The notes below the pieces were generated by a model. The model had not been told where the DNA came from. It ran no database searches and was given only the letters and a program-made list of their open reading frames with translations. Below, in pieces: positions 1 to 64,000 of a stretch of 64,000 nucleotides of DNA (the stretch's first letter is position 1; each line of letters starts with the position of its first letter). Origin of the DNA: Arthrobacter sp. MMS18-M83 (GTDB lineage Bacteria; Actinomycetota; Actinomycetes; Actinomycetales; Micrococcaceae). The stretch lies in assembly GCF_026683955.1 (NCBI RefSeq), contig NZ_CP113343.1:3162001-3226000 (forward strand), in the 5' to 3' direction. The position numbers and the translations under genes are program-made.

Positions 1-1
1 G

Positions 2-328
2 GCCGTGCTGGAACTCGAGGAATACCCGGACCGCGCTGTGGAAGCCATTGTGGAACAGGCTGAACGGGCCGTGCGTGACGACAAGGCAGAAGTGATCGTC
101 CTCGGCTGCGGAGGCATGGCCGGCCTCGACGAGCAGATCCGCCAACGTTGCGGAGTGCCGGTAGTAGATGGAGTTGCCGCCGCGGTGACTATCGCCGAGT
201 CGCTCGTCCGCCTGGGCCTGTCCACGTCCAAGGTCCGGACCTACGCCACGCCTCGTCCGAAGACCGTCGTAGGCTGGCCACTGACGATCACAGACACGAC
301 GACGGCGGATGCTCCCGCCGCGCACTAG
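2..328 (+). CDS. Asp/Glu/hydantoin racemase family protein, 3' part only
   Basis: The frame is open from the left window edge, so the start lies outside and only about 108 C-terminal residues are visible. The segment VLGCGGMAGL matches the cysteine-containing motif of the aspartate/glutamate/hydantoin racemase superfamily, in which that Cys acts in proton abstraction. It is followed by GVPVVDGVAAAVTIAESLV, typical of the family's last helix. An SDR oxidoreductase starts 21 nt downstream on the same strand, so the two are probably co-transcribed in a small catabolic operon. The substrate cannot be told from this fragment; maleate isomerase or hydantoin racemase are the alternatives. Confidence 0.75.
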   Translation, partial: AVLELEEYPDRAVEAIVEQAERAVRDDKAEVIVLGCGGMAGLDEQIRQRCGVPVVDGVAAAVTIAESLVRLGLSTSKVRTYATPRPKTVVGWPLTITDTTTADAPAAH

Positions 329-349
329 TTCAACAACCAGGAGAACCGC

Positions 350-1114
350 GTGAGCGAAACCATCCCCACCCAGCCCCGGGTCGCCGTCGTCACCGGAGCA
401 GGTTCCGGGATCGGGCGGGCAGTCTCCCGGCTTCTGTTGGCCGAAGGCTACCGCGTTGCCCTCGCCGGTCGCCGTGAAGCGCAGCTCCTCGAGACCGCTG
501 AGGGCCACGCTGAGGCGCTTGCGGTGCCGTGCGATGTGACAGTGCCCGACGACGTCGCGCGCCTTTTCGCCGCGGCCCGCCGGCGCTGGGGGAGGGTCGA
601 CGTCCTATTCAACAATGCGGGCATCTTCGGTCCGTCCGGAGGCGTGGACGAGATCAGCGTGGCCGATTGGGATGCCACCCTGGCCGTGAATGTCACGGGC
701 TCCATGCTGTGCGCGGCCGAGGCCGTTCGGACCATGAAATCGCAAGAACCGCAAGGTGGGCGCATTATCAACAACGGCTCAATCTCGGCCCATTCGCCGC
801 GGCCATTGTCCGTTGCGTACACGGTGAGCAAACACGCCATGAGCGGCCTGACCAAGAGCATTGAGCTGGATGGGCGCCCCTTTGGCATCAGCTGCGGACA
901 GATCGACATCGGCAACACGCGCACCGAAATCATGGATACCATCGGCGTGGGCTCGGGCGCGCTCCAGGCCGATGGGAGCAGGCGCGTGGAGCCAATGTTC
1001 CCTGTGGAGGATGCCGCGCGCGCGGTGCTCATGATGGCCAATATGCCGGCGTCGGCCAATATTGGTTCAGTGGTGGTGACCGCCGCGGGGATGCCGTTCG
1101 TGGGCCGCGGCTAG
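350..1114 (+). CDS. SDR family NAD(P)-dependent oxidoreductase
   Basis: A 254-aa classical short-chain dehydrogenase/reductase. The nucleotide-binding motif TGAGSGIG lies near residue 16, the NNAG structural motif near residue 90, and the catalytic Ser (NGSISA) and Tyr-Lys pair (YTVSKHA) follow in the usual order. Start is GTG, chosen because GGAG sits 6 nt upstream. It follows the racemase gene and converges on glsA. Substrate is not predictable; the racemase neighbour hints at hydroxy- or oxo-acid catabolism. CGGCTAG/GGCTAG strings recur three times around the convergent stop codons at 1108-1147. Confidence 0.9.
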   Translation: MSETIPTQPRVAVVTGAGSGIGRAVSRLLLAEGYRVALAGRREAQLLETAEGHAEALAVPCDVTVPDDVARLFAAARRRWGRVDVLFNNAGIFGPSGGVDEISVADWDATLAVNVTGSMLCAAEAVRTMKSQEPQGGRIINNGSISAHSPRPLSVAYTVSKHAMSGLTKSIELDGRPFGISCGQIDIGNTRTEIMDTIGVGSGALQADGSRRVEPMFPVEDAARAVLMMANMPASANIGSVVVTAAGMPFVGRG

Positions 1115-1143
1115 CTCGACGCGGCTAGAAGCCCTGCGCCGGG

Positions 1144-2052
1144 CTAGAAGATCGACCAGCCCGTGCGGGTGGTGAACTCGTCCAGGGCGGCAACGCCCGC
1201 CAGCGAATTCCCGGATCGTCCCAGGCCAGGGCTCCAGACGCAGATGGTGCATCTGTTGGGCACCACAGCCACAATGCCGCCGCCTACCCCGCTCTTGCCG
1301 GGGAGTCCCACGCGGTAGGCGAATTCGCCCGCGGCGTCGTAGGTGCCGCATGTGAGCATCACGGCGTTGATCCTCTTGGTCTGGGACGGGGACAGTAGCG
1401 GCGTGCCGTTCCCGCGCAGCCCGTTATTGGCTAGGAACCTGCTCGCAAGGGCCAAATCGGTGCAGCTCATTTCCAGGGCGCACTGGTTGATGTAGGCCTC
1501 GAGGACCGAGTCCACGGGATTTTCGAGGTTTCCGTAGCTGGCCAGGAAGTGTGCCAGCGAGGCGTTGCGGTGACTGTTCGCCGCCTCTGAAGCGGCCACC
1601 ACGGGGTCGGCATCGATAGAGCTGTTGCCGCTTTCTTGCCGGAGCAATTCCCGGACGGATGGCGAGTCATCCGCGATGCTGAGCAGCCTGTCGGTGACAA
1701 CCAGGGCCCCGGCATTGATGAACGGATTCCGCGGAATTCCGTCTTCGTGTTCCAGCTGCACCAGGGAATTGAACGGATTGCCGGATGGTTCCCGGAACAC
1801 GCGCTTCCAGATGCGGTCGCCGTCCCCGGCCAGCACCAAGGCTAGGGCGTACACCTTCGAAATGCTTTGGATCGAGAAGGGCACGTCAGCGTCGCCGGAG
1901 GAGAATACGTCACCGCTGGAGGTTGCCACGGAAATGCCGAATTGCTTGGTATCCACCGCGGCCAGGCTCGGGATGTAGTCTGCGGGCGCTCCTTGGCCGA
2001 GCAAAGGCTGAACCGTGCCGACAATGTCGTCAAGGAGATTCTGGAGATCCAT
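1144..2052 (-). CDS. glsA: Glutaminase
   Basis: About 302 aa, the normal length for the serine-dependent beta-lactamase-fold glutaminases that hydrolyse L-glutamine to glutamate and ammonia. Visible family motifs are SISK (the Ser-x-x-Lys nucleophile motif, near residue 64), NPFINAGAL, and VGLPGKSGVGGG near the C terminus. Translation is taken from ATG at 2052, giving the usual N terminus (MDLQNLLDDI); the frame is open further upstream but that extension is not family-like. It is divergent from dctA across a 233-bp regulatory region. Confidence 0.92.
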   Translation of the reverse strand: MDLQNLLDDIVGTVQPLLGQGAPADYIPSLAAVDTKQFGISVATSSGDVFSSGDADVPFSIQSISKVYALALVLAGDGDRIWKRVFREPSGNPFNSLVQLEHEDGIPRNPFINAGALVVTDRLLSIADDSPSVRELLRQESGNSSIDADPVVAASEAANSHRNASLAHFLASYGNLENPVDSVLEAYINQCALEMSCTDLALASRFLANNGLRGNGTPLLSPSQTKRINAVMLTCGTYDAAGEFAYRVGLPGKSGVGGGIVAVVPNRCTICVWSPGLGRSGNSLAGVAALDEFTTRTGWSIF

Positions 2053-2172
2053 GTTTCTTAGCGCCGTCCTTCGGAGTGGTTCCACAGCCTGAGCTACATT
2101 ACCCGCACTCTGCCGGTACGGGCTCCACTGCCTGGGTTCAGGGTCTTCGCAAGCAGGAGCAGCGTCAAGCTT

Positions 2173-2218
2173 CACGATTCCACATTGTGAAATTTGAATT
2201 TCCCCTTGTGGAATCGTG
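2173..2218. promoter_or_regulatory. 12-bp inverted repeat, candidate operator (IclR-like) upstream of dctA
   Basis: CACGATTCCACA at 2173-2184 and its exact reverse complement TGTGGAATCGTG at 2207-2218 flank a 22-bp spacer. A second, imperfect dyad, TTCCACA-TTGTGAA, overlaps the left arm. The right arm overlaps the predicted dctA -35 (TTGTGG, 2206-2211). TTCCAC/GTGGAA half-sites are typical of IclR-family operators. No IclR gene is present in the window, so the regulator is unknown. Confidence 0.5.
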
Positions 2219-2234
2219 TGAGCGGGATTACATT
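2206..2234 (+). promoter_or_regulatory. Predicted dctA promoter with Crp/GlxR-like site
   Basis: TTGTGG (2206-2211) and TACATT (2229-2234) are spaced by 17 bp. Overlapping the spacer and -10 is TGTGA-GCGGGA-TTACA (2217-2232), one base from the actinobacterial Crp/GlxR consensus TGTGA-N6-TCACA. Binding there would be expected to block RNA polymerase, so repression is the likely mode. This is a sequence match only. Confidence 0.5.
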
Positions 2235-2285
2235 GATTTCATCCCCGAAATCAGGGGCTGTTCCCAAACTGATTGGTTCAGATCA

Positions 2286-3776
2286 ATGAAGATCCCAGAC
2301 TCCGCGGCGCTGAAGGCGAGTTCGGCCCCGCGGAAGAAGAAGCCACTGTACAAGTCGCTCTTCTTCCAAATTCTGATCGCCGTCGTCGCAGGTGTACTCA
2401 TCGGCCATTTCTGGCCGAACATCGGGTCCACCCTCCGGCCACTGGGCGATGGTTTCATTCAACTCATCAAGATGATCATCGCTCCGCTGATCTTCCTCGT
2501 GATCGTCACGGGAATCTCGGCAGTGGGCGACGTCAAGGCGGTCGGAAGGGTCGGGGTCAAGGCCCTCTTGTACTTCACCGGCGCCACGCTTTTCGCACTG
2601 GTTTTCGGCCTGATCGTCGGAAACCTTGTCCAGCCGGGTGCTGGACTGCACATCGATCCGAGCACTCTCTCCCAGGATGCGCTGAACGCAAAGACCGGCA
2701 CCGCCCCGCCCAAGGACGCGGCTTCCTTCCTCCTGGACATCATTCCCACGTCTGTGATCGGCGCTTTCGCCAGCAACAGCCTGCTCCAGGTCCTCTTCTT
2801 CTCGGTCTTCTTTGGCGCGGCAATCGTCGTCATCGGGCGTGAGCGCTGCCTCCCGGTCATCAGCCTCATGGAAACCGTCCTCGAACTGATCTTCAAGATC
2901 ATGTCCTGGATCATGAAGGTCGCGCCCATTGGTGCCTTTGGTGCCATGGCTTTCATCATCGGCCAGTACGGACTGGACACCCTGGGGACGTATGCGCTCC
3001 TGATCGCCTCCTGTTACGGGGCGGCCATCGTCTTCATCGGCCTGCTGTTCCTCGTCGCCTGGAGCTTCGCCAGGGTGCCCCTGTGGCAATTCCTGAAGTA
3101 CACCCGTGAGGAATTCCTCCTGGCACTTGGTACGGCATCCACCGAGGCCGTCATGCCGCGCATCATGACCAAGCTGACCAATGCCGGCTGCTCCCGCGCC
3201 ACCACGGGCCTGGTTGTCCCCACGGGCTACTCATTCAACCTCGACGGCGCCGCGATCTACCTTTCGATCTCGTTGCTGTTCCTGGCCCAGGCCTTCGGTC
3301 ATCACCTCGACCTCGGGCAGCAGTTGGCAGCCCTGGGTGTCCTGCTCCTGACGTCCAAGGGCATGGCCGGCGTACCGGGTTCATCGTTCCTGGCGCTGTC
3401 TGCCACGGCGGCCGCGCTCGGCATCTTCCCGGTTGCAGGCGTCGCACTGCTCCTCGGCGCCGACCGCCTCATGGACTCCATGCGCGTCGTCGTCAACCTT
3501 CTCGGCAACTGCGTAGCCACATTCGTCGTCGCGAAATGGGAAGGCCAGTTCGACCGTTCCGTTATGCTCCGTGCCTTCCGCGGTGAAATCACCAACGAGG
3601 ATTCCGCCATCATGCTCGGAGCCGAGGACGTTTTTGAGGAACAGGAAATCGAACGCATCAGCGAAGGGCGGGAACCCTCTCCGAAGTTCCGCGGCGGGCC
3701 GAGCGCGGATGAGATCCCGCAGTTCGAGATGATCAAGCCGGGTCAACACCGGAGCCCCTCGGTCAGTCCCGACTAG
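2286..3776 (+). CDS. dctA: C4-dicarboxylate:cation symporter DctA
   Basis: A 496-aa multi-pass membrane protein of the dicarboxylate/amino acid:cation symporter family. Hallmarks include the helical-hairpin segment near LALGTASTEAVMP, GYSFNLDGAAIYL, and GMAGVPGSSFLALS. It imports succinate, fumarate or malate with cations. The ATG at 2286 was chosen because the open frame upstream is not hydrophobic or family-like; no good Shine-Dalgarno is visible there. The C-terminal tail (about 50 acidic or polar residues) is longer than in enteric DctA. The gene is divergent from glsA, and a 19-bp-stem hairpin follows its stop. Confidence 0.9.
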   Translation: MKIPDSAALKASSAPRKKKPLYKSLFFQILIAVVAGVLIGHFWPNIGSTLRPLGDGFIQLIKMIIAPLIFLVIVTGISAVGDVKAVGRVGVKALLYFTGATLFALVFGLIVGNLVQPGAGLHIDPSTLSQDALNAKTGTAPPKDAASFLLDIIPTSVIGAFASNSLLQVLFFSVFFGAAIVVIGRERCLPVISLMETVLELIFKIMSWIMKVAPIGAFGAMAFIIGQYGLDTLGTYALLIASCYGAAIVFIGLLFLVAWSFARVPLWQFLKYTREEFLLALGTASTEAVMPRIMTKLTNAGCSRATTGLVVPTGYSFNLDGAAIYLSISLLFLAQAFGHHLDLGQQLAALGVLLLTSKGMAGVPGSSFLALSATAAALGIFPVAGVALLLGADRLMDSMRVVVNLLGNCVATFVVAKWEGQFDRSVMLRAFRGEITNEDSAIMLGAEDVFEEQEIERISEGREPSPKFRGGPSADEIPQFEMIKPGQHRSPSVSPD

Positions 3777-3794
3777 AGGCACCAAGCTCCATTC

Positions 3795-3835
3795 CAGTTG
3801 AGCGCCCCACGACAATGTCGTGGGGCGCTCAACTG
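3795..3835. terminator. Long perfect hairpin between convergent genes
   Basis: CAGTTGAGCGCCCCACGAC (3795-3813) pairs exactly with its reverse complement at 3817-3835 around a 3-nt loop (AAT). It sits between the dctA stop and the stop of the DUF1254 gene on the other strand. There is no U-tract on either side, so it may act as a bidirectional terminator of the kind common in high-GC genomes or as an mRNA 3'-end stabiliser. Confidence 0.6.
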
Positions 3836-3849
3836 CGTACAGGGGACCG

Positions 3850-4503
3850 CTACTGTTTCAGCGGCGCGAGCTGTATTTGCTTCGCAAGCCCGTAAGCGAT
3901 CGGCAGGTCGCTGTCGCTCTCGACGAAGACACGGCCAATCACGAGCGCGGAATCGGTTGGCGAAGAAATCTGGGTCATGCCGTCCGGTACGGTTCCCTTC
4001 CAGCCGGGCCCGCTGAGAACATAGTCGCCGGCTTCGGTTCCGGTCGTACGTTTGCCGACGTAGGAAAAATTGGTGCTCGTCGACGGGTGGGTGAACTGCA
4101 CGCTGAAGTAGCGGCCGGCCATGTCCGGTACGTGCAGGACCTGCGGCCCCTTGCTCAAATCGAGCCAGCCGCCAACGTAGAGCAGATCGTCGGCTCCGGT
4201 TGCCATGAGGCTCCCGTGCGACGCCGACGGGGAAGAAGTGCTTGGTACTGCGTACAGGGTGTTGACTGGGATCGGGCCGTCACCGAACCCATGCTTGAGG
4301 ATCGCCCTCTTGTATCCATTGACCGTGAGACGCGGCCAGAGGTAGATGAAAGCCGGCGCGCCGATCACCCAAACGATGACAGCCGCTATGGCGAGTGGAG
4401 TGATCCCGTCCCCGCTGGCGATCCGCCGATAGATGACCCAAGCAAAGACCGCCAGTATGACGGCTGTAAGGGGACGCCCATACTTCAAGATGAGGCGGTT
4501 CAT
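3850..4503 (-). CDS. DUF1254 domain-containing membrane protein
   Basis: 217 aa. Two hydrophobic segments near residues 12-28 and 33-55 anchor the N terminus; the rest matches the DUF1254 pattern (GRYFSVQFTHPSTSTNF, KRTTGTEAGDYVLSGPGWKG, and a C-terminal I-x-LAPL). The biochemical role of this family is unknown. The start overlaps the end of the upstream DUF1214 gene by 4 nt, so the two are translationally coupled. In most bacteria DUF1254 and DUF1214 are fused in one soluble or exported protein; here each half has its own membrane anchor. Confidence 0.8.
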   Translation of the reverse strand: MNRLILKYGRPLTAVILAVFAWVIYRRIASGDGITPLAIAAVIVWVIGAPAFIYLWPRLTVNGYKRAILKHGFGDGPIPVNTLYAVPSTSSPSASHGSLMATGADDLLYVGGWLDLSKGPQVLHVPDMAGRYFSVQFTHPSTSTNFSYVGKRTTGTEAGDYVLSGPGWKGTVPDGMTQISSPTDSALVIGRVFVESDSDLPIAYGLAKQIQLAPLKQ

Positions 4504-5105
4504 ATCACTGCCTTTACAACGGGCGGCAATTGGTACGTGCCGTCGAGAATTGCCGAGCCAGGCAGATACACGCGGAACATCAGCTTGAACTTCCCCGAAG
4601 GAGTTGGCAGCCAGTTCTGCTCGTGCGTGCTCGGAGCCTGATGCTGGAGATAGATGTCGACTGAACCGTCGGCGTTCTGCTCGAGCGGTGACCGGTCACC
4701 AACGCTATAGCGATTAGTTGGATTGTTCACCATATATCCGACGATGTCGGTGGGAGTGAGCGACCAGAAGGCGTCAGTCGGCGGGAGTTTCCCGGCAGGA
4801 AAATGCAGGACGTATCCATGCCCGCCGCTCAGCGTTTGCCCTGAGCCATCCACAGTGGTGGTCCAGTACGCGGCCTCTTCAAACACATTGACGACCGGCA
4901 GGGCTTTGGCGCAGGCAGCCCGCACGAGCACTCCGTTGCCGGGCTGGCCGCATTTGCGGATGGCACTCCAGCCGTTGACAGTTGTTGTGATCGCCCTGCC
5001 CACGGCATTCATCAAGAGGATCGCCGTCAAGAACGCCAGCACGGCACCGAGAATTAATCCTTGCACCACACCGGACTGTGAGAACCACGCGAGGGCATTA
5101 ACCAT
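4500..5105 (-). CDS. DUF1214 domain-containing membrane protein
   Basis: 201 aa with one strong N-terminal transmembrane helix (about residues 12-34), then a DUF1214 domain: WTTTVDGSGQTLSGGHGYVL, AFWSLTPTDIVGYMV, RYSVGDR, and QNWLPTPSGKFKLMFRVYLP are typical. First gene of a two-gene operon with the overlapping DUF1254 gene. TAGTTT lies 6 nt before the ATG (5112-5117, minus strand), which suggests a leaderless transcript. Function unknown; the pair probably forms a membrane-bound complex. Confidence 0.8.
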   Translation of the reverse strand: MVNALAWFSQSGVVQGLILGAVLAFLTAILLMNAVGRAITTTVNGWSAIRKCGQPGNGVLVRAACAKALPVVNVFEEAAYWTTTVDGSGQTLSGGHGYVLHFPAGKLPPTDAFWSLTPTDIVGYMVNNPTNRYSVGDRSPLEQNADGSVDIYLQHQAPSTHEQNWLPTPSGKFKLMFRVYLPGSAILDGTYQLPPVVKAVI

Positions 5106-5169
5106 AACCGCAAACTACCACTGCGCTATGTAGCTGAGTGCTGTTGGCGCGGCCGCGGCGCTTGCCGCT

Positions 5170-5556
5170 TCAGAACAGCGGCAATAGTTCCGACAAATCC
5201 GCGCGCAGGCCCGATGCGGCTACCCGGCCGGCGTCGACGGCGGCGGACCACGCCAAGCGGCCGGTCACCATCGCCAGCCAGGTGGCGGCGTCGCATTCGA
5301 TGACATTCGGGGGAGTACCGCGCGTGTGCCGTGGACCTTCCACGCACTGGGTGACGCCGAACGGCGGCACCCGGACTTCAACTGAGTTGCCAGGGGCGCG
5401 GGCGGTGAGCTCCTCAAGCGAGTAACGCACCGCGGTTGCCAAAACAGTGCGCGACGGCGATGTCCCCGTCTCTGATTCTTGCGCGACGGCCGTCTGCCAT
5501 GCGGCCAGTGCCGCCCTGCCCTGCTCAAGGTCGATCCGGCGTCGTGCAATTGCCAT
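5170..5556 (-). CDS. Small sterol-carrier-fold protein (SCP2/MDMPI C-terminal-like)
   Basis: 128 aa. The C-terminal two-thirds (residues about 55-125) read like the SCP-2-type domain found alone in actinobacteria: EVRVPPFGVTQCVEGP, NVIECDAATWLAMVTGRLAW, ending DLSELLPLF. ATG at 5556 gives a basic start MAIARRRIDL. A TTG at 5571 directly after the asparaginase stop is a possible alternative that would abut the two genes. It is downstream of and probably co-transcribed with the asparaginase gene. Ligand and role are unknown. Confidence 0.65.
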   Translation of the reverse strand: MAIARRRIDLEQGRAALAAWQTAVAQESETGTSPSRTVLATAVRYSLEELTARAPGNSVEVRVPPFGVTQCVEGPRHTRGTPPNVIECDAATWLAMVTGRLAWSAAVDAGRVAASGLRADLSELLPLF

Positions 5557-5571
5557 CTTTCGGCGCCCCAA

Positions 5572-6588
5572 TCAGTCCAGCAGCGCCGAAACGGCATGCC
5601 CGAGGCGGATCCTGCCGACGGAGTGGCCACCGCCGAGGACCGGCTCCACGACCTTTTCGAGCACGCTGGAGACTCCGGGAATATCCACAGCGCCTGCAAC
5701 TGCGAGGAGCGTCAAGCCAACCAGGGTGGCTGCGCGGGGATTCCCATCCAGAATCTTCACTGCAACGGAGGCGCCAGTGGGTGTTGCCAAGACCAGGACA
5801 CCTTCAGCTCCGCCCTTGGCAAGCACTTCGAGTTCGTCCATGACAATGGTGTTTGCCCCGCCGCGGCCCTGAACTGCCCACGGGTAGTCCAACATTGACG
5901 TGGCAATGGTTGCCGCGCGGGCATTGGAGCTCTGGTCCCGTGGGGCCTGCGCCAAGCGCGAGTAGGCCCGCGCCAGCCCGGTCAGGGAAAGCGCGGCAAC
6001 GGGTGCTCCACAGCCGTCAATGCCGAGGTGGGCGATTTTCTCACCGCTGTATTCCTCGATGACGGTCCGCACGCGCTGTTGCAGGGGATGGTTGGGCTCC
6101 AGGTAACTGTGCGTGTCCCAGCCGTTCTCGGTGCACGCCCAGAGGAACGCTGCATGCTTTCCCGAACAGGTGAAGGCCAACTTGGACTTGCCGTGCTCGG
6201 AACGGATCAACCAGTTGCGGGCAACCTCGTCTTGCGGCCACGCCGAGGGGCATTGCAGTTGCTCTTCCCGGACGCCGGCGGCTTTGAGCATTCCTTCCAC
6301 CACGTCCATGTGGTCCAGGGAGCCCACATGGCTGGCGCAGGCCAAGGCAACTTGGGCGCCCCGCAACGGCACGCCCGACTGCATAGAAGCGAGCGCCTGG
6401 AAGGGCTTGAGCGCGGAGCGGGCATAGATGGGGGTGGTGATGTCCCCGAGTTGGGTCACCACCGAGCCGTCACCGGAAAGGACGACGGCGGAACCGATGT
6501 GGCGCGATTCGATGAACCCGCTGCGCTCAATCACTGCCAGCTCGACGGCGGAATCAACGCTGAAGGTTTCATGCGAACTCAAGGGCAT
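5572..6588 (-). CDS. Asparaginase (AnsA/L-asparaginase II family)
   Basis: 338 aa and full length for the PF06089-type L-asparaginase II family, distinct from E. coli AnsA/B. Motifs: ARSALKPFQAL near residue 60, CASHVGSLDHM, FTCSGKHAAFLW, GIDGCGAPV, and a late RGGANTIVMDE segment; these place family-conserved Ser/Thr, Lys and His residues. It would release aspartate and ammonia from asparagine. TAGACT at 6595-6600 (minus strand) lies 6 nt from the ATG, so the mRNA is probably leaderless. It begins a two-gene unit with the SCP-like gene. Confidence 0.85.
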   Translation of the reverse strand: MPLSSHETFSVDSAVELAVIERSGFIESRHIGSAVVLSGDGSVVTQLGDITTPIYARSALKPFQALASMQSGVPLRGAQVALACASHVGSLDHMDVVEGMLKAAGVREEQLQCPSAWPQDEVARNWLIRSEHGKSKLAFTCSGKHAAFLWACTENGWDTHSYLEPNHPLQQRVRTVIEEYSGEKIAHLGIDGCGAPVAALSLTGLARAYSRLAQAPRDQSSNARAATIATSMLDYPWAVQGRGGANTIVMDELEVLAKGGAEGVLVLATPTGASVAVKILDGNPRAATLVGLTLLAVAGAVDIPGVSSVLEKVVEPVLGGGHSVGRIRLGHAVSALLD

Positions 6589-6624
6589 GATGCAAGTCTA
6601 GGGTGCGGCAACCGTCTTCCCGGG

Positions 6625-8202
6625 CTACTCCACGGTCACCATGACGGACTGCCATCCCGAGGCGCCGTCCGGCACAGGATCCACTCGCTTTTCAGTCTGC
6701 AGTTCCCCTGTTCCGTCCGTGGCGCGGACTTTGATGTAGTGGGGTCCCGGCGTGGCGTCCCACTCGAAGGACCACTGCCGCCACGTGACCACGGATGCTT
6801 CCGCGGCAAGGGTGGCTTCGGCCCACGCGCCGTTGTCGATCTGTACTTCAACCTTCTTGATGCCGCGGGTCTGCGCCCAAGCCGTGCCACCCAGGGCGAC
6901 CCTGCCTGCCGGCACTTTGGCGAAGGATTTGGGCACTTCCAGCCGGGCCATCGTCTTGATAGGACCTCGCTCGGACCAGCCGCGGTTGGTCCAATAGGCT
7001 TTGTTGTCGGCGAATCGGGTGACTTCCAGATCCACCACCCATTTTGTTGCGGAAACGAACCCGTAGAGCCCGGGAACCACCATGCGCACGGGGTAGCCGT
7101 GTTCCAGCGGCAGCGGGTCGCCGTTCATGCCGATCGCAAGGATTGCATCCCTGCCGTCCTGGAGCACTTCGAGCGGTGTGGAGGCGCTGAAGCCGTCTAT
7201 TGAGGTGGAGAGAACCATGTCCGCTCCGGCCTTGGGGCCGGCTCGCTTGAGCACGTCGCGGATGGGCAGTCCAAGCCATTTGGCGTTGCCGGCAAGGTTT
7301 CCGCCGACCGGATTGGAGACACACGTGAGCGACACGTGGGCCTCGATCAATTCGGCGTCGAGCAGGTCTTGAAAAGTCAGCCGGACCTCTCGTTCCACCA
7401 GTCCATGAACCCTCAGCTCCCATTCCTGGGCGTTGATCTCCGGAACGCTCAGCGCGGTGTCGATTCTGTAGAAGTCCTTGGCTGGGGTGAGCCAAGGGAC
7501 GACTCCCGGTGTCGGGGACTGGACACCGGCTGGAACGGGAGCAGCCGCGCGGGCCGGAGCGGGGAGCTTCAACGAATCCCGCGCCCTGGCCACATTGCTG
7601 CGCGCGGAGCTCAGGAAGCGCCCGCCCCCGGCCGCGATGGCGGCTGCGGCGACGGTGATACCCGTTGCGGCAAAGAAGGTGCGGCGCGTGGTGGCGGGAC
7701 GCTCGATGCCTTTTGCTGCGGTGTCGGCGGGTGCGTCGGGGAAGGAATTCAGCCGCCAGAGCCTGGTCACCAAGAAGCGCAGGGTTGCGAGTCCGGCAAG
7801 CGTGCCGATCAGGCTCGGTATGGCGTCCACAGGCTTGACGCCGGCCCGGGTCACGACGGCGGCAACGATCACCGCGCCCATGCCGAGGACGCCCAACACG
7901 CCCAGCGCCCAATTACGGAAGGCCACAATGCCGAGGACGCAGGCCAGCACGAAGATGGTCAGGCCCATGCCCACAAACAGGGCGGCCTTGTCATTGGTGC
8001 CGAACGTGGTGACCGCAAAATCCTTCATCCACGGCGGCGTGAAATCGATGAACGTGGACCCCAGCGCAATCACCGGAGTGGCCCGGGCGGTAAAAAAAGC
8101 GCCGATCAGTTCCGCAACGGAAAGTACGACGCCGGCCGCTGCCACCCCGGCCAGCGCAGCCATTGTGGTGGGTCCCCTGAGCCAGTTTCTGAGCGTCTTC
8201 AT
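6625..8202 (-). CDS. Membrane-anchored molybdopterin-dependent oxidoreductase (sulfite oxidase family)
   Basis: 525 aa from ATG at 8202. Residues 1-165 hold about four transmembrane helices; near residue 190 a twin-arginine-like TTRRTFFAATG precedes a fifth hydrophobic stretch. The rest is a sulfite-oxidase-type Mo-binding domain, with the molybdenum-ligand Cys in LTCVSNPVGG, GYPVRMVVPGLYG, and a C-terminal Mo-co dimerisation domain (HYIKVRATDGTG). Such proteins are exported oxidoreductases with unproven physiological substrates in actinobacteria. Divergent from purD across a repeat-bearing spacer. Confidence 0.88.
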   Translation of the reverse strand: MKTLRNWLRGPTTMAALAGVAAAGVVLSVAELIGAFFTARATPVIALGSTFIDFTPPWMKDFAVTTFGTNDKAALFVGMGLTIFVLACVLGIVAFRNWALGVLGVLGMGAVIVAAVVTRAGVKPVDAIPSLIGTLAGLATLRFLVTRLWRLNSFPDAPADTAAKGIERPATTRRTFFAATGITVAAAAIAAGGGRFLSSARSNVARARDSLKLPAPARAAAPVPAGVQSPTPGVVPWLTPAKDFYRIDTALSVPEINAQEWELRVHGLVEREVRLTFQDLLDAELIEAHVSLTCVSNPVGGNLAGNAKWLGLPIRDVLKRAGPKAGADMVLSTSIDGFSASTPLEVLQDGRDAILAIGMNGDPLPLEHGYPVRMVVPGLYGFVSATKWVVDLEVTRFADNKAYWTNRGWSERGPIKTMARLEVPKSFAKVPAGRVALGGTAWAQTRGIKKVEVQIDNGAWAEATLAAEASVVTWRQWSFEWDATPGPHYIKVRATDGTGELQTEKRVDPVPDGASGWQSVMVTVE

Positions 8203-8239
8203 GCAGGTTGTTCGGAGCGGGAACACCCCAGGATGGGTG

Positions 8240-8329
8240 GGACATGCTCCTCGTTGGTGGTGGGGAATGGGCATGTCAGTGCTATGTCCATTGCTCGTGG
8301 CCAAGAGGGGGCATGTCCGGTGGTGGACA
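8240..8329. repeat. GGACATG/CATGTCC intergenic repeat cluster, copy 1
   Basis: GGACATGCTC (8240-8249), GCATGTC (8271-8277), GCTATGTCC (8281-8289) and GCATGTCC (8311-8318) occur in 90 bp between a minus-strand oxidoreductase gene and purD. The same units recur at 16663-16793 and 23954-24083. The segment GTGGCCAAGAGGGG just before the last unit resembles GTGGCCAAAGGAGG in copy 2. No coding potential is evident. Confidence 0.7.
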
Positions 8330-8372
8330 CAGCTTAGGAGTCCTGCCCCCGCACAAAGTACCCTTGAAGACT

Positions 8373-9683
8373 GTGAAGGTACTCGTCATTGGCCCCGGCG
8401 GCCGCGAACACGCCATTGTCCGCTCATTGCTCAAAGATCCCAACGTTTCCGAGGTCCACGCGGCTCCGGGCAACGCCGGCATCGCCAAGCTGGTCCCCAC
8501 GTACGCGATCGACGGCAACAACCCCGCCGCTGTCGCAGCGCTTGCGACGAAACTGGCCGTTGACCTGGTAGTCGTCGGACCCGAAGCCCCGCTCGCGGCA
8601 GGTGTTTCCGACGCTGTCCGCGAGGCCGGCATTCCGGTCTTTGGCCCGAGCAAAGCCGCTGCCCAGCTCGAAGCTTCCAAAGCGTTCGCCAAGGAGGTCA
8701 TGGCTGAGGCCGGTGTGCCCACCGCCATGGCCCGCGTGGCAACAAATGCGGCAGAGGCCGCTGACGCCTTGGACGCCTTCGGCGCTCCGCACGTTGTCAA
8801 GGACGACGGACTGGCTGCCGGTAAGGGCGTGGTGGTCACCAACGATCGCGAGGAAGCCCTCGCCCACGCGCAGACGTGTTTCGACGCCGGTGGAACCGTG
8901 GTGATCGAGGAGTTCTTGGACGGACCCGAGGTTTCCCTGTTCGTGCTGTGCGACGGCCGCACCACTGTGCCGCTGTCCCCGGCGCAGGACTTCAAGCGAA
9001 TTTTCGACAATGATGAAGGCCCCAACACGGGCGGCATGGGCGCTTACACCCCGCTCGACTGGGCGCCTGAAGGCCTGGTGCAGGAAGTTATCGACCGCGT
9101 GGCCCAGCCCACCGTGGACGAGATGGCCAGCCGCGGCACGCCGTTCGTCGGCGTCCTTTACTGCGGCCTGGCCCTGACGTCCCGTGGCACCCGCGTCATC
9201 GAGTTCAACGTCCGCTTCGGCGATCCCGAGACGCAGGCGGTCCTCGCTCGCCTCAAGACCCCCCTCGGCGCCCTCATGCTGGCAGCTGCCAAGGGCGAAC
9301 TGGACCAGGCCGAAGAGGTGCGCTGGTCCAAGGAGTCTGCGGTCGCCGTCGTCGTTGCCGCCGAAAACTACCCGGACACGCCCCGCACGGGGGACCGCGT
9401 CCGTGGCCTGAACAAGGTGGATGCGCTTGAAGGCGTCCATGTCATCCATGCCGGCACCAAACTGGACGACGAAGGCAGGGTAGTTTCGGCCGGGGGCCGG
9501 GTGCTGGCCGTCGTGGCGCTGGGGACGGATCTCGTGGAGGCCCGCGAGCGGGCTTACGACGGCGTGGAGCTGGTCCAGCTCGACGGCGCGCAGTTCCGTA
9601 CCGATATCGCCGGCAAGGCAGCCCGCGGGGAGATCCACGTGGTCTCCCCGGCCACCGGCTCCATACCTAACGTAAAGGCTTGA
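8373..9683 (+). CDS. purD: Phosphoribosylamine-glycine ligase
   Basis: 436 aa, an ATP-grasp enzyme of purine synthesis converting phosphoribosylamine and glycine to GAR. The N terminus KVLVIGPGGREHAIV is the family signature. GLAAGKGV and the ATP-grasp core (FNVRFGDPETQAV) follow. GTG at 8373 gives the canonical N terminus; TTG at 8364 in the same frame is possible. TACCCT (8359-8364) ends 8 nt before the GTG, leaving little or no leader, so a riboswitch is excluded between that promoter and the start. purC follows 3 nt after the stop. Confidence 0.95.
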   Translation: MKVLVIGPGGREHAIVRSLLKDPNVSEVHAAPGNAGIAKLVPTYAIDGNNPAAVAALATKLAVDLVVVGPEAPLAAGVSDAVREAGIPVFGPSKAAAQLEASKAFAKEVMAEAGVPTAMARVATNAAEAADALDAFGAPHVVKDDGLAAGKGVVVTNDREEALAHAQTCFDAGGTVVIEEFLDGPEVSLFVLCDGRTTVPLSPAQDFKRIFDNDEGPNTGGMGAYTPLDWAPEGLVQEVIDRVAQPTVDEMASRGTPFVGVLYCGLALTSRGTRVIEFNVRFGDPETQAVLARLKTPLGALMLAAAKGELDQAEEVRWSKESAVAVVVAAENYPDTPRTGDRVRGLNKVDALEGVHVIHAGTKLDDEGRVVSAGGRVLAVVALGTDLVEARERAYDGVELVQLDGAQFRTDIAGKAARGEIHVVSPATGSIPNVKA

Positions 9684-9686
9684 GCC

Positions 9687-10622
9687 ATGCCTGAAAACAA
9701 CTCAAACGGCCTGCAGACCGAAACCCTCGACCTCCCGGGTTGGAAGCACGTCTACTCGGGCAAGGTGCGCGATCTCTACGTCCCCGCGGACGACGCCACG
9801 GCGGCCGAAGCCGGCCAGGACTGCGTCTTGGTGGTGGCCAGCGACCGCATCAGCGCTTACGACCACGTCTTGAGCAGCGAGATCCCGGACAAAGGCCGGA
9901 TCCTGACGCAGCTGAGCCTATGGTGGTTCGAGCAGCTGGGCGTGGAACACCACGTTCTCGCGTCCACGGCCGCCGAGGGAGTCCCTGCGGAGGTCGAGGG
10001 CCGCGCGATGATCTGCAAGCGGCTGGAAATGTTCCCCGTGGAATGCATCGCTCGCGGGTACCTCACGGGTTCCGGCTTGGCGGAGTATCGGAAATCAGGC
10101 ACCGTCTGCGACATTCCCTTGCCGGCGGGCCTGGTTGACGGCTCGCGGCTTGAGCACGCGATCTTCACGCCTTCCGCCAAGGCGGAGGTCGGCGAGCACG
10201 ACGAGAACATCACCTACGACGACGTCGTCGCGATGGTGGGCGACGACATCGCCGCCCGCTTGAGCGAGCTGACGTTGAAGATCTACACCCGCGCTGAAGA
10301 GATCGCCCGTGGGCGCGGCATCATCCTGGCCGACACGAAGGTGGAGTTCGGCATCGATACCGCCACCGGTGTCATCACCTTGGGCGATGAAGTCCTGACT
10401 CCGGATTCCTCCCGGTTCTGGGATGCTTCCACCTACGAACCGGGCAAGGCCCAGCCTTCGTACGACAAGCAGTTCGTCCGTGACTGGCTGACGTCTGCGG
10501 AGTCGGGCTGGGACCGCTCGGGCGACACCCCGCCGCCGGCACTGCCGGCCGACGTCGTGGAGAAGACACGAGCCCGCTACGTGGAAGCCTACGAAAAGCT
10601 GACCGGCCGCACTTTCGCCTAG
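9687..10622 (+). CDS. purC: Phosphoribosylaminoimidazole-succinocarboxamide synthase
   Basis: 311 aa SAICAR synthetase. SGKVRDLY near residue 25, ASDRISAYD, PVECIARGYLTGSG, and a late DEVLTPDSSRFW are diagnostic. It ligates aspartate to CAIR in purine synthesis. It is tightly coupled to purD (3-nt gap) and is followed by a strong stem-loop shared with the convergent HTH-TPR gene. The N-terminal 14 residues (polar) precede the conserved core; ATG at 9687 is the only sensible start. Confidence 0.95.
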   Translation: MPENNSNGLQTETLDLPGWKHVYSGKVRDLYVPADDATAAEAGQDCVLVVASDRISAYDHVLSSEIPDKGRILTQLSLWWFEQLGVEHHVLASTAAEGVPAEVEGRAMICKRLEMFPVECIARGYLTGSGLAEYRKSGTVCDIPLPAGLVDGSRLEHAIFTPSAKAEVGEHDENITYDDVVAMVGDDIAARLSELTLKIYTRAEEIARGRGIILADTKVEFGIDTATGVITLGDEVLTPDSSRFWDASTYEPGKAQPSYDKQFVRDWLTSAESGWDRSGDTPPPALPADVVEKTRARYVEAYEKLTGRTFA

Positions 10623-10677
10623 GCTGCATCGTCTGGCCAACGGCTTCAGCAAGCAAGCGCCGCGGAAAGCAAGAGAA

Positions 10678-10713
10678 GAGCCCCGGACCATCTGGTCCGG
10701 GGCTCTCGCTTTG
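10678..10713. terminator. Intrinsic terminator between purC and the HTH-TPR gene
   Basis: GAGCCCCGGACCA (10678-10690) pairs exactly with TGGTCCGGGGCTC (10693-10705), followed by TCGCTTTG. It ends purC on the plus strand and, with no clear U-tract, may also end the convergent regulator transcript. Confidence 0.8.
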
Positions 10714-10724
10714 TAAGGGGACTC

Positions 10725-12011
10725 TTAGCTTGCGCGAGAAGACTTCGCGCTCTCGCCATGGCCTGACGCCGCCCGACGTTCCGCCAACCGGATTTCCAGG
10801 ACGGAGTCCATGGCCTGTTGGACGCGGTCGGCTGCTCCCGCAGCGGTGAAATCGCGTTGTGCTTCCTCGAGATGAACCAGGGCGTCCGCGTTTTCGCCAG
10901 CCGCTTTGAGCGCCTTCCCGAGCAGGAAGGCGACTTCGCCCGCGGTATGGCGCGCCAGGACATCGCGGTCCGCGTGGATTTCGCGCAGCTTGGTGATGGC
11001 GGCCGGGATGTCGCCCGTCAGGTAGAGCCAGCGGGCGCGGATAAAGGCAACCTCCAGCTGGTCCGTCTTGTTTCCGCCCACGATCGACAGAGCGAGTTCA
11101 GCCCGTTCGATGGCGGAGAGCGTCTCCGGCTCCACAATTCCCGAGGAGAGCCGGACCGCCGCAGATGCCTTGTTGAAGCGGGCCCAGAGCTCAATGTCAT
11201 TGGCGGGCGACAACAGTTTGGCGGCGCGCTCGTGGTGCTTGATGCCCTCGGCGTAGTCGTGCCGCATGAAGGCTACGTTTCCCACCACCCAGGCCACTTC
11301 GCCCGCGAGCTGGGACATCGAGTGATCGTCCATCTGGCTGTTCATGGCCTGGCAATACGTCCAGGCTTCGTCCAATCTGCCGCTCTCAGCCAGTGCCCCG
11401 ATCAGAGCCCGATGCGCCCCGATGATCAGGGTTGAGCCCTTGGGCAACTGCTCGGACAGCCTTACGGCTTCCATCGCGTGTTCGACGGCGGTGGCCAGCT
11501 GGCCTTGGCCGTGGCAGACCGCGGCAAGCATCTGCCGGGCACGGACTCCCAGGCCCGCGGATTCAGTGGCCATGGGGTGTTCCAGAAGATGCTGGATGAT
11601 CTGCTGGCATTCCTTCAGTTGCCCCTGCTTCATGAGGCACTCGGCCTGCATGTACGTCATGTTCCACCACGCGCTGGTGTTCTTTGCCTCAAGTGCGATC
11701 TGGGCTGCGGTCGACGCGTGGCTCGCGGCAAGAGGGTAGTCCCTCAAGTCCCACGCTTGCCTGGCATACAGCCCCGCCAGCACGTATTCGGCGTCGCTGA
11801 CGGATACGGGCTGGCTCCAGGCTTCCAGGGCTTTTGGTGCCAGCTCAAGGCGCCGGGCGAGTTCCTCAATGACCTCGGCTGTGGGTTCCCGGCGGCCGGT
11901 TTCAAGAAGTGAAATGTAGCTGGGTGAGTAAAGGTCTCTGCCCAATTCAGCCTGGGTCAGCCCACGTTCGAGCCGTTCGGCACGGAGCTTTTCTCCGAAT
12001 CCGTTCCCCAC
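10725..12011 (-). CDS. HTH (XRE) plus TPR regulator, candidate peptide-pheromone receptor
   Basis: 428 aa. An XRE-type helix-turn-helix lies at residues 8-62 (LRAERLERGLTQAELG, then YSPSYISLLETGRREPT). From about 70 to 415 the protein is a run of helical tetratricopeptide-like repeats (for example AGEVAWVVGNVAFMRHDYAE and ARWLYLTGDIPAAITKL). HTH plus C-terminal TPRs at about 430 aa is the architecture of RRNPPA regulators such as NprR, which bind short imported peptides. Start is GTG with a strong AGGAGGA 5 nt upstream. It is divergent from a secreted repeat-peptide gene 138 bp away. Architecture and context are seen; a peptide ligand is inference. An ordinary actinobacterial XRE-TPR regulator is the alternative. 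Confidence 0.85.
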   Translation of the reverse strand: MGNGFGEKLRAERLERGLTQAELGRDLYSPSYISLLETGRREPTAEVIEELARRLELAPKALEAWSQPVSVSDAEYVLAGLYARQAWDLRDYPLAASHASTAAQIALEAKNTSAWWNMTYMQAECLMKQGQLKECQQIIQHLLEHPMATESAGLGVRARQMLAAVCHGQGQLATAVEHAMEAVRLSEQLPKGSTLIIGAHRALIGALAESGRLDEAWTYCQAMNSQMDDHSMSQLAGEVAWVVGNVAFMRHDYAEGIKHHERAAKLLSPANDIELWARFNKASAAVRLSSGIVEPETLSAIERAELALSIVGGNKTDQLEVAFIRARWLYLTGDIPAAITKLREIHADRDVLARHTAGEVAFLLGKALKAAGENADALVHLEEAQRDFTAAGAADRVQQAMDSVLEIRLAERRAASGHGESAKSSRAS

Positions 12012-12029
12012 AGGTTCCTCCTAGAGGCT

Positions 12030-12098
12030 TGTCTTTGCGCTGTCTTTACGCGTACACCTTGACAGTAGCTGTGGAAAACATTTTACAATGAATGTCAA
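12030..12098. promoter_or_regulatory. Divergent promoter/operator region of the repeat-peptide locus
   Basis: On the plus strand TTGACA (12059-12064) and TACAAT (12084-12089), spacing 19, form the likely promoter of the peptide gene. Candidate operator elements are a tandem 11-bp repeat TGTCTTT(G/A)CGC at 12030-12040 and 12041-12051; a dyad ACAG-TAG-CTGT (12062-12072) between -35 and -10; ACATT-N8-AATGT (12078-12095) over the -10; and TGTCAA at 12093-12098, the reverse complement of the -35. The last would give the regulator gene a TTGACA on its own strand. Confidence 0.6.
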
Positions 12099-12149
12099 CA
12101 GGGACCGCGTAATTTCCGTAACGAATCCGACTCGCATTGAGGAAAAATT

Positions 12150-12407
12150 ATGTTGAAGAAGATTGCTGCAGCAGTCGCCCTGGCCGGCGCTCTTGCATGC
12201 TTCGCCGCGGCGCCAGCCGTGGTTTCCGCAGCCCCTATGGCAGACACCGTCAGCACGGTGCTCAGCATTGGTAATTGGCCCGACCCCATGAGTCTCGCCC
12301 AGGCAATCGGCAATTGGCCTGACCCGATGAGCGTCCCGCAGGCTATTGGTAATTGGCCTGATCCCATGATGGTGCCGCTGATCGGTAACTGGCCTGACCC
12401 CATGTAG
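12150..12407 (+). CDS. Secreted precursor with four identical IGNWPDPM repeats (candidate pheromone precursor)
   Basis: 85 aa. MLKK is followed by a hydrophobic stretch and VSA (residues 25-27), a good signal peptidase I site before residue 28. The exported part contains four copies of IGNWPDPM at residues 40-47, 53-60, 66-73 and 78-85, separated by spacers of 5, 5 and 4 residues (SLAQA, SVPQA, MVPL); the last copy ends the protein. All DNA differences among copies are silent. GAGG lies 7 nt before the ATG, a consensus promoter precedes it, and a terminator follows, so it is a free-standing expressed gene. Divergent from the HTH-TPR regulator. I recognise no described family; a repeated-peptide signal is the leading idea, a multi-core RiPP or wall-associated peptide the alternatives. 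Confidence 0.88.
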   Translation: MLKKIAAAVALAGALACFAAAPAVVSAAPMADTVSTVLSIGNWPDPMSLAQAIGNWPDPMSVPQAIGNWPDPMMVPLIGNWPDPM

Positions 12408-12470
12408 GCGAAACTCAAGGACGGCTTCCGGTGAACCGGGCAGCTGTCGGATAATTCAAATGAAATGAAT

Positions 12471-12513
12471 AATCCCCGGGGTGTAATAAACCAACACACC
12501 GGGGATTTCTTTT
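12471..12513 (+). terminator. Intrinsic terminator of the repeat-peptide gene
   Basis: AATCCCCGG (12471-12479) pairs with CCGGGGATT (12499-12507), extended imperfectly by GTGT/ACAC, and is followed by TCTTTT. It lies 64 nt after the stop codon and supports a monocistronic peptide mRNA. The rest of 12408-12665 shows no further gene. Confidence 0.8.
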
Positions 12514-12665
12514 GCGCGGGCAACCGCAGGCCGCTCCGGTAACTTCCGAGCCATTGCCGCCGGTTGTTAACAACACTTGTCTCTAAACCTCGGGCAGGCC
12601 TGGGAAAACCGGTCATCGGAATGTTTTGGCATTTCCTGGCCCGGCCTAAAACCTTGTTAAGTACA

Positions 12666-12698
12666 GATAGAAGGCCTTCCAGTGGAAGGCCTTCTATC
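12666..12698 (-). terminator. Terminator of tRNA-Pro
   Basis: A perfect 15-bp stem, GATAGAAGGCCTTCC (12666-12680) and its complement (12684-12698), with a 3-nt loop. It lies 4 bases from the 3' end of the tRNA gene on the minus strand, and T-rich sequence follows on that strand. Confidence 0.75.
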
Positions 12699-12701
12699 AA
12701 T

Positions 12702-12778
<77 letters not shown>

Positions 12779-12850
12779 ATCCGCTGCGAAAGCAACTGTT
12801 CAAGAATAGCCGATGCCCGCCCGGATGCGAAATCGAGCACGGCGCCGAAG

Positions 12851-14668
12851 TTAGACCAGGGAGTCCTTCCAAGCGCCGTGCAAGCGAGCGAAGCGCCCTC
12901 CGACGCGGATGAGTTCGGCCGGTGTGCCGTCTTCCACGATGCGTCCCTTATGCACCACCAGTACCCGGTCTGCGGTCTCCACGGTCGAGAGCCGGTGGGC
13001 GATGATGATTGCGGTCCGTTCAGAATCCGATCCCGACAGGAGCCGGGACAAGCCGGCCTGGACCAAGCGTTCGGAGGGAATGTCCAACGAGGACGTCGCC
13101 TCGTCCAGGATGAGTACCGCCGGGGCCGCAATGAATGCCCGGGCGAATCCGATCAGCTGCCTTTGCCCTGCAGACACGCGTCCGCCGCGCTTGTTGACGT
13201 CGGTGTCGTAGCCGTCGGGCAACGCGGAGATGAAGTCGTGCGCACCGACGGACTTCGCCGCGGCTTCGATCTCCGCGCGCGAGGCTTCAGGCCGCCCCAG
13301 TGCGATGTTGTCCGCCACGGAGCCGCTGAAGAGGAATGCCTCCTGGGTGACCATCACGACGGCGCGGCGCAGGTCCGTCGTCGAGAGCTCCCGCAGGTCA
13401 ATGCCGTCGAGGGTCAAGGAACCTTCGGTGACGTCGTAGAAGCGTGCGATCAGCTTGGCGAAGGTGGACTTGCCGGCTCCGGTCTGTCCCACGAGCGCGA
13501 CGGTCTGCCCTGCGGGGATGTGTAGGTCCAACTCGGGGACCACCACACTGCCGTTGCCGTAGCCAAACTCCACGCCGCGGAAGTCGATTTCGCCACGGGC
13601 CCGCGGCAAGGGCACCGGGGTCTTGGGAGGCCGGACGGTGGGGACCTCCTGGAGCAGGCCGGAAACCTTCTCCAAGGCGGCCTGCGCGCTCTGGAAAGAG
13701 TTATAGAACATGGCCATCTGGTCCACGGGCTGGAAGAAGCGCTTCGTGGAAAGGATCAATGCCAGGAGTACCCCCACCGCCAGCTCGCCGGAGAGTACAC
13801 GGAAGCCGCCGAACAGCAGGACCACCGCCACGCACACATTGCCGATCAGGACCAAGCCTGGTTGGAAGATGCCGTTGAGGTTGATGGAGCGGACCGTCAC
13901 CTTGCGGTAGTCCTCGGACAGCTGGGCATAGCGTTCAGCGTTTTCCGGCTCCTTGCGGAATGCCTTGATGGCCCGGATGCCGGTCATGGTCTCCACGAAA
14001 TGCACGATCAGCCGGGCGGAGACCACCCTGGATTCGCGGAAGGCGATCTGGGAATGCTTCTGGTACCAGCGGGACAGGAAGAACATGGGTACGCCGGTGG
14101 CGAGCATGATGAGCCCGCTGCGCCAGTCGAGGGCGAATACCGTGAACGCCGTGAAGAGCATGAACAGCAGTCCGGAAGCCAGCGAGCTGACGCCCGAATC
14201 GAGCAATTCGCGCAGTGCCTCAAGGTCCGATGTCTGCCGGGCGATAATACGGCCCGAGGTGTACTTCTCGTGGAACTCCAAGCTGAGCCGTTGCGTATGC
14301 CGGAACACCCGCAGCCGCAGGTCGAGGAGCATGGCCTGGCTCAGCTTCGCCGTTGAGGTCACGTAGAGGGCCGTCAGCAGTGCTGTTGCGATGGCCGCCG
14401 TCAGGTACAGGACTCCTGCCAGGAGCAGTGGCACGTTGTTACCGGCGAGCAGTGCGGGCAGTGCATGGTCGATGCCGAAAGCGATGATCGCCGGCCCCGC
14501 CACGCGGGTGGCCTGCGAGAGCACCACCATGCCCAGCGTCAGCCAAAACCTCAACCGGACCGGGCGGATGAGCGAGCCCAACAAGGCGACCGACCGCCGT
14601 CGTACTGCTTTGCTGTCGCTCCGGCTCAGGTGGGCGTTGTCTTCATTGGCGGTTCCGAAAGTGCTCAT
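12851..14668 (-). CDS. ABC exporter subunit with consensus ATPase site
   Basis: 605 aa half-transporter: about six transmembrane helices in residues 25-320, then a nucleotide-binding domain. Walker A is GQTGAGKST, the signature is RVSAGQRQL, Walker B is [12 protein letters not shown] with the catalytic Glu, and the switch is IAHRLS. Its start overlaps the end of the partner gene by 4 nt (14665-14668). The pair resembles TM287/288-type heterodimeric exporters. Substrate is unknown; multidrug or lipid export is usual. Confidence 0.9.
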
Positions 14669-16494
14669 CGGCGGCCCTCCCCGGCTTGGTCCATGTGCTG
14701 TTCGGAATCGAGTTCGTTTTCCAGTTCGTCCAGTTCGCGGTCGAGGTCCTTCGGACCCGCGTCGAGGCTCGCGATCACGTAGCGGTAGTGCGCATTGTCG
14801 GCCAAAAGTTCCGTGTGCGTCCCGACTGCGGTGATGCTCCCGTTTTCGAGCAGCGCCACGCGATCTGCCAAGGCTACGGTTGAGGGCCGATGGGCGACGA
14901 TGAGCGTGGTGGTGTCCCTGAGGACTTCGCGCAGCCTGGCCTCGACGAGTTCCTCCGTGTTCACGTCCAGGGCCGACAGTGGATCATCCAGCACCAGGAC
15001 CTTGGGCTTGGCTGCGATGGCCCGAGCAAGGGCGATGCGTTGCCGTTGACCACCGGAAAGGCTCAGTCCTTCTTCTCCGATGAGGGTCTCGACGCCGTCC
15101 GGCAGCGAATACGCAAAGTGGGCCTGCGCGACGTCGAGCGCTTCGTCGAGCGCTTCCTCGGAGCCGTCGGGCGCGCCAAGCAGCACGTTGTCCCGGACCG
15201 AGCTGGAGAACAGCGTGGTGTCCTCAAAGGCGACCGCCACAACGGTCCGAAGCTGCTCCACGCTGAAGTCGCGCACATCCACGCCGTCGATCCGCACGGA
15301 ACCTTCGGTGACGTCGTAGAGCCGGGGGACCAGCTGGAGCAAGGCACTCTTTCCGCTCCCTGTGATTCCTACGAGTGCCATGGTTTCGCCGGGCTTGATG
15401 TCCAGGGTGATGTCGCGCAGGAGCCGGGCGCCGTCGTCGAACCCGAAAGCGGCACCGTTGAAGCTCAAGGCTCCACGCAGTTCAGCCGGGGATGTGGGGT
15501 TCGCCGGGTCCGTAATGGTATTGGGTGTGTCCATGACCTCGAAATGCCGGTCCAATGCCGTCTTGGCGGTCAGTGCCATGGCCAGCAGCATCCCCGAGAA
15601 TTCCACTGGCGACGCCACAACGGCCGCTGTGGCGAAGAACGCAACGAGGGAGCCGATGCTGAGTTCGCCCGTGGATACCAACAGAATCCCCGCAACGAGC
15701 CCGATTCCGAGTGCCAGTTCCGGCAGCAGCGTGACCACCAAGGTGAACGTCGCCTGATGCTTGGCCTTGGTGATCTCGGTCTGCCTCAGTTCCTCGGCCT
15801 GCTCATTGAAGTTCTCAAGTGCTTCACGGCTCCGGCCGAACGCCTTGAGCACGCGGATCCCGTGGACGGATTCCTCCACGGTGGTGGCGAGGTCGCCGGC
15901 CTGGTCCTGGCTGAGCCGGGTCACCAGGCTGAAGCGGCGACGGAAGCGGAACGAAAAGACCATGATGGGCACGGCGGCGGCCAGGAAGATCAAAGCCAGT
16001 TGCCAGCTCATGGAGAACATCACGAGGACGCCGATCACCACGGTCAGGGTGGTCACCACAAGCATGATGGCCCCGAACGCCATCCAACGCCGGAGGAAGT
16101 TCAAGTCGGTCATGGCGCGCGACAGCAACTGTCCGGAACCCCAGCGGTCGTGGAAGGAAACCGTGAGGTCCTGCAGATGACCATAGAGGGACACCCGCAT
16201 TCGGGTTTCCACCGTGGTTGCCGGATTGATGACGAACTGGCGCCGCAGCGCCACCAGCCCGGCCTCTGCGATGCCGAGGGCAAGAACCACGACGGCGGCA
16301 ATCCAGACGGCGTTGCTGGAGCCGCCGGGGTGGAGGGAACCGTTGATCAAAACCCGCAGTACCTGTGGGATGGCGAGCGCCACAATGCTGGCCATCAAAG
16401 CGCTGAGCAGCCCCATGAAAAGCCGGGGGAGGATCGGTTTTACGTGCGGATAGAGACGTTTGACGGAGGTGAAGAATGAAGTCTGTTTGGCCAT
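14665..16494 (-). CDS. ABC exporter subunit with degenerate ATPase site
   Basis: 609 aa half-transporter with six predicted transmembrane helices and a nucleotide-binding domain. Walker A is GITGSGKSA and the signature is [13 protein letters not shown]. Walker B is [12 protein letters not shown], so Asp replaces the catalytic Glu, and the switch histidine motif is VAHRPS. This asymmetry with the downstream partner is the known hallmark of heterodimeric exporters with one degenerate site. First gene of the two-gene operon. The 3' end of its coding region has an acidic tail ([14 protein letters not shown]). Confidence 0.9.
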
Positions 16495-16851
16495 GCCCGC
16501 TTCTCAACAGCTGTGTCCCGGTGTTCGGCGCCAACCCGGCGCGACACTCGGATGTAGTTTCCTGTAGCAACTACCCTATGCCATCGCGTGACGGGATTCA
16601 CAGCAGCATTGCGCTGCGTGATAGGAGGTATTGGGGGGCGTGGTTCGTGGGCCCGCACCGGGGGACATGCTCAACTTGGGCAGCTAAGGATGGACATAGT
16701 GGTGATATGCCCATCTTTGGCCCGGCCCGGTGGGCATGTTCTGTGGCCAAAGGAGGACATGTCCAACCTTGGTGTGGCTCGACGGACATGCTCAGGGGTG
16801 GATGGAGCTATCAGTGCGCCGAGTTGGTACTGGCGGGCTCGGCGCCCGTGG
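16495..16851. repeat. Intergenic region with GGACATG/CATGTCC repeat cluster, copy 2
   Basis: No convincing gene occupies these 357 bp. The ABC operon promoter must lie near 16500-16600. From 16663 to 16793 the repeat units are GGACATGCTC (16663-16672), GGACATAGTG (16692-16701), GGGCATGTT (16732-16740), the palindrome GGACATGTCC (16755-16764) and GGACATGCTC (16784-16793). The last base of the region abuts the metallophosphoesterase stop. Confidence 0.7.
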
Positions 16852-17814
16852 CTACTGGCGGGCCGTCAACGTCAGCAGGACTGCCTCGGGCTTGCACGCG
16901 ATCCGCACGGGCGCGAACCGCGAGGTGCCGATACCGCCCGAGACGTTGACCGGCGTCGTACGCCCGTTTGTTTCCCAGTCGTGCAATCCCTTGGCCCGCC
17001 ACGTGGGGAGGTCGCAATTGGCCACGAGGGCGCCGTAGCCGGGGATGCAGATCTGGCCGCCGTGGGTGTGTCCGGCGAGGATGAGGTCTGCGGAGTCGTC
17101 CGTGAAATGGTCCAAGACGCGCTGGTAAGGGGCGTGGATGACCGCGACCCTCAGGTGCGGGCGGGAGTCTTGTCCCGAGGTGCCGCGGGGCCAGCCAGCG
17201 TAGCGCTCCCGATTCAGGTGGGGATCATCGACGCCGGAGAAATCGAAGCGGATCCCGTTGATGGGCAGCGACTGGTGCCTGTTGGTGAGATCGATCCAGC
17301 CGGACATCCCGAAACCCGAACGCAGCCGTGGCCAATCAAGCTCAACGGGATTGTTCTTAAGCCGCGAAGGGCCAAGGAGATATGTGGCCGGATTCTTGAA
17401 CCGAGGCGCGAAGTAGTCGTTTGAGCCGGGGACAAAGACGCCCGGGAACTTCAACAGCGGCTGCAGGGCATCCAACAACGGAATGACCGCGTGGGGGTGG
17501 CTGAGGTTGTCGCCAGTGTTAACCACGAGGTCTGGTTGGAGCGTAGCGAGCGAACGCAGCCACGCGGCTTTCTTTCGCTGGCTAGGAACGAAATGGATGT
17601 CGCTCAGATGCAGGACCCGGAGAGGAGCTAATCCCTCGGGGAGGATGGGAACTGTCTCTTCGCGGAGCACAAACTGGTTCTTTTCCCAGAGGCCATAAGC
17701 GAGGCCCGCAACGCCAGCGGTTGCGCCGGCACCTGCCGCGACGGCAAAGCCGCGTCCGATGCTTCGGACGCGGCTTGCCAGCGATTCAATGACGGGCTTG
17801 GAGCTGCTAGCCAT
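16852..17814 (-). CDS. Membrane-anchored metallophosphoesterase
   Basis: 320 aa. A hydrophobic segment near residues 18-38 anchors it. The calcineurin-like metal ligands appear in order: LSDIH (D-x-H), NTGDN, GSNDY, VIHAP, and LAGHTHGGQ. ATG at 17814 overlaps the end of the PBP gene by 8 nt, so it is coupled to cell-wall synthesis. The same PBP-phosphoesterase pair occurs in mycobacteria (ponA2, Rv3683). The related YkuE/YaeI group acts on phosphoesters such as lipid A precursors; the substrate here is unknown. Confidence 0.88.
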   Translation of the reverse strand: MASSSKPVIESLASRVRSIGRGFAVAAGAGATAGVAGLAYGLWEKNQFVLREETVPILPEGLAPLRVLHLSDIHFVPSQRKKAAWLRSLATLQPDLVVNTGDNLSHPHAVIPLLDALQPLLKFPGVFVPGSNDYFAPRFKNPATYLLGPSRLKNNPVELDWPRLRSGFGMSGWIDLTNRHQSLPINGIRFDFSGVDDPHLNRERYAGWPRGTSGQDSRPHLRVAVIHAPYQRVLDHFTDDSADLILAGHTHGGQICIPGYGALVANCDLPTWRAKGLHDWETNGRTTPVNVSGGIGTSRFAPVRIACKPEAVLLTLTARQ

Positions 17815-20083
17815 TGTTCTTTTTTCCATTGTCATTGCTGGTGGGTTGGGTGCTCGGCTGGGTGCTCGGCGAAGTGTTGCTCGGAGTCGGGGCACGGAAC
17901 GAGGGTGCGTCCAAAAGGTTGGACGGCGGAGCCGGGAACGGGTTCGTTCCATAAGCAGGGGCAACCTGGGACATGTAGTTCGAGAACTGAGGGCCGGCGA
18001 TCATGTAACCGTCGACGTTGGGATAGAACTTGCCGTTGACGGTGATGTTGCGGCCGAAGCGGTTTTGGCCGCCCAAGGGATCGCCGAACCAGCTGGCCGT
18101 TGCGAGGCCCGAGGTGTAGCCAACAACCCAGGTGGAGCCGTTGTTGTCATTGGTTCCGGTCTTGGCCGCGATGGGGAAACTCGTCTTGGTGGAAATCCTC
18201 GGCTGGATCAGCGAACCAGAACCCTGGTTAAGAACCTCTTGCATGGCGTAGGCAACACCGTGAGCAACCGCCGGGGTGACGGCGTCGCGACAGTTCGGAG
18301 ACTGGGCAGGAAGCTTTGCACCCGTCTGGTCCGTCACGGACGTAATAGCGATTGGCTCGCAGTACTTGCCGTTGTTGGAGAACGTTGCCATTGCGCTCGC
18401 CATGGTGAGCGGTGCAGTTTGGGTGGAACCGATCAGGTTGGCCAGCGTAGTCATGGGGACTTTGGGATTGGGATCCGTGATCTGGCCGGACTTGTCACGG
18501 GCAGGGTTTCCACCGTGGATGCCCACTGCATCCACGATTTTCTGGATGCCGCACAGATCCACCTTGGATGCCGAGGCGAAAGTAGCTGTGTTGATGGAGT
18601 TCATCAGACCGTACAGGACCGTCATGGGGCGGTAGTAGCCGAGGTCCGAGTTCTGGAGGTCGAAGCTTTCAGGGATGTTGCTGTCGTACCAGCCGACGGT
18701 GGGCGCAGGGCAGGTGTTCTTCCAAGGGAAGTTCTGCGGGTATTTGCGGACAGACGCATCGATGGTGGTGTTCATGGACTTGCCCTCCTCGAGCCACTCG
18801 GCGAACGTGAAGGGTTTCATGGTGGAGCCAGGCTGGAATCCGCCCAAACCGTTGAGGTCGTTGCCCTTGGCATCGAGTACATCCACATTGAAGTTCTGTG
18901 TCTGATCGAACTTCCCAGCTGTGGGCAGCCAGACGGTGTTCTGGGCCATGGAAACGATCTTGCCGTTGCCTGGTTGGACCGAGACGATGGTAGCGCCCCA
19001 CTTGTCCGGGTTGGCACCGGTGGTGGCATCAACCTGGGCTTGGGCGACGGCCTGGGCCTTGGGATCGAGAGTGGTTTGGATGGTCAGGCCACCGCGTGAG
19101 ACGCGGCTGTTGCGTTCTACCGGCGTGGCGCCGTAGGCCGGGTTGTTAAGGAGCAAGTGAAGCACATAGTCGCAGAAGTACGGGGCCGTGGCGGCGTAGG
19201 CACAACCCTGGCGAGGCTGCGTGACCTTGGTGGTTACCGGCGTCGCGATGGCAGCGTCGTAGTCCGCTTTTTTGATCTTTCCCTGGTCCAACATGAGTCC
19301 GAGCACCAGGTCTCGACGCTGCTTCGCGTGGTCCGGGTTCGTGATCGGGTCGTAGTAGGACGGGCTGTTGACAACACCCGCGAGCAATGCGGCCTGCGGC
19401 AAGGTGAGGTCCTTGGCGCTGGTGCTGAAAAAGAGCCTCGAAGCGGCTTCGATGCCGTAGGCATCCTTGTTGAAGAAGACGATGTTGAGGTAACCCTCAA
19501 GGATCTGCTGCTTGGAGAACTTCTTCTCCAGGGCGATGGCCAGCTTCATTTCACGGAGTTTGTCGCCCACGCCCTTGTTGACGCCATTGAGCTTGACGTC
19601 TGCCCCTTTGTCCTGGGACACGAGGGACTCGTTGATGACGTTGTTCACGTACTGCTGGGTGATGGTGGATGCACCCTGCTTCTGGCCGCGCGCCGTGCTG
19701 ACGATGGCGCGCATGATTCCGGTGGCGTCGATGCCGCCGTGCTCGTAGAAGCGGCTGTCCTCGACCGCAACGATCGCGTCCTTGATGTTCGGACTCATCT
19801 GGTCAAGGGGGACACGCGTTCGGTTCTCCGTATAGATGGAGGCGATCTGGCTGCCATCGGCAGCCAGGATGGTGGTCGCCTGGCTGGGCGGGTTCACCTG
19901 AAGCTCCGCCGGCAGCGTGTCAAAGAACTGAATGGACCCACTGGCCGCACTGCCTGAAACGGCGGCGGCGGGGACGAGCAGGCCCGCCACCAGGACACCA
20001 CAAATAGCGCTCACACCAAGGAATCCGAGGATCTTTCCAAGAGTGGTGGCAGTGTCGAATAGAGGGTTCCTACGAGTCACCAT
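17807..20083 (-). CDS. Class A penicillin-binding protein (transglycosylase/transpeptidase)
   Basis: 758 aa from ATG at 20083. One N-terminal transmembrane helix (residues about 15-40) is followed by a GT51 glycosyltransferase domain (EDSRFYEHGGID, then QGASTITQQYVNN) and a transpeptidase domain with the Ser nucleophile in GSTMKPF, SIN, and AAKTGTN. The C-terminal tail is Ser/Thr/Pro/Asn-rich and has no clear PASTA domain. It polymerises and cross-links peptidoglycan outside the membrane. TAAAGT (20091-20096, minus) lies 7 nt upstream of the ATG, so the transcript may be leaderless. An in-frame ATG at 20122 would run into the divergent gene. Confidence 0.92.
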   Translation of the reverse strand: MVTRRNPLFDTATTLGKILGFLGVSAICGVLVAGLLVPAAAVSGSAASGSIQFFDTLPAELQVNPPSQATTILAADGSQIASIYTENRTRVPLDQMSPNIKDAIVAVEDSRFYEHGGIDATGIMRAIVSTARGQKQGASTITQQYVNNVINESLVSQDKGADVKLNGVNKGVGDKLREMKLAIALEKKFSKQQILEGYLNIVFFNKDAYGIEAASRLFFSTSAKDLTLPQAALLAGVVNSPSYYDPITNPDHAKQRRDLVLGLMLDQGKIKKADYDAAIATPVTTKVTQPRQGCAYAATAPYFCDYVLHLLLNNPAYGATPVERNSRVSRGGLTIQTTLDPKAQAVAQAQVDATTGANPDKWGATIVSVQPGNGKIVSMAQNTVWLPTAGKFDQTQNFNVDVLDAKGNDLNGLGGFQPGSTMKPFTFAEWLEEGKSMNTTIDASVRKYPQNFPWKNTCPAPTVGWYDSNIPESFDLQNSDLGYYRPMTVLYGLMNSINTATFASASKVDLCGIQKIVDAVGIHGGNPARDKSGQITDPNPKVPMTTLANLIGSTQTAPLTMASAMATFSNNGKYCEPIAITSVTDQTGAKLPAQSPNCRDAVTPAVAHGVAYAMQEVLNQGSGSLIQPRISTKTSFPIAAKTGTNDNNGSTWVVGYTSGLATASWFGDPLGGQNRFGRNITVNGKFYPNVDGYMIAGPQFSNYMSQVAPAYGTNPFPAPPSNLLDAPSFRAPTPSNTSPSTQPSTQPTSNDNGKKNNG

Positions 20084-20090
20084 GTTCTCC

Positions 20091-20113
20091 ACTTTAGCGG
20101 CAAGGGCTAGTCT
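20091..20113. promoter_or_regulatory. Face-to-face -10 elements for the PBP and DUF4177 genes
   Basis: Minus strand TAAAGT (20091-20096) is 7 nt from the PBP ATG; plus strand TAGTCT (20108-20113) is 7 nt from the DUF4177 ATG at 20121. The two genes therefore share a 37-bp spacer, and their promoters overlap. Both fit the TANNNT-N7-start pattern of leaderless actinobacterial genes. Confidence 0.6.
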
Positions 20114-20120
20114 TTCTTTC

Positions 20121-20276
20121 ATGACCAAATGGGAGTACGCCACGATTCCGCTCATCATTCACGCCACAAAGCAGATTCTGGACCAGTGGGGAGAGGACGG
20201 CTGGGAGCTTGTCCAGGTTGTTCCCGGGCCCGATGGAAACGGACTTGTTGCATACTTGAAGAGGGAGAAGCAGTAA
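20121..20276 (+). CDS. DUF4177 domain-containing small protein
   Basis: 51 aa: MTKWEYATIPLI, then LDQWGEDGWELVQVVPG, ending LVAYLKREKQ. The WEY...GWELV...LKR pattern is the DUF4177 fold, whose function is unknown. ATG is preceded by TAGTCT at 7 nt, with no room for a Shine-Dalgarno from that promoter. A RidA gene begins 3 bases after its stop. A small protein of this type is also found near crp in mycobacteria. Confidence 0.85.
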   Translation: MTKWEYATIPLIIHATKQILDQWGEDGWELVQVVPGPDGNGLVAYLKREKQ

Positions 20277-20278
20277 CA

Positions 20279-20815
20279 ATGACAACCCCCGCAGAAGCCA
20301 CCGTTGGCGCGGATTCCACAGCTCCGGCATCCGCCGTCGAGCAGCGCCTTGCCGAACTGGGACTGACCCTTCCGGCTGTCGCAGCTCCGGTGGCCGCCTA
20401 TGTTCCGGCCATCGTCTCCGGCAACCAGGTCTACACCTCCGGACAACTGCCGTTCATTAACGGCAAACTCGAAGCTACGGGCAAAGTCTCCAGCGGTGAA
20501 GAGGGCCTTTCGGACGAGCCGACAGTGTCTCCGGAAGACGCTCATAGGTACGCAGCCGTCTGCGCAGTCAATGCCTTGGCTGCCGTCAAGAGTGTCATCG
20601 GAGACCTCGACCGCATCACGCGCATCGTGAAAGTGGTCGGCTTCGTGGCCTCCGATACTTCCTTCACCGGCCAGCCCGGTGTAATTAATGGTGCCTCCGA
20701 ACTCCTCGGGCGTGTCTTCGGCGATAAAGGGCAGCACGCGCGTTCCGCCGTCGGTGTTGCAGTCCTTCCGCTCGACTCTCCCGTCGAGGTCGAGTTGATC
20801 GCTGAATTCAGCTAA
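20279..20815 (+). CDS. RidA family protein (Rid enamine/imine deaminase)
   Basis: 178 aa. After an Ala-rich N terminus of about 35 residues comes a RidA-like fold: VSGNQVYTSGQLPFING, AVCAVNALAAVKSVIGDLDRITRIVKVVGFVAS, and ELLGRVFGDKGQHARSAVGVAVLPLDSPVEVELIAEF. The conserved C-terminal Arg (QHARSAVG) that binds substrate carboxylate is present. It belongs to the longer actinobacterial Rid group. AGGGAG sits about 10 nt before the ATG. Co-transcribed with DUF4177 and Nudix. Confidence 0.88.
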   Translation: MTTPAEATVGADSTAPASAVEQRLAELGLTLPAVAAPVAAYVPAIVSGNQVYTSGQLPFINGKLEATGKVSSGEEGLSDEPTVSPEDAHRYAAVCAVNALAAVKSVIGDLDRITRIVKVVGFVASDTSFTGQPGVINGASELLGRVFGDKGQHARSAVGVAVLPLDSPVEVELIAEFS

Positions 20816-20832
20816 GGAACCGGTTCATTCAA

Positions 20833-21744
20833 TTGCCACAACTAGCCCGACGCCTGTTTGCGTTGCCCCCCGAGCTCGAAGGGGCGGCACGGAACTGGCT
20901 TCAGCTCGGCGAACGGGCCCCCCGCGCCGCGCGTTACGCATCATCCGTTGTTCTGCTCCGCGATTCGCCCACGGGCCTGGAGACGTGGATGGGTTACCGT
21001 CCCGGCTCCTCGCCGTTGGGTGTGGTCGCGTTTCCCGGCGGTTCGTTGGAACCCACCGACGACGACGCGCTCGGCTGGCTCGGCCCCTCGCCTCAGCATT
21101 GGGCTGACGCGCTCGGGACCACCGACGCCGGACTCGCCCGCCGCCATGTTGTGGGGGCCATCCGCGAACTGTTCGAAGAGACCGGTGTTTTGTTGGCCGG
21201 CCCGGACCTGTCCTCCACGGTGGAGGCAACGTCCACGCCCGAGTGGATGAAGGCCCGCGAAGCGGTAGCTGCCCAGGACAAGTCGTTCACGGATGTACTG
21301 GCCAAGCGTGGCTTGTCGCTCCGGACGGACCTGCTCAAGCCACTGGTCAACTGGCTCAGCCCGGACTTTACGCACAGGCGTTTCAACACCCGCTACTTCG
21401 CGGCCACGCTTCCCGTGAACCAGCAGCCTTCGTTGCTGGCGAGCAAGGGAGTCTGGGGCCGCTGGGTGTGCGTCTCAAAACTCATCGACGAGCGCCACAC
21501 CACCGCTCTTGGCGACGAAATCGGCCAGGAAAACACTGCTGGCTTGACCCTGGGCCAATTGCTGGTGCCGGGCTCGGAGATCATCCTCGAAAAGATGGCT
21601 GCCGCCCAAGGCTGCATCGCGTATCTCAGCTACAAACGCAAGCCGCACATGTACCAGCCGCGGCTTGTGGAAGAGGATGGCACGCTTATGCTCGAAGTCG
21701 AAGCCGCCAGGACGGTTTCAGGGGAGCCGCAGCGGGAGCGCTGA
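20833..21744 (+). CDS. Nudix hydrolase
   Basis: 303 aa. The Nudix box is split in the way typical of larger family members: GVVAFPGGSLEPTDDD, a roughly 30-residue insert, then VVGAIRELFEETGVLL with the REXXEE-type metal ligands. Start is TTG (20833), 17 nt after the RidA stop, so it is probably translated from the same mRNA. Substrate unknown; CoA- or NAD-linked pyrophosphates are common for this length. A 21-bp hairpin follows, shared with crp. Confidence 0.82.
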   Translation: MPQLARRLFALPPELEGAARNWLQLGERAPRAARYASSVVLLRDSPTGLETWMGYRPGSSPLGVVAFPGGSLEPTDDDALGWLGPSPQHWADALGTTDAGLARRHVVGAIRELFEETGVLLAGPDLSSTVEATSTPEWMKAREAVAAQDKSFTDVLAKRGLSLRTDLLKPLVNWLSPDFTHRRFNTRYFAATLPVNQQPSLLASKGVWGRWVCVSKLIDERHTTALGDEIGQENTAGLTLGQLLVPGSEIILEKMAAAQGCIAYLSYKRKPHMYQPRLVEEDGTLMLEVEAARTVSGEPQRER

Positions 21745-21771
21745 CGACGCGCAAATCCACTGGGGATACGC

Positions 21772-21815
21772 AAAATGCCTGGCGATACCGGAAGTCCGGT
21801 ATCGCCAGGCATTTT
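21772..21815. terminator. Bidirectional terminator between Nudix and crp genes
   Basis: A perfect 21-bp stem runs from 21772-21792 to 21795-21815 with AAAATGCC at the outer left and GGCATTTT at the outer right. Because the stem begins with A4 and ends with T4, it provides a U-tract for transcripts from either side. Confidence 0.9.
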
Positions 21816-21830
21816 CTGTGTCGCAGGAAA

Positions 21831-22508
21831 TTAGCGGGAGCGCTGGCGGAGGCGCTGCATGTCAAGGATGACTACTGCACGGGCTTCCAGGCGGAGCCAG
21901 CCGCGTTGGACAAACTCAGCCAGGGCCTTGTTGACGGTCTCCCGGGAAGCGCCGACCAGCTGGGCCAGTTCTTCCTGTGTGAGTTCGTGGGCGACCAGGA
22001 CGCCGTCCGTGGCGGGCCGGCCGAAGCGGTCGGCAAGGTCCAGCAGGGCCTTGGCGACGCGGCCCGGAACGTCCGAGAACACGAGGTCGGACAGGGAGTC
22101 GTTGGTACGACGCAGGCGGCGGGCAAGTGCCTGCAGCAACTGTGCAGATACCTCGGGGCGCGTCCGGAGCAGGGCGTTGAGGCTTTCGTTCTTCAGGCCT
22201 GCCAGGCGCGTCTCGGAAACGGCCGTGGCCGTAGCGGTCCGCGGGCTGGGGTCGAACAAAGCCATTTCGCCAAAGAGTTCGCCCGGACCGAGGATGGCCA
22301 ACAGGGATTCACGACCATCCGGGGAGGTGCGGCCGAGCTTCACCTTGCCGGACACGATGAAGTAGAGCTGGTCACCCTGATCGCCCTCGCGGAAAACGGA
22401 CGCTCCACGTGAAAGGTCCACCTCGGTGAGCTCGTCCGTCAGCAGACGGAAAGCGTCGTCGTCAAGGGTCGCGAAGAGGGGCGCGCGGCGCAATACCTCG
22501 ATGTCCAT
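21831..22508 (-). CDS. crp: Crp/GlxR-type cAMP-responsive transcriptional regulator
   Basis: 225 aa, the usual length for actinobacterial Crp/GlxR. Residues 1-120 form the cyclic-nucleotide-binding domain with the phosphate-binding cassette GELFGEMALFDPSPRTATA. A winged helix follows (ELTQEELAQLVGASRETVNKAL). The ATG at 22508 is chosen because AGGAG lies 6 nt upstream. Close matches to TGTGA-N6-TCACA occur upstream of dctA and both sugar operons in this window. An incomplete site, TGTGACGTACTTGGCA (22573-22588), lies upstream of crp itself. Confidence 0.93.
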   Translation of the reverse strand: MDIEVLRRAPLFATLDDDAFRLLTDELTEVDLSRGASVFREGDQGDQLYFIVSGKVKLGRTSPDGRESLLAILGPGELFGEMALFDPSPRTATATAVSETRLAGLKNESLNALLRTRPEVSAQLLQALARRLRRTNDSLSDLVFSDVPGRVAKALLDLADRFGRPATDGVLVAHELTQEELAQLVGASRETVNKALAEFVQRGWLRLEARAVVILDMQRLRQRSR

Positions 22509-22755
22509 GAAATCTCCTGAGTAAAAGTTCGGCTGGGGCGCTTCAGCCATTGTTTCAGAATTTTGTCGCGTCTGTGACGTACTTGGCAGCCGAAACGCCC
22601 TAAATCACGCGGAAGGGCCTCAAAACCGTATCCCAACTGGCCGGGAATGCTCCGCTAAGAGGCGGCTTCGTGATGCGGTTGGCAGCGTGCTCGTGAGGGA
22701 AAGCTGTCAGGCTATGCATCTACAATTGGGGCTTACTCGGCTGTGAGGAGCTTTG
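22509..22755. promoter_or_regulatory. Divergent crp/marP spacer
   Basis: Contains a possible half Crp site (TGTGA at 22573-22577), and TACAAT (22721-22726), a good -10 for marP with no clear -35. No gene is seen. AGGAG (22746-22750) is the marP ribosome-binding site and fixes its start. Confidence 0.45.
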
Positions 22756-23940
22756 GTGTTCGGCTTGACCATTTTGGACCTGGCGTTGATTCTGACGCTT
22801 CTTTCCTACCTGATCTACGGACTGCGCAACGGCTTCTTCGTGACCCTCGGTGGAATCGCCGGCTTCGCGGCAGGAGCCGTGGCAGCCTTCATCGCGGTTC
22901 CGCTTGTTGGCGATTGGGTGAAGGACAGCGGTTGGAGGCTGACGGCCATCATCGGCTCGGCTGTTGTGCTCATCGTCCTGGGGCACGGGCTGGGCACTTG
23001 GATCGGCCAGAAGGTCCGCAGGGCCGTGCGGATTCAGCCATTGAACGCCTTGGACCGCCTGCTGGGTGGTTTCGTTAGCCTGGTGGTCGCGGCATTGGTG
23101 ATGTCCATGTTGGCGTTCAGCATCGGCTCGTTGGGCGTGCCGCTCGTTTCGCAGCAACTCGCCGATTCCAAGGTGATCCGCTTCATCGACACCATGACGC
23201 CCACAAACGTCAAAGCCGGCGTCGCGCAGCTGCGTTCCACTGTCATGGGCAACGGCATTCCCCACATCATCGAAGGCATCGGTCCTGTTACCCCGTTGCC
23301 CGTCCCGAACACCAGCACAGACACCCCCGCACTCAACAATGCCGCACATTCCGTTCTGAAGATTGCCGGTACTGCCTATCAGTGTGGCCAGAACCAGACC
23401 GGGTCCGGCTTCGTCGTCTCTCCGGGCCGCGTAGTGACCAACGCGCACGTCGTAGCCGGCGTGTCCCAGCCTGTGGTGGAAATCCCCGACGGCGGCGCGT
23501 TACAGGGCCGCGTGGTTTATTTCGACAGCCAACGCGACCTCGCTGTGCTCGCCGTCGACGGTCTTCCGACGGCGCCGCTGCCGTTGAGCGCTGATCTTCC
23601 GGCCGGCTCGCCCGCAGCCTTCGCCGGCTATCCTCATGGCGGTCCTTTCCAGTCCAAACCTGCCGCGGTGGAGGGCATCTCGACCCTCCTGGTCCCGGAC
23701 ATTTACGGCAACAACCCTTCACCGGAGCAGGTCTACAAACTTGCCGGTGACGTGCAACCAGGCAACTCGGGCGGTCCCCTCCTGACGACGGAGGGCCAGG
23801 TTGCTGGCGTGGTCTTCGCCAAGACCACTTCGGACGTGGCCGTGGGCTACGCCCTCACCATGGACGAGCTTTCGCCGGTGGCCCAGCGGGCACCATCTCT
23901 GAGCTCGGCCGTGTCGCCGGGCCAATGCACCAAGAAATAA
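22756..23940 (+). CDS. marP: MarP-type periplasmic serine protease (CvpA plus trypsin domain)
   Basis: 394 aa. Residues 1-130 are a CvpA-like region with four transmembrane helices. The rest is a trypsin-fold protease with His in VVTNAHVVAG, Asp in SQRDLAVL and Ser in GNSGGPLL. Two cysteines, in AYQCGQN and in PGQC near the C terminus, match the disulfide described for mycobacterial MarP. The GTG at 22756 is preferred over TTG 22753 because AGGAG is then 5 nt away. MarP is needed for acid and oxidative-stress resistance in M. tuberculosis; the same role here is inference. Confidence 0.9.
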   Translation: MFGLTILDLALILTLLSYLIYGLRNGFFVTLGGIAGFAAGAVAAFIAVPLVGDWVKDSGWRLTAIIGSAVVLIVLGHGLGTWIGQKVRRAVRIQPLNALDRLLGGFVSLVVAALVMSMLAFSIGSLGVPLVSQQLADSKVIRFIDTMTPTNVKAGVAQLRSTVMGNGIPHIIEGIGPVTPLPVPNTSTDTPALNNAAHSVLKIAGTAYQCGQNQTGSGFVVSPGRVVTNAHVVAGVSQPVVEIPDGGALQGRVVYFDSQRDLAVLAVDGLPTAPLPLSADLPAGSPAAFAGYPHGGPFQSKPAAVEGISTLLVPDIYGNNPSPEQVYKLAGDVQPGNSGGPLLTTEGQVAGVVFAKTTSDVAVGYALTMDELSPVAQRAPSLSSAVSPGQCTKK

Positions 23941-23953
23941 CCCTCCCACCACG

Positions 23954-24090
23954 GGACATGCTCAGCGCTTGATCTGAGCAGTGGACATAGTGCGTTTATG
24001 TCCAACGCAGGCCACGAAGAATGAGCATGTCCCCAAGGGAGGATGCACATGTCCAGCGCAGGCCGCGAAGAATGAGCATGTCCCCAAGGG
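23954..24090. repeat. GGACATG/CATGTCC repeat cluster, copy 3, with a 38-bp direct repeat
   Basis: GGACATGCTC (23954-23963), GGACATAGTG (23983-23992), ATGTCC (23998-24003), GAGCATGTCC (24023-24032), ACATGTCC (24047-24054) and GAGCATGTCC (24074-24083). The segments 24002-24039 and 24053-24090 are direct repeats of about 38 bp with two mismatches and a 51-bp period. It lies between the convergent marP and DUF2332 genes. Confidence 0.75.
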
Positions 24091-24100
24091 GACGGTGAGC

Positions 24101-25102
24101 TTAGAGCCACTCCAGGCTCTGGCCATGCGGGCCGGTGATGGCTGTCGGTACGCCGTTGTGCATGAGCAGGAATCGGCCCCGCAGCCGCTCTTCGGGCATC
24201 TCTGGGACCACGCTTGAGCCGTCCTGCTGGTCGATGACCATGTGGCCTTCGTTGGAGAGCCAGTGGCAGCCTCGGGTCGCCGCAAGTTCGGACACGCTGG
24301 CCCGGAATCGTGCCCGTTCCTGGGCATCGAGATACCCGAGCACCGCGCTGTGGAAGACCACCAGGGTGGAGTCCGCGGGTGCTTGGCTCGCCACTTCCAG
24401 CAACCGGTCATTGAGGTCCCCCGCCACCAGCAAAGGCGGATCCTGACGGGCTATCGCTATCGCCTGGTGGAGCCGTTCCCGGCGGAAGTCCTGCTCGGGC
24501 CAGATCAGGGCATCGAGCCACGCGACGTCGCTGGGATTCGTCACGTCCAACGGGTTCAGGTCGATGCCTGCCCGCCAACTGACTCGCGGCAACCGCTCGG
24601 GGATGGGGACCGGCCCCGAATCGGTGCAACGGAGCACTGGAGCATCAGCGTCGGCGCGGCCGATGCGCTTTTGCCGGGTGCCGTCGTCGTACTCGTAGCG
24701 GTATTTGTCCGGATACAGCGTGAGCCCGGCAGAGGCCCCGACTTCCAGGAGCGCGAGCGGTTTCTTTTCCGCCGCCGCGATCAACGCCAGCGACGGCAGG
24801 AGCGTGGCACAGCGGCCTGCTTCGTTGGTCTGCGTGGCGCGCGAAAGCACGGTCCGGGAAACATCGGCCCAGTGGGCATCCAGGAAGCTCCGGAACTCCG
24901 GATAGGGGCTGACGCGGGCGCCGAGGTAGCGGGCGGCGGCGAAGAGCAGAATGGGTTGCCGCTTGCTGTGCGGCCATTGGTCGATCCGGGCGATAAGCTC
25001 CGGATCGTCGGCCGCGGCAAGGGCCCATCGGGCGTAGCAGTCCGACGATCCGGGCGCGTCGAACGTGCCGAAGTGCCGGTACCAGTCAGCCGTGCCGCCC
25101 AA
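24101..25102 (-). CDS. DUF2332 domain-containing protein
   Basis: 333 aa matching DUF2332 throughout: SDCYARWALAAADDPELIARI near the N terminus, then ALLEVGASAGLTLYPDKYRY, GIDLNPLDVTNPSDVAWLDALIWPEQ, and VVFHSAVLGYLDAQER. The EVGASAGL segment looks like a degenerate nucleotide- or SAM-binding loop, but no function is known. Start is TTG with GCGGGG close upstream; TAGAAT lies further upstream as a possible -10. It ends near repeat cluster 3. Confidence 0.8.
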   Translation of the reverse strand: MGGTADWYRHFGTFDAPGSSDCYARWALAAADDPELIARIDQWPHSKRQPILLFAAARYLGARVSPYPEFRSFLDAHWADVSRTVLSRATQTNEAGRCATLLPSLALIAAAEKKPLALLEVGASAGLTLYPDKYRYEYDDGTRQKRIGRADADAPVLRCTDSGPVPIPERLPRVSWRAGIDLNPLDVTNPSDVAWLDALIWPEQDFRRERLHQAIAIARQDPPLLVAGDLNDRLLEVASQAPADSTLVVFHSAVLGYLDAQERARFRASVSELAATRGCHWLSNEGHMVIDQQDGSSVVPEMPEERLRGRFLLMHNGVPTAITGPHGQSLEWL

Positions 25103-25127
25103 GGGAACCCCGCTCAGATCGACGATT

Positions 25128-25592
25128 CTAGACCGCGGTGGCGAGGTAGTCGATGGCCAGCTTGTAGCCCTGGACTCCTGCGCCGACGATCACCGCGGAG
25201 CAGACGGGGGAGAGGTAGGAGTGCTGCCGGAACTCCTCGCGCTGGTGCACATTGGTGATGTGGACCTCGACGGCGGGAAGCTGCACCGCTGCGAGGGCGT
25301 CACGCAGTGCCACGGAAGTGTGGGTGTACGCGCCAGCGTTGATGACGATCCCGACGGCGGTGCCGCGCGCGCCGTGGATGGCGTCAATGAGGTCACCCTC
25401 GTGGTTGGACTGGACGCAGTCCACGGTGAAGCCGTTGGCGCCGGCGGCTGCCATGGCGAGCTGTTCGACGTCGGCCAAAGTGGATGTGCCGTACTTTTCC
25501 GGCTCGCGCGTTCCCAGGAGGTTCAGGTTGGGGCCGTTGAGGACGAGGATGGTGCCGCGGCCGGCTTCGGTGGCGGTGGGAGCTTCAGTCAT
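25128..25592 (-). CDS. aroQ: 3-dehydroquinate dehydratase, type II
   Basis: 154 aa. [18 protein letters not shown] near residue 17 carries the catalytic Tyr and Arg. [28 protein letters not shown], and [17 protein letters not shown] follow. It removes water from 3-dehydroquinate in the shikimate pathway. The ATG at 25592 gives the family N terminus after a 13-residue polar tail. TAGATT (25600-25605, minus) is 7 nt from the ATG, so it likely has its own leaderless promoter despite lying behind the GH36 gene. Confidence 0.95.
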
Positions 25593-25620
25593 GACTCCCA
25601 ATCTATAGGGGTGCGGCGCC

Positions 25621-25668
25621 CGCCCGGCGTTTCTTACGCTGCTTTGGACAGCGCGCAGTCGCCGGGCG
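25621..25668 (-). terminator. Branched hairpin between GH36 and aroQ
   Basis: CGCCCGGCG (25621-25629) pairs exactly with CGCCGGGCG (25660-25668); inside, CGCTG (25637-25641) pairs with CAGCG (25649-25653). It lies 17 nt after the GH36 stop and before the aroQ promoter. No U-tract is seen, so termination is only probable. Confidence 0.45.
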
Positions 25669-25684
25669 GACACCAAACAGTTGC

Positions 25685-27862
25685 CTATGCCGCAGTGATC
25701 CGGAGCAAGAGAGCATGCTCCGGGTTCAGGACCGGCATGGGAAGGCCTACCTCTGCCAGGAAGCGGCCGCTCGCCTTAGCGCCCGCGGGCAGCCAAGCCG
25801 GCGGATGCACCTGGGTGAACGCGCGGGCATAGTCGGCGTCGCCGGGAGCCGGGAAAATAGCCTCCACTTTGTACGAGCGCTCAGGATCGAGCCCTGGAAT
25901 CGCAACGCGGCCGGGTTGTTCGGCGAACGACGTCCGGGTGCTGACGACGGCAAACAAGCCGGCGTCGCCGTCGTCGGACACCACACCGTGCAGCATCAGC
26001 GAGTCGTCCGGGACGTCCGCACGGACCATCCGCCCGCTGTGGATGAGCCCCCGGTGCTCCTTGTAGAGGCCAATGAAGCGCTTGAGCTCTTCGCGTTCGG
26101 TGCCCTGTACCTGACGGACATCCCATTCCATGCCGAAATGCCCAAACAGTGCGGTAATGGCTCGGAAAGAGAGATCATGCGTGCGGGTAGTGGTGTGCGA
26201 CGTGGTGGGGCCGATGTGCCCGCCCACGAGTTCCGGGGGAACCACGACGCCGGTCCAGCGTTGGATGGTCTGCCTCTCAAGGGCGTCGTTGCAGTCCGAT
26301 CCCCAGATCCGGTCGGTTCTCTCAAGGATGCCGAGGTCCACCCGTGCGCCTCCGGAGGAACAGCTTTCAATCTCGACGCCGGGGTGCGCCTTGCGGAGCT
26401 CGTCGAAGAGTCGGTAGGCGGCCAGGGTCTGCTCGTGAACGGACGCGCGGCCCGCATGGCCGTGCTCCAGCAGGTCTCGATTTTGGTCCCACTTGAGGTA
26501 GCTGATCTTGTTTTCCCGCAGCAGGGAATCGATCCGGTCGAAGACATACTGCCAGGCAGCGGGATTGACGAGGTCGATGATGTGCTGGTGACGCCACTCC
26601 AAGGGCAGGCGGCCGCCGTCCTTGTGGGACAGCGCGGCGGGACCCACGATCCAGTCAGGATGCGCACGGGCAACATCGGAGTCCAGATTGATCATTTCCG
26701 GCTCAACCCAGAGCCCGAATTCCATGCCGTGAGAGTTGACGGCCTCGATGAGTGGCGTCAGGCCATCCGGCCAAAGGGTTTCGTCGACGTACCAGTCGCC
26801 CAAGCCGGCGTGGTCGTCGCGGCGCCCGCGGAACCACCCGTCGTCGAGCACGAATCGCTCAACCCCCAGTTCGGCGGCGGATTCCGCGAGCTCGATCAGG
26901 GTGTCCAGCTTGTGGTCGAAGTACACCGCTTCCCAGGTGTTCAGGACCACGGGGCGGGGCTTGCCTGCTGGGAGTCCCGTGGAAGCCGCGGGGAGCACGT
27001 GATGAGGACGGGACCGGAACCAGCTGTAGAAGGCTTCGCTGATGCCGTCCAGGCCACGATCCGAATAGGCCGCGAAAAGGGCAGGGGTGGTGTAGCTTTC
27101 GCCCGGCTCGAGGACAACTTCGGCCGGGCCCAGGAGCTCCGAGCCGCCGATCATGGTGCGGCCATCGGCTACGGTGTCGGCGAACTGTTCGTGGTTGCCG
27201 CTCCAAGCCAAGTGGGTGGCCCAGACCTTTCCGTGGCGATTGCCGAATCCGGCTGTGCCCGCGGCGAAAAGCAGCGAGGAATCGTGCCCTGTTCGGCCGT
27301 GGCGTCCCGTGCGTACCCACGTGCCTTGCTGGACGGCACGGCGCTGTGGGTGCCGCTCGCGGCACCAGCGTCCGGTGAGGTCAAGGAGCTCGACGGCGTC
27401 CGGCCCCACCGGGAGGACGGTGGCCAGTTCGTCGAGCTGGAAGGGGGACGTGCCGTCGTTGACGGCCGTGTGGCGAAGCTCAAGGAGCCCGCCGGGGTGG
27501 AGTGTCAGGGCGGAGGTCACCGTGATTCCGGCGTCGGGATCTTTTTGGACGACGACGGCGGAGCTGCCGTCAGCGTGGACGGCCACCACGCGAAGCCGGA
27601 CCGAAAAGTCCAGGCCGGGAACGCCGTCGGCGATTCTGTGGCCGCGCAGGCCCGGACGGCCCTGCCAGGCAGAGGAACCTTGCGGGAGGAGCGCCGCCGG
27701 TACCGTGGCGTCGACGGCGGAGTGCGGGATGGGTTCGCCCAGGATGGCCAGGTCAGGGAGGGTGCTGCCGAGGTCGGCGCCCCAATGGATGACCTCGGCC
27801 TCTCCGCTGTTGAAACTGACCACCAGGCTTGTGCCGGTGGAACGGAGGTGGAGCGGGTCCAT
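25685..27862 (-). CDS. Alpha-galactosidase, GH36
   Basis: 725 aa, full length for GH36. An N-terminal beta-sandwich precedes a TIM barrel carrying VLDDGWF, the nucleophile Asp in [10 protein letters not shown] (about residue 457) and the acid/base Asp in GSDCND (about 522), with [11 protein letters not shown] between them. It hydrolyses alpha-galactosides such as melibiose or raffinose. No signal peptide is visible, so it is cytoplasmic and acts on sugar brought in by the adjacent importer. Last sugar gene of the operon; a 16-bp hairpin precedes it. ATG at 27862 gives the usual N terminus. Confidence 0.93.
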
Positions 27863-27911
27863 GAGCGGTTCTCTTTCAGGGAGTCGTTGAGTTGCGTTAT
27901 GAGGGAGTGGG

Positions 27912-27957
27912 AGTCCGGGCGCCGCCGTCAAAGGAGTGAAGCGGCGGCGCCCGGACT
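27912..27957 (-). other. Intercistronic hairpin after the solute-binding protein gene (operon A)
   Basis: AGTCCGGGCGCCGCCG (27912-27927) pairs perfectly over 16 bp with 27942-27957 around a 14-nt loop. It starts 9 nt after the SBP stop on the transcript. Such stems are known to raise upstream mRNA stability and dampen downstream expression in sugar operons (as at malE-malF). Confidence 0.7.
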
Positions 27958-27966
27958 GGTTCGGGG

Positions 27967-29322
27967 TTACTTGAAGAGGTTGTTGACCTGGTTGTTGGCA
28001 TCGGACAGCGAGCTGGCGGGCTTCTTGCCGCTGAGCACTGCATCCATTGCGGGCTTCATGATGCCGTCAACTTTGGCAGCCTTGTCTGCGATGGGGAAGA
28101 GGAACGTGGTGCCGTCTTTGACCTGGGTGGTGAAGGCCGAGACGTCCACACCCTTGGCCGCGAAGGCCTTGGCGGCCAGGTCCGAGGAGGTGGAGATTGC
28201 GGGGAAGACTACTGCCTTGTTGGCAACGACGTCCTGGCAGGCTGAGGAACCGAGGTATTCAACCCACTTGGTGGCTGCTGCGGGGTTCTTGGTGCCGGCC
28301 CAGATGGAGTCCGCCAGGCCGTTGAACATGGACGCGCGCTTGCCGCTGGGGCCCACTGGGGTGGGTGCGATGGCAGTCTTGATGCCCTTGTAGCTGGTGT
28401 ACTGGCCGATCATCCATGAGCCGCTGGTGTTGATCGCAGCCTTGCCGGCTCCGAAGTTGTCCGACACGCTGGCGCCTACCGTTGTTTCAAGTTTGGGCAT
28501 GTAGCCCTTGTCCGCGAGTCCGGCCCACCAGCTGATGGTTTCCTGGAACTTGGGGTCGTCGTAGTTGAACTTGCTTGCCCACGGGTTCTTGTCGGTGGCG
28601 GTCCAGCCGGTTGTGGCTGTCAGGAAGCTCCACTGGGTCTGGCCCTGGCCGGAACCGGAGGATTCCAGGCCCAGGCCGTAGACGGCGACGTTGTTCTTGT
28701 CGAAGCCGGCTTCGTCTCCGCGCTTGCCGTTCTTGTCCACGGTCAGGTGGGCGATGGTCTTTTCGTAGCTGCCGCCGTCCTTGGGGTTCCAATCCAGCTT
28801 GGCCATCTGCTCGGCCGTGATGCCTGCGGAATCAGTCATGGCCTTGTTGTAGAAGAGGCTGATGGTGTCCCAGTCCTTGGGAAGGCCATAGCGCTTGCCG
28901 TCCTGGCCCACCCAGAGATCGGCCAGGCCCTTGTTGTAGCTGTCCAGCTTGACGCCGTCCTTGGCCACGGCGTCGTCCAAGGCCAGCAGCTGCTTCTTGG
29001 AGGCGAATTCCGGGTACTTGGCGAGGTGGTCGGTGAAGACGTCCGGAGCGGTGCCGGACACGAAGCCGTTGGTCAGGGTAGTCCAGTAGTCGTCCCAGCC
29101 GCGCTGCGTGATTTTGACCGTGATGTTCGGGTTGGCCTTGGTGAAGTCACTCGCGCACTGCTGGTAGGCGGGCAGCTGGTTGGCATCCCACAACCAGTAG
29201 TTGATTTCGCCCTTGGCCTCGCTGGAGGCGGGGGCGGAGCCGCCGCCACAAGCGGAGAGCGACAGCGCGGCTGCGGCAGCGACGGCGACGGCAGCTGCGA
29301 CGGTGCCAGTGGATTTCTTCAT
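27967..29322 (-). CDS. ABC sugar-binding lipoprotein (operon A, alpha-galactoside)
   Basis: 451 aa extracellular solute-binding protein family 1. The lipoprotein signal peptide ends LSLSACGGG, with Cys near residue 25 lipidated. The mature protein contains INYWLWDANQLPAYQQCASDF and the usual family features. It delivers sugar to the two permeases upstream in the operon. Substrate is inferred to be an alpha-galactoside from the GH36 neighbour. AAAGG lies about 6 nt before the ATG. Confidence 0.92.
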   Translation of the reverse strand: MKKSTGTVAAAVAVAAAAALSLSACGGGSAPASSEAKGEINYWLWDANQLPAYQQCASDFTKANPNITVKITQRGWDDYWTTLTNGFVSGTAPDVFTDHLAKYPEFASKKQLLALDDAVAKDGVKLDSYNKGLADLWVGQDGKRYGLPKDWDTISLFYNKAMTDSAGITAEQMAKLDWNPKDGGSYEKTIAHLTVDKNGKRGDEAGFDKNNVAVYGLGLESSGSGQGQTQWSFLTATTGWTATDKNPWASKFNYDDPKFQETISWWAGLADKGYMPKLETTVGASVSDNFGAGKAAINTSGSWMIGQYTSYKGIKTAIAPTPVGPSGKRASMFNGLADSIWAGTKNPAAATKWVEYLGSSACQDVVANKAVVFPAISTSSDLAAKAFAAKGVDVSAFTTQVKDGTTFLFPIADKAAKVDGIMKPAMDAVLSGKKPASSLSDANNQVNNLFK

Positions 29323-29376
29323 GGTGGACCTTTCAGGGGGTTGCGATAGAGCAGGGCGTTGGTTGGGGAGGGGGAG

Positions 29377-30336
29377 CTATTTGATGCCCGAGAAGCCGAT
29401 GGAGTTGACTACCTTCTTGCCGAAGGCGATGAAGAGCAGGAGAACCGGGATGGCTGCCACGAGCGTGGCGGCCATCAGTCCGCTCCAGTCCGGTGCGCCT
29501 TGCGGGGACTGGGACTTGAAGACGCCCAGGCCAACGGTGAGGACGCGGACGTTCTCGTCCTGGCCCACCAGAAGCGGCCAGAAGTACTCGTTCCACTGGC
29601 CTATGAAGGTCAGCAGCGCCAGGGTGGCCAGTGGTGCGGCTGCGTTGGGGATCACAATCTGGAAGAAGATCCGGAGGTGCTTGGCGCCGTCGAGCATGGC
29701 TGCCTCTTCCACTTCGCGGGACATGCTCAGGAAGAACTGGCGCAGGAAGAAGATGGCGAAGGGCGTCATGAACATGTAGGGCAATGCCAGGCCGGCAAAG
29801 CTGTTGAGCAGGCCCAGGTTCTTGATCATCAGGAAGTTGGGCAGGGCAGTGAAGATCGGCGGGACCATCATGGTGGCAAGGAAGATCGCGAAGACCTTGT
29901 TCCGGCCGGGCCAGCGCAGTCGGGAAAAGGCGTAGGCGGCCATCGCGCTGAAGAACACCTGGCCTGCAGTGGTCATGGTGGCGAAAACAATTGAGTTTCG
30001 CAGGTACAGCCAGAAGTTGATGGCGGCGCCGGAACCACCCTCGGCGATTGCCTGCTCGGGGCTTTGGAGTCCCAGGACGCGCTGGAAGGCGCCCCAGCTG
30101 AAGTCTGCAGGAAGGAGATTGCCCGCATTGGAGGCCAGCGAGTGATTGCTGGACAGTGCAGTCCGGAGCATCCAGAGGAACGGAGCGATCGTGACCACGA
30201 CGGCGATCACCACGAGGACCCAAGCGCCGGTGCGGCGCCAGTTGAAGGGTTTCGTGCGGGGGCGGCGCGACTGCAAGGGGCCGACGACGGCGGCAGCGGA
30301 CTCGCGCGTACGGCGGGAATTGGTGGAGGTACTCAT
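29377..30336 (-). CDS. ABC sugar permease, MalG type (operon A)
   Basis: 319 aa, six transmembrane helices after a 35-residue cytoplasmic tail. The EAA loop is EEAAMLDGAKHLRIFFQIVIP, which docks the ATPase. It is co-transcribed with the MalF-type gene (12-nt gap) and the SBP. No ATPase gene is in the cluster. Confidence 0.92.
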   Translation of the reverse strand: MSTSTNSRRTRESAAAVVGPLQSRRPRTKPFNWRRTGAWVLVVIAVVVTIAPFLWMLRTALSSNHSLASNAGNLLPADFSWGAFQRVLGLQSPEQAIAEGGSGAAINFWLYLRNSIVFATMTTAGQVFFSAMAAYAFSRLRWPGRNKVFAIFLATMMVPPIFTALPNFLMIKNLGLLNSFAGLALPYMFMTPFAIFFLRQFFLSMSREVEEAAMLDGAKHLRIFFQIVIPNAAAPLATLALLTFIGQWNEYFWPLLVGQDENVRVLTVGLGVFKSQSPQGAPDWSGLMAATLVAAIPVLLLFIAFGKKVVNSIGFSGIK

Positions 30337-30348
30337 GGCGGGTTTTCC

Positions 30349-31290
30349 TTAGTCCAGGTCCGTCTCGTTGCCCTTGAGGAACTTCATCTGGATGAAGGCC
30401 ACCAGCGCGAGAATGATGAAGAGAATCACGGACAGTGCCGAGGCGTAGCCGAAGTCGGACTCGCCGAAGGCCTTCTGGTAGATGTACATCTGGATGACGC
30501 GGGAGGCGTTGACCGGTCCGCCGCCAGTGGTCACGGCGACCGTGTCGAAGACTTGGAACGAACCGATAACGGTGACCACCAGGACAAGGACCAGGACGGG
30601 GCGAAGGAGCGGCATGGTGATGCTCCAGAACGTCCGGGTGGGGGAGGCCCCGTCAAGGTTGGCCACCTCGTAGACGTGGTTGGGGATGGACTGCAGGCCG
30701 GCGAAGATCAGCAGGGCGGTGTAGCCCATGTGCCGCCAGACGTTCACGAAGGCGATGGTGGGGATGGCCCACTGTTCGCTCCCGAAGAACGCAATGCGGG
30801 GGAGGCCCAACCAGCTGATGACCTCATTGACGATGCCCAGCTGATAGTCGAGCATCCAGAACCAGAGCAGCGCGACGATCACGTTGGCCACCAGGAACGG
30901 GAGCAGGAGCGCGCCACGGATGAACGTCGACTTGGCCACGCGGTGCATGAGCAGTGCGAGTCCGATGGCGATGACGGTCTGGAATCCGATGTTCAGTGCT
31001 ACGTACTGCACGGTGACCGCCATGGCGTTCCAGAACAGATCGTCGCTGAATATTGCCGTGTAGTTCTTGATGCCGATCCAGGTGGGGTCACCCAGGATGC
31101 TGTACTCGGTGAAGCTCAGGTAGATGCCCCGGATGGTGGGGATCAGGAAGAAAACTACAAAGCCGATCAACGCCGGGAAGATGAACAGAAGTGCGATCTT
31201 CAAGTCCCCGATCCGGCGAATGCTGAACTTGGACGGTTTGCCCGATTGGGGAGGTGCGGCGGGCTCCGCTTGTTTGGCAAGGGTGGTCAT
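30349..31290 (-). CDS. ABC sugar permease, MalF type (operon A, first gene)
   Basis: 313 aa with six transmembrane helices after a 30-residue tail. The EAA-type loop is YEVANLDGASPTRTFWSITMP. It pairs with the MalG-type permease. As first gene of the operon it is preceded by a predicted promoter (TTGACC 31358-31363, TAGATT 31334-31339, minus strand), a LacI-type palindrome and a Crp-like site. Confidence 0.92.
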   Translation of the reverse strand: MTTLAKQAEPAAPPQSGKPSKFSIRRIGDLKIALLFIFPALIGFVVFFLIPTIRGIYLSFTEYSILGDPTWIGIKNYTAIFSDDLFWNAMAVTVQYVALNIGFQTVIAIGLALLMHRVAKSTFIRGALLLPFLVANVIVALLWFWMLDYQLGIVNEVISWLGLPRIAFFGSEQWAIPTIAFVNVWRHMGYTALLIFAGLQSIPNHVYEVANLDGASPTRTFWSITMPLLRPVLVLVLVVTVIGSFQVFDTVAVTTGGGPVNASRVIQMYIYQKAFGESDFGYASALSVILFIILALVAFIQMKFLKGNETDLD

Positions 31291-31308
31291 CTTCGACCCT
31301 TTCCTGAC

Positions 31309-31324
31309 TGTGATGTGGGTTACA
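31309..31324. promoter_or_regulatory. Crp/GlxR-like site upstream of operon A
   Basis: TGTGA-TGTGGG-TTACA, one base from the palindromic consensus. It lies between the predicted -10 and the first start codon, about 19 bp before the ATG at 31290. Confidence 0.55.
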
Positions 31325-31334
31325 ACTGATGGAA

Positions 31335-31350
31335 ATCTACACGAGTAGAT
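31335..31350. promoter_or_regulatory. LacI-type operator O1, operon A
   Basis: ATCTAC-ACGA-GTAGAT: 6-bp arms with a central CG, overlapping the predicted -10 of the permease operon. A related sequence lies 76 bp further up. The LacI protein encoded at 32736 is the natural candidate ligand. Confidence 0.6.
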
Positions 31351-31410
31351 ATGGCGGGGTCAAGTAACTTTGTGAGATTTTGTGCGATTATTTTGGATTT
31401 ATTGCGTTTT

Positions 31411-31427
31411 GTTGACTCGAGTAGATC
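31411..31427. promoter_or_regulatory. LacI-type operator O2, operon A / oxidoreductase
   Basis: GTTGACTCGAGTAGATC contains ACTCGAGT, an 8-bp palindrome, and shares CGAGTAGAT with O1. It lies between the divergent permease operon and the Idh/MocA gene, so it could control both. Confidence 0.5.
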
Positions 31428-31518
31428 GTAGTGATTCACTGGCCTGAGCCGCCCTTCGGACCATATCCCGTCCGGAGACGGCACTCCGCGAGCAACCACC
31501 ATCATCGAAGGGCTAACA

Positions 31519-32721
31519 ATGACGTTTTCAATGGGAGTAGTAGGACTTGGCCAGTTTGGCGGCCAATTTGCCCAACTCTTCAAGCTCCATCCCGGGGTTT
31601 CCGCGGTCTACGCGGTGGATGAGCTACCTGAACGGGCAGCCAAGGCTGTTGAACAGCTGGGCCTGGACGGAACCATGGACAGCTTCGATGAGTTGCTGGC
31701 CTCCGACGTCGACGCCGTCGCCATCTTCACGCAGCGCTGGACACACGGTCCATTGGTGATCAAGGCGCTGCGCGCCGGAAAGCATGTCTACTCAGCCGTT
31801 CCCATGGCAATCTCCGAGGACCAGATCGCAGGGATCATCGACGCTGTGCGCGAGACCAAGCTTGTCTATGCCATGGGGGAGACAAGCTACTACAACCCCG
31901 CCACGGTCTACGCCCGCAAGCAGCACGCCGCTGGCAAGTTCGGCCGCATCTTCTACACGGAGGGTGACTACGTCCACGACATGGACTTAGGCTTCTACGA
32001 GGCCTACCAGTACAGCGGCGGCGAAAACTGGAAGGCAACCGCCAGCTATCCGCCCATGCTGTACCCCACCCACGCCATCGGCGGCGTGCTGGGGGCCGTA
32101 CCCGGCTATGCGGTGAGCGTCAGCTGCATCGGCGTCAAGGACGATCGGGGCGACGGGGTCTTCGACAAGGAAGTCAGCATGTTCGACAACGACTTCTCCA
32201 ACGCCACTGCGCTCTTCGAAATGAACGACGGCGGCGCGATGCGGACCAACGAGATGCGCCGCGTGGGCTATCCCTCGCACATCCGCGAGTCCCGGTTCCG
32301 TTTCTTCGGGACGGAGGCGAGCTTTGAGCAGTTGGCCACCACCACGCTGTGGCAGGACAAGGAGGGCGTGATGGACGTCTCTGAGCAAGTGGAGACCAAG
32401 CCGAGCATGTCGGCCGACGACCCGTCGCTGGCGGACGTCGCCCCGGAGCTTCGCGGTGCCTTCATCTCCGGCCTCGCTCCGGTGCACGACGCCAGCCGGC
32501 TGCCTGCTGAATTCGATGGTGCCCCCACCGGGCACGAAGGCAGCCACCAATTCCTGGTGGACGACTTCGTCACCGCCGTGAACCAGGGGAGTCTTCCTCC
32601 GGTCAATGCCTGGGTGGCTGCCCGCTTCACGCTTCCGGGCGTCGTGGCGCACGAATCGGCCCTCCGCGGTGGCGAGCGGCTCCCCATCCGGGACTTCGGA
32701 GATGCACCCGAAGCTTTGTAG
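31519..32721 (+). CDS. Gfo/Idh/MocA family oxidoreductase
   Basis: 400 aa. The Rossmann motif VVGLGQFGGQFAQLF begins at residue 7. GKHVYSAVPMAIS holds the family Lys-Pro-type region, though Ala-Val precedes Pro rather than the usual E-K-P. MGETSYYNPATVYARK follows. It probably oxidises or epimerises a sugar or inositol-like compound with NAD(P). It is divergent from operon A and 14 nt upstream of lacI, so it likely belongs to the same sugar regulon. GAAGGG lies 7 nt before the ATG. Confidence 0.88.
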   Translation: MTFSMGVVGLGQFGGQFAQLFKLHPGVSAVYAVDELPERAAKAVEQLGLDGTMDSFDELLASDVDAVAIFTQRWTHGPLVIKALRAGKHVYSAVPMAISEDQIAGIIDAVRETKLVYAMGETSYYNPATVYARKQHAAGKFGRIFYTEGDYVHDMDLGFYEAYQYSGGENWKATASYPPMLYPTHAIGGVLGAVPGYAVSVSCIGVKDDRGDGVFDKEVSMFDNDFSNATALFEMNDGGAMRTNEMRRVGYPSHIRESRFRFFGTEASFEQLATTTLWQDKEGVMDVSEQVETKPSMSADDPSLADVAPELRGAFISGLAPVHDASRLPAEFDGAPTGHEGSHQFLVDDFVTAVNQGSLPPVNAWVAARFTLPGVVAHESALRGGERLPIRDFGDAPEAL

Positions 32722-32735
32722 CTAGCATGATCACC

Positions 32736-33755
32736 ATGACAACTTCGGCAGTGCACACCCCGCGCGGACCGGTAACGCGCAAAGACGTGGCCCGGTACGC
32801 CGGGGTGAGCACCGCCGTCGTGAGCTATGTGGTGAACGGCGGTCCCAAGAAGGTGGCGCCGGCCACGGAAGCCAAGGTCCAGGACGCCATCCGGATCCTG
32901 GGGTACCGGCCGAACGCGACTGCACGTGCCCTCAAAATGGGTTCCAACCAAACTGTTGGTTTGGTGATTCCGGACTCCAGCAACCCGTTCTGGGCGCTGC
33001 TGGGGCACGCAGTCGAGGTGGCGGCCGCCGAGCGCGGATATGCCCTGCTGCTGACGAATTCCGACAACAAACTGGACTCCGAACGCCGCCACATCCGCAA
33101 CCTCGCCGCCCGGCAGGTTGATGGTGTGGTACTGGCCAGCGTCATGTTTGAACCAGACCTGCTGGAGCTTGTGGGAGCCGGAATCCGCTCGGTCCTGCTT
33201 AACCATGCCTCGGTCGCTCCCGGATTCAACAGCGTGGGCGTGGACCTCGAGGCCGGTGCCCGGCTGGCCGTGGAACATTTGATCAGCCATGGTCACAGGA
33301 GCATCGGCCTTGCCATGGGAACGACGGCGGACAACGAAGCTGACGGAAGGGAACGGGGTTGGCTGCAGGCTCTACAGGCTGCCGACCTGCCTGTTGGACC
33401 CCTTGCCCGGGGCCGGTTCGATCGCCCGGGAGGCTATGAGGCCGGGCAGCGACTTCTGGCCTCGGACAACCGTCCGACGGCGATCTTCGCAAGCTCCGAT
33501 ATGCAGGCAATCGGGGTTCTGCGGGCAATCCGCGAGGCTGGCTTGTCCGTTCCGGAGGATATTGCCGTGGCATCCTTCGACGGTTCGGTTGAGGCCGAGT
33601 ACAGCTGGCCGGCGCTGACCACCGTGGAACAGCCGGTGTGGGAGATGGCAGAAGCTGCCGTGTCTGCGCTGGTGGGTGCGGACCGCAACGAACCCCCGCA
33701 GCACAGGGTCTTCCCGACCCAACTCCGCATCCGGCAATCGTGCGGCTGCCCGTAG
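32736..33755 (+). CDS. LacI family transcriptional regulator
   Basis: 339 aa. The HTH is VTRKDVARYAGVSTAVVSYVVNGG, with a hinge GYRPNATARALKMG, then a periplasmic-binding-protein-like sensor domain ending VASFDGSVEAEYSWPALTTVEQP. The ATG at 32736 is preferred because TAGCAT (32723-32728) lies exactly 7 nt upstream; an in-frame ATG at 32727 would fall inside that -10. It probably represses the adjacent alpha-galactoside operon through the ACGAGTAGAT palindromes. Confidence 0.9.
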   Translation: MTTSAVHTPRGPVTRKDVARYAGVSTAVVSYVVNGGPKKVAPATEAKVQDAIRILGYRPNATARALKMGSNQTVGLVIPDSSNPFWALLGHAVEVAAAERGYALLLTNSDNKLDSERRHIRNLAARQVDGVVLASVMFEPDLLELVGAGIRSVLLNHASVAPGFNSVGVDLEAGARLAVEHLISHGHRSIGLAMGTTADNEADGRERGWLQALQAADLPVGPLARGRFDRPGGYEAGQRLLASDNRPTAIFASSDMQAIGVLRAIREAGLSVPEDIAVASFDGSVEAEYSWPALTTVEQPVWEMAEAAVSALVGADRNEPPQHRVFPTQLRIRQSCGCP

Positions 33756-33768
33756 CGGTTCTTCCACC

Positions 33769-33830
33769 CAACTGACTCGCATTTGTTGTCGTTTTGGGGC
33801 CTGAAAACGACACCTACTGCGAGTCAGTTG
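33769..33830. repeat. Long nested inverted repeat between convergent regulators
   Basis: CAACTGACTCGCA (33769-33781) matches TGCGAGTCAGTTG (33818-33830). Nested inside, TGTCGTTTT (33787-33795) pairs with AAAACGACA (33804-33812). It lies between the convergent lacI and deoR stop codons. It could terminate both genes; the nested structure and lack of a U-tract also fit a dispersed REP-like element. Confidence 0.7.
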
Positions 33831-33833
33831 AGC

Positions 33834-34613
33834 TCAGGGCGTCGCGATCCTGAGCTTCCCGACGCCTTCGGCGAGGATGCGCCGGGCATCCTCGCCGAGG
33901 CGCGAGTCCGTCACGAGCACGTCGGCTTCTTCCAGCTGGGCAATCGAAGCGATGCCCACCGTTCCCCATTTGCTGTGGTCCGCCAAGACCACCACGTTGC
34001 GGGCCGCGCTGATGAAGGCTCGGTTGGTTTCGGCTTCCTGCAGGTTCGGAGTGGTGAATCCTGCGTCTGCGTCCATGCCGTGGACGCCCAGGAACAGCGT
34101 GTCGAGGTGCAGCTGCTTCAGGGCGGCGGTGGCAATGGGGCCTACCAAAGCGTCCGACGGCGTGCGCTCGCCACCCGTGACGATGACCGGGAAACCCGGG
34201 CGGGAACCTGAGGCATTGTGGAAGAGATCCGCGATCCTGATTGAGTTCGTCACCACCGTGATCCGCGGGCCTTCCAGGAGTTCCTTGGCGAGCTCGTAGG
34301 TGGTGGTTCCTGCGCTCAGGCCCACGGCCATGCCTTCGTGGACGAGGGTTGCAGCCTCTACCGCGATCGCGTGCTTTTCCTCGATCAGCTGGGTGGACTT
34401 CAGCTCGAACCCTGGCTCGTGGGTCCGCGCATCACCGGGTATCTTGGCCCCGCCATGGATACGCTCGACGAGGCCCGATTCCTCAAGCGACTCGATGTCG
34501 CGCCGAACGGTCATCGCGGAGACGCCCAGCAGTTGAGCGAGATCCGAGACGCGGACAACCCGTTCGCGCTGGACGGCGTCGACTATGGCTGTGTGGCGCG
34601 CGGCCTGAAGCAT
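33834..34613 (-). CDS. DeoR/GlpR family transcriptional regulator
   Basis: 259 aa. The N-terminal winged helix reads RVSDLAQLLGVSAMTVRRDIESLEESGLVERIHGGA, followed by a sugar-phosphate isomerase-like sensor domain (SAGTTTYELAKELL, TNSIRIADL, VLADHSKWG). DeoR proteins sense phosphosugars. It is the last gene of the beta-galactoside operon (29-nt gap after GH42). It probably acts at the direct repeats upstream of the first gene. Confidence 0.9.
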   Translation of the reverse strand: MLQAARHTAIVDAVQRERVVRVSDLAQLLGVSAMTVRRDIESLEESGLVERIHGGAKIPGDARTHEPGFELKSTQLIEEKHAIAVEAATLVHEGMAVGLSAGTTTYELAKELLEGPRITVVTNSIRIADLFHNASGSRPGFPVIVTGGERTPSDALVGPIATAALKQLHLDTLFLGVHGMDADAGFTTPNLQEAETNRAFISAARNVVVLADHSKWGTVGIASIAQLEEADVLVTDSRLGEDARRILAEGVGKLRIATP

Positions 34614-34642
34614 TGGAGCCTTTCTGGAAGGACGGCAGGTGG

Positions 34643-36712
34643 TTAGGCGGGAGTGGCGACGACGGCGACGCCCCCGGCAGTAAGGTTTAGCGTACCTCCG
34701 GTGGCGGTTCCGCTCAGGAGCTCGACGCCGTCGAGCGGCACATCCACATCATGGGCGCTGTGGTTGATGACGAAAATCCAGTCCGTGGATCCGTTGCTCC
34801 TGCGGACGATTTCCACGTCTTCCGGAGGCTGAACGCCCAGGACCGGCTCCACCCCGGCGTCCAAGCAGAGGAGCTGGACCAGTTCGGCCAGCCCGGTGCG
34901 GCCCAGACTGGTGGCGACGTAGTACGCGGCACCGCGTCCGCTCGCTCCCGCTCGGCGGGTGACCGCCGGGGAGCCTCCGACGCCGGACCCGCCCCGGCCT
35001 GCACCTCCGGGCCCCGCACCGCCGTCGAACGTGGCGAGAACCTCAGCGTCGGTCGCCTTCCCCAACTCGCTCCACAGAGTCCCGGAGCCGAACTGGCTCA
35101 AGCCCACGGTGTCTCCGGAACGCAGGGGGAAGAATTCCTCCATGCTCACGCCGAGCAGTTCGGAGAATGCCCCCGGGTAGCCGCCGCCATTGACCGGGTC
35201 CATGCGGATGTGGTCGTTCTCGTCAACGATTCCGGAGAAATACGTGATCACCAGGGTTCCGCCGGCTTCGACGTACTCGTGGAGCTTTGCGGCGCCTTCA
35301 TCCGTGACCAAATACAGCATGGGTGCGATCACCAGCTTGTAGCCGGAGAGGTCGTCGGTGCTTTGCCGAATGTCCGTGGTGATGCCGGCCCGGTAGAGGG
35401 CATCGTGCCAACGCCGTGTTTCGGGGACGTTCCGGGCGTCCTCGCTGGGGTGCGAGTCCAGTTCGGTGCCCCAGCGGGCATCCGTGTCGTGGATGATGCA
35501 GGCCTCGGCCTGGACCGTGGAGCCGGCCGCCCCCGAAATGCTCTCGAGCGCACGGCCCAGCTGCACTACTTCGCGCCACACCTTGCTGTCACGGCCAGCG
35601 TGGGGGACCAGTCCCGAATGGTATTTTTCTGCGCCGGCTCGGGAGGCCCGCCATTGGAAGAACAACACGCCATCGGTTCCGCGGGCCACGTGTTGCAGGG
35701 AGTTGCGCAACATTTCACCCGGCACTTTGGCGACGTTTCGGGGTTGCCAGTTGACCGCGGAGGTGGAGTGTTCCATCAGGAGCCATGGTTTGCCCTGCGC
35801 CCATCCGCGGGTGAGGTCGGCTGTCATCGCCAGGTCCTGGAAGTTCCGCTCGTCGGCGGCGATCAGATAGTGGTCATTGGAGACGACGTCCATGTGTCCG
35901 GACCAGCGCCAATAGTCCACCGGGGCGTTCAGGCCCATGTTGAAGCCCATGAAATTCGTGGTCACGGGATGCTCTGAATGTGCCCGGATGATGTCCGCTT
36001 CTGCGTTGAAGCACTCGAGGAGCGCATCGGAGGAGAACCGCGCGAAATCTAGTTGTTGGGTGGGGTTGACCCAGGTTCCGGAACGGCGTGGCGGCAGGAT
36101 CTCTGCCCAGTCGTAGTAGTGCTGTGACCAGAACGCCGTGCCCCACGCCTCATTGAGCGCATCAAGGCTGCCGTACCTGTCCCGGAGCCAGTCCTGGAAG
36201 CCACGTTCCGCATGCGGACCGAAGTCCGGTTGGTTGTGGCAGCCGTACTCGTTGTGGACATGCCACATGACGACGGCGGGGTGCCCGGCGTAGCGCTGCG
36301 CGATCGCCGTCGTCAGGGCTGCTGCCGCCCGGCGATAGTCCGGGGAACACGCCGCAAAAGCTTGCCGCGAACCGTAACTTTGCCGGACGCCGTCGGCATC
36401 CACCGGGAGCGAATCGGGGTATTTGCGGCTGAACCACGGCGGGGGAGAGGCACTCGCGTTCGCGAGGTCCACGCTGATGCCGTTGGCGTGGAGAAGCTCA
36501 AGGACCCTGTCCAGCCAACCGAACTCGTAACGGCCTTCCTCCGGTTCCAGGAGTGCCCAGCTGAAGATCCCGACACTCACCAGGTTCACCCCGGCTTCCT
36601 TCATGAGGGCGACGTCGTGTTTCCAGACCTCTTCGGGCCATTGCTCGGGGTTGTAGTCCCCACCGAAGGCGATCCGGCCGCCCAGCTTGTCGACGATGTA
36701 ATCCATGGCCAT
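34643..36712 (-). CDS. Beta-galactosidase, GH42
   Basis: 689 aa. The N terminus (GGDYNPEQWPEEVW) is typical. Acid/base Glu is in WHVHNEYG (about residue 154), nucleophile Glu in LLMEHSTSAVNW (about 313). A trimerisation domain and C-terminal beta domain follow. No signal peptide; it cleaves beta-galactosides in the cytoplasm. Near residue 560 is an unusual Gly-rich stretch (FDGGAGPGGAGRGGSG then VGGSPAVTRRAG) inserted before YYVATSLG. It is 6 nt downstream of the MalG-type permease gene. Confidence 0.93.
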   Translation of the reverse strand: MAMDYIVDKLGGRIAFGGDYNPEQWPEEVWKHDVALMKEAGVNLVSVGIFSWALLEPEEGRYEFGWLDRVLELLHANGISVDLANASASPPPWFSRKYPDSLPVDADGVRQSYGSRQAFAACSPDYRRAAAALTTAIAQRYAGHPAVVMWHVHNEYGCHNQPDFGPHAERGFQDWLRDRYGSLDALNEAWGTAFWSQHYYDWAEILPPRRSGTWVNPTQQLDFARFSSDALLECFNAEADIIRAHSEHPVTTNFMGFNMGLNAPVDYWRWSGHMDVVSNDHYLIAADERNFQDLAMTADLTRGWAQGKPWLLMEHSTSAVNWQPRNVAKVPGEMLRNSLQHVARGTDGVLFFQWRASRAGAEKYHSGLVPHAGRDSKVWREVVQLGRALESISGAAGSTVQAEACIIHDTDARWGTELDSHPSEDARNVPETRRWHDALYRAGITTDIRQSTDDLSGYKLVIAPMLYLVTDEGAAKLHEYVEAGGTLVITYFSGIVDENDHIRMDPVNGGGYPGAFSELLGVSMEEFFPLRSGDTVGLSQFGSGTLWSELGKATDAEVLATFDGGAGPGGAGRGGSGVGGSPAVTRRAGASGRGAAYYVATSLGRTGLAELVQLLCLDAGVEPVLGVQPPEDVEIVRRSNGSTDWIFVINHSAHDVDVPLDGVELLSGTATGGTLNLTAGGVAVVATPA

Positions 36713-36718
36713 GCGTTT

Positions 36719-37630
36719 TTATCCTTTGCTGGAACCGAGCGTGAGGCCGGCCACGAATTGGCGCTGCAGCACGAGGTAGATGATCAGGGTGGGTATCACG
36801 GTGATGGTGGCACCGGCCGCCAGGAGGTTGTAGTTGCTGAGGAACTCGCCCTGCAGGTTATTGATGGCAGTAGTGATCGGCAGCCGGTTACCGCTTTGGA
36901 TGAAGAGCAGCGGCCAGAAGAAATCGTTGTAGATGAAAATGACTTCCAGCGTGCCCAGCGCCGCGAGGGCGGGCCGGCAGAGGGGCAGGATGATGTTCCA
37001 GTACTGCCGCCAGATCCCGGCACCGTCCACCAGCGCAGCCTCGGTGAGGTCCGAGGAGAGGGCTTTCATGTAGTTGGAAAGGACGAAGGTGCAGAAGCCG
37101 ATCTGGAAGGCCGTGTCCACGGCGATCACCGAAATATAGGTGTTGAGGAGGTTGCCGGAATCGCTGAAGGAGTATGGCAGCGTGATGTGCTTGAACATCT
37201 CGAACAACGGGGCCGCGAGGACCTGCGGGGGCAGGAGGTTGCCGGCCGTGAACATGATCAACAGCGTGATGTTGAATTTCCAGCTCACCCGGGAGACGGC
37301 GAAAGCCATCATTGAGGCAAAGAAAAGGGTCAGGAGCACCGAGGGGACGGTGATAAGGACGGAGTTCAAGAGATATTTCGAGAATCCGCCTTGGGTCCAG
37401 GCCTGGATAAAGTTGTCGAAATTGAAGGTGCCCCCAAGGCTGAAGTAGCCGAACTTGTCCGTATCGGCCTTGGGACGCAAGGCCGTGTACAGGGACCAGC
37501 CGAGCGGGATCAGCCACATGACGGCCATCACGGTCAGGAAGATATGGGTCCCGTAGTGGCGTTTGCCCCGGTTCCGGGACACGCCCACAGCTGCTGCGGT
37601 ACGTGGGACGGGGTTGGCGAGGGTGCTCAT
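36719..37630 (-). CDS. ABC sugar permease, MalG type (operon B)
   Basis: 303 aa with six transmembrane helices. The EAA loop is EAALVDGAGIWRQYWNIILP. It overlaps the MalF-type gene by 4 nt and is followed 6 nt later by GH42. It forms the membrane channel of the presumed beta-galactoside importer. Confidence 0.92.
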   Translation of the reverse strand: MSTLANPVPRTAAAVGVSRNRGKRHYGTHIFLTVMAVMWLIPLGWSLYTALRPKADTDKFGYFSLGGTFNFDNFIQAWTQGGFSKYLLNSVLITVPSVLLTLFFASMMAFAVSRVSWKFNITLLIMFTAGNLLPPQVLAAPLFEMFKHITLPYSFSDSGNLLNTYISVIAVDTAFQIGFCTFVLSNYMKALSSDLTEAALVDGAGIWRQYWNIILPLCRPALAALGTLEVIFIYNDFFWPLLFIQSGNRLPITTAINNLQGEFLSNYNLLAAGATITVIPTLIIYLVLQRQFVAGLTLGSSKG

Positions 37631-38631
37631 GCTTTGCTCTCCTTGCCGAAGGTTCGGCTGAGGTAGAAGACGATCGGAATCAGCGAGATGACCAAGAGGA
37701 TCACTGCGAGGGACGAGCCGACACCGATCACCTGGCCTTCGCCGATCAGGTTCTGGATCACCAGGGCGCTGATCAATTCGAGGCCGTTGGTTCCGCGGTT
37801 GATGACGTACACAATGTCGAAGGCACGCAGCGACTCGATGATCGTGATCACCACGATCACGATGTTGACGGGGCGCATGGCCGGGAATACCACGCGGAAG
37901 AACGTCTGCACAGCGTTAGCGCCGTCGATCGACGCCGCTTCGCGCAGGGACGGGTCCACGCCCTTGAGGCCGGCCAAGTACAGGATCATGACGTAGCCCG
38001 CGTGACGCCACGTGGCTGCGACCATGGCTGCCCAGATATTGACGTTCGAATCTCCGAACCAGTCAACGGCCCGGGGTGTGCCGGCCGTGCCCAGGAGGTA
38101 GTTCAGCAGCCCGCTGTCCCGGTTATAGAAGAGCTGCCAAATGATGCCGATCAGGGCCAAGGACAGCATGACGGGCGTGAAAAAGATGCTCTGGTAGATC
38201 TTGCTGCCGCGGATTTTCTGGTCCAGGAGCACGGCCAGGAGCAGGCCGAGGGGTGTTGCGATCAGGGCCAGGAAGACGAGCCACAGGATGTTGTGCTGCA
38301 TGGCAGGCCAGAACGGGGGATAGTCCTGGACCACGAAGCGGTAATTGTCCGTTCCGGCCGCCTTGATGTCCTTGATGTCCAGGCCGTTCCAGCGGGTGAA
38401 GCTCAGCGCGATGGAAAAGAGCGTGGGCAGCCAGACCAGCAGCAGTTGGATCAGGGTAGGCAAACCCACCATGATCGCGAGGACCAACTTGTCACGCCGG
38501 GTGAGGCGGCGGACTTTGCGTGCTTTGCCCGGCGGCCTGCCAGCGCCGGCGTGACCCTTGCCGGCTGTGGTTCGCCCGGCAGCGCCGGGCTCGCTGTCCG
38601 GTGCGGCCGGTTTTTCGGCGGTAGTACTCAT
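37627..38631 (-). CDS. ABC sugar permease, MalF type (operon B)
   Basis: 334 aa. A 45-residue basic, Pro/Gly-rich tail precedes six transmembrane helices; the EAA loop is REAASIDGANAVQTFFRVVFP. ATG at 38631 is chosen because AAGGA lies 6 nt upstream. It is separated from the SBP gene by a 12-bp hairpin. Confidence 0.92.
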   Translation of the reverse strand: MSTTAEKPAAPDSEPGAAGRTTAGKGHAGAGRPPGKARKVRRLTRRDKLVLAIMVGLPTLIQLLLVWLPTLFSIALSFTRWNGLDIKDIKAAGTDNYRFVVQDYPPFWPAMQHNILWLVFLALIATPLGLLLAVLLDQKIRGSKIYQSIFFTPVMLSLALIGIIWQLFYNRDSGLLNYLLGTAGTPRAVDWFGDSNVNIWAAMVAATWRHAGYVMILYLAGLKGVDPSLREAASIDGANAVQTFFRVVFPAMRPVNIVIVVITIIESLRAFDIVYVINRGTNGLELISALVIQNLIGEGQVIGVGSSLAVILLVISLIPIVFYLSRTFGKESKA

Positions 38632-38661
38632 GGGGATTCCTTCAGTTTGCAAAAGGTGACC

Positions 38662-38691
38662 CGACGACGGCGGCTGGTACCGCCGTCGTCG
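38662..38691 (-). other. Intercistronic hairpin after the solute-binding protein gene (operon B)
   Basis: CGACGACGGCGG (38662-38673) pairs exactly with CCGCCGTCGTCG (38680-38691), 6-nt loop. It begins 15 nt after the SBP stop and precedes the permease Shine-Dalgarno. It parallels the stem after the operon A SBP gene. Confidence 0.65.
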
Positions 38692-38706
38692 TTCCTGTCA
38701 CGGCAA

Positions 38707-40023
38707 CTACTGGGCGGCGTAAAGGGTCTTGGCCTGCGCTTCAAGATTCTTGACGTCCACGGTGCCGTCTTTGATGAAGGACTGCAGCGCGGGGATCATC
38801 ACGTTGTTGGCCATGGCGGGGAGGGCGTCGCGGTCCAGGAACTGGCTGATGTACTTGGCGTTGGCGATGGTGTCCGCGCATTTCTTGTTCAGCGGGGTGA
38901 ACTTTGACGTGTCGGCGCCTTTGACGGTGGCGATGTTGGAGGTGTCCACGGCTGCGTAGGCGTTCTGGCCCTCGGCGGATCCCATGAAGGCAAGGAAATC
39001 GTGCGCTGCCTTGTTGTCGCCGCCCTTCTTGGAGAGGAGCAGGCCATCGATGGGGGCCTCGACCGCGTCGGTGCCTTCGACGGCGATTTCCGGAAACGGG
39101 AAGAAATCGATGTCGGCAAGCACTGTGGGGTCCGTGAACTGCTGGGTCACGAAGGAGCCCAACAGGTACATGCCGGTCTTCTTGGCTTCGAGGGCCTTGG
39201 CGGCATCCTGCCAGGTCTGGCCGAGGGCAGCAGGATCTTGGAACGGTAGGAGGGCCTTCCACGTGTCGAAGACATTGCTGACCTTCTTCTGATCCCAGCT
39301 TTCCTTGTGGGCGGTGAGGTCCACGTGGAATTGGTAGCCGTTGAGGCGCATGTTGATGTAATCGAACGTGCCCATGGCCGGCCAGCCGTCCTTGTCCGCG
39401 AAGCCGATGGGGATGATGCCGTCGGCCTTCATCTTTGCTGCCAGGGTCTTCAGTTCGTCGAACGTCTTGGGGACTGCGTAGCCCTTTTCAGCCCAGAAAC
39501 TCTTCCGGTAGAAGAAACCCCAGGGGTAGTTGTAGTTGGGGACGAGGTACATCTTGCCGTCCGGCCCGGTGGAGGCCTTCTTCATGGCGTCGGAGAAGTT
39601 GCCGCCGATCTTCTCCCATACGTCGTCCACCGGAGCCAGGAGTCCTTTGCCTGCGTAGTACTGCATCCGGTAGCCGGCGAACCATGTAAAGGCATCGTCC
39701 GGGCTGCCCTGGAGGTAGGAGTTGATCTTGTTCTGGAAGTCGTTGTGCGGGACAACGTTGGTGGCCACCGTGATGCCGGTCTTCTTGGTGAAGGCATCGG
39801 TGACGGCTTTGTAGGCGTTCTTCGGCACATCGTCCGAAGAACCTGAGCCGAAGGTGAGGCTGTTCGATGAGGCCCCTGGGGCGGGGCCGGAGCCGCCGGT
39901 GCAAGCAGCCAGCAGCGGAATGCCCGCCAGGCCGGCAGCACCTATACCGAGCGTTTTCAGGATGGTGCGGCGTCCAGGCCCGGCATTGTGGGCCGACTGG
40001 AACGGGTCAAGATTCGCTGCCAT
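38707..40023 (-). CDS. ABC sugar-binding lipoprotein with Tat-like signal (operon B, first gene)
   Basis: 438 aa family 1 solute-binding protein. The signal has GRRTILKTLGIG, a twin-arginine-like motif, and a lipobox LLAAC at about residue 41. The mature part includes FTKKTGITVATNVVPHNDFQNKI in pieces typical of the family. It is first in an operon with two permeases, GH42 and DeoR, and is probably specific for a beta-galactoside. GGGAGA sits just upstream of ATG 40023. Confidence 0.92.
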   Translation of the reverse strand: MAANLDPFQSAHNAGPGRRTILKTLGIGAAGLAGIPLLAACTGGSGPAPGASSNSLTFGSGSSDDVPKNAYKAVTDAFTKKTGITVATNVVPHNDFQNKINSYLQGSPDDAFTWFAGYRMQYYAGKGLLAPVDDVWEKIGGNFSDAMKKASTGPDGKMYLVPNYNYPWGFFYRKSFWAEKGYAVPKTFDELKTLAAKMKADGIIPIGFADKDGWPAMGTFDYINMRLNGYQFHVDLTAHKESWDQKKVSNVFDTWKALLPFQDPAALGQTWQDAAKALEAKKTGMYLLGSFVTQQFTDPTVLADIDFFPFPEIAVEGTDAVEAPIDGLLLSKKGGDNKAAHDFLAFMGSAEGQNAYAAVDTSNIATVKGADTSKFTPLNKKCADTIANAKYISQFLDRDALPAMANNVMIPALQSFIKDGTVDVKNLEAQAKTLYAAQ

Positions 40024-40050
40024 GTTCTCTCCCTTGAAAAGCGTGGTGCT

Positions 40051-40066
40051 TGTGAGTTATCTCACG
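40051..40066. promoter_or_regulatory. Crp/GlxR-like site upstream of operon B
   Basis: TGTGA-GTTATC-TCACG, 9 of 10 consensus positions. It lies between the predicted -10 (40076-40081) and the SBP start, the same relative position as the operon A site, which favours repression by blocking early elongation or initiation. Confidence 0.6.
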
Positions 40067-40075
40067 TAGAACTTG

Positions 40076-40108
40076 ACTATAACCGCTCAAAACAGAACAT
40101 GAAAGAAC
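40076..40108 (-). promoter_or_regulatory. Operon B promoter with DeoR-type direct repeats
   Basis: On the minus strand TATAGT (40076-40081) is a good -10. Around the -35 position lie two 10-bp repeats, GTTCTTTCAT and GTTCTGTTTT (40089-40108). DeoR-family proteins commonly bind direct repeats at about 10-bp spacing, so these are candidates for the adjacent DeoR regulator. Confidence 0.5.
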
Positions 40109-40143
40109 TAAATATAACATTCTTGCGACGGTGGGTTTCATGA

Positions 40144-40182
40144 CAAAGGCGGCGGTCCCCGGGAAGGGGACCGCCGCCTTTG
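40144..40182 (-). terminator. acsA terminator
   Basis: CAAAGGCGGCGGTCCCC (40144-40160) pairs over 17 bp with 40166-40182 around a 5-nt loop. It lies 38 nt after the acsA stop on its transcript and is followed there by TCATG; only a short T-run (from TTTG) is present. Confidence 0.75.
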
Positions 40183-40220
40183 CGTGGTGGCTTGGCGCCT
40201 TATGTGGCTTGGTGAAATGC

Positions 40221-42257
<2,037 letters not shown>

Positions 42258-42681
42258 GTGAACCTCATCATTCATCGATCTCTGCCGCGCGGGTCCTGTG
42301 GCGGGCTGCCCTGCCCAGGCGCGCGTAGCATGCACGGCGTTGGGCTGGGGCGCCTCACGGGATTCCGCAAAGAGCTTTTCCGGAACCCACCTTAGCGTTT
42401 TGAGCTGACAACAAGTGTCTGCGGTCACAATCTGGACCGTGAGCGGCGCCTGATTCGCGCCGAACGGCTCCGACTGCTCTCAGGGTAGCTCCAAAAGCGG
42501 AGATCACAGGGCCCGCCTCCTAGTCTCCGCGCACGTGCCAGCTAGTGGACTGTCAGAAGGGTGGCATAGGCTGAAGAGGTCTCGAGACGCGAAGACTTGG
42601 CGCCCCTGCCTGGCCCGAAAACACTGGGTGCAGCCTTGGGCGGCCGCGTATCGGGCACCGCCGTACAAAGGAGATTTGCAC
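42258..42681. promoter_or_regulatory. Divergent acsA / membrane-protein spacer
   Basis: No gene is seen in these 424 bp. AGTGT-CTGCGG-TCACA (42414-42429) has the GTG-N8-CAC core of Crp/GlxR sites with a poorer left half. TAGGCT (42565-42570) is a possible -10 for the plus-strand gene. AAAGGAG just before 42682 is its ribosome-binding site. Confidence 0.45.
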
Positions 42682-43902
42682 ATGAACCAGACGAGCCAAG
42701 GCCCGAAATACGGTGCGCTCGCGCCCGGATCGGCCCCCGAAGCAGCAACTGGAGCCGGGGCGCCAGAACCCGGTCGCAAGACCTCCCCGAAGTACCAAGC
42801 GGTACTGGGACCGTTCACCACCCGGGACGTGACTGTTTTCGGCTCCACCTTGCTGATGTTTGTAGGTTCCCTCCTGCCGATGTTTGGTGGGCGCTACAAC
42901 CTGTGGAACCTGGACAACCTCTTTTTCCTGGCCCTGGGCATCATCCTTCCCCTGGTGGTGACGGCGTTGTTCGTTGCGCGGCGCCTGCAGCCGGGAAACG
43001 TGGTGAGAATCGGTTCGCTCTCGATTGACCAATTCGCTTCCGTTGTGGCGTCGTTCGCCGTGACCATGTTCTTCCTCGCCACGGCAGGCGCGTTTACTGT
43101 GTTCGCGCTGGTAGGCCTGATCGGCTCGGTGGGCTTTCTCGCTGCGACGGTCCTGGCTCCGCACTTGCCGGCGCTCCGCGAGGACTTCAAGGACCGGGCC
43201 GAACAGCCCGCGCACGTTGTGGCCCGGGAAGCGGCCATCCCAACCCGCAAGCCCATCGCGCCGAAGCCGGTGGTGCCCAAGCCCGACGCCTCGCCTGAAG
43301 CTTCCGCGCGCGCCACTCCGGAACCTGTCGCGTCGGCGGCCGTCAGGTCGGAGCCTGAAAAGCGAGCTCCCGAAACTTCAGCGCCGTGGGCTCCGGCAGC
43401 TGCCGCTCCGACGTCGTTCGGCCCAGCTGACCCCGGTTCCTCGGACACAGTACCGTCCAGTCCGGCAGCAACAGAGTCCGCCGACGTCGCACCCGCCGCC
43501 CCCGCAGCCGGGGACGCCGCCGTCGTACCTGCCGAGCCCGCCAGGCCCATCGGAACCGCCACCCAGCACATCGGGACAGTCAAGACGGCAGGCATGGGGA
43601 ACCAGCCCAGCTCAGAGCAGCCCAATCTTGAGCAGACCAGGGCGCATCAGATCATCGGAGCCACCGTTGATCCGGCGACGCGAAGGGACGAAGAAGAACA
43701 CGGCTCCGGGTACGAGGCCTTCTGGTTCGCCGTGGCCCATCCCCGCACCGTCGTCGACGAGCACACCGGAATCCCCGTCTTCACCATCGAGCCGGGCACG
43801 TGGGTCCTGGCCCTCGAAGACCGAGGCCAGGAATTCCTGGTGCAGGACACCGATGGCAAAGTAGGCATCCTGCGCGATCTCAGCCACATCGAACGCGGCT
43901 AG
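42682..43902 (+). CDS. Membrane protein with Ala/Pro-rich linker and C-terminal conserved domain
   Basis: 406 aa, not assigned to a named family. Residues about 50-155 hold four transmembrane helices in two hairpins. Residues 170-310 are an Ala/Pro/Glu-rich linker. The C-terminal 75 residues look folded: [17 protein letters not shown], then [19 protein letters not shown] and [22 protein letters not shown], which suggests a small beta domain. ATG at 42682 has AAAGGAG 8 nt upstream. It is 2 nt upstream of nth and may be transcribed with it. Function unknown. Confidence 0.7.
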
Positions 43903-43904
43903 CC

Positions 43905-44705
43905 ATGCCCGCTGTGGACGCCGCCGTCGAAACCCCGCTGGCATTGAAGCGGCGTGCGCGCAAAATCAATAAGGCTCTCGCCGGGCTTTATCCCTACGCC
44001 CATGCGGAGCTTGATTTCCGGAACCCGTTCGAACTGGTGGTGGCCACGGTGCTGTCCGCCCAGACCACCGACGTGCTGGTCAACCAGGTCACCAAGATCC
44101 TGTTTTCACGCTATCCGGATGCCAGGAGCATGGCCGAGGCCGAGCCCGCCGAGCTGGAGGCGATCCTGCAACCGACCGGTTTCTTCCGCGCCAAAGCGCG
44201 GAACGTCCTGGCGCTCAGCACGCGCTTGGTGGACGAGTTCGACGGCGAGGTTCCCGGCAGGTTGGAAGATTTGGTGACGCTCCCCGGCGTTGGGCGCAAA
44301 ACGGCGAACGTGGTGCTCGGCAACGCTTTCGGCGTTCCCGGAATCACGGTGGACACCCACTTTGGCAGGCTGGCGCGCAGGTTTGGGTGGACGACATCCG
44401 AGGACCCGGTGAAAATCGAATTCGACGTCGCCGAACTGTTCGAGCCCAAGGACTGGACCATGCTGTCGCACCGGGTGGTTTTCCACGGACGCAGGGTCTG
44501 TCATGCGCGCCGGCCGGCGTGCGGGGCGTGCCCGGTGGCCAATTGGTGTCCCAGCTACGGTGAAGGCGAAACCGATCCGGTCAAAGCCGCCAAGTTGCTC
44601 AAATACGAACTGGCGCCCGGCAACGAAGCGCTTTTGGCAAGGCTGCTCGCCGAGACCCACCGTGCTGCGGAGATTCGGATGGAATCGCAAAGGAGCCCAC
44701 GATGA
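43905..44705 (+). CDS. nth: Endonuclease III
   Basis: 266 aa base-excision-repair DNA glycosylase/AP lyase. The helix-hairpin-helix [13 protein letters not shown] has the catalytic Lys, and [13 protein letters not shown] has the catalytic Asp. The 4Fe-4S cluster ligands form C-x6-C-x2-C-x5-C ([18 protein letters not shown]). ATG at 43905 begins 2 nt after the upstream stop. The stop overlaps the Nudix start (ATGA). Confidence 0.95.
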
Positions 44706-45382
44706 CCGCGCTGGAAGACTTGGTCAGCCTCATCACCAAGATTGATTCCGGCCTTCACCCAGGTCCTGACCCGCGGATTGCCGCCGCCACGGTGGATCCA
44801 GACAAGGCACGAAAAGCCGCTATTCTCATGCTGTTCGGCGTCTTGGACGATGTCCCCGCTGAATCCGGGAAACCTGTGGCCCCCGCCGACTTGGATGTGT
44901 TGCTCCTGGAACGCGCGCACACCCTGGACGATCATCCGGGACAGGTGGCGTTCCCCGGCGGCAGCATCGATCCCGGGGATGAGTCAGCCGTAGCGGCAGC
45001 CCTCAGGGAAGCGGTAGAGGAGACCGGCCTGGACAGCGGAGGCGTGCAGGTGCTGGGCGTCATGCCGGAACTCGGGCTGATCCGCAGCAATTTCGTCGTC
45101 ACTCCGGTGCTGGCATGGTGGGCGTCGCCCTCTCCCGTTCGCGTTGTGGACTATGCCGAATCGGCGCAAGTGTTTCGAGTTCCTGTGCGGGACCTCCTGG
45201 ACCCAGACAACCGCTACACCGGGACGCTCACCCGATTCGGCCGGACCTTCTCGAGTCCCGTCTTCAAAGTCAACGGACTAGTGGTCTGGGGTTTCACCGG
45301 AATGGTGCTCAGCGGCCTTTTCGACGCCTTAGGGTGGACGGTTCCGTGGGACGCGGAACGGGTTCTTGACATCGAGATCTAG
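44702..45382 (+). CDS. Nudix hydrolase, CoA pyrophosphatase type
   Basis: 226 aa. The CoA-type pattern [21 protein letters not shown] precedes the Nudix box [25 protein letters not shown] in its two halves. These enzymes hydrolyse CoA or acyl-CoA to phosphopantetheine compounds. It overlaps nth by 4 nt and is translationally coupled. The same nth-CoA-Nudix closeness is seen in mycobacteria. Confidence 0.88.
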
Positions 45383-45432
45383 CTGGCTATAGCCCGCCGA
45401 CCGGCCGGGCGCCCGCCGGCGCCGTGGGTCCG

Positions 45433-45633
45433 CTACGCTGCGCGTCGGGCTGTTTTTGAGTGATCCTCGACGATGCCCGTGGCGGCATTTTCCCGTACCG
45501 CTGTAATGCCGGCGATTACCGCTTTCAGGTGTTTGAACTGCGGAGACTCCGCAACCAGCGTTCCGTCGGCTGCCATCAGTCGGAAACGGTAGCCATCTTC
45601 GCCGTCTTTGAGAATCTCGAATCGTCCAGCCAT
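45433..45633 (-). CDS. YegP-like DUF1508 protein
   Basis: 66 aa: MAGRFEILKDGEDGYRFRL, then ESPQFKHLKAVIAGITAVREN and DHSK. The FEI-K...YRFRL...SE-F pattern is a single DUF1508 repeat, a small fold of unknown function. ATG at 45633 has a G-rich stretch (AAGGGGGAA) about 11 nt upstream. The gene is convergent with the Nudix gene; 225 bp of apparently empty sequence, containing a CATGAC/GTCATG dyad (45762-45781), lies upstream. Confidence 0.85.
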   Translation of the reverse strand: MAGRFEILKDGEDGYRFRLMAADGTLVAESPQFKHLKAVIAGITAVRENAATGIVEDHSKTARRAA

Positions 45634-45858
45634 CGTTGCTGTTCCCCCTTGTATGCTGCCTCGCACAGTTAGTGCGTCCTTGCACTGTGGTGTCCCTCAC
45701 CCGGAACGCCATGAATGAGCCTATCCAGACGCAAGGGGAGTGCTGAAATTACTTTGGAGTACATGACTTGCCCGGGTCATGCCAAGTTAGTTTCCGCCAT
45801 ATGACTCGCTTTCCGCCCTGCCGGACGCTATGGTTCCGGACTTCCTACGACGCGGTCC

Positions 45859-46719
45859 TCAAAAGGTCAGTGCTCGCCTCGGGGCCGGCACCGGATATTC
45901 CGCAATGGCCATCCGGAATTCTTCCTCCGCGTTGAGTCGCCGCCGGACTTCCATCTCCTCCAACCTTTGGGCATCGCCCGCGTCTACGCCGGCGGTGTTC
46001 GCCAGTTCCCTGATCCAGTCTCCGGCCACCACGGCATCGTGCTGCTCGCCCAACAGCCGCTGCAGACCGATCGCCGGTTGGATCACTCCGGCAGCATGGT
46101 GGCTGAAGGCGTCCGCAACCGCCTCCACCGAGTACCGGAGGCACTTGACGTCTTTGCGGGCTTGGTGGAGCGCGGCATTGCGCACGTCCGGGTCGTCGCT
46201 GCCCGCTTCCTCCGCGAGGCTGTGCTGCAGCCGCTCCCACTGCACTTGGAGGCGCTCCGCAAGGTCCGCCGTCGGGGGCTTGTACTCCTTGGCATCGGGG
46301 GCGTCCACTAGCGCCCTGGCAGCCCGCACTGTCCGCCTGCTGCGCTTGCGCCTTCCGAGGGTGGACGCCAGCTGCGCGCTGGACGATTCCAGTTCCTCAA
46401 CGGCCAGGCGCAAGGACTCGGGAGCGTTCCATGAATCCTTCGTGTCAAGGGAGAGCCGTATCCTCTGGGCCAGGACGTAGGCATCTCGGGACTCGCCGAG
46501 CGATGTTGCCAGCCACCTGACTTCCTGGCGCGCCGGCCGAGGGAGCTTTGGGACCAGCCCGCGATAGCAGCTGAGCACCGAACGGATCCGGCGAAGCGCG
46601 AGCCTGGCATTGTGTACGGCTTCCGGATCAGCCGCCCCGATCAACGGCAATTGGCCCTCCAGCTCTGTCAGCTGGAAGGCAATGTATGCGGCCAACAGCG
46701 TCCGGCCTTTGCTTCCCAC
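45859..46719 (-). CDS. CHAD domain-containing protein
   Basis: 286 aa and mostly alpha-helical. Conserved CHAD histidine/basic segments are visible: AVHNARLALRRIRSVLSCY, ALHQARKDVKCLRYSVEAV and LLGEQHDAVV. CHAD domains bind polyphosphate through these basic helices. GTG start at 46719, with GGGGAGG about 9-12 nt upstream. No CYTH triphosphatase domain is attached. It lies 44 nt downstream of the PolA-like gene. Confidence 0.88.
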   Translation of the reverse strand: MGSKGRTLLAAYIAFQLTELEGQLPLIGAADPEAVHNARLALRRIRSVLSCYRGLVPKLPRPARQEVRWLATSLGESRDAYVLAQRIRLSLDTKDSWNAPESLRLAVEELESSSAQLASTLGRRKRSRRTVRAARALVDAPDAKEYKPPTADLAERLQVQWERLQHSLAEEAGSDDPDVRNAALHQARKDVKCLRYSVEAVADAFSHHAAGVIQPAIGLQRLLGEQHDAVVAGDWIRELANTAGVDAGDAQRLEEMEVRRRLNAEEEFRMAIAEYPVPAPRRALTF

Positions 46720-46763
46720 GGGGCAATCGTCCTCCCCAGCTGAACCGGGGGCAATAGGGGTGC

Positions 46764-48458
46764 TTACTTCGCTTTGTCGTAAGAATCGACGACGGCGATA
46801 CTCACCGGAAATTCCACCGGAACCCGCCCGAACAGCAGCTCCTTCGCGGCTGCTGCGGCCTCCTCGATGGCGCTGATGCAGGCATCCACCGACTCGATAG
46901 GTGCGTGAACCATGACTTCGTCGTGTAGGAAGAACACGAGTTCCCCGACAGGCAGGCCATTGGCCCGTACGGTGCGCAGCCGCCGTCGAAGTTCAGCCAG
47001 CCAGCATGACGCCCAGTCCGCGGCGGAACCTTGCACCACAAAGTTCCGCGTGAAACGTCCCCGCGACCGGGCAATGCTGTCCGCCCGCCTCTGTTCTTCC
47101 GCCGTCGTGGATTGCTGGCTGCGGATCCAGCGGTCCGACGGCGGCGGGCTGCTGCGGCCCAACCTGGAGGTCACGGTCCGGCCGGCTTCGCCGTCGCGGG
47201 CTGCCTGCTCGACGTAGCCCACTGCTCGCGGATAAGTGCGGGTCAGCTGGGGCATAAGCCGCCCTGATTCGCCCGTGGTGGCGCCGTAAATTGCACCCAG
47301 CAACGCGATTTTGGCCTTCGCACGGTCGCCACCGAAGCCCTGAGCGGCGATGCCGGCGTACAAGTCTTTATCCCGCGCAGCCTCGGCCATCTTCGAATCC
47401 TGGGCCAGGGCCACCAAAACCCGCGGCTCAAGCTGGGAGGCGTCGGCTACGACCAACTTGTAGCCCGGGTCGGCGTGCACCGCGCCCCGAATCTGGCGAG
47501 GGATCTGCAAAGCCCCGCCTCCCCTGGAAGCCCAGCGGCCGGAAACCACGCCACCCACCACGTACTCGGGACGGAACCGGCCTTCGCTCACCCACGCGTC
47601 CAGCCACGACCAGCCATTGGCCGTGAACAAGCGGGAGAGCTTTTTGTATTCCAGAAGGGGCTCGATGGCCGGGTGCTTTGATTCCTTGAGTTCCCATTGG
47701 CGGGTTGTTTTCACCTCGATGCCGTTCCGGTGGAGGGCACGCATGAGGTCCTGGGGCGAGTCCGGGTTCAGCCGGGGAGTATTGAGGATCCCACGGAGCT
47801 CGTTGCAGAGCGCCTCGAGCCGGGCTGGCCGGTGGCCGACAAGAGGTCGGAGACCCAGATGGCCTTCCAGGATGTCTTCGTGCAGCGTCTCCTGCCAGGG
47901 CACCCCGGTGAACTGCATTTCCGCGGCGATCATGGCGCCGGCGGATTCAGCAGCCAGCAGGAGTTTCAGACGGTGCTGGCGGCCTTCTTCCGTGGAAGCC
48001 TGGCCAAGCGCGTCCTGCTGGGCAGCGAACTCGGCCCGGATGTGGTCGAGGCCGGGCTGCGTGTTGCGCGGGACAAGATCGTCAAAAAGCGCGTCTTGCT
48101 CGGCGGGGGCCGGGGGAGGCTGCAGGACGCGTGGAGGAACCGGCATTTCATCGTCCTGCGTGAGCTTTTCCGCACTGCGGGCGTAGTCGGTGTGTGCCGT
48201 GAATTCAGAGTGGACCAGGATGGCGCGGCAGAGCGTCAGGTCATGGCACCGTTCCAGTTCCACACCGGCCTGCAGCATTGCCGGGTACCAATCCTGCGTC
48301 CGGTTCCAGATCCAGCGCGGCCTCCGCCTTTCCAGCCCGCGTACGACGCCGGCAAGATCGGCTTTTCTTACGACGCGCGGCTCTGCCAGGGCTGCTCCAG
48401 CCGGATTGCATTCCTGAATAGCTGCGCCGTCTGGATGGGCGGCGAGCAACAGGTACAT
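46764..48458 (-). CDS. PolA-like DNA polymerase (no 5' nuclease; 3'-5' exonuclease region degenerate)
   Basis: 564 aa. Family A polymerase motifs: A, VVADASQLEPRVLVAL; B, RAKAKIALLGAIYGATTG; C, FFLHDEVMVHAP. The first 130 residues fall where a proofreading domain would be but lack the usual DxE motif, so exonuclease activity is doubtful. No flap-nuclease domain is present. This is not the main PolA, which is about 900 aa. ATG at 48458 gives the clean N terminus MYLLLAAH; the longer open frame upstream contains an RTKAL repeat from a DNA tandem repeat and is probably untranslated. Confidence 0.85.
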   Translation of the reverse strand: MYLLLAAHPDGAAIQECNPAGAALAEPRVVRKADLAGVVRGLERRRPRWIWNRTQDWYPAMLQAGVELERCHDLTLCRAILVHSEFTAHTDYARSAEKLTQDDEMPVPPRVLQPPPAPAEQDALFDDLVPRNTQPGLDHIRAEFAAQQDALGQASTEEGRQHRLKLLLAAESAGAMIAAEMQFTGVPWQETLHEDILEGHLGLRPLVGHRPARLEALCNELRGILNTPRLNPDSPQDLMRALHRNGIEVKTTRQWELKESKHPAIEPLLEYKKLSRLFTANGWSWLDAWVSEGRFRPEYVVGGVVSGRWASRGGGALQIPRQIRGAVHADPGYKLVVADASQLEPRVLVALAQDSKMAEAARDKDLYAGIAAQGFGGDRAKAKIALLGAIYGATTGESGRLMPQLTRTYPRAVGYVEQAARDGEAGRTVTSRLGRSSPPPSDRWIRSQQSTTAEEQRRADSIARSRGRFTRNFVVQGSAADWASCWLAELRRRLRTVRANGLPVGELVFFLHDEVMVHAPIESVDACISAIEEAAAAAKELLFGRVPVEFPVSIAVVDSYDKAK

Positions 48459-48570
48459 GATCTCAATTCTGCCCTGCGGTTCGGTGGAAGCTTGCACGTT
48501 ACGGACAAGTGCCGTCCGCAATCCTTCTGAGCGCTGGCTTCGGTGGGCAAAGCTTTCGTGCAGAGCTTTC

Positions 48571-48605
48571 GTTCGCAGTGCTTTTGTTCGCAGTGCTTTT
48601 GTTCG
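48571..48605. repeat. 15-bp tandem repeat in polymerase/tad spacer
   Basis: GTTCGCAGTGCTTTT occurs at 48571-48585 and again at 48586-48600, then GTTCG starts a third unit. A degraded copy (GTGCAGAGCTTTC) precedes it. It lies in the 243-bp spacer between the divergent polymerase and tad genes, where their promoters must lie. Confidence 0.85.
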
Positions 48606-48701
48606 GGCGGACTCGTCCTCCACAGGGTCTTTTGTGGTTGTTTGTCCACATACGCCAATACGGTTCTTCAATGCTCCCGGGTAACCGGGGACAGTGGCTT
48701 C

Positions 48702-49916
48702 ATGAGCGGGCAACATCTCCAACAGAGTGACGACAGTGGTGGCAGAGCCGGTGGCAGGGGCGGCGGTGTGCGTCGCGCCGAGATGCTTCAACGTCGCGGC
48801 CACCGGTCAAGGACATCCGGTACGGGGCCCGGGCCTGATCCGGGCCCGGTGCCGGGGGCGTCATGGCTTCCCGTCGATTCCGCCGAAGTCCTGTTGGTGA
48901 CGGGCAATACCAGGCTTCAGGCTGAGATGGAGAGGATCGCAGCGGCCGTGGGTGCCAGCCTTCGGACCGCGGTCGATTCGTCCGAGGCCTTGTCGGTGTG
49001 GGACTCCGCGCGGATGGTCCTTCTGGGTAGCGACATCCGCGAACTGCCGCCCCGCCGTCGTGCACCTTCTGTCTTGCTGGGACTCAACGGCGAGGGGGAC
49101 TCTTTGTGGCAGTTGGGAGCGGCCTTAGGGGCCGAACGGGTCGCAGTGTTGCCGGAAGCTGCGGCATGGCTGGCGGAGCACCTCAGCCGCTCCCACGCCC
49201 CTGACCCTGGAGGCCTGGTGCTCGGGGTGACAGGAGGATGCGGAGGTGCAGGTGCCTCCACGGTCGCAGTCTGGCTGGCCCAGGAAGCGGCCATCCACGG
49301 GGTACGGACATTGTTGGTTGATGGTGATCCTCGGGGAGGCGGTCTTGAGCTTTGCCTTGCTGCGGAAGACGCGCCGGGGCTGCGCTGGCCCGATCTTGCC
49401 GGCGCCAGTGGCAGCATCGACCCCGGGCAGCTGAGCGACTCACTCCCGGCAGCAGGCGGATTCTCTTTCCTGTCCTGGCCAGGCAGCCGCGACCGTGCCC
49501 CGGACGTCGGGTCGGGTGCAGTCGCAGCTGTTCTGGATGCGGGCAGACGGGGTTATGAACTGGTCATTGTCGATATTGGCCGAGGAACGGAATCGCTTGG
49601 CAGCTTCGCCTGGGACTGCGACAGGATCCTCCTGGTAGCCCCGGCACAGCTCCGGGCAGCCGTCGCCGGTGCCCGGCTACTCCAGGAGCTGCCGCCCGTG
49701 GAAACGGCGCTCGTGATCCGCGGGAACACCGGTTCTTCCGTGGACGGACCCCTCATTGCCGAGTCGCTTGGCCTTCCCCTCCACGGCGTCCTGCCCGAAC
49801 TTCGGGGAACCACCGGGGCCGCGGAGCATGGACGCCTCTTGGAGTTCGGTAAGCGCAAGGCCGTGCGTCGCTTTGCTGGATCCGTCCTTCAACTGCTCGA
49901 CGACGGAGCAGCATGA
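48702..49916 (+). CDS. Ssd/CpaE-like tad-locus protein (degenerate MinD-type ATPase)
   Basis: 404 aa. After a Gly-rich N terminus, residues 60-160 resemble a receiver-like domain, and the rest a ParA/MinD fold. The Walker A equivalent GVTGGCGGAGAST lacks the expected Lys, so ATP hydrolysis is doubtful. ELVIVDIGRG marks the Walker B region. It matches the septum-site-determining protein (Ssd, Rv3660c) or CpaE that heads actinobacterial tad loci. ATG at 48702 lacks a clear ribosome site. It overlaps tadA by 4 nt. Confidence 0.8.
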   Translation: MSGQHLQQSDDSGGRAGGRGGGVRRAEMLQRRGHRSRTSGTGPGPDPGPVPGASWLPVDSAEVLLVTGNTRLQAEMERIAAAVGASLRTAVDSSEALSVWDSARMVLLGSDIRELPPRRRAPSVLLGLNGEGDSLWQLGAALGAERVAVLPEAAAWLAEHLSRSHAPDPGGLVLGVTGGCGGAGASTVAVWLAQEAAIHGVRTLLVDGDPRGGGLELCLAAEDAPGLRWPDLAGASGSIDPGQLSDSLPAAGGFSFLSWPGSRDRAPDVGSGAVAAVLDAGRRGYELVIVDIGRGTESLGSFAWDCDRILLVAPAQLRAAVAGARLLQELPPVETALVIRGNTGSSVDGPLIAESLGLPLHGVLPELRGTTGAAEHGRLLEFGKRKAVRRFAGSVLQLLDDGAA

Positions 49917-51214
49917 GTGCGCCTGGATTCTCAACCGGCGGGCGCCGGCGTCTGTCGCAGCGTTTGGACGCCGCGCTCCTTGAAACCGTTCGGGAAACGG
50001 TCATGTCGGACGCCGGACCTGTCACGCCATCGCGGGTGGCCGCCGCCGTCCATGCCACCGGCCGTCTACTCGGAACCGCCGGTGCGCTCGCCGCCGTCGA
50101 ATCGATCAGCGCTGAACTGAGTGGGCTGGGGCCTCTCCAACAACTTGCGCGGGATGCCTCCGTGACGGACATCTTCGTGAATGGCCCGGACTCCGTCTGG
50201 TTCGACCGCGGCAAAGGGCTGGAAAGAGCCCAGCTGCACTTTGACGGCGAACCTCAAATCCGCGCCCTTGCCTCCCGGCTTGTGGCAGCCGGCGGACGCC
50301 GCTTGGACGACGGATCACCCTGCGTCGATGTCCGGCTCGACGGCGGCTACCGGGTGCACGCGGTGCTGCCGCCGATTTCGACAGCCGGAACCTTGTTGTC
50401 CGTGCGGATCCGGCGCGAGGAAGTGTTCTCCATGGATGAGCTTTGCGAGGGCGGAATGTTCGGGTTACCCGTACAGCGGGTGCTGGAAGCCATGATTGAC
50501 CGCAGGTTGAGCTTCCTGATCAGCGGTGCCACCGGGTCCGGAAAGACCACATTGCTGTCCACGATGCTCGGTCTGAGTAGTCCCCATGAGCGGCTTGTGC
50601 TGATTGAAGACGCCTCAGAACTGAACCCGGTGCACCCACACGTCGTGTCCCTTGAGTCCAGGCATGGAAATCTTGAAGGTGGAGGTGTCCTGGACCTCGG
50701 CGAGCTCGTCCGGCAGGCGTTGCGGATGCGGCCGGACCGGCTCGTCGTGGGCGAATGCCGAGGGGCCGAAGTCCGCGAACTGCTGACGGCACTCAATACC
50801 GGCCATACGGGTGGCGGCGGCACGATCCACGCAAACGCCGCCGCCGCCGTTCCCGCCAGGCTCGTTGCCTTGGGCGCCCTTGCAGGCCTGAGCAGGGAAG
50901 CCGTAGGCCTACAACTTTCAACAGCATTGGATGCCGTGGTCCACGTCGAGCGGACCCCTGCCGGAAGGATGGTTTCGTGCATCGGGCTATTGGCGGACGG
51001 CCGGACAGGCCAATCCGTGGTGCCTGCCGTGGAGCTGTGCGAAGGCGCCGCTGTTCCCGGTCCGGCCTGGACGGAGCTTGCAGCCCGCCTTGAGCTGGAC
51101 CCAGGGCTCCTGCCTGCTTCACCCGAGTTGCCGGGGCCGCAGACTTCGCCCGAATTGCTCGGGCCGGATGGACCGATTCCCCGTTCGCATCATCGTCTTG
51201 GAGCTGTCGCGTGA
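49913..51214 (+). CDS. tadA: TadA/CpaF family pilus-assembly ATPase
   Basis: 433 aa VirB11-like secretion ATPase. An N-terminal domain (VTDIFVNGPDSVWFDRG) precedes Walker A GATGSGKTT (about residue 205), Asp box LVLIEDASELNP, Walker B LRMRPDRLVVGECRGAE and a His box TGGGGTIHAN. It powers Flp pilus assembly at the inner face of the membrane. The start overlaps ssd/cpaE and the end overlaps tadB, each by 4 nt. Confidence 0.93.
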   Translation: MSAPGFSTGGRRRLSQRLDAALLETVRETVMSDAGPVTPSRVAAAVHATGRLLGTAGALAAVESISAELSGLGPLQQLARDASVTDIFVNGPDSVWFDRGKGLERAQLHFDGEPQIRALASRLVAAGGRRLDDGSPCVDVRLDGGYRVHAVLPPISTAGTLLSVRIRREEVFSMDELCEGGMFGLPVQRVLEAMIDRRLSFLISGATGSGKTTLLSTMLGLSSPHERLVLIEDASELNPVHPHVVSLESRHGNLEGGGVLDLGELVRQALRMRPDRLVVGECRGAEVRELLTALNTGHTGGGGTIHANAAAAVPARLVALGALAGLSREAVGLQLSTALDAVVHVERTPAGRMVSCIGLLADGRTGQSVVPAVELCEGAAVPGPAWTELAARLELDPGLLPASPELPGPQTSPELLGPDGPIPRSHHRLGAVA

Positions 51215-52002
51215 CCGCGATCCTCATATTCGTCCTTGCAGGCGCTGCGTGGGTTACGTTCCAACCGTCCCGGCGACGTGGCAAACGGGTGGTGCGCGCC
51301 CTGGCACCTGCTCCCTCGGTCCCAGCTATAGCGCGCAGGCCGTGGAGGCGCACGCGCGGGGACGCGTTGCCGCTCACGGTGCTCGTGCAGCAGCTGGCTG
51401 CGCTCCTCCGAGGCGGCCGGTCGCCGTCAAGGCTTTGGGTGGAACTGTGGATGGTGCATGGCTGCAGGGAACAGGGCGATGGTTCGGTCGATGCCGGCGT
51501 ACCAAAGGCACGCGGGAAGGCTTCGGGATTACCCGTACTGTCGACCGGATCCCTTCGTGTCCTGGCGGCAGCGCGATCGGCCTCCACGATAGGGGCATCC
51601 GTCGCCGAAGCCATCAGAATGTCGGCGGCGAAGGATCTGACGGCCGGGCTTCCCGTGGAACGGCGAATCTGGGGAGAACTCGCCGCCTGCCTGGACGTTG
51701 CCGAGGCAAGCGGTTGTCCGTTGGCGGATGTGTTGACGCGGTTTGCCTCCCAGCTTGAAGCGGAAGACGACGCCGGTGATGCTCGGCAGACTGCACTGGC
51801 CGGTCCGAAGGCCACCGTCCGCCTCCTGACATGGTTGCCCGTGTTCGGGCTTGGGCTGGGCATGGTGCTGGGGGTGGATCCCCTGGGGATCCTGATGGCC
51901 AATGGCATCGGATTGGCGGCGCTCGCGGCGGGGATCGTCTTGACGCTAGCAGGCAGGATCTGGTCATCGCGATTGGTGCTGGTGGCGGCGGGCATCGACT
52001 GA
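51211..52002 (+). CDS. tadB: TadB-like pilus-assembly membrane protein
   Basis: 263 aa, shorter than TadB of Gram-negatives but typical for actinobacteria. An N-terminal hydrophobic segment is followed by a type II secretion F domain (LTVLVQQLAALLRGGRSPSRLW ... ACLDVAEASGCPLADVLTRFA) and a C-terminal pair of hydrophobic helices. GTG start, 4-nt overlap with tadA. Its TGA stop overlaps the next ATG. Confidence 0.88.
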   Translation: MTAILIFVLAGAAWVTFQPSRRRGKRVVRALAPAPSVPAIARRPWRRTRGDALPLTVLVQQLAALLRGGRSPSRLWVELWMVHGCREQGDGSVDAGVPKARGKASGLPVLSTGSLRVLAAARSASTIGASVAEAIRMSAAKDLTAGLPVERRIWGELAACLDVAEASGCPLADVLTRFASQLEAEDDAGDARQTALAGPKATVRLLTWLPVFGLGLGMVLGVDPLGILMANGIGLAALAAGIVLTLAGRIWSSRLVLVAAGID

Positions 52003-52235
52003 TGGATTCGACTTTCCCCGCCATCGCTGTGTCCGTGGTCTTGATTTCTGCAGTAGTCCTCGGGCTCGCGAATCCGGGAAGATCCCGGCAGCACACAGCC
52101 CTGCGGATGCTTCGCGGATCCCCGGGGGCATTGAGCCGCCGAAGCACCTTCATGGGCGCCCGTCTTCCGGCATGGCCCGGAATTCCCGGAGGCGGCGATC
52201 AGATGGGCACGAAGGACTGCACAATGTGCCAATGA
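52002..52235 (+). pseudogene. Probable N-terminal piece of TadC, out of frame with the rest
   Basis: 77 codons starting at an ATG that overlaps the tadB stop, as expected for translational coupling in this operon. The first 25 residues form a transmembrane helix (FPAIAVSVVLISAVVLGLA), which is what a TadC N terminus should have. After about residue 50 the frame encodes Gly/Pro-rich sequence and stops. The adjacent frame carries the T2SSF domain. A single frameshift between about 52150 and 52232 would join them. A real short protein cannot be excluded. Confidence 0.5.
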
Positions 52236-52648
52236 TTCTTGAGTTGGTGGCAGCCATGCTCGATTCAGGGGCAGGACTTGGACGGACCCTCGAATTGATC
52301 GCTGGATGTGCGAGTCCGCAGCTCAGCCGCTCCCTGGGATCCGTGGTTGCCGCCCTGGACATCGGAACCGACTGGGAGACTGCGTGGCGGAGTTCGGGCC
52401 AGCAGTGCGCTGAAGCACACAAGCTCAAGGACGCCCTCGCCTTCGCCGCACTGACAGGCGCGCCGTCCTCGGCCATTCTTTATGCCCAGGCAGCCCGCCT
52501 CAGGCGTGAACAGTTCAGGGCTGCGGAAAAGCGCGCAGCGGCCCTCGGGGTGAAACTCGTCATCCCGCTGGGCTTGTGTTCTTTGCCTGCCTTTATCTGT
52601 CTCGGAGTCATCCCGGTTCTGTTGGCCATGCTTCCGTCAGCGGGATAG
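52172..52648 (+). CDS. tadC: TadC-like pilus-assembly protein (T2SSF domain; start uncertain)
   Basis: 158 aa as read from ATG 52172. The T2SSF domain is ILELVAAMLDSGAGLGRTLELI through EKRAAALGVKLVIPLG, and the C terminus is a hydrophobic helix (CSLPAFICLGVIPVLLAML). The frame is open upstream to near the tadB stop but without a start codon, and an N-terminal transmembrane helix sits in the other frame. Either the gene is frameshifted or translation starts internally at 52172 or 52232. Confidence 0.75.
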   Translation: MARNSRRRRSDGHEGLHNVPMILELVAAMLDSGAGLGRTLELIAGCASPQLSRSLGSVVAALDIGTDWETAWRSSGQQCAEAHKLKDALAFAALTGAPSSAILYAQAARLRREQFRAAEKRAAALGVKLVIPLGLCSLPAFICLGVIPVLLAMLPSAG

Positions 52649-52845
52649 TCGGTCGCGCCTCCTGAGCGGCGGTGGCGCTTGAGCCTGGTGCGGCGCGTGA
52701 CGCGACCGCTCGGGTTTTCTTCCACACATGGGGTGCCAGAAGCGAGTTTTCCACATAGAAAACTTGGGTTCTTCTGAAGACCGGATCCCAACGGGAGAGT
52801 CGAAGTATGGCCGGCAGCAAGTCGGTCCCAGCGAAAGGAAATGAA
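52649..52845 (+). promoter_or_regulatory. tadC-pilin spacer with hairpin and palindrome
   Basis: GC-rich dyads around 52686-52710 are followed by CGGGTTTTCTTCC, a possible weak terminator. A palindrome GTTTTC-CACATA-GAAAAC (52746-52763) then precedes the pilin gene. This suggests the pilin-like gene has its own promoter and control, as is usual for abundant pilins. Confidence 0.4.
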
Positions 52846-53190
52846 ATGAATGCAACTGCGGATACCTTGATCCAAGCGGTCCCCTCCCAGCCGGAGGCTG
52901 AGGTTCTGGGGCTGTTCCCGGGCTCACAGCGAAACCAGCCTGTCCGTCCGCCCGTCCGCCCACGCTCCTCCGGCGAAACAAGCCCCGCGCGGTCCGACGC
53001 GGAGCTTCCTGCAATCAGACAGTCCAAGAGGCGGCTTATGGGGTCCGAGCTTGGGATGGCCACAGCCGAGTATGCGATCGCCACGCTTGCCGCGGTGGGT
53101 TTCGCCGGACTCTTGGTGGTCATCCTTCGCAGCGAGGAAGTGCGCGGTTTCCTCCTCAACCTCATTCGCAGCGCACTCGCACTGCCATGA
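52846..53190 (+). CDS. Flp pilin-like protein (DUF4244)
   Basis: 114 aa. The C-terminal 45 residues read LGMATAEYAIATLAAVGF, then LLVVILRSEEVRGFLLNLI; G-M-A-T-A-E-Y fits the Flp prepilin cleavage rule (cut after Gly, Glu at +5, Tyr at +6). The leader of about 65 residues is unusually long and Pro/Gln-rich. ATG at 52846 is chosen over 52807 because AAAGGA is 7 nt upstream. It corresponds in position to Rv3656c of M. tuberculosis. No prepilin peptidase gene is present in the window. Confidence 0.82.
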   Translation: MNATADTLIQAVPSQPEAEVLGLFPGSQRNQPVRPPVRPRSSGETSPARSDAELPAIRQSKRRLMGSELGMATAEYAIATLAAVGFAGLLVVILRSEEVRGFLLNLIRSALALP

Positions 53191-53831
53191 CGAAGAGGCA
53201 GGGATCCAAGCGTTGTGCTGAGAATTCTGTACGACGGTGGGCACGGGCTGCCAGGCGCTCGGGCCACAACATCATCGCGCGGCGGCGTTCTTCTGCCAGA
53301 CGGTCTTCTTCGGAGGAAAAGCTTCATGGCTCGGGGAAGGGCCGTCGGAGCCTCGCTCTCTCCGAGAGAGATCAAGGTGCCGTCACTGCGGAGTTCGCCG
53401 TGACACTGCCAGCTGTCTTGCTTCTTTTGGCCCTACTTCTCGCCGGAACTGCGGCCGGAATTACCCAGCTGCGTTTGGAAGAAGCAGCGAGGGCCTGTGC
53501 CCGGGCTCTGGCCCGCGGTGATGGAAATTCGGCCGTGGACGGGATCGTCCGGAGATTGGCAGGGGATGCCGCCGTGGCCGTTGTTTCGGAAGACGGCGAA
53601 TGGATCAAGGTCACGGTCTCCGCCCCGGTGGCTGGCCCGCTCGGATCCCTCATCCCATGGACGCTTTCAGCCGCGGCTTCGGCCAAGGGAGAGACGCCCC
53701 GGACGTCAGCGGCCACTTCGCCCTTCCCCGATGTCGGGGACAGGGTTGTTGATTTCAAGGGTGCCGCGCCAGTCGCGGCGCCGGTGGCCAGGCTGGGACT
53801 CCAACGCCTTGTGGAAGGGGTAGCGGCGTGA
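53187..53831 (+). CDS. TadE-like minor pilin
   Basis: 214 aa. A very basic N terminus of about 62 residues precedes DQGAVTAEFAVTLPAVLLLLALLLAG, the TadE motif (Glu in the start of the helix). The rest is a small exported domain. It overlaps the pilin gene by 4 nt and the next gene by 4 nt. Its long basic N terminus could be an overextended start; no better start with a ribosome site is evident. Confidence 0.82.
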   Translation: MTKRQGSKRCAENSVRRWARAARRSGHNIIARRRSSARRSSSEEKLHGSGKGRRSLALSERDQGAVTAEFAVTLPAVLLLLALLLAGTAAGITQLRLEEAARACARALARGDGNSAVDGIVRRLAGDAAVAVVSEDGEWIKVTVSAPVAGPLGSLIPWTLSAAASAKGETPRTSAATSPFPDVGDRVVDFKGAAPVAAPVARLGLQRLVEGVAA

Positions 53832-54313
53832 GGGCAGACATCGCCCACGCCAATGCCGGCCGCGGTCAGAGGGAGTGCGGCGTGAGTGCTGGGGTTGCCT
53901 GGGCCAATGTGGGTCCTAGCAACGCGGAACGTGGCGTGAGGGCAGATACCGCCCGCGCCAATGCGATCTGTAGCAAAGGGGAACGCGGCTCCGGCACCGT
54001 CCTGGCTCTTGCCTTGGGACTTGTCGTCATGATCTGCATGTCAGGAGCACTCATGTTGGCCCAGGCCGCGGCGATGGCGCAACGCGCCGCCACGGCCGCC
54101 GACCTTGCCGCACTCGCGGGAGCGGACGCTGCCCGTGGACTGACAGCAGGAGATCCTTGCGTCGTCGCCGGCGAGGCCGCTGCGAGGCACGGAGCGTCGT
54201 TGTCGGCCTGCATTCTCAGGCATGGTGAGATCGTGGACGTCCGCACGGAGTTGGTTCGTGGCGCGGTTTTCGGGACGGCCACCGGCCGTTCAAGGGCTGG
54301 TCCGCCGCCCTAG
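53828..54313 (+). CDS. Rv3654c-like TadE family protein with N-terminal 18-aa repeats
   Basis: 161 aa. ERGSGTVLALALGLVVMICMSGALMLAQA then TAADLAALAGADAARG is the TadE/TadG-like helix and tail seen in the last gene of actinobacterial tad loci. The first 54 residues are three in-frame 18-residue repeats encoded by 54-bp DNA units (53828, 53882, 53936), each beginning with GTG. Any of these GTGs could be the start; only the third leaves a typical-length protein. Overlaps the TadE gene by 4 nt. Confidence 0.78.
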   Translation: MRADIAHANAGRGQRECGVSAGVAWANVGPSNAERGVRADTARANAICSKGERGSGTVLALALGLVVMICMSGALMLAQAAAMAQRAATAADLAALAGADAARGLTAGDPCVVAGEAAARHGASLSACILRHGEIVDVRTELVRGAVFGTATGRSRAGPPP

Positions 54314-54399
54314 GCGGCTGCTGCCCTGGCCACATGCCCTGGCCACATGCCCTTGGACAGCGTCCCGCAGGAGCAGGTCGATCAGGGTGGCGGCCGCCC
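54314..54399. repeat. Convergent spacer with 13-bp tandem repeat and copy of helicase 3' end
   Basis: CCCTGGCCACATG is repeated at 54324-54336 and 54337-54349. Then 54356-54389 matches 54403-54436 (the last codons and stop of the helicase gene) at nearly all positions. On the minus strand the copy still reads ATLIDLLLRDAV, against VTLIDVLLRDAV in the gene. Confidence 0.8.
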
Positions 54400-56742
54400 C
54401 TAGACAGCGTCCCGCAGGAGTACGTCGATCAGGGTGACCGCGGCATCCTTGTCCAGGGGGTTGTTCTTGTTGCCGCACTTGGGGGACTGGACACAAGAAG
54501 GGCAGCCGTTCTCACACTCACATGCCTTGATGGCGTCCCTTGTGGCCGTCAACCACACTTTGGCTTTCTCGAAGCCACGCTCGGCAAATCCGGCACCGCC
54601 TGGATGACCGTCGTAGACAAAGATCGTGGGAACCCCTGTATCGGCGTGAAGCGCTGTTGAGACACCGCCGATGTCCCAGCGGTCACTTGAAGCCACCAAA
54701 GGGAGAAGCCCAATGGCGGCATGCTCAGCAGCGTGAAGCGCACCCGGGAACTGTGCCTCGATAAGGCCCGCGCCTGTCAGCGAGCGGTTGTGGACCACAA
54801 ACCAAACTGCCTTGGTGAAGAGGTCCCTGGCCCCGAGTTCCAGCGGCTCTTCCCCTAAGACTTCATTGGAAATCAATGCCTTACGTTGGAAGGAAACTAC
54901 CTGTGTTGTCACTTTCACTTCCCCGAAGTGAACTGCGATGTCGCCCCATTCCATGGTTCGGAGAGTCTGCAGGACTTCGATCTGTGTCACGTCCCGGGCT
55001 GTCGTGTAGTAGTCCGGGTTGGCCCGCCGAACCATCACGCAGTGGTCTTCTTCGTTCAGTTCCTCAACTAGGTAACTGTCGCCCTGATGCACATAGATGG
55101 CACCGGCGTGGGCCTGGTAGTGCGTCTGCGGCGAATCCATGGTGCCCAACAGAGAGCCAGTCTCGGAATCCACGATGCTCACGGGGCCGCCGCCGTCCGC
55201 GCGCAGGTTCACCATGGCCGCGGCGCTCTCCGGGTGGGTCCAGAACCAGCCGGCGGGCCGTTTCCTCAGGTACCCCTGCTCCACCAGCTGATTCAGCAGA
55301 GGTTCGCACGTTGGTCCAAACAGGCCAAGTTCAGCCACCCCGATTGGGAGCTCGGCGGCCGCCGCGCACAAGTGGGGGCCGAGTACGTAGGGGTTCCCGG
55401 GGTCGAAGACGGTGGCTTCGACCGACACATCAAAGATTGCCTCCGGATGGTTGACGAGGTAGGTGTCCAGTGGATCGTCGCTGGCCACGAATGCGGCGAT
55501 GGCGTCTTGGCCCGCGCGGCCTGCTCGTCCGATTTGTTGGAACAGGGAGGCCCTTGTCCCGGGCCAACCGGCTACCAGTACCGCGTCCAGTCCGGAAATG
55601 TCGATTCCCAACTCCAACGCTGACGTGCTGGAGACCCCTAGCAGTTCGCCCGAGCGCAGGGCCTTCTCCAAGGCGCGTCTCTCCTCAGGGAGATAGCCAG
55701 AGCGGTACGCAGCAACCCGCTGGGGCAAGCTGGGGTCTACCTCGTCGAGGAGGCGCTTGGCGATGGATGAAATTGTCTCCGCCCCACGCCTGGATTTGAT
55801 GAAGGCGATGGTCCGGACGCGGGAGGACACCAGGTTGGCCAGCATGTCCGCGGTCTCGGCCACAGCAGTCCTGCGGGCCTTTGCTCCGTTTTCGCCCTTC
55901 AGCTCGGTCAGGGCAGGTTCCCAAAAAGCCACTGTGGTGGAGCCGTGTGGCGAACAGTCCTCGGAAACTTCGCGCACGGGAGTCCCGATGAGCCGGGCAA
56001 AGGAAGTCCCGGGGTCCGAGGCCGTCGCGGACGCGGCAATGAACACAGGCTCAGGAAAGGAGTTGCCGGCACCGTAGTACGCGCAGATCCGCCGGAGCCT
56101 TCGCATGAGGTTGGCGACGTGTGACCCGAACACTCCGCGGTAGCTGTGGGCCTCATCCACGATGACGTACCGCAGCCGGCGGAAGAAGCGGGCCCACCAG
56201 GTGTGGTTGGGCAGGATCCCAAAGTGCAACATGTCGGGGTTGGCGAGGATGAAGTTGGCGTGGTCGCGGATCCAGCGGCGCTGCGACTGGTCGGTATCGC
56301 CGTCGTACGTTTCGGCACGGACCGTGGGGAGCTTGAGGGGGCGGATCGCTGCCAGTTGGTCGGCGGCGAGGGCCTTGGTTGGGGAAAGATAAAGGGTGAC
56401 TGCACCGTCGTCGTGGATCTTGCCCGGTTCGGATAGCACCCGTAACTCGGAACGATGGATCGCGTCGAGGGCAGGCAACTGATAGGCAAGGGACTTCCCG
56501 GACGCGGTGCCCGTGGCAATGACCACGTGTTGGCCCGAGTGTGCGAGTTCGGCTGCTTCGATTTGGTGCCGGTACGGTTCGTGGATGCCCAAGGTTCCGT
56601 AGGCGGCAACGATATCTGGATGGGCCCAGCCCGGCCATGCCTCATGGATTGCTTGGCGGGCAGGAATGGTTCGGACATGTCGCAACTGCTCCGGGTCCGG
56701 GCTCCTGCCCAGCAGGGAGATCACAGATTCAGTTGCGCTCAC
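54400..56742 (-). CDS. DEAD/DEAH-box helicase with DUF1998 (Hrq1/MrfA-like)
   Basis: 780 aa superfamily 2 helicase. Walker A ATGTASGKSL (about residue 80), DEAH in VDEAHSYRG, motif III SATASDP, motif VI QQIGRAGRAG. The C-terminal DUF1998/MZB region has a four-Cys set, CECENGCPSC then KC. Related MrfA and Hrq1 proteins act in DNA repair. GTG start at 56742, with CAGAAT 6 nt upstream as a possible leaderless -10. Convergent with the tad locus, the same arrangement as Rv3649 near Rv3654c. Confidence 0.92.
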   Translation of the reverse strand: MSATESVISLLGRSPDPEQLRHVRTIPARQAIHEAWPGWAHPDIVAAYGTLGIHEPYRHQIEAAELAHSGQHVVIATGTASGKSLAYQLPALDAIHRSELRVLSEPGKIHDDGAVTLYLSPTKALAADQLAAIRPLKLPTVRAETYDGDTDQSQRRWIRDHANFILANPDMLHFGILPNHTWWARFFRRLRYVIVDEAHSYRGVFGSHVANLMRRLRRICAYYGAGNSFPEPVFIAASATASDPGTSFARLIGTPVREVSEDCSPHGSTTVAFWEPALTELKGENGAKARRTAVAETADMLANLVSSRVRTIAFIKSRRGAETISSIAKRLLDEVDPSLPQRVAAYRSGYLPEERRALEKALRSGELLGVSSTSALELGIDISGLDAVLVAGWPGTRASLFQQIGRAGRAGQDAIAAFVASDDPLDTYLVNHPEAIFDVSVEATVFDPGNPYVLGPHLCAAAAELPIGVAELGLFGPTCEPLLNQLVEQGYLRKRPAGWFWTHPESAAAMVNLRADGGGPVSIVDSETGSLLGTMDSPQTHYQAHAGAIYVHQGDSYLVEELNEEDHCVMVRRANPDYYTTARDVTQIEVLQTLRTMEWGDIAVHFGEVKVTTQVVSFQRKALISNEVLGEEPLELGARDLFTKAVWFVVHNRSLTGAGLIEAQFPGALHAAEHAAIGLLPLVASSDRWDIGGVSTALHADTGVPTIFVYDGHPGGAGFAERGFEKAKVWLTATRDAIKACECENGCPSCVQSPKCGNKNNPLDKDAAVTLIDVLLRDAV

Positions 56743-56820
56743 TCAGCCATTCTGCCATCGCGCCGGAAACCGGGATCATTGTTGAGGCCGCCGCGGACCG
56801 CTCCGGCCGCCGAAGGGCCG

Positions 56821-57516
56821 CTACGCCACAGACAGATCAGTCTCGTCGACCCGCTTGGTAGACATCATGAGTACTTGGCTCACGTTCTTCCAACCCAAGT
56901 GCGAATAGAGGTGCTGTCCGTCCAGGGAAGCCAGGAGGAGTCCGCTTTCGACGTCGTGCTCAAATGCCTGTGCGGCGAGGGCTTTCATGATGAAGCTGCC
57001 TAGTCCTCGGCGTTGGTAGTTGGGTTCGGTGACGATCTTGTCGAACACGGCCGTCTGCTTGACCACGAATACCTGGCCGCTGGCTGCCACCTTCTCGCCG
57101 GCGTGGACCACGGCGTAGTGCACGCCCTTGCTTTCGGAGGTCGTGAGCTTGAGATTGTCATCGGAGAGCCACGGGTCTTCGGAATCCTGCGTTTCCATGT
57201 CCACGATCATCATGGTCTGGGAATCGGAAGTGACGTTCAGCCCGTGCTCCCGCGCCAGCTGGTCATAGCGGGCGACGTCGTTCGTGAGGATTGTCAGGAT
57301 GCGGGTGTCCGCTTGGGCGGTCTTGGCAGCAAGTTCGGCAAACTCGGAATCCGAGGGGTCGTGCGCAAAGTACTCCCAGTCGCCGGTCTTGTCAGCACGC
57401 AGCGCCGCGGGGAACCGTCCTTCCTTGCGGGTCTCGTAACCCCGGGAACCTGACCATCCGGCAACCCAGACTTCCAGCAGATCCGCGATGTCTTCAACCA
57501 AGGCGTCGTGACTCAT
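56821..57516 (-). CDS. GNAT family N-acetyltransferase
   Basis: 231 aa. The C-terminal half is a GNAT fold: [32 protein letters not shown] carries the acetyl-CoA loop R-R-G-L-G, and [16 protein letters not shown] the last strands. The N-terminal half is less conserved. Substrate unknown. TAGTCT (57523-57528, minus) lies 6 nt from the ATG, indicating a leaderless transcript. Divergent from trhO. Confidence 0.85.
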
Positions 57517-57641
57517 GTAGAGAGACTATGCCAGCAGTCTGGGAATCAACAGGGGCGGCCAGTAACAGCTCAGTTAACACTTTGGGAAGTCGGACAGCTG
57601 CTCGGCTCAGGAGTTTGGGGCCACCAAGTACCCTTAAATAC

Positions 57642-58535
57642 GTGGCTTTAAACAGAATCGTGCTCTTCTATGGCTTTACCCCGATTGCAGACCCGGACGC
57701 GGTGCGGCTGTGGCAGCGTGCCCTGTGCGAGAAGCTCGGCCTCACCGGCCGCATCCTTATTTCCCGGGACGGCATCAACGCCACAGTCGGCGGGGAGCTG
57801 AACAGCGTCAAGCAGTATGTGAAGACCACCAAGGAGTACAAGGGCTTCCACGGTATCGACTTCAAGTGGTCCGAAGGCGGCGCTGCGGACTTTCCCCGGC
57901 TCAGCGTCAAGGTGCGCGATGAGATCGTGTCCTTCGGTGCCCCCGGAGAACTGAAAGTGGACGAGAACGGCGTCGTTGGCGGCGGCACTCACCTCCAGCC
58001 GGAAGAGCTCCACGCATTGCTGGAGCAAAAGAAGGCTGCCGGGCAGGAAGTGAAGTTCTTCGATGGACGCAATGCCTTTGAAGCCCAGATCGGCAAGTTC
58101 AAGGACGCAATCGTTCCTGATGTCGCCACCACCCACGACTTCATCAAGGAACTCGACTCCGGGAAGTACGATGAGCTCAAGGACCAACCAGTGGTCACTT
58201 ACTGCACCGGCGGGATCCGCTGCGAAGTCCTTTCCAGCCTTATGGTGAACCGCGGGTTCAAAGAGGTCTACCAACTCGACGGCGGCATTGTCCGCTACGG
58301 CGAAACCTACAAGGACCAAGGCCTGTGGGAAGGCTCCCTTTACGTCTTCGACAAGCGCATGCACGTGGAATTCAGTGAGGAAGCCAAGACCATCGGCCAA
58401 TGCGTCCGCTGCCAAGCGCCCACCAACAAGTTTGAGAATTGCTCCAACCTGAGCTGCCGAAACCTTACTCTGTATTGCGCTGAATGTGCCTCAAGCCCGG
58501 AAACGTTGCGCTGCCCGGAAGGCTGCGCGGCCTAG
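57642..58535 (+). CDS. trhO: tRNA uridine(34) hydroxylase (rhodanese family)
   Basis: 297 aa. An N-terminal ferredoxin-like domain ([15 protein letters not shown]) precedes a rhodanese domain with active Cys in [10 protein letters not shown] (about residue 188), then a Cys-rich C terminus ([27 protein letters not shown]). TrhO makes 5-hydroxyuridine at the tRNA wobble base with O2. GTG at 57642 is fixed by TACCCT (57629-57634) exactly 7 nt upstream. The stop lies in the first unit of a 15-bp tandem repeat. Confidence 0.92.
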
Positions 58536-58590
58536 CTCCCGGTCGCCTAGCTCCTGGTCGCCCAGTTCCGGGTCGCCTGCGGTCGCCTAG
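58532..58590. repeat. 15-bp tandem repeat spanning convergent stop codons
   Basis: CTAGCTCCCGGTCGC (58532-58546), CTAGCTCCTGGTCGC (58547-58561), CCAGTTCCGGGTCGC (58562-58576), then CTGCGGTCGC and CTAG (58587-58590). The first unit contains the trhO TAG; the final CTAG holds the stop of the lipoprotein gene on the minus strand. Confidence 0.85.
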
Positions 58591-59123
58591 ATGCGGCTCA
58601 CCCGGTATGCGAAGTTCGCCGGGGCATTGGCTGTCACCGTAATACCCAAGACGGCATCTTTCTCCAGTTGCAGGACGTTGACCCGCGTGGTGCCGCACTG
58701 CAGCATCAGCTCGATGAGGACGTCGCTCCCGTTTCGCACAGTGAATTCGGTGCTGCGGGCGCCGCGGCACGCGAGTGTCACGGCATAGGAACCGCCGGGA
58801 AGTTGCGTAGTTTCTTCAGCGCGGGATTCTCCACGTGACAATAGTCCGTAGCTGCTATAGAAGGACTGCCCGTTCACGTCCGGGAGTACGTCCCCCGCCC
58901 AGGCTTTCAGTGCATCGCCCGTGACGGTCTGGCCCAATGCCGGATCGCGGGGCAGCACGGGATCGGTGAAGACTGCCGACGGCGGACTGCTCACCGGCGC
59001 ACGACCGTCGTCGTAGGTGTATTCACACGAGGCCAGAGGGCCGCACGCGAGCACACCACAAAGCACGACGGCGGGAATCGCCACCCGTGTCTCCGGTACC
59101 TTCAGGGCGTGGACCCACCCCAT
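58587..59123 (-). CDS. Small lipoprotein, unknown function (paralogue 1)
   Basis: 178 aa. A signal segment ends in LASC (Cys at about residue 33), a lipobox. The mature protein has no named family that I recognise. Its C-terminal half contains GGSYAVTLACRGARSTEFTV and ends NFAYRVSRI, which parallels the neighbouring lipoprotein (AGTYTLTVACDGGGKAFFAV ... IYAYQLVAGS). TAGAGT (59130-59135, minus) is 6 nt from the ATG. The two genes lie 58 bp apart on the same strand. Confidence 0.75.
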   Translation of the reverse strand: MGWVHALKVPETRVAIPAVVLCGVLACGPLASCEYTYDDGRAPVSSPPSAVFTDPVLPRDPALGQTVTGDALKAWAGDVLPDVNGQSFYSSYGLLSRGESRAEETTQLPGGSYAVTLACRGARSTEFTVRNGSDVLIELMLQCGTTRVNVLQLEKDAVLGITVTANAPANFAYRVSRI

Positions 59124-59181
59124 AGTCCGACTCTACGCCGGGCCGCCGCCGTTGGAACGCCGCTGCAGGAACAAGGTGGCG

Positions 59182-59619
59182 TCAGGAACCCGCGACCAGT
59201 TGGTACGCGTAGATCAAGGGCGCATCGACGCTGCTTGTGCTGATGCTCAATGGACCGGACGAGGGAACCTTGATGCGGGATGTTTCGCGGCTGCCATTGC
59301 ACGCCGCTCCTGCCTCAGTGAGCTGCTTGCCGGACGCGGAAACGGCGAAGAATGCCTTGCCACCGCCGTCGCAGGCCACCGTCAAGGTGTACGTGCCTGC
59401 AGCCAGGTTGGCTACGCTCTTGACCAAGGGGTCGCGGTTCAGGATTCTTCCTGAATCCTCCAGGACGATCCCGGCCGCGGAGGGAATGGTCGTTGCCTTC
59501 CACGAAGGGATGTTGGCGTCAGTGATGGACCCTGCGGGGACGCACGCCGTCATTGCCAAAGTGCCGGCGCCGATAGCAAGGAGTGCTGCGTGTCGCCGGC
59601 TGGAGGGGTGAAATGCCAT
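59182..59619 (-). CDS. Small lipoprotein, unknown function (paralogue 2)
   Basis: 145 aa. Signal peptide HAALLAIGAGTLAMTAC ends in a lipobox with Cys at about residue 26. The exported part resembles paralogue 1 in its second half: a G-x-Y-x-(V/L)-x-(V/L)-A-C segment, a second Cys later, and a hydrophobic C terminus (IYAYQLVAGS). TAGCGT (59626-59631, minus) is 6 nt from the ATG. Function unknown; both may sit on the outer membrane face as small beta-sandwich domains. Confidence 0.75.
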   Translation of the reverse strand: MAFHPSSRRHAALLAIGAGTLAMTACVPAGSITDANIPSWKATTIPSAAGIVLEDSGRILNRDPLVKSVANLAAGTYTLTVACDGGGKAFFAVSASGKQLTEAGAACNGSRETSRIKVPSSGPLSISTSSVDAPLIYAYQLVAGS

Positions 59620-59726
59620 GATTCAACGCTACCCGCTCGGGCGCGTAGCCCGGGACGCGAACACCCGCTCCGAGACGGCCGTGCCCACTCCCCAGCCCCA
59701 GTAGACCAGCCCAATAGACTTGGACG

Positions 59727-61436
59727 GTGACTGATCCCGCAACGCCCACCATCCTGGGGACCGCCCCGAACACCCCCGATGCTCCCCGCAGCGACCTCGA
59801 GGAACTGCTCGCAGCGCTCGCCGGCGACCTGCGGAGCGTGGGCTACACAGTGGACGAAGTGGCAGAACTCCTCGGGGCGTCTGCCCACTCTGCCCTCGCC
59901 CGGGATCAGCTCATCCCCGCCCTGATCGTCACCGAACCGACCGACCGCACTGGAGACCAGGGGACTGGCGGCACAAAAGCCGCGCTCGCCGTCGTCGTGC
60001 GCTTGTGGCTCCTGGCTGTCCCGCAAACCGAAAGCGACGTCGACGCCGCCCTGCCGCGCATCCGTACCTCGGGCCTGATAGAGCTTGGCCTGGTGGAGAA
60101 GAACGACGCCGGTGCTGTCGCCGCCAAAGTGGATTTGCGGCCGTATGGTTGGGATTCCAATGAAGATGGCAGCGGTGGTGCCGAACTGTGGGTTGCCAGC
60201 GACCTCGCGGCCCATCAGCAACCCGGCGTGCTCAGGCATGACCACGTGCTCGGCATCGGTCAGGCATCCACAACCCTTGTGCAGACCACCATCCGTCGCC
60301 ACTCGAAGCGCGCCCTGGACCTAGGGACCGGCTGCGGAATCCAGACCTTCCACCTCCTGCACCACAGCGAGCACGTCACGGCCACAGACATCTCCGAGCG
60401 GGCCCTCGCCTTCACGCGTTTCAACCTGATGCTCAACTCCGAGGCCCTGCACGTTGATCCGGCTGATCTTGAGCGGCGCGTGAGCTTGCGGCTGGGATCC
60501 CTTTTGGAGCCCGTGGCAGGTGAGACGTTCGATCTTGTGGTGTCCAACCCGCCTTTCGTCATTACGCCACGCAGTGCCGGCGAGCACGCCTCGGATCAGT
60601 TCACATACCGCGACGGCGGGCTGCCCGGCGACGACATCGTCGCCAACCTCGTCCGCACGTTGCCGGACGTCCTCGCACCCGGTGGCACGGCGCAGATGCT
60701 CGGCAACTGGGAGATCCCCGCTGGCACCGGATGGAGCGATCGCCCCGCCTCGTGGCTGGCCGGTTCCGGCACGGAAGCGTGGTTCATCCAGCGGGAACAG
60801 GTGAGCCCGGAGCTCTACGCGGAGACTTGGCTGCAGGACGCTTCCGAGGGCCGCGACCGCGAGCTCTACCGTGACGCCTACGCCGCCTACCTCGATGATT
60901 TCGACTCGCGGAATGTGGAGGCCATCGGTTTCGGGATGATCTGGCTGCGGCGGCCCGTGCGGACGGGTACCGCGGGTCCCGGAGCGGTGCCCGCCCGTTT
61001 CGAGGAGATCACGTATCCCATCGAGCAGCCGATCGGTCCGCATCTTGCCGCCACGATCGAACGCGCCGACTGGCTGGACTCCCACGAGCTCGCCGACGTC
61101 CACCTGATGGTGGCTGACGACGTGACCGAGGAACGCCACCAGCGGCCGGGCGCCGAACACCCCGGCGTTATCTTGTTGCGTCAGGGCGCGGGGCTGCGCC
61201 GGACGAACCTGCTGAGCACCGAGCTGGCCGGCTTTGTGTCGGCGTGCGACGGCGAATTGTCCGTCCGCCAGCTGATCGGCGCCTTGTCGGCGCTGCTGGG
61301 GGAGGGGACGACTTCGACGACGATGCTTTCCGCACCGGATTGCTCTCTGACGTCGCAAACCTGGTCCGCGACGGTTTTTTGCTGCCCGTGGCTTCGGACA
61401 ATCAGGGCGACGCTGCCGGATAAACTGTTCCGGTGA
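59727..61436 (+). CDS. SAM-dependent methyltransferase (HemK/PrmC-like core), 3' end probably frameshifted
   Basis: Residues 190-300 hold a class I methyltransferase core: ALDLGTGCGIQTFHLL and the N-x-P-P-F motif in VVSNPPFVI, which points to amide or N-methyl transfer. The N-terminal 180 residues are an accessory domain of the actinobacterial subgroup. TAGACT (59715-59720) lies 6 nt before the GTG. From about 61300 the frame encodes Thr/Ser/Cys-rich sequence, whereas the next frame reads DDFDDDAFRTGLLSDV and LVRDGFLLPVASDNQ to a TAA at 61421-61423. One missing G in the run at 61304-61307 would explain it. Confidence 0.85.
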   Translation: MTDPATPTILGTAPNTPDAPRSDLEELLAALAGDLRSVGYTVDEVAELLGASAHSALARDQLIPALIVTEPTDRTGDQGTGGTKAALAVVVRLWLLAVPQTESDVDAALPRIRTSGLIELGLVEKNDAGAVAAKVDLRPYGWDSNEDGSGGAELWVASDLAAHQQPGVLRHDHVLGIGQASTTLVQTTIRRHSKRALDLGTGCGIQTFHLLHHSEHVTATDISERALAFTRFNLMLNSEALHVDPADLERRVSLRLGSLLEPVAGETFDLVVSNPPFVITPRSAGEHASDQFTYRDGGLPGDDIVANLVRTLPDVLAPGGTAQMLGNWEIPAGTGWSDRPASWLAGSGTEAWFIQREQVSPELYAETWLQDASEGRDRELYRDAYAAYLDDFDSRNVEAIGFGMIWLRRPVRTGTAGPGAVPARFEEITYPIEQPIGPHLAATIERADWLDSHELADVHLMVADDVTEERHQRPGAEHPGVILLRQGAGLRRTNLLSTELAGFVSACDGELSVRQLIGALSALLGEGTTSTTMLSAPDCSLTSQTWSATVFCCPWLRTIRATLPDKLFR

Positions 61437-62074
61437 ATGAAGACAACGGGGTATCCAACGGGCTGGCATCCCCGAAACGCCGGAAGCGGCCCGGGAAAAC
61501 GGTGGTGATCACCGACCCTAAAGCCATCCGGGCGCTCGCCCATGCCGCCCGGCTTGAGGTCATCTCTGAGCTCTACTCAACCCAGCTGAGCCGCACGGCA
61601 ACGGAACTCGCGGCACAGACAGGGCTTACGCCCAGCGCCATGAGCTACCACCTGCGGGCCCTCCAAAAATGGGGCATCGTGACTCCTGCGGACAACGAAG
61701 GCGATGCACGCGAGCGCCGATGGAAGGCCGCCGGTTCGGACTTCACCATCAAATCGGGCGGCAACGCTCCGAGCCCGGAGATCGCCGTCGTCGAGCTCGA
61801 ACTGGACGCGTTCCGGCGTCGGGCCACCGCCTTCACCCGGGCCCGCGGTGAGCGGCGCAAGCGCGGAGAGACCGCGAACGAAGCGGCCGCCATGCTCTTG
61901 TCCAGCGATCTGCTGTACCTGACTTCGGATCAGCGGACGGATCTCAAGGCGAAATTCCAGGACCTCATTAGGTCATATGAGCTCGAAGATCCCACGCAGA
62001 TTCCCGAAGGCGCGGTACGAATCGCTACGATGTGGTCAATGATTCCGGACGACCGGACGCCGCCCGCAAACTAG
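61433..62074 (+). CDS. ArsR-like winged-helix transcriptional regulator
   Basis: 213 aa. Winged helix at about residues 25-95: DPKAIRALAHAARLEVISEL, then TATELAAQTGLTPSAMSYHLRALQKWGIV. The C-terminal half is helical and charged. It is of the ArsR-type HTH_20 group; no metal-binding Cys pair is seen. GTG start with TAAACT (61421-61426) 6 nt upstream, and that -10 also supplies the TAA stop of the frame-corrected methyltransferase. Target genes unknown. Confidence 0.85.
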   Translation: MNEDNGVSNGLASPKRRKRPGKTVVITDPKAIRALAHAARLEVISELYSTQLSRTATELAAQTGLTPSAMSYHLRALQKWGIVTPADNEGDARERRWKAAGSDFTIKSGGNAPSPEIAVVELELDAFRRRATAFTRARGERRKRGETANEAAAMLLSSDLLYLTSDQRTDLKAKFQDLIRSYELEDPTQIPEGAVRIATMWSMIPDDRTPPAN

Positions 62075-62193
62075 TTCACTGCACTGTTTCTCCGCAGCAG
62101 TTATCCACGTGGAAACGCACGATTCTGCAAAATATGGTGAACTAGGCCAATATGGGCACCAGCCCAAGCAATTCATTTTTCTGTAGGAGAACC

Positions 62194-64000
62194 GTGCCCA
62201 GCAAGGCAAAAACCGGCAAGAAACTCGTGATCGTGGAGTCTCCGGCCAAGAGCAAGACCATCGCCAAGTACCTGGGCGAAGGCTTCATTGTCGAGGCTTC
62301 GATCGGCCACATCCGCGACCTCCCGCAGCCGTCGGACCTCCCTGCAGAACTGAAGAAGACTTCGGTGGGCAAGTTCGCCGTCGACATCGAAAACGACTTC
62401 AAGCCGTACTACGTGGTGTCTCCGGATAAGAAGAAAAAAGTCGCCGAACTCAAGGCCCAGCTGAAAGACGCTGACGCGCTCTACCTCGCAACCGATGGGG
62501 ACCGCGAGGGCGAGGCCATCGCGTGGCACCTCCTGGAGGTCCTGAAACCCAAGGTTCCCGTCTACCGCATGACCTTCGGTGAAATCACCAAGGAAGCCAT
62601 CCATCGCGCCATGGACAACTTGCGCGACGTCGACAGCGCTTTGGTGGACGCCCAGGAAACGCGCCGCATCCTGGACCGCTTATACGGCTACGAGATCTCC
62701 CCGGTGCTCTGGCGAAAAGTGGCCCGGGGCTTGTCGGCCGGCCGGGTGCAGTCCGTCGTGACCCGCATGGTGGTTGACCGCGAGCGCGAACGCATGGCCT
62801 TCAAATCCGCGTCCTACTGGGACTTGACCGGCCAGTTCGGGACCGGTTCCGCGTCCTTCAAGGCGAAGCTTGCTGCCGTGGACGGCGCGAAGGTGGCCAG
62901 CGGCCGCGACTTCAACGACGACGGCGCCCTCACCTCTTCGAACGCCGTGCACCTCAACGAGGAACTCGCGACGTCGTTGGCGGCCGGACTGGAGACCGCG
63001 GACTTCCGCGTCCGCTCGGTGGACACCAAGCCGTACACGCGCCGTCCCGCCGCACCGTTCACGACGTCGACCCTTCAGCAGGAAGCCGGCCGTAAGCTGC
63101 GCTTCACCTCCAAGAGCACCATGCAGATCGCCCAGCGCCTGTATGAAAACGGCTACATCACTTATATGCGTACGGACTCCTCCGCATTGAGCGACGAAGC
63201 GCTCACAGCCGCCCGCCGCCAGGCCGCTGAGCTGTACGGTCCCGAGTATGTGCCGCAGTCTCCGCGCGTCTACGCCAACAAGGCCGCCAACGCGCAGGAA
63301 GCCCACGAAGCCATCCGCCCCGCGGGTGACTCCTTCCGCACCCCTGCGCAGGTGGCAAGCCATTTGACCGGCGACGCCTTCCGCCTCTACGAACTCATCT
63401 GGAAGCGCACCATCGCCTCCCAGATGGGCGACGCCAAGGGCTCCACGGCCACCATCCGCCTCGGCGCGGTGGCTGCCGATGGGCGCGACGCCGAATTCTC
63501 GGCCTCCGGTACGGTCATCACCTTCCCGGGCTTCCTCGCAGCCTACGAAGAAGGCAAGGACGAGAGCCGCGGCGACGACGACTCCGATGAAGCCCGCCGC
63601 CTGCCCAACGTTGCCAAGGACGATTCCCTCACGGCTTCAGACATCGTCGCCGTGGGCCACGAGACCTCCCCGCCGCCGCGGTACACGGAAGCGTCCCTGA
63701 CGGCGGAGCTGGAAAAGCGTGGCATCGGCCGTCCGTCCACCTACGCGTCCACCATCTCCACCATCCAGGACCGCGGCTACGTCCGGAAGCAGGGCTCCGC
63801 GCTGGTTCCCAGCTGGATCGCCTTCTCCGTAATCCGTTTGTTGGAGCAGCATTTCACCGACTACGTGGACTACGAGTTCACGGCGGACATGGAAGGCGAC
63901 CTGGACAAGATCGCCAACGGCCAGGCCGTTGGTGCCGCTTGGCTCAAGCACTTCTACTACGGTGAAGACGCCGATCCTGGACTGCTGAGCATCGTCAACA
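62194..64000 (+). CDS. topA: DNA topoisomerase I, 5' part
   Basis: The first 602 codons are in the window and the frame stays open at the right edge. TOPRIM motifs VIVESPAKSKTIAKYL and ATDGDREGEAIAWHLL lie near the N terminus; the active-site Tyr is in YITYMRTDSS (about residue 323), with GRPSTYASTISTIQDRGYV later. It relaxes negative supercoils. Start is GTG at 62194, supported by GTAGGAG about 5 nt upstream. The upstream 119 bp show no other gene. Confidence 0.96.
   Translation, partial: MPSKAKTGKKLVIVESPAKSKTIAKYLGEGFIVEASIGHIRDLPQPSDLPAELKKTSVGKFAVDIENDFKPYYVVSPDKKKKVAELKAQLKDADALYLATDGDREGEAIAWHLLEVLKPKVPVYRMTFGEITKEAIHRAMDNLRDVDSALVDAQETRRILDRLYGYEISPVLWRKVARGLSAGRVQSVVTRMVVDRERERMAFKSASYWDLTGQFGTGSASFKAKLAAVDGAKVASGRDFNDDGALTSSNAVHLNEELATSLAAGLETADFRVRSVDTKPYTRRPAAPFTTSTLQQEAGRKLRFTSKSTMQIAQRLYENGYITYMRTDSSALSDEALTAARRQAAELYGPEYVPQSPRVYANKAANAQEAHEAIRPAGDSFRTPAQVASHLTGDAFRLYELIWKRTIASQMGDAKGSTATIRLGAVAADGRDAEFSASGTVITFPGFLAAYEEGKDESRGDDDSDEARRLPNVAKDDSLTASDIVAVGHETSPPPRYTEASLTAELEKRGIGRPSTYASTISTIQDRGYVRKQGSALVPSWIAFSVIRLLEQHFTDYVDYEFTADMEGDLDKIANGQAVGAAWLKHFYYGEDADPGLLSIVN

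Follow-up and report, generated by a model that had tools for sequence, protein, structure and literature searches.

Divergent receptor-peptide pairs are common in the Rgg-SHP and ComR-XIP systems of streptococci, and the XIP peptides are rich in tryptophan. In yeast, a eukaryote in which a GPCR serves as the receptor, the secreted alpha-factor precursor carries tandem identical pheromones. Bacterial peptide signalling circuits of the kind considered here have so far been described mainly in Firmicutes. The introduction of PMC10075063 states that the signals of Actinobacteria are typically enzyme-made small molecules and those of Firmicutes oligopeptides. According to the accessible text of the same source, RRNPPA receptors are 250-500 amino acids long and contain TPRs, SHP propeptides exit via PptAB and not via Sec, and RRNPP_detector was applied to Firmicutes and viruses. 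In the accessible part of PMC9765709, an N-terminal HTH domain is ascribed to all RRNPPA members but Rap, and RRNPPA genes are reported in Firmicutes genera after 13,513 complete bacterial genomes had been searched by HMM. The Rap-Phr systems of the Bacillus phages phi3T and phi105 have tandemly duplicated pheromones, and multiple putative pheromones occur "in several cases" (PMC11343458, accessible text).

The window, i.e. the whole stretch of 64,000 nucleotides that was analysed, contains a regulator-precursor pair that we consider, at a probability of about 0.85 and judging from sequence comparisons, to be a peptide pheromone circuit, likely acting from cell to cell. The regulator, a predicted peptide receptor of 428 amino acids (10725..12011, minus strand, GTG start), is supported by its ORF, Pfam, an AlphaFold model and matches in the genus. 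The precursor, of 85 amino acids (12150..12407, plus strand, ATG start), is supported by its ORF, orthologues and homologues. The two genes are divergent and their starts lie 138 bp apart. The earlier note had described an HTH-TPR regulator divergent from a precursor with four exact IGNWPDPM copies, and both ORFs, their coordinates and, by Pfam, the HTH and TPR domains were borne out; the system proved to extend further than had been noted. An RBS-like GAGG precedes the precursor (12139..12142, by inspection). The pair is flanked on the left by purD and purC, and on the right by a tRNA-Pro gene (12702..12778, minus strand) followed by two genes for ABC exporters that lack a peptidase domain and start about 0.4 kb from the precursor. 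A computed scan placed a terminator-like stem of 14 pairs 3' of the regulator (10676..10707, minus strand). A GC-rich inverted repeat with T's past the precursor (about 12471..12514) also looks terminator-like by inspection and is absent from the list of the terminator scan.

The regulator comprises an HTH domain at residues 5-64 (11820..11999, minus strand; HTH_31, 2e-11; HTH_3, 7e-11) and a helix-pair solenoid at residues 71-426 (10734..11801, minus strand), the latter defined by the model helices and by TPR matches in Pfam (TPR_12, 6e-10). The AlphaFold model had a mean pLDDT of 87.5 and a pTM of 0.74. The length, the TPR solenoid and the HTH domain all correspond to those of RRNPPA receptors. 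Membership in RRNPPA by sequence was considered and rejected: the Pfam model RNPP_C scored 11.8 bits, below its cut-off of 26.5. A sequence search of the PDB ranked designed PPR proteins and other repeat proteins highest, and its matches to PlcR and ComR were limited to the HTH. VIA-align ranked APPBP2 (26.9) and MalT (26.3) highest against the regulator model, followed by APC8 chains, while a phage Rap with its pheromone scored 23.5, RapF 22.8, NprR 21.8 and AimR about 20. MalT and APPBP2 are thus better fold matches than any RRNPPA member, and the modelled fold is compatible with RRNPPA kinship without proving it. The RRNPPA-like reading of the earlier note is compatible with the fold, as other TPR proteins are too, and failed for sequence membership.

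The precursor begins with MLKKIAAAVALAGALACFAAAPAVVSA, in which KK, a hydrophobic core and small residues at VSA-AP indicate, by inspection, a Sec-type signal peptide at approximately residues 1-28 (12150..12233, plus strand). Its adjacency, length and putative export agree with RRNPPA propeptides, which are encoded next to the receptor gene, are 10-100 amino acids long and are exported. The four IGNWPDPM copies (12267..12290, 12306..12329, 12345..12368 and, at the C-terminus, 12381..12404, all on the plus strand) are encoded by four different DNA sequences. The precursor had 405 homologues at E<=10 and no family match in Pfam or NCBIfam at E<=1. A strict finder, requiring a divergent ORF with a signal-peptide-like start and an xxxWP[NDHFK] motif, was positive at 208 of the 244 receptor loci, counting duplicates, in 25 of 4,880 Markov shuffles and upstream of one of 94 mechanical window ORFs of at least 200 amino acids, namely at the IGNWPDPM precursor itself. 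A looser finder was positive at 217 of the 244 loci, yet also at 17 of the 94 control ORFs and in 263 of the 4,880 shuffles; because it is permissive, the family tally given below rests on the strict motif. A chance repeat ORF was ruled out by the controls of the strict finder together with the synonymous divergence among copies.

The regulator was matched in all 121 genomes of the genus, which we take to be Arthrobacter in a wide sense (in G052, G072 and G092 in fragments only), and in 153 of 199 genomes overall, weakly beyond the genus. A DNA pattern for GNWPDP[M/V] was found in 99 of the 199 genomes, all of them genus members, and in none of the 43 other genera drawn; a reversed control gave no match either. 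Upstream DNA covered 120 of the 121 regulator-bearing genus genomes (G118 was left out), and at all 120 loci a precursor was encoded divergently, at a distance of 122-146 bp from the start of the receptor. At least one complete xGxWP[D/N]Px unit was present in 119 of these precursors, with a range of 1-4: one unit in three precursors, two in 68, three in 29 and four in 19. The remaining precursor (L119) had a degenerate SGNWPYPV and no complete unit. The commonest unit per precursor was IGNWPDPM (51), VGNWPDPM (40), IGNWPDPA (8) or TGNWPDPV (6), followed by TGNWPDPM (4), VGNWPDPA (4) and SGNWPNPM (3); TGIWPDPM, SGNWPDPM and TGNWPNPM occurred once each. In 108 of 116 multi-copy precursors the complete units were all identical. 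Seven of the eight exceptions finish with a unit ending in V, and the eighth (L030) has three V-type units and one I-type unit. Across 269 copy pairs, which are not independent of each other, the differences were synonymous in 689 cases (about 1,230 sites) and nonsynonymous in 26 (about 5,226 sites), and the spacers between copies were variable. Since the copies are mostly identical despite synonymous differences and variable spacers, the eight-residue peptide is what is kept, and the copies within one precursor evidently change in concert.

Co-variation of peptide and receptor, which had been proposed as a check, was found. A tree was built from 131 receptors, 117 from the genus and 14 from another genus, leaving out L120, L121 and L122 as too short. 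On this tree, peptide residue 1 changed eight times and residue 8 four times. Receptor column 167 changed six times, always on the eight branches of peptide residue 1 (p=9e-7 among 236 variable columns), and column 132 changed five times, again only on these branches (p=1e-5), although such p-values are optimistic because the tree is weakly supported. The next-ranked columns were 127 (5 of 9 changes), 174 (6 of 23) and then 289. With residues 110-210 removed from the tree there were 12 events, and the top columns were still 167 (10 of 10 changes), 127 (9 of 13) and 132 (7 of 8). For peptide residue 8, the best column was 196, with 3 of its 8 changes on the four events (p=0.001). Many forks of the tree are weak, so that the independent contrasts of V versus other types number two on starred branches and eight on all branches; over the starred contrasts residue 167 follows the peptide in 1.7 of 2 on average and residue 132 in 2.0 of 2, and neither is ever reversed.

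In terms of residues, the correspondence comes close to a code: I-type peptides go with L132/H167 in 73 of 73 receptors, V-type peptides with W132/Q167 in 41 of 42 (the exception being L/Q), and T/S-type peptides with Q167 combined with L132 or V132 in 16 of 16. In the window, codon 132 (Leu) lies at 11616..11618 and codon 167 (His) at 11511..11513, both on the minus strand. In other genera, V-peptides accompany Y or F at position 132 (9 of 9) and I-peptides accompany L (14 of 14), a pattern that is separate support for the co-variation. The model has helices at 112-129, 132-144, 152-168, 172-186 and 194-210; the four top columns fall in helix pairs 2-3 and column 196 in pair 4, and all five lie outside the HTH domain. 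This parallel change of the peptide and of two regulator residues from species to species makes it likely that the pair is a signalling circuit. Species of the I, V and T/S types may represent distinct pherotypes, told apart through residues 132 and 167 of the receptor.

These residues also bear on the idea that the precursor is a secreted antimicrobial or RiPP, with the HTH-TPR protein merely its regulator and the repeats raising its yield. Multi-core precursors do occur among RiPPs, and an ABC exporter pair lies close by. However, no modifying enzyme, peptidase domain or peptidase-type exporter was found among the four neighbours (purD, purC and the two ABC genes), there would be little reason for residues of the receptor to follow a residue of the product, and paralogues of the receptor that lack the HTH have a precursor at 44 of 44 loci. 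We regard an antimicrobial or RiPP product as very unlikely.

Between the two genes lies a 40-bp palindrome, TTGACA-N28-TGTCAA (12059..12098), predicted to be an operator from its conservation across loci. It contains the hexamers TTGACA and TACAAT, 19 nt apart, which look promoter-like by inspection; a scan for a consensus promoter with 16-18 spacing found none. Across the 120 genus loci the intergenic core TTGACAGTnnCTGTGGAAAACATTTTACAATGnATGTCAAC shows strong conservation, and TTGAC-N30-GTCAA occurs with constant spacing in all 121 distinct HTH loci of the genus. Among HTH loci of other genera with a precursor, it was present in 22 of 34 by a loose filter and 22 of 31 by the strict one, leaving nine strict-precursor receptors without it. 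It was absent from all 27 HTH loci without a precursor (220 bp searched in each) and from all 44 loci of HTH-less paralogues, and was found in 9 of 4,520 shuffles. In the loci tested, the palindrome is therefore confined to receptors with an HTH domain and an adjoining precursor. No exact site besides the pair's own occurs in the genome, and there are nine sites at one mismatch versus three for a reversed control. With a single exact operator, no wider regulon is visible. The pair probably regulates itself through the palindrome.

Receptors with Trp-Pro precursors of their own also occur in other Micrococcaceae. A regulator homologue was present in 132 of the 245 family genomes drawn, the genus included. 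The 226 distinct receptors with fetched loci, a selection from ranked lists and not a random sample, had an adjoining strict Trp-Pro precursor in 196 cases: 121 of 121 genus HTH receptors, 44 of 44 TPR-only receptors and, among the 61 HTH receptors from other genera, 31. The 30 receptors without a precursor (L359, L366 and L381 were so scored after inspection) are all of the HTH type and all from outside the genus, and count against a universal receptor-precursor rule. Homologues without a repeat-peptide neighbour had been named in the earlier note as evidence against the pairing; at the fetched genus loci the neighbour was never missing, and the objection applies to these 30. Copies per precursor ranged from 1 to 8 in the family, with IGNWPDPM (up to 6 copies, and 5 in L201 of Sinomonas humi), VGNWPDA (4-6), VGDWPH (6-8) and VGNWPDR (5-8), and with IGWWPN, TGWWPN (6) and PGWWPD (5) in the TPR-only group. 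Among 80 of at least 116 matching stretches, contigs with the peptide pattern were mostly Arthrobacter, together with Pseudarthrobacter, Paenarthrobacter and Sinomonas. The 24 GNWPDP[M/V] loci that were checked comprised two of Sinomonas, 21 lone matches unlike a precursor, and one frame with two VGNWPDPM copies (L172) on a contig labelled Saccharimonadia, which seems likely to be mis-binned Arthrobacter DNA.

HTH-less TPR-only paralogues with their own divergent precursors of the xGWWPN type were observed at L296, L272-L301 and L123-L128. L296 belongs to the genome of the window; it carries five TGWWPN/VGWWPN units and was hinted at by a weak second match in the precursor search. At L125, a histidine kinase gene and a GGDEF-EAL gene flank the TPR-only receptor with its precursor. 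Repeat proteins that are small and secreted are widespread, and the repeat ORF could in principle be a cell-surface or structural peptide with the regulator an unrelated neighbour, as at first sight the 30 receptors without such a neighbour might suggest. The motif-specific co-variation of the receptor, the operator pattern and the recurrence beside receptors in several genera make a structural peptide scarcely credible.

Similar layouts were found further away. Receptor P0302, from another family of the order, is accompanied at 75 bp by a divergent precursor in which VGGSWPT occurs three times; no repeat precursor was found for the receptor of G152 or for one of the two receptors of G195. Elsewhere in the class, L432 has two copies of DIEWP, L439 three of DISWP and L440 two of DIGWP. 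A stricter filter applied to 29 remoter loci found a small secreted-type ORF with Cys-Cys or W..P in 10 and none in 19, and it missed L432 and L440, which do have precursors. HTH-TPR regulators of other families of the class (L451-L480, L414 and L416-L418) adjoin secreted-type ORFs of 40-55 amino acids. With the L436 receptor as the query, 56 of 335 genomes matched. Of 30 loci of this type (the query included), 26 had a small ORF of the secreted type in divergent orientation, no more than 200 bp away; the ORF ended exactly in Cys-Cys at 20 loci and in Cys-Cys or a W..P tail at 25. The same test on 3,000 shuffles gave 241 small ORFs, none ending in Cys-Cys and seven in Cys-Cys or W..P. This wider set of receptors may be one family.

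The peptide has second sources that lack a leader. The genome of the window holds a further IGNWPDPM copy, outside the window, in a leaderless 20-codon ORF (G000:C1:3025744; L131, L405): MQDHMRFIGNWPDPMRKGGK. Leaderless peptide ORFs (L136-L155, L390-L408) start 77-91 nt past a secreted-type Pro-rich gene ending in DPGSSPD. A search for this ending, which is independent of the peptide motif, found the gene in 19 of 120 genomes, all among the 74 genus members drawn; the leaderless ORF was present at 18 of the 19 loci, and its type equalled that of the main precursor in all 18 (12 I, 5 V and 1 T). At the remaining locus (L401) a secreted-type protein follows that looks chaplin-like. The T-type ORF (L399) holds two other types too (VGNWPDPA, TGNWPDPM and TGNWPNHS) and is possibly a mixed or decoy signal. 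Some leaderless ORFs carry WW-type motifs, with IGNWPDPM alternating with IGWWPDAM. Frames ending in MSSIGNWPDPM (L214, Sinomonas gamaensis) or MNRIGNWPDPM (L137, G002) before the stop are possible tiny leaderless ORFs, and at L138, L150 and L153 longer frames have IGNWPDPM as their very last residues, with no Pro-rich ending found upstream of them.

The leaderless copies are not explained by export of a Sec-type precursor and count against the pheromone circuit, as do the lack of a visible wider regulon and of a consensus promoter, the weak tree, the low RNPP_C score, the better fold matches of MalT and APPBP2, and the HTH receptors of other genera without a precursor or without the palindrome. 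Together with the confinement of the exact operator to the pair itself, these same-pherotype ORFs favour a private, cis-acting ligand, through which a cell would sense its own export or processing state, or its own translation from the leaderless ORFs. The main precursor, however, retains a signal-peptide-like N-terminus in the loci read, and divergence of pherotypes between species is what would be expected of an intercellular signal. A private ligand thus seems improbable, and we favour the pheromone circuit.

In such a circuit, the precursor would carry four copies of IGNWPDPM out of the cell by Sec export, and the peptide would be cut out and re-imported, to be bound in the TPR solenoid that the divergent regulator provides. 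RRNPPA peptides, of 5-10 amino acids, are likewise re-imported and bound in the TPR groove, a point to which the co-variation speaks only indirectly here. The regulator would occupy the palindrome over the precursor promoter and be switched by peptide binding, which may create a density-dependent feedback. Several copies per precursor might raise or diversify the signal dose, and multiplication of the dose is possible. The HTH-less paralogues with WW-type precursors may act like Rap, on proteins and not on DNA. On a wider scale, it is reasonably probable that TPR pheromone receptors radiated separately in actinomycetes, as a counterpart of RRNPPA that has not been described. Each receptor would read a short secreted peptide encoded divergently beside it: in Micrococcaceae a multi-copy Trp-Pro peptide, which two receptor residues suffice to read, and in other families a peptide ending in Cys-Cys. 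The radiation would include Rap-like branches without an HTH, located next to c-di-GMP genes, and second, leaderless sources that supply the same pherotype. A conserved peptide-receptor family that re-specifies itself in Arthrobacter, and apparently beyond, would break the division between small-molecule and oligopeptide signalling. It would also supply peptide-receptor pairs that are potentially orthogonal and ready for use, and receptor-ligand co-evolution could be tested with two residues and eight-residue peptides.

Compared with known systems, the pair shares a tandem pheromone precursor with yeast alpha-factor by analogy only. As the earlier note had supposed, no described match was found in the literature searched, which included the accessible parts of PMC10075063, PMC11343458, PMC12700828, PMC9765709 and PMC10518010 and had preprints and most subscription journals outside its scope. 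The divergent layout is that of Rgg-SHP, whereas the precursor has a Sec-type N-terminus by inspection in place of a short hydrophobic peptide with Sec-free export. Leaderless ORFs carry the peptide as in RopB-LCP (PMC10518010, accessible text); here, unlike there, they coexist with a leadered precursor, the one in the window, and the peptide often lies inside a longer ORF. The Rap-Phr systems of phi3T and phi105 (accessible text of PMC11343458) likewise combine a TPR receptor with more than one pheromone per precursor, but 2-4 copies are normal in the genus studied here and up to 8 occur elsewhere. RRNPPA systems (Rap, Rgg, NprR, PlcR, PrgX and AimR) resemble the pair in joining an HTH domain and a TPR solenoid with an adjoining gene for a small exported propeptide and a short peptide. 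Rap lacks the HTH as do the TPR-only paralogues, and Rap, NprR, AimR and PlcR are among the better matches to the modelled fold. The pair differs from RRNPPA in its actinobacterial host, its Trp-Pro core and the rule of at least two copies per precursor in the genus. The pairs of Firmicutes had been put forward as the nearest comparison; the closest relatives of the IGNWPDPM pair are instead actinobacterial.
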